DNA of 11,822 bases from Acidobacteriaceae bacterium (lineage in GTDB: Bacteria > Acidobacteriota > Terriglobia > Terriglobales > SbA1): assembly GCA_003136335.1 (NCBI GenBank), contig PLEA01000491.1:1580-13401 (forward strand), in the 5' to 3' direction. Under the pieces are notes generated by a model, which searched no databases, was not told the origin of the DNA, and saw only the letters and a list, made by a program, of their open reading frames with translations. The first letter of the stretch is position 1, and each line of letters opens with the position of its first letter. The position numbers and the translations under genes are program-made. Shown here in pieces: positions 1 to 11,822 of this stretch.

Positions 1-1090
<1,090 letters not shown>

Positions 1091-1144
1091 ACCGTGTTGA
1101 GGGTGGACGGGTCGCAGCTGTGAAACCGCCAAACCAAGGCATTT

Positions 1145-1173
1145 ACCACAGAGGACAATGAGGCGCACAGAGG
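1145..1173. repeat. Intergenic ACCACAGAGG...CACAGAGG-type repeat
   Basis: The plus strand holds ACCACAGAGG, a 10-base spacer, then CACAGAGG, so an ACAGAGG core occurs twice, 20 bases apart. Sequences of this style are familiar as dispersed non-coding repeats in many bacterial genomes, including Acidobacteriota. Only one copy lies in the window, so its dispersed nature is from memory. It sits between the divergent thiC and M13 promoters. Confidence 0.45.
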
Positions 1174-1201
1174 TTTTACGCAAAGATCGTTGCGCGGCGG
1201 G

Positions 1202-1231
1202 TTGCTCGCCGCGAATCTTCCGGCATAGAAT
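1202..1231 (+). promoter_or_regulatory. Candidate sigma-70 promoter of the M13 peptidase gene
   Basis: TTGCTC (1202-1207) and TAGAAT (1226-1231) are separated by 18 bases. The start codon is 30 bases further on and is preceded by AAGGAGA at 1247-1253 with 8-base spacing, so the leader would be short. Confidence 0.4.
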
Positions 1232-1261
1232 CTCACGCATCGCTTCAAGGAGAAATTTCTT

Positions 1262-3304
1262 ATGCGTATGTTCCGGCTCGTGATGGGCTTTTTGCTGGTG
1301 GTGAGTGCTGTCAGTTTTTCGCAATCTGCTTCTTCTGCCAAGCCTGGTCCGGGCTTCAACCTTGACAACATTGATAAGACGGCCGATCCGTGCGTAGATT
1401 TTTATCAGTACGCTTGCGGGAACTGGATCAAGAATTCGGAAATTCCTCCCGACCAGTCGCAGTGGGGAAGCTTTGTGGAGTTGCATGAACGCAATCTGGA
1501 TATTGAGCACGGTATTCTGGAGAAGGCCGCGGCGGGCGGGGCTAGCCGGAATGCGGTCGACCAGAAAATTGGCGACCTTTACGGTTCGTGCATGGACGAG
1601 AAGGCCGCGGACAGCAAGGGAATTGCGGCGGTGAAACCGGATCTGGATCGAGTGGCGGCGGTGAAAGACAAGGGCGCGCTGATTGACGAAATCGCGCACC
1701 TTCACCTGATTGGGCCGAGTCCGCTGTTTAATTTTTATTCGTCGTCGGACATGCACAATGCGGATCAGGTGATTGCTTACATTGATCAGGGCGGGCTGAC
1801 TCTTCCCGATCGTGATTACTACATCAAGGAAGACAATCCGAAGATGAAGGAGATGCGGCAGCACCTGGTGGACTATGCCACGCAAGTGTTCACACTGGCG
1901 GGGCAGCCGCCGCAGCAGGCGGGTGAATCGGCGCAGACGGTACTGCGGATCGAGACTGGACTGGCGAAGGCGGCGATGGACCGCACGGAGCGCCGCAAGC
2001 CGGAAAATCGCGATCATAAGATGACCCGTGAACAAGCGGTCGCCTTGGGGCCCGATTTCTATCTCAATCGGTATTTTGCTGCCGTCGGTGCGCCGCCGTT
2101 TACGCAGCTCAACGTGACCAATCCTGATTTCTTTAAGAAGGTGAATGGAGCAATCGAGTCGGAGTCGCTCGATTCTTTGAAGACTTATGTGAGCTGGCAT
2201 GTGCTGGACGCGGCGGCGCCGTGGTTGTCGCAGCCGTTCGTCGATGCGAATTTTAAGTATCAGCAGGCTCTCACCGGGCAAAAGGAAATTCAGGCGCGGT
2301 GGAAGCGGTGCGTGAATCTCACGGATCGGGAATTGGGAGAGGCTTTGGGACAAAGATATGTCGACGTCACGTTTGGGCCCGAAGCCAAGGCGCGCATGTT
2401 GAAAATGGTGGATGCGCTAGAAAAGTCTTTAGACGAGGATATTCACGACTTGTCGTGGATGAGCGAGGACACCCGGAAAGCGGCGAAGGTGAAGTTGGAG
2501 GCGATTCGGAACAAGATTGGGTATCCCGATGTTTGGCGCGATTACAGTTCGGTCGCAATCAAGCCGGGCGACCTGAAGGGCAATGTGCAGCGCGCGAATG
2601 AATTCGAGGCGAAGCGGGAGATCGCGAAAATCGATAAGCCGCTGGATCGCAAGGAGTGGGGCATGACGCCGCCGACGGTGAACGCGTACTACAGCCCGTC
2701 GTACAACGAGATAGTGTTTCCAGCGGGAATTCTGCAGCCGCCGTTTTTCGACAAGACGATGGACGACGCAGTGAACTTTGGCGGGATTGGGCTGGTGATT
2801 GGGCACGAACTGACGCACGGGTTTGACGACCAGGGACGCAAGTTCGATCCTAAGGGGAACTTCCAGGACTGGTGGACGAAGCAGGATGGCGAGGAATTTG
2901 AAAAGCGCGTGAGTTGTGTGGCCGACGAGTACTCGGGCTTTGTCGCCGTGGATGACATCAAGCTGAACGGGAGACTTACGCTCGGCGAGAACACGGCGGA
3001 TAATGGCGGGGCGCGGATTGCACTGGCGGCGCTCGAACACATGATCGCGGACGACAAGACCGGGAAAGAAGGACAGAAGATCGATGGATACACGCCGGAG
3101 CAGCGATTTTTTCTGGGATTCGGGCGGGTGTGGTGCGAGAAACGGCGACCGGAAGTCGCGCGCATGCGGGTGCTGACGGATCCGCACTCGCCGGGAAAAT
3201 ATCGCGTGGACGGCGTCGTGGAGAACATGCCGGAGTTCCAGAAGGCGTGGGGCTGCAAGGCGGGGCAGCCGATGGTGGCGGAGAACGCTTGCCACGTTTG
3301 GTAG
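1262..3304 (+). CDS. Secreted M13 family (neprilysin/PepO-like) zinc metallopeptidase
   Basis: This 680-residue protein is a zinc endopeptidase of family M13, which cleaves peptides outside the cytoplasm. An N-terminal signal peptide (hydrophobic about residues 7-20, likely cleavage near the SASSA of 22-26) lacks a lipobox. The mature start carries the usual DPCVDFYQYACGNW block. Catalytic features are complete: NAYYSPSYNEIVFPAGIL (474-491), the zinc motif HELTH (515-519, with H515 and H519 as ligands and E516 as general base), and ENTAD (576-580, with E576 as third ligand and the supporting D580). The chain ends in the C-x-V-W tail typical of M13 (CHVW). Length matches the family. The start is supported by AAGGAGA 8 bases upstream. 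It appears monocistronic: a hairpin follows and the next gene is convergent. M13 peptidases are often present in several copies in Acidobacteriota; the natural substrate is unknown. Confidence 0.96.
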   Translation: MRMFRLVMGFLLVVSAVSFSQSASSAKPGPGFNLDNIDKTADPCVDFYQYACGNWIKNSEIPPDQSQWGSFVELHERNLDIEHGILEKAAAGGASRNAVDQKIGDLYGSCMDEKAADSKGIAAVKPDLDRVAAVKDKGALIDEIAHLHLIGPSPLFNFYSSSDMHNADQVIAYIDQGGLTLPDRDYYIKEDNPKMKEMRQHLVDYATQVFTLAGQPPQQAGESAQTVLRIETGLAKAAMDRTERRKPENRDHKMTREQAVALGPDFYLNRYFAAVGAPPFTQLNVTNPDFFKKVNGAIESESLDSLKTYVSWHVLDAAAPWLSQPFVDANFKYQQALTGQKEIQARWKRCVNLTDRELGEALGQRYVDVTFGPEAKARMLKMVDALEKSLDEDIHDLSWMSEDTRKAAKVKLEAIRNKIGYPDVWRDYSSVAIKPGDLKGNVQRANEFEAKREIAKIDKPLDRKEWGMTPPTVNAYYSPSYNEIVFPAGILQPPFFDKTMDDAVNFGGIGLVIGHELTHGFDDQGRKFDPKGNFQDWWTKQDGEEFEKRVSCVADEYSGFVAVDDIKLNGRLTLGENTADNGGARIALAALEHMIADDKTGKEGQKIDGYTPEQRFFLGFGRVWCEKRRPEVARMRVLTDPHSPGKYRVDGVVENMPEFQKAWGCKAGQPMVAENACHVW

Positions 3305-3312
3305 GCAAAGAT

Positions 3313-3340
3313 GGGAAGGGCCGCGAATCGCGCCCTTCCC
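3313..3340. terminator. Hairpin between convergent genes, possible bidirectional terminator
   Basis: GGGAAGGGC and GCCCTTCCC form a perfect 9-bp GC-rich stem, and the 10-base loop can pair further through GCG/CGC. It lies 8 bases after the M13 stop and 22 bases before the stop of the ExbD-like gene. Neither side has a clear T tract, so intrinsic termination would be inefficient or factor-assisted. Confidence 0.55.
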
Positions 3341-3362
3341 AACCCTTTCAGGATCACCGCTA

Positions 3363-4448
3363 TTACTGCCGTGGCGCGGCCAGGACGACTTTTGCTCCTA
3401 ATGACTGGCATGCGTCGATTACGTGCACGACATCCGCAAAGGGCAATCGACCGTCAGCTTCCACTAGAACCACTTTCTCACTTCGGTTCTGGAAAAGCTG
3501 CGTGAGCATGGTTTGCAGATTAGCCCAGGGAACCTGTCGATTATTGATCCGCAGGGCGGGCTCTTGCTGTCCCGAGTTGATAACTTGCACGGCGGTCGAC
3601 TGAGAGCCCGGTGGTGGAACAAGCAGTACTTCCAGGCCTTTCGGAGACACCCGGGTTCCTGTTTCTGAGGACTTGGGTTGGGCCGTCAGGAGGATGGGTG
3701 TTCCGACACCGGCTGTATGCGCACCGTCGAGAACCTTCTCCACGTTGGCATACGGCGTACTAGCGTCGGCCTTGATGTATAGCTTTTGATCACCGTTAGG
3801 CAGACTCCCTTTGATTTTCTCTGCTAAGGCATCGGGAGTGAACAGATCAGTTCCGAGATAGACGCTACCGCTCTTCGTAACGGCTACGATCCGCGCGTCT
3901 TGGTTCTCTGCGTCGGGCATTGGGGTGGCGTTGCTGGCGACTGGCAGCTGTACGCTGATTCCTTTTTGCAGCGTTTGAGCCGGGCCGGCTGAGGCGTCAG
4001 GTTCGCGGACCAGTTTCAGCCCCGCGTCGGACTCTGCATGTTCGCCCAAGTTCCAGAGGCGAGCCTCGTTTGTGCCAGCAAGTGCCATGCGGAACTTTAC
4101 GTTGGGACCGAGCTCCGCACATCCATGGCATTTGTGGTGTTCAACTTCGTACGCGAGCGTGTTGCCTTCGACGTGCGGTGCCAGCAACGGTACGGCAGTT
4201 TCGCCGGCGACGTGCCACGCCCCGCGGGTGTCGGTGCGTTGCTGGAAATAGAAAACGATGTTGCCACTAACGTTTCTGTCAACCGCTTGAATCTTGAGGT
4301 TGATTCCCGGGAGGTTGTTGATGTTGCCCTCCCAGGTGCCGGCGAATAGCGAGTTTTGAGACCCTGCTACCGGCTTCGCGGCAGCGGACGGTGTAAAGCT
4401 TGCAGCTAAGGTTAATGCGACTAGACACACTTCGAATATTCGATTCAT
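3363..4448 (-). CDS. Secreted protein with a beta-rich N-terminal domain and two tandem ExbD/TolR-like periplasmic domains
   Basis: This 361-residue protein is the last gene of the GntR-slipin operon, starting 36 bases after the slipin stop, with AAAGGAG (4457-4463) before the ATG. Domains: signal peptide (about 1-24, AAA-type cleavage); a lipocalin-like or beta-sandwich domain (about 33-150) opening with FAGTWEGNI and holding a CHGC pair (C107/C110) beside two histidines; then two repeats resembling the periplasmic part of ExbD/TolR. Repeat 1 (about 164-257) has ISVQLPVA, SGSVYLG, KLYIKADASTPYANVEKVLD and a final ILLTA. Repeat 2 (about 271-359) has LRINNRQVPWANL, VVLVEADGRLPFADVVHVID and KVVLAAP. 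ExbD normally has one such domain behind an N-terminal transmembrane helix carrying an essential Asp; both helix and Asp are absent, so it cannot act as a proton-channel subunit. I infer a soluble periplasmic protein that uses the ExbD fold for binding. No ExbB or TonB gene is nearby. Confidence 0.8.
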   Translation of the reverse strand: MNRIFEVCLVALTLAASFTPSAAAKPVAGSQNSLFAGTWEGNINNLPGINLKIQAVDRNVSGNIVFYFQQRTDTRGAWHVAGETAVPLLAPHVEGNTLAYEVEHHKCHGCAELGPNVKFRMALAGTNEARLWNLGEHAESDAGLKLVREPDASAGPAQTLQKGISVQLPVASNATPMPDAENQDARIVAVTKSGSVYLGTDLFTPDALAEKIKGSLPNGDQKLYIKADASTPYANVEKVLDGAHTAGVGTPILLTAQPKSSETGTRVSPKGLEVLLVPPPGSQSTAVQVINSGQQEPALRINNRQVPWANLQTMLTQLFQNRSEKVVLVEADGRLPFADVVHVIDACQSLGAKVVLAAPRQ

Positions 4449-4484
4449 ATGTGGTACTCCTTTCGAGCTATTGAGGTGGAATGA

Positions 4485-5354
4485 TTAGGGTTTTGCTCCG
4501 CCGAGTGACGCGGTTGCGAGGGTTCCGCCGAGGCCCATCGTTTCCACTGCTGATGAGGGGACGATCACCATGGAACCCTTTTCCTTGATGGCTTCGTACA
4601 ACATGTTCATGGCGCGCAGATGGAGAGCCACAGGATTCTCCGCGTAGGCGGCTGCGGCCTCCACAAAGCTATTGGAGATTTCCTTTTCTGCCTGGCCCAA
4701 AATGATGCGGGCCTGACGCTCGCGCTCGGCTTGCGCCTGGCGCGACATCGCGTCTTCCAGGCCCTGCGGAATCTTCACGTCACGAATTTCTACCGATTGC
4801 ACGGTGATGCCCCAGGGATTCGTCTTTTCGTCCAAGATGCGCTGCAACTCGCGGCCGAGGGTTTCGCGTTCGGTGATCATTTGCGCCAGTTCGTGGCGAC
4901 CGATGGATTCGCGCAAGGCGGTTTGCGCGCTGAGAGTGATCGCCTCGATAAAGTTCTCGACTTCGAGAATGGATTTCTCGGCGTTCCATACCAGCCAGAA
5001 GATGATGGCATCAACATTTACGGGAACGGTGTCGCGTGTGAGCGTGGACTCCGCCGAGACGCTGGCGACGCGCACGCGCTGGTCCACGTAGGGGCTGAGC
5101 GTTTCGATGACCGGGATGATGTGGCACAGGCCGGGGCCGCGCAGGCCGACGTAGCGGCCCAGGCGCAGGACTGCGACCTTTTCCCACTGGCGCACGACTT
5201 TGATGGCGAAAAGGAAGTAGACGCCGACCGGGCCCCCGAAGATGGCGGGCGCGGGATGGTGCAGTGCCTGGGATACCGCGAGGCCAATCACAATGCTGAT
5301 GACGAACAGCAAGAGGGCGATGCCACTGACTTCGTTCATTCGGATTTTCGCCAT
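4485..5354 (-). CDS. Slipin (stomatin/prohibitin-like SPFH membrane protein)
   Basis: The 289-residue product matches the bacterial slipin/stomatin family, membrane scaffolds that oligomerise in lipid microdomains. Two hydrophobic stretches (about 10-30 and 38-53) anchor it. The SPFH domain follows (about 54-205) with family blocks VAVLRLGRYVGLRGPGL (60-76), YVDQRVRV (89-96), DTVPVNVDAIIFW (108-120), SAQTALRESIGRHEL (142-156) and ITVQSVEIRDVKIPQ (183-197). A charged alanine/glutamate-rich helical region (about 200-245) is the usual oligomerisation coiled coil. Slipins are often paired with NfeD-type partners; none is visible, and an ExbD-like secreted protein follows instead. The start is 5 bases after the GntR stop, and its ribosome binding site AAAGGAGA lies inside the last GntR codons, so the two are probably translationally coupled. 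Confidence 0.92.
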   Translation of the reverse strand: MAKIRMNEVSGIALLLFVISIVIGLAVSQALHHPAPAIFGGPVGVYFLFAIKVVRQWEKVAVLRLGRYVGLRGPGLCHIIPVIETLSPYVDQRVRVASVSAESTLTRDTVPVNVDAIIFWLVWNAEKSILEVENFIEAITLSAQTALRESIGRHELAQMITERETLGRELQRILDEKTNPWGITVQSVEIRDVKIPQGLEDAMSRQAQAERERQARIILGQAEKEISNSFVEAAAAYAENPVALHLRAMNMLYEAIKEKGSMVIVPSSAVETMGLGGTLATASLGGAKP

Positions 5355-5359
5355 GATGT

Positions 5360-5782
5360 CTATCTCCTTTGTGTGGGACGAGTCTGTGTAGGACGAGGCA
5401 GCAAGTCGCGCAGACGATCGATCAGATCTTCCAGAGTGAATCCGGCGGCGCCCGCGCGGGCCGCGAATTCTCCAGCCATTTGGCTGAGCTGACGTTCGCG
5501 TTCCAGGGAATTGTTTTCCAGCTTCTTTTTCGCGATGAACGTTCCCGTGCCTTGATGAGTTTCCAGCAGGCCGCCCAGTTCGAGCTCGCGATAGGCCCGC
5601 ATCACGGTATTGGGATTGATGGCGAGATCGACGGCCAGCTGGCGGACCGTGGGCAGCTGATCGCCGGCGGTGAGCGAGCCGGAGGCGATTCCGCTCCGCA
5701 CCTGATCGATGAGCTGGCGATAAACAGGCATGCCGCTATGCAGGTCGATCGCGAACCGGAGTGCGTTGCCATTCCTTCCCAT
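5360..5782 (-). CDS. YtrA-type GntR family transcriptional regulator
   Basis: This 140-residue protein has a winged helix-turn-helix of the GntR family (about 11-84): VYRQLIDQVRSGIASGSL, then GDQLPTVRQLAVDLAINPNT (recognition region), VMRAYRELELGGLL and the wing GTGTFIAKK. Only about 55 residues follow, with no FCD, UTRA or aminotransferase domain, which fits the short YtrA subfamily. These usually repress their own operon and the membrane proteins encoded with it. It is first of three co-directional genes (GntR, slipin, ExbD-like). A perfect palindrome 9 bases before its start is the obvious operator. No ribosome binding site precedes the ATG and the predicted transcript start is within a few bases of it, so translation may be leaderless. 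The C-terminus contains a short direct repeat (RPTQ twice), and its final codons double as the slipin ribosome binding site. Confidence 0.92.
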   Translation of the reverse strand: MGRNGNALRFAIDLHSGMPVYRQLIDQVRSGIASGSLTAGDQLPTVRQLAVDLAINPNTVMRAYRELELGGLLETHQGTGTFIAKKKLENNSLERERQLSQMAGEFAARAGAAGFTLEDLIDRLRDLLPRPTQTRPTQRR

Positions 5783-5789
5783 GCGTATT

Positions 5790-5820
5790 AGTGTACTACA
5801 TAACTAGTACATTAAGGCAA
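5790..5820 (-). promoter_or_regulatory. Candidate promoter of the GntR-slipin-ExbD-like operon
   Basis: On the minus strand TTGCCT (5820-5815) is followed by TAGTAC (5798-5793) after 16 bases, or by TACACT (5795-5790) after 19 bases. Either -10 places transcription start within about 5 bases of the GntR ATG, consistent with the absence of a Shine-Dalgarno sequence. Confidence 0.45.
5792..5811. promoter_or_regulatory. Perfect palindromic operator, probable GntR autoregulatory site
   Basis: TGTACTACATAACTAGTACA has perfect 7-base arms (TGTACTA/TAGTACA) around a 6-base centre. It covers the proposed -10 and much of the spacer, so a bound dimer would block RNA polymerase. GntR-family operators are commonly short AT-rich palindromes with GT...AC edges, which this fits. 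Assignment to the adjacent regulator rests on position. Confidence 0.7.
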
Positions 5821-5938
5821 GAGATTGTTTGGCTGTATTTTTGAGCCTTCATATGCGATGTGTACGTGGGCGATTTTGCGCGCACGATCTCTTCCGCCTG
5901 TGGCGAGGGAGCGATTCTGAAGGGAAACAGCTTTACAG

Positions 5939-6131
5939 CTATTGTTCAGCGGTGGTCTTGAGGTTGTTGAGCCCACTTTCGAAATGCTTCCCGACTACGT
6001 TATCCCTGTTTACAAAAATACTCATGATTTTCATAATGTACAGTCTTGGGCTTGATTGCCGCGAGCGCGAGAACAGCCGCGATTACAACAGCGACGATGA
6101 TAATAATTCTCAGGATCACGGACGCCTCCAT
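5939..6131 (-). pseudogene. SRPBCC/polyketide-cyclase-type membrane-anchored protein, relic with its middle deleted
   Basis: The two ends of one familiar protein lie side by side in different frames. The 5' piece reads from ATG 6131, or more likely GTG 6119 (TGGAGG 5 bases upstream), as a hydrophobic anchor rich in I, V and A ending ALAAIKPKT; intact SRPBCC proteins start with such an anchor followed by a T/K-P-D-T-F block. It then meets a stop at 6000-6002. The 3' piece in another frame reads YIMKIMSIF, then VVGKHFESGLNNLKTTAEQ and a stop at 5939-5941, matching the family's usual C-terminus (KVM..F..MDKMVG.DFE.GL..LK..AE). The join lies around 6034-6044. From memory intact members are about 170-180 residues; roughly 60 remain, so the ligand-binding cavity is lost. 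The identification rests on recalled family patterns at both ends. Confidence 0.72.
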
Positions 6132-6388
6132 GCAATTTCGATTTCACTAGCTGGGAACGATCCTAATTTTCCAACCGAACGTACCTAATTGTCCCACCTT
6201 TCGACGACGAAGGAATGACGAACGAATGACGGGGCGATGACAATCGCTCTGCGCGCATCGCCTAGTCTCTATTCAAGTCAACCGAAACACCCCCTGCGAA
6301 ATGAATCGGTCAACCGACCGCACGAGTGTGCGGCCAAGCCGAGGCAGCGCTGTGCGAAGGCGTTGGCTCAGGAAAGAAGGAGCAGGAC
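6132..6388. other. Intergenic stretch with two mutually exclusive hairpins
   Basis: No convincing gene is seen on either strand. Two small stem-loops overlap: CGGTC-AACC-GACCG (6307-6320) and CCGCAC-GAGT-GTGCGG (6318-6333). They share bases 6318-6320, so only one can form at a time. They lie 56 bases before the next start codon and could be in its leader. The ATGACG-rich stretch near 6214-6240 repeats only by chance length. Confidence 0.35.
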
Positions 6389-6694
6389 ATGGACAAGATT
6401 CTCACTTTTGCGCTGGCGATGGCGGTGTGCCTGGGAACAACAGCGATGCTCGCCAACAGCGGACGCGCAGCACGGCAACCTGAAAAATTAGACACGCAGA
6501 CGGCCACCGACGGGGCATTTCGCGACGGGCTCTACGTCGGCAGACTTGCCGCAGAGGGCGGGCGACCGCCGCATCCCCAGATCGGGCGCTGGTCGAATGA
6601 GCACGATCGCACTTCGTTCGTGGCGGGCTATCGACGCGGGTACAACGACTTTCTTGCCAGCACTATGACGGGCACACACAACCGGGTTGAGTGA
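6389..6694 (+). CDS. Small secreted protein of unknown family with two F-x-x-G-x-x-x-G motifs
   Basis: The 101-residue product is not one I can name. The start at 6389 is chosen because AAGGAG stands 6 bases upstream and the protein then opens with a normal signal peptide (MDKILTFALAMAVCLGTTAM); a longer reading from 6326 would bury that signal. The mature part is hydrophilic and carries FRDGLYVGRLAAEGG (44-58), GRW (66-68) and DRTSFVAGYRRGYNDF (73-88). The blocks FRDGLYVG and FVAGYRRG share an F-x-x-G-[LY]-x-x-G pattern, suggesting a small internal duplication or a helical pair. There are no cysteines in the mature part. It is probably exported to the periplasm. It precedes the cupredoxin gene in the same direction, but a 141-base gap with a dispersed repeat makes co-transcription uncertain. 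Confidence 0.7.
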   Translation: MDKILTFALAMAVCLGTTAMLANSGRAARQPEKLDTQTATDGAFRDGLYVGRLAAEGGRPPHPQIGRWSNEHDRTSFVAGYRRGYNDFLASTMTGTHNRVE

Positions 6695-6747
6695 AGGGCA
6701 GGGGAGGGATAGGCGTGGATCGTTGGCGGACGTGGTCGCCGACCTCT

Positions 6748-6794
6748 GCGCGAAATCCCTTCCCCGCCTGAAGAACGGCTGCGGTCAGGATGAC
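6748..6794 (+). repeat. Dispersed intergenic repeat, copy 1
   Basis: This 47-base element matches 9249-9296 almost throughout, sharing GCGCGA, ATCC, GCCTGAA, AACGGC and CGGTCAGGATGAC, with a few substitutions and two single-base gaps. CCTGA and TCAGG at its 3' half form a short inverted repeat. It lies between two co-directional genes, 41 bases before the cupredoxin start. Confidence 0.75.
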
Positions 6795-6835
6795 CCCACA
6801 GGTTGCGTTCGAAATTCTTGAATAGAGGTGAAGTA

Positions 6836-7573
6836 ATGAATCCGAAGAAGTTGGTTTCAATTTTTGCTCTGACTTTGACAGTTTGCATTTCGACTCCGCC
6901 AGCGCTGAGGGCAGGCGGTCCTGCTCCTACCATCACGGGGGCCACGGTACGAGGAAGCGTACGGTTCGAAGGCAAAGCTCCTGCGGCAAAGGCCATTAGC
7001 ATGGCGGCCGATCCGAGTTGCGCCAAGCAACATGCCTCGCCGGTAATGGCGCAGGAAGTGATGGTCGACACGAAAGGCGATTTGCAGAACGTGATCGTGT
7101 TCGTGTCCGAGGGGCTTGGCGACAGGACGTTTGAGGCGCCCAGCCAGCCGGTGGTAGTCGAGCAGAAAGGATGTTTGTATCAGCCGCATGTGCTGGCGGT
7201 GCGGGCCAATCAGACGTTGGAGGTGGTAAATGACGATCCGACCTCGCACAATATTCATCCGGTGCCGGCGAATAATCGCGAATGGAACAAGGCGGAGCCG
7301 CCGGGCTCCAAGATGGAAGAGGTATTTGCTCGGGAGGAGATTGCGATTCCGGTGAAGTGCAATGTGCATCCGTGGATGCGCGGGTATATTGCGGTGTTCA
7401 AGCATCCGTACTTTTCGGTTACCGGGAAGGATGGAGGCTTCGACTTGAGCAATCTGCCGCCGGGGACTTATACGATTAAAGCCTGGCACGAGAAGTTGGG
7501 CACGTCGACGCAGACGGTGACCATTGGCGCGAACGAGACGAAAGAAATCAGCTTCGTATTTAAGAACATGTGA
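6836..7573 (+). CDS. Secreted cupredoxin-like protein with carboxypeptidase-regulatory-like C-terminal domain
   Basis: This 245-residue protein has a signal peptide (about 1-26, ending LRAGG) and probably acts in the periplasm. The start at 6836 has GAGGTG 5 bases upstream and gives a clean signal sequence; a start at 6803 would add 11 unneeded residues. The central region (about 38-190) resembles methylamine-utilisation/plastocyanin-like cupredoxins: VVNDDPTSHNIHPV (130-143) supplies His, and KCNVHPWMRGYIAVF (174-188) supplies Cys175, His178 and Met181, a plausible type-1 copper set. Two further cysteines (C62, C113) may pair. The C-terminus (about 192-245) reads FSVTGKDGGFDLSNLPPGTY then IKAWHEKLG, a carboxypeptidase-regulatory-like beta-sandwich. 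A role in periplasmic electron transfer or copper binding is inferred. Its stop is 4 bases from the convergent ppa stop. Confidence 0.85.
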   Translation: MNPKKLVSIFALTLTVCISTPPALRAGGPAPTITGATVRGSVRFEGKAPAAKAISMAADPSCAKQHASPVMAQEVMVDTKGDLQNVIVFVSEGLGDRTFEAPSQPVVVEQKGCLYQPHVLAVRANQTLEVVNDDPTSHNIHPVPANNREWNKAEPPGSKMEEVFAREEIAIPVKCNVHPWMRGYIAVFKHPYFSVTGKDGGFDLSNLPPGTYTIKAWHEKLGTSTQTVTIGANETKEISFVFKNM

Positions 7574-7577
7574 TGCG

Positions 7578-8129
7578 CTACTTCGCGATCTTGAAACCTT
7601 TGCGGCGTTGTTCGCTGTAGCGGTGTAGCGCGTCGAGGATGATGGGGTAGGCTTCCGAGGGCGGGCGTATTTCATCGACCTCGACGGCCTTGCCTTCGAG
7701 CTGTTTGTAATCCTGAAAGAAGCGGCGCAGCATGAGCAGGCGGTGGGGCGGCATTTCCGATGCGGCGCGGTAGGAGTTGAACTCCGGATCCTCGGTGGCG
7801 ACGGCGATGATTTTATGGTCCTGTTTGCCGGCGTCGATCATGGTCATCAGGCCAATGGTACGGGCGTGGATGATGGTCAGCGGAACGACTGTTTCCTGGC
7901 AGAGAACCAGCACGTCGAGCGGGTCGTCGTCTTCGGCGAGGGTCTGCGGTATGAAACCGTAGTTGGCGGGATAGTAGACGGCCGAATAGAGGATGCGGTC
8001 GAGGCGGATCAGGCCGCTGGATTTGTCCAGTTCATACTTCACGCTGGAGCCGAAGGGAATTTCGATGACGCAGTCAAATTCGTGGGGGAGCTTCTCGCCC
8101 GGAGTTACGTCGTGCCAAGGATGGATCAT
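7578..8129 (-). CDS. ppa: Inorganic pyrophosphatase, family I
   Basis: The enzyme hydrolyses cytoplasmic pyrophosphate to phosphate, pulling biosynthetic reactions forward. With the start at 8129 the product is 183 residues, the usual length. Active-site residues align with the E. coli enzyme: E23, K31 and E33 (VIEIP, KYELDK), R45, Y57 (YPANYGFIP), D67/D69/D72 in the [10 protein letters not shown] signature, D99, D104 and K106 in DAGKQDHK, and Y141-K142. The frame is open upstream to ATGs at 8162 and 8210, but family proteins begin close to the [15 protein letters not shown] block. A TAGAAT on the minus strand (8169-8164) could be the -10, which would put the 8162 ATG outside the transcript. 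No clear Shine-Dalgarno sequence precedes 8129, so this start is probable, not certain. Confidence 0.95.
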
Positions 8130-8273
8130 AGGAAGATGATTTCTATCGTTTGAACTCTTCATTATTCTAGCGGACGCGGGGTGACCTCGGGGCGATGGCC
8201 GAAGGGCCACAGTGTCTGATCATTCCCGGATCGCCCGTTACTCGACCGGAAGGGCATTCAAAGGAGTTACTAA

Positions 8274-8518
8274 GGAACGGCAATAAAAGGGACAACCATC
8301 TTCGAAGGGCATTTGTGCAATGCCTGCCATGGGGATGGTGGAGTGGGTACGGCCGCGGCTCCGGCGCTTATTGGCATAAAAGCAAAATTCTCACCGGACC
8401 GGCTAGCCGATCTTTTCAAACACCCACTGCGAAAATGAACGCTGGCGGCATGCCAGCCATCGATCTTCCACCGGATGATTTGAAGGCGTTGATCGCCTAC
8501 GTGGAGAGTCTGAAATAA
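8274..8518 (+). pseudogene. Class I c-type cytochrome relic: no start codon, one frameshift
   Basis: Directly after a stop (8271-8273) one frame reads GTTIFEGHLCNACHGDGG, with the haem-attachment motif CNACH at 8316-8330, then APALIG and SPDRLADLFKHP. At the C run 8423-8425 the sense moves to another frame, which continues KMNAGGMPAIDLPPDDLKAL and IAYVESLK to the stop at 8516-8518. One extra C would restore K-H-P-T-A-K-M-x-A-G-G-M-P, the usual axial-Met region (Met of GGMP). No ATG, GTG or usable TTG precedes the haem motif in frame and the signal peptide is missing, although AAAGGAG remains at 8259-8265. The two separate lesions point to a true relic more than a sequencing error. It lies just before the cytochrome c maturation genes. 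Confidence 0.8.
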
Positions 8519-8555
8519 CTTACGACTGCCCCTACCGTGAATCTGTCTGAGAAGG

Positions 8556-8575
8556 GCCGAATTTGACAGTTCGGC
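8556..8575. other. Short inverted repeat after the cytochrome relic
   Basis: GCCGAA and TTCGGC form a 6-bp stem with an 8-base loop, 37 bases after the relic's stop. No T tract follows. It may be what is left of the cytochrome gene's terminator. Confidence 0.3.
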
Positions 8576-8640
8576 GGGGACCGCAGCAGCAGAACAGCGC
8601 AAACTTACGGTTGGTAAGATACTCGGAAACGGATTCGCAG

Positions 8641-8667
8641 CCCGGCCGGCCCGGCCGGCCCGGCCGC
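8641..8667 (+). repeat. Three tandem copies of a 9-bp GC-only unit
   Basis: CCCGGCCGG occurs three times without a gap (8641-8649, 8650-8658, 8659-8667), the last copy ending in C. The array is pure G+C and self-complementary, so it can form several hairpin registers. It lies 7 bases before the proposed -35 box of ccmE. Confidence 0.85.
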
Positions 8668-8674
8668 CCGAATC

Positions 8675-8703
8675 TTGATTCTCAGATCATAGACGCGTAG
8701 AGT
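8675..8703 (+). promoter_or_regulatory. Candidate promoter of the ccm operon
   Basis: TTGATT (8675-8680) and TAGAGT (8698-8703) are separated by exactly 17 bases. Transcription would start near 8710, so the transcript would open with the small hairpin GTGGG-CTTCT-CCCAC (8711-8725) right before the ccmE ATG. That hairpin could protect the 5' end or limit ribosome access. Confidence 0.5.
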
Positions 8704-8733
8704 CTAACGTGTGGGCTTCTCCCACGGGACGTT

Positions 8734-9222
8734 ATGTCGAGCCAAGCCAAGACCTATCTCAAGTTCGGTGGTGCGACGGCGGTGATTCTGCTGCTGCTCG
8801 GCTACCTGGCGTATACCGGCGTGCAGGACAGCAAGAGTTACTACGTCACCATCAAAGAGTTGCACAAGATGGGCGACGGCGCGTACTCGAAGCGCTTGCG
8901 CGTTGCCGGGAACGTGCAGCCGGGTTCGATCAAGCGCACCGGAACGCATGTGCAGTTTGTGCTGATGGAAGAGGATCAAACTTTGCACGTGGACTATACC
9001 GGGACGGAGGCGCCGCCCGACACTTTCAAGGATGATTCCCAGGCGCTGGCCGACGGGCGCTTCGATCACGACGGCATGTTTCATGCCAAACAACTGCAGG
9101 CCAAGTGCGCTTCGAAGTATGCTCCGCAGCAGCCGGGCGCGCCGGCCAAGGGGATGCAATCCGGCGAGCCTGCCAAGAGTGTGACGCAAGTGCAACCTGC
9201 CGCCGGCGGGATGGCGAACTAA
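8734..9222 (+). CDS. ccmE: Cytochrome c maturation haem chaperone CcmE, cysteine (CxxxY) type
   Basis: CcmE is a membrane-anchored periplasmic chaperone that takes haem covalently from CcmC and passes it to the cytochrome c haem ligase. The 162-residue product has an N-terminal anchor (about 11-30), then the OB-fold domain with LRVAGNVQPGSI (55-66), VDYTGTEAPPDTF (86-98) and FHAKQLQAKCASKYAPQ (116-132). In most CcmE proteins the last block is L-x-A-K-H-D-E-x-Y, where the His binds haem. Here position 125 is Cys (TGC at 9106-9108) with Tyr129 kept, the CxxxY variant known from Desulfovibrio and some archaea. The tail from about 131 is rich in P, A, G and Q. Only a weak ribosome binding site (GGGA) precedes the ATG. 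It is first in the ccm cluster and separated from ccmA by 133 bases. Confidence 0.92.
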   Translation: MSSQAKTYLKFGGATAVILLLLGYLAYTGVQDSKSYYVTIKELHKMGDGAYSKRLRVAGNVQPGSIKRTGTHVQFVLMEEDQTLHVDYTGTEAPPDTFKDDSQALADGRFDHDGMFHAKQLQAKCASKYAPQQPGAPAKGMQSGEPAKSVTQVQPAAGGMAN

Positions 9223-9248
9223 GATTTAGCTGGACACGTTCGGCCTGT

Positions 9249-9296
9249 GCGCGAGATCCTTCCCTCCGCCTGAAAAACGGCTTCGGTCAGGATGAC
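9249..9296 (+). repeat. Dispersed intergenic repeat, copy 2
   Basis: This 48-base element is the partner of 6748-6794, in the same orientation. It contains CCTGA, 13 bases, then TCAGG as a short inverted repeat. It fills much of the gap between ccmE and ccmA, 59 bases before the earliest ccmA start. Confidence 0.75.
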
Positions 9297-9355
9297 GCCG
9301 ATAGGAATGCATAGAGTCGCTAGCGTAACTTCCCCGACCTTCTGGCTGCGATCTT

Positions 9356-10060
9356 TTGGTGCCTGTGACTGACGCCATTCCGCAAAGCTCGCCTGTCATT
9401 ACCGTCAGCAACGTTATCAAACAGTTTGGACGCTTTGCCGCCCTGCGCGGGGTGACGGCTGAGTTTGACGCGGGACGCTTTCATGCGATTCTCGGGGAGA
9501 ACGGAGCAGGGAAGACCACGCTGTTGCGGGCGCTGGCCGGGCTGGCGCAGCCAACGCGAGGGGAGATTTCGATTCTTGGAAAGACTCCCCACGAGGCCTG
9601 CCGTGATATTGGGTATATGGCTCATCCGTCGCTGCTGTATGACGAGATGAGTGGGATAGAGAACCTGCGCTATTTTGCGCGGCTTTATGGCATTGCGGGC
9701 GATGGGCGATGCGAAGAGGTGATTCGGGCTGTGGGACTCGACCCGGAGTTAACGCGCGCGGTCGGGCAGTACTCGCAGGGGATGCGGCAGCGCATGTCGC
9801 TGGCGCGGGCGATTCTGCATGATCCGAGAGTGTTGCTGCTGGATGAGCCGTTCTCGAACGTGGACGTGCATTCGGCGCGGGCAATGGTGGGTCTGCTCAA
9901 GGGCATGCGCGACGCGGGGAAGACGGTTTTCGTGGTCACGCACCAGGCGCTACTGCTCGAAGGCGTGGCCGATGAATTTGTCTGGATGCAGGCTGGGCAG
10001 ATTGTGGACCGCACGGCGAGCCTGACTCGGGCGGCGGCTTCCGCTGAGGACGTCCAATGA
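9356..10060 (+). CDS. ccmA: Cytochrome c maturation ABC transporter ATPase CcmA
   Basis: CcmA is the ATPase of the CcmAB complex, whose ATP hydrolysis releases haem-loaded CcmE from CcmC/CcmD. The product, up to 234 residues, shows Walker A GENGAGKT (47-54), the ABC signature region YSQGMRQR (139-146), Walker B VLLLDEP (159-165), a D-loop near SNVD (167-170) and the H-loop THQ (H196). Length suits the single-domain CcmA. The start is unsettled: TTG 9356, GTG 9359 and GTG 9365 are all in frame, no ATG is available before the conserved ITVSNVIKQFG block, and no Shine-Dalgarno sequence is visible. Its last codon overlaps the ccmB start (ATGA at 10057-10060). Confidence 0.93.
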   Translation: MVPVTDAIPQSSPVITVSNVIKQFGRFAALRGVTAEFDAGRFHAILGENGAGKTTLLRALAGLAQPTRGEISILGKTPHEACRDIGYMAHPSLLYDEMSGIENLRYFARLYGIAGDGRCEEVIRAVGLDPELTRAVGQYSQGMRQRMSLARAILHDPRVLLLDEPFSNVDVHSARAMVGLLKGMRDAGKTVFVVTHQALLLEGVADEFVWMQAGQIVDRTASLTRAAASAEDVQ

Positions 10061-10734
10061 ATTCGCTCTGGGCGGTGACCCTTGCGACGCTGGTCAAAGA
10101 TATCCGGCTGGAGTGGCGCTCGAAGGACGCGCTCAATTCCATGCTGTTTTTCTCGTTGCTGGTGGTGGTGATCTTCGTATTCTCCTTCGATCCGCTGGCG
10201 GAAGAGTCGCGGCATATTGTCGGTGGATTGGTGTGGGTCGCCTTCCTGTTTGCGGCGGTGGTGGCGCTCAATCAGACTTGGGCGCGCGAGTTGCGCAACC
10301 AAGTGCTGGATGCGTATCGGGTTTCTCCGGCTCCGGCCAATGCGTTGTTTCTGGCTAAGGCGCTGGGGAATTTTATTTTTGTGAGCGTGCTGGAAGCGCT
10401 GATGACGCCGTTGTTCGTGATTTTTTACAATCTGCGGGTCCTCGGTCCGGCGTGGCAGTTGATTCCGATTGCGGCTCTGGGAACGTGGGCGCTGGTGGTG
10501 AATGGAACGTTCTTTGCGGCGATGTCGCTACGCACACGGAGTCGCGAGATCATGCTGCCGCTGCTGCTGTTTCCCATTTCAATTCCGGCCGTGCTGGGTA
10601 TGGTTGCGGGGACCACGTCGATTCTCACCGGGGAGAACTCAGCGCACTTCTACATCGTGTTGCTTCTCACCTACGATGTGGTGTTTACTACAGCTTGCCT
10701 GGCATTGTTCGGAATGATTTTGCACGCGGAATGA
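10057..10734 (+). CDS. ccmB: Cytochrome c maturation ABC permease CcmB
   Basis: CcmB is the integral membrane partner of CcmA. The 225-residue product has about six hydrophobic segments, with the CcmB-typical cytoplasmic N-terminus (DIRLEWRSKDALNSMLFFSL), the FDP block after the first helix, and a central loop WARELRNQVLDAYRVSP followed by NALFLAKALGNF. The C-terminal half holds LRTRSREIMLPLLLFPISIP, a strongly conserved CcmB block. The ATG overlaps the ccmA stop and its stop overlaps the ccmC ATG (ATGA at 10731-10734), so the genes are probably translationally coupled. Confidence 0.94.
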   Translation: MNSLWAVTLATLVKDIRLEWRSKDALNSMLFFSLLVVVIFVFSFDPLAEESRHIVGGLVWVAFLFAAVVALNQTWARELRNQVLDAYRVSPAPANALFLAKALGNFIFVSVLEALMTPLFVIFYNLRVLGPAWQLIPIAALGTWALVVNGTFFAAMSLRTRSREIMLPLLLFPISIPAVLGMVAGTTSILTGENSAHFYIVLLLTYDVVFTTACLALFGMILHAE

Positions 10735-11636
10735 AACGGCTTTTCCCCATCCTCTCGGTCCTCACGGCGATTCTGCTAGCCTATGCGCTGTATCTGGCGC
10801 TGGTGGTCGCGCCAACGGACGCCGAGCAGGGCGACGTGTACCGGATCATTTATTACCACGTGCCTTCGGCGTGGACGGCGTTTCTGCTGTTCTTCATGAA
10901 CTTCATCGCGTCGATCCAGTATCTGGCCAGCAGGAAGCCTTCGACGAAAACCGCCGCGAAATGGATTGTGATTGCAATCGGGGTCGGCGGAGTGATCGCC
11001 TGCTTTCTGCCTCAGGTTCAGCAGTTGCTGCCGACCGGGATGCGTCCGAGCGCGGTGGCGACGACGGTGCTGGCGATTCCGGCATTCTATTTTTTGGTGG
11101 GAAAGTTTTTTCCCGGAGAGCTTCTCGACGTGCTCGCGGTGACCACGGCGGAAGTGGGTGTGGTTTTCTGCACCATCGTCCTGGTCACGGGGCCGATCTG
11201 GGCGCGGCCGGTGTGGGGGATCTGGTGGGCGCCGGGAGATATCCGGCTGACCTCGACGCTGGTGTTGTGGCTGATTTATGTGAGTTACCTGGTGCTGCGG
11301 CGCTTTTCCAACAGCGCGCAGACGCAGATGCTGGCCGCGGCGCTGGCGGTATTTGGCGCTTTGGACGTGCCGCTGGTTTATTTTTCGATCTGGTTTTTCC
11401 GCACGCAGCATCCGCAGCCGGTGATCGGCGGGGGTGGATCGATGGATCCGCGCATGCTGCATGTGCTACTCATCAGCTGGATGGCGTTTCTTTGTTTTGC
11501 ATTTCTGGTGTGTTGGTCGCGGTTTCGACTGGAACTGCTGCACCGTGAAATAGAAGAAGAGCACGCGATGGAATCCCTGGTCGGGGCGCGAATGGCGGCC
11601 AAGGCCAGCCTTCCGCTCAGTCGGAGCTCACGATGA
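10731..11636 (+). CDS. ccmC: Haem-handling protein CcmC, enlarged and with a divergent WWD motif
   Basis: CcmC binds haem through two histidines and the tryptophan-rich WWD motif and attaches it to CcmE. The start at 10731 overlaps the ccmB stop; the frame is open further upstream but only as an overlap with ccmB. The 301-residue product is clearly longer than E. coli CcmC (about 245). First helix 5-27; RIIYYHVPSAW (38-48) supplies H43; QHPQP (226-230) supplies the second likely ligand H227; SMDPRMLHVLLISW follows. Residues about 70-132, where usual CcmC proteins have a short loop, carry two extra hydrophobic stretches (about 77-95 and 107-127). The WWD motif, normally WGxWWxWDxRLTS, reads WGIWWAPGDIRLTS (162-175): the third core Trp is gone and one residue is added. 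The C-terminal tail from about 265 is charged. The frame is uninterrupted, so these look like real variation. Confidence 0.9.
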   Translation: MKRLFPILSVLTAILLAYALYLALVVAPTDAEQGDVYRIIYYHVPSAWTAFLLFFMNFIASIQYLASRKPSTKTAAKWIVIAIGVGGVIACFLPQVQQLLPTGMRPSAVATTVLAIPAFYFLVGKFFPGELLDVLAVTTAEVGVVFCTIVLVTGPIWARPVWGIWWAPGDIRLTSTLVLWLIYVSYLVLRRFSNSAQTQMLAAALAVFGALDVPLVYFSIWFFRTQHPQPVIGGGGSMDPRMLHVLLISWMAFLCFAFLVCWSRFRLELLHREIEEEHAMESLVGARMAAKASLPLSRSSR

Positions 11637-11764
11637 ACGCGATTAAGTTTCTCTTCGCCGCTTACATTGCCACGTGGGTGATCCATGGCGTCTATCTTGC
11701 CAGCCTGGCTCGGAGATTCAGCCGGCTTCGCCAGCAGTTGAAGGAGTTAGGCAAGGGGAAGTAG
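11633..11764 (+). CDS. ccmD: Small membrane protein CcmD
   Basis: This 43-residue protein starts in the ATGA overlap with the ccmC stop. It has one hydrophobic helix (about 4-26, AAYIATWVIHGVYLASLA) and a basic tail (RRFSRLRQQLKELGKGK). Size, position after ccmC, one helix with a central tyrosine and a charged cytoplasmic tail all fit CcmD, which holds the CcmC-CcmE complex and is needed to release holo-CcmE. Sequence conservation in CcmD is low, so context carries much of the assignment. Confidence 0.85.
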   Translation: MNAIKFLFAAYIATWVIHGVYLASLARRFSRLRQQLKELGKGK

Positions 11765-11773
11765 AGGTTGACA

Positions 11774-11822
11774 ATGTGGGGAGGACACTCCCTCGACTTC
11801 GCTCTCCAGAAACTCATTCAGG
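11774..11822 (+). CDS. Possible start of a further gene, cut by the window end
   Basis: An ATG at 11774 has AGAGG 6 bases upstream (11763-11767, overlapping the ccmD stop) and opens a frame (MWGGHSLDFALQKLIQ) without a stop to the edge. Sixteen codons are too few to identify a family. Close spacing to ccmD would suit another member of the operon, but chance is not excluded. Confidence 0.3.
   Translation, partial: MWGGHSLDFALQKLIQ

Follow-up and report, generated by a model that had tools for sequence, protein, structure and literature searches.

The open reading frame at positions 8734 to 9222 (+ strand) of the window, the whole stretch of 11,822 nucleotides that was analyzed, was confirmed to encode a CcmE protein with a cysteine at the haem-binding position. 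The protein is very probably the haem chaperone of a cysteine-type cytochrome c maturation system (System I*), working by the mechanism proposed below. The product of 162 aa, a CcmE of the CxxxY (CASKY) type, matched Pfam family PF03100 with 91.5 bits (cut-off, 24.6) over residues 35 to 132. Eight NCBIfam CcmE models also matched, all below their own cut-offs (best, 69.1 versus 126). The open reading frame contains HAKQLQAKCASKYAPQQ. The AF2 model (mean pLDDT of 71, below 50 for residues 130 to 162) showed an N-terminal membrane helix (residues 3 to 31) and an OB-fold barrel whose last strand spans residues 116 to 124. When this model was compared with the PDB using Foldseek, the top four matches were CcmE structures (8ce8_E, 1lm0, 1sr3, and 1j6q), followed by other OB folds.

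The cysteine, C125 (TGC at 9106..9108, + strand), is the only one in the protein and lies in the block LQAKCASKY, which reads onward as LQAKCASKYAP. In the model, it is located one residue past the last barrel strand and is followed by a disordered tail. A profile built from 43 relatives was searched against solved structures. The C125 segment was aligned to AKHDENY of E. coli CcmE (1sr3 and 8ce8; E values of 5e-9 and 8e-9), with C125 at the position of the haem-binding His. C125 was also aligned, in a weak match (E = 0.028), to the cysteine that ends TLMTKC in the CcmE of Desulfovibrio vulgaris (2kct). Four residues after the cysteine, Y129 (TAT at 9118..9120, + strand) is the equivalent of the haem-iron-ligating Tyr of CcmE, a role described in PMC3884852, and is almost invariant in alignment A2. 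These results bear out the initial annotation, which had assigned the gene to the CxxxY type from the LQAKCASKY block.

Relatives were collected in a one-genome-per-species scan by peptide patterns that excluded the LQAKCASKY block. Among the best 80 of the 83 loci with CcmE relatives, LQAKCASKY was present in all 80, at identities of 46 to 91%. Because the block is kept throughout, the cysteine is neither a chance occurrence nor a sequencing slip. Acidobacterial names were found on 79 of these 80 closest loci, in agreement with the earlier proposal that the DNA comes from an acidobacterium, and one locus was labelled Gammaproteobacteria. Exactly one CcmE was found in each of ten relatives examined; for these relatives, the supposition that there is no second, His-type copy was upheld. 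Among 120 database homologues listed, 119 carried Cys (118 CASKY and 1 CAPTY) and one carried Tyr. This last protein, the close homologue P0012, reads LQAKYASKY, with Tyr replacing the haem-binding Cys; it is a single sequence and possibly an error. The locus labelled Gammaproteobacteria (L061, or G206:C52) is a contig of the MAG palsa_1208 that begins inside an acidobacterial CASKY CcmE, and the same MAG has an HDEKY CcmE on another contig (C101). The CASKY contig looks like a case of mis-binning or transfer.

Next, we examined how common the cysteine form is in the phylum; the initial annotation had proposed marking His versus Cys across Acidobacteriota. In a sample of 197 Acidobacteriota genomes, whose completeness was not reported, CcmE was found in 129 genomes as 130 copies, and the motif was read for all 130. 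One genome (G106) gave two CcmE matches, one of them cut by a contig end; both are among the 130, and one was omitted from the tree described below. The copies were of the Cys type in 115 cases (CPSKY, 73; CASKY, 37; CPSRY, 3; CPTKY, 2) and of the His type in 15 (HDNEY, 10; HDENY, 3; HNNEY, 1; HNNQY, 1). Cysteine CcmE is thus the usual form among Acidobacteriota that have CcmE. Two Granulicella genomes (L064 and L070) carried the Cys-type system. A 2011 review gives CPSKY as the motif in 25 of 36 genomes (PMC3601427). In Pseudomonadota, a search with a Cys-type CcmE gave matches in 308 of 397 genomes. The motif was read in 31 copies, namely, 30 best-match loci and the other CcmE of the palsa_1208 MAG, and 30 of the 31 carried His. 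The sole Cys copy is the one on the acidobacterial contig of that MAG and therefore provides no independent case of the Cys type in Pseudomonadota.

In the window, ccmE is followed on the same strand by four further genes in the order ccmEABCD, and all the ccm reading frames are open. The ABC ATPase gene ccmA (9356..10060, +; start codon uncertain) was assigned by its match to ABC_tran (102.3 bits) and its operon position; its score against TIGR01189 was 125.3 bits, below the cut-off of 131.6, and this family was not the best among 195 matched. The membrane subunit gene ccmB (10057..10734, +) matched PF03379 with 114.1 bits and TIGR01190 with 66.7 bits, the latter below cut-off. The gene for the haem-handling membrane protein CcmC (10731..11636, +) matched PF01578 with 91.8 bits and TIGR01191 with 116.7 bits (cut-off, 186). 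The last gene (11633..11764, +) encodes a CcmD-like small membrane protein of 43 aa, which matched TIGR04391 (CcmD_alt_fam) with 35.3 bits, above the cut-off of 24, and had no Pfam match.

The tryptophan motif of CcmC is altered in the window. At 11214..11252 (+ strand) it reads WGIWWAPGDIRLT, compared with WGxWWxWDxRLT, and WxWD, described as conserved for haem handling in a recent review (PMC12285233), is lost. Among 63 CcmC open reading frames of close relatives, 19 had an A[PVT]GD form, 40 had WGIWWTWDxRLT, and 4 fell outside this pattern, one of which reads WGIWWAWDARTT. The motif in other Cys-type lineages was WGTWWTWEARLT or WGVWWTGEVRLT, and four of the five His-type CcmC proteins in view kept WxWD, the fifth being unmatched. 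Upstream of ccmE, positions 8274 to 8518 (+ strand) hold a remnant of a small cytochrome c with CNACH at 8316 to 8330. It looks broken, unless the contig is in error, because its halves are in different frames and it shows no sign of a signal peptide. At the related locus L002, translation of the 1.2 kb preceding ccmE in the three + frames showed no CNACH.

The initial annotation had further linked the cysteine form to Ccm systems lacking CcmG and CcmH, and possibly to a reduced ligase module, and had pointed to ccmF, ccmG, and ccmH as the genes to look for. We searched ten relatives for these genes. All ten had a CcmH match (PF03918) over the family cut-off; it was no farther than about 1.5 kb from the PF01578 match of a CcmF frame (681 to 917 aa), and the ccmF-ccmH cluster was located away from ccmEABCD. 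In genome G004, the two proteins scored 198 bits (CcmF_C) and 61 bits (CcmH). The clusters at L164 and L168 consist of ccmF, ccmH, a gene for a protein of 99 to 103 aa, which we take to be CcmI-like, and a gene for a larger protein. In L164, the short protein had no Pfam match and the larger one had a weak carboxypeptidase-regulatory-like match; the order of the L161 cluster was less cleanly resolved than those of L164 and L168. The clade of the window's CcmE in the tree comprises 24 rows, that is, 23 genomes and the window, and a CcmH of the CxCxC type was found in 23 of the 23 genomes. The absence of CcmH in close relatives was thereby excluded. This agrees with the 2011 review, according to which about one-third of bacteria with Cys-CcmE have CcmH and its absence "is not a characteristic feature" (PMC3601427).

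Arrangements were more varied in the rest of the phylum. Many other Cys-type genomes had a single operon in the order ccmE-F-(H)-I-A-B-C, and eight had ccmA-B-C-E-F with no CcmH in view. Among 114 Cys-CcmE genomes, 68 had a CxCxC CcmH (62 alone, 4 together with a PCC type, and 2 together with another form), 15 had CcmH only as an unlinked PCC type, encoded at a distance or on a different contig, and 31 had no PF03918 match (E ≤ 0.001). The association of Cys-CcmE with missing CcmH thus holds for part of the phylum, whereas it fails for the 68 genomes with CxCxC CcmH and for the window's close relatives. In total, PCC-type PF03918 proteins (mostly IAPCCWxxPVSxH) were found in 19 Cys-CcmE genomes (e.g., L189, L192, and L196), and in all 19 their genes were either distant from ccmE or on a separate contig. 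In 16 genomes (L248, L280, L288, and L296 among them), CcmF and CcmH were encoded in one open frame of 821 to 953 aa; these genomes belong to a CPSKY/CPSRY lineage.

The CcmH proteins of Terriglobales have five cysteines that all 37 aligned sequences shared, and the spacing CxCxC-x6-C-x4-C held in 119 of 120 homologues listed. When a different CxCxC CcmH was used as the query, 86 proteins were listed (query included), all of them CxCxC and some named Gemmatimonadales or Methylomirabilis/NC10; because they were found by similarity, they are not an independent test. The AF2 model of a Terriglobales CcmH was poor (mean pLDDT of 53.9, and 42 to 43 over the cysteine stretch) and therefore says nothing on metal or disulfide geometry.

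The search for CcmG gave a different result. In the His-type genomes searched (8 of 15), the best match of TIGR00385 was beside ccmH in 8 of 8, and three of these matches exceeded the cut-off of 123 bits. In the ten Cys-type relatives, the best matches among those listed reached only 55 to 72 bits and were located away from ccmF-ccmH, so that no linked CcmG was found with this family, which is unspecific because it also matched in 12 of 14 control genomes. A second profile, built from eight His-type proteins, detected the gene in all seven His-type ccm loci in view and a similar open reading frame, on the opposite strand, at 3 of 108 Cys-type ccmE loci. One of the ten ccmF regions (L161 to L170) gave a weak match to this profile (30.7 bits), also on the opposite strand. 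A dedicated CcmG may thus be absent in this acidobacterial Cys-type group, and the earlier claim of a system without CcmG and CcmH may hold in its first half; the second half does not, as CcmH is present in the relatives. Both Bacillota Cys-type operons described below end with a TlpA gene (104 and 109 bits), which argues against CcmG absence as a general rule.

The residue of CcmE was then compared with the motif of CcmH in the same genome. PF03918 was found in 99 of the 197 Acidobacteriota genomes, 98 of which have CcmE. The motif was classed for 111 of 113 listed copies by our own loose patterns, in which CxCxC stands for C.C[GSEDP] with another cysteine no more than four residues away, and the PCC class also takes in the forms SPYCP, SPFCP, and SPCHP. 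The two copies left out, G189:C168 and G018:C40 (23 to 25 bits), are additional matches in genomes whose class was set by a different copy. All 15 His-CcmE genomes had a [LIV]RCxxCQ CcmH and no other form, and none of the 114 Cys-CcmE genomes had an LRCxxCQ CcmH. One Cys-type genome (G026) carries, in addition to a CxCxC copy, a second CcmH copy reading LYCPVCPN, the nearest approach to the canonical site. The pairing over the 98 CcmH-positive genomes gave a Fisher p value of 5e-18, a figure that takes no account of descent. The CcmE tree (130 rows and 134 columns, with the motif columns left out and many forks unresolved) requires only one change between His and Cys, and the pairing is therefore a single contrast inside Acidobacteriota. 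A search of plasmids matched 85 records, and the CcmE motif was read in four: two Bacillota CPSKY, one Deinococcus HSEEY, and one Rhizobium HDETY. The two Cys-type operons lie on large plasmids of Metabacillus and Cytobacillus (L393, 9911-16887; L394, 9908-16883) in the order ccmE-F-H-x-x-A-B-C(-D)-tlpA, with no ccmD annotated in L394. Their CcmH reads HPPGCTDSMTADYC, which is neither LRCxxCQ nor CxCxC.

Two explanations of this pairing were considered. There is about an even chance that the match of CcmE residue and CcmH motif reflects only the common descent of whole operons without any functional link, as the single His/Cys change on the tree would suggest and as is consistent with His operons differing also in gene order and in the presence of ccmG. 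Against descent as the whole explanation, the Cys-CcmE of the two Bacillota plasmids and of Geoglobus and Ferroglobus, members of the Archaeoglobales with CXXXY CcmE, likewise occur with CcmH or CcmH-like proteins without LRCxxC (for the archaea, PMC4600277), and the CcmH of ANME-2d is reported to be similar to the CcmH-like proteins of Archaeoglobales (PMC9012536). In addition, E. coli CcmE H130C binds haem but is reported to be unable to hand it over to CcmFH (PMC9084895), which fits a coupling between CcmE and CcmH. Alternatively, the residue with which CcmE binds haem might form a coupled pair with the thiol site of CcmH, Cys-CcmE needing a different thiol relay; we put this forward tentatively, as the less probable of the two explanations. 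Under such coupling, His-CcmE would go with LRCxxCQ CcmH, and Cys-CcmE would go with no CcmH or with a rebuilt site, that of five cysteines in Terriglobales. The relay would not be compatible with the classic CxxC and might keep the CcmE cysteine reduced or help to break the haem bond.

For the window's protein, we propose that haem would be taken up by the C125 thiol, where the barrel ends, with Y129 as the iron ligand. CcmAB, using ATP, and CcmD would release holo-CcmE, and CcmF, encoded elsewhere beside the five-cysteine CcmH, would transfer the haem to the CXXCH of apocytochrome c. We infer haem binding by C125, its covalency, and the ligand role of Y129 from the known systems, and the presence of the same CcmF-CcmH cluster in the window's own genome from the relatives. 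The bond to C125 is most likely covalent because covalent binding is reported for the Cys-CcmE of Desulfovibrio desulfuricans; the Desulfovibrio ccm operon is functional in E. coli (PMC3601427). It is not certain, because non-covalent binding of ferric haem is reported for the CcmE of D. vulgaris, which is also of the Cys type (PMC3884852). That C125 likewise holds haem as an iron ligand only is rather unlikely, since the D. desulfuricans protein and the CcmE of Methanosarcina acetivorans, whose haem-stained band is missing in the C120A mutant (PMC9084895), speak for a covalent bond. A system in which Cys-CcmE works without both CcmG and CcmH would be in line with the missing dedicated CcmG beside ccmF-ccmH and with the 31 genomes lacking PF03918 and the 15 with only an unlinked PCC type. 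For the window it is extremely improbable, given the CcmH beside CcmF in all ten close relatives and the CxCxC CcmH throughout its CcmE clade.

A further alternative is that the cell relies mainly on System II (ResB/CcsA), with the ccm operon as a second system that is partly relaxed. ResB was found in 32 of 50 relatives, with no ResB match in the other 18; in a first, smaller search, it was found in 4 of 10 Terriglobales relatives (L131 and L415 to L418). In G004, ResB is located beside a 525-aa CcsA-like frame with WGSYWNWDPKETW, and this genome has two cytochrome c maturation systems. Together with the altered CcmC motif, the ResB matches indicate that ccm may not be the only maturation system of the cell. 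Relaxation would also fit the loss of WxWD, seen in the window and shared by 19 of the 63 CcmC open reading frames of relatives. However, the window's ccm genes have open frames, C125 is kept in all 80 relatives, ResB was not matched in 18 of 50 relatives, and the CcmC variant does not track ResB, so a relaxed second system is very unlikely. The idea that the change in the CcmC motif follows the presence of System II was tried and found no support: ResB was present in 14 of the 19 relatives whose CcmC has the variant and in 18 of the 31 others (Fisher p = 0.37).

System I* is said to have been first defined, by Allen et al. in 2006, by the absence of CcmH; in the relatives of the window, CcmH was over the cut-off in ten of ten. 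The system differs from the canonical System I, as the window's CcmE has Cys and not HxxxY, and an LRCxxC CcmH was found in none of the 114 Cys-CcmE genomes. It shares with the System I* of D. desulfuricans and D. vulgaris a CxxxY CcmE encoded in a ccm operon, with Cys at the same alignment position. The motif is CASKY and not CPSKY, the similarity to D. vulgaris CcmE (2kct) is only distant (17 bits), and the window's relatives keep CcmH, which is reported to be absent in Desulfovibrio (PMC3601427). The streamlined Ccm of M. acetivorans also has Cys-CcmE and works without CcmG; it is described as lacking CcmD, CcmH, and CcmI (PMC9084895), whereas the window has a CcmD-like gene and its relatives have CcmH. 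The Ccm of Geoglobus and Ferroglobus likewise combines CXXXY CcmE with CcmH-like proteins lacking LRCXXC, there of the LX[SN]C[EDH]C type. In those archaea, two CcmH-like proteins flank a duplicate CcmF (PMC4600277), whereas each of the ten acidobacterial relatives has a single CcmH match above the cut-off, next to a single CcmF. The canonical System I of E. coli (1sr3 and 8ce8) has the same OB fold and the partners CcmABCD, but it has His (HDENY) where the window has Cys (CASKY), and an LRCxxC CcmH with CcmG where the relatives have a CxCxC CcmH without linked CcmG.

The cysteine form and its function are already published for Desulfovibrio and archaea as System I*. The groups with Cys-CcmE named in section 8 of the 2011 review are delta-proteobacteria, Chloroflexi, and Firmicutes, and Acidobacteria are not among them (PMC3601427). 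A literature search for Acidobacteri* with "cytochrome c maturation" or "Ccm system" found no paper, and no description was found of Cys-CcmE in Acidobacteriota or of the CcmE-CcmH pairing. With the present results, a soil phylum joins Desulfovibrio and the archaea among the known cases, and the cysteine system is the norm there; two genomes of Granulicella, a genus with named strains, carry it. The pairing of the residues of CcmE and CcmH is the part worth following up, with its functional reading as a hypothesis. If the pairing is functional, it would offer a handle on how the stable cysteine-haem bond of CcmE is broken, a question raised in the 2011 review (PMC3601427).
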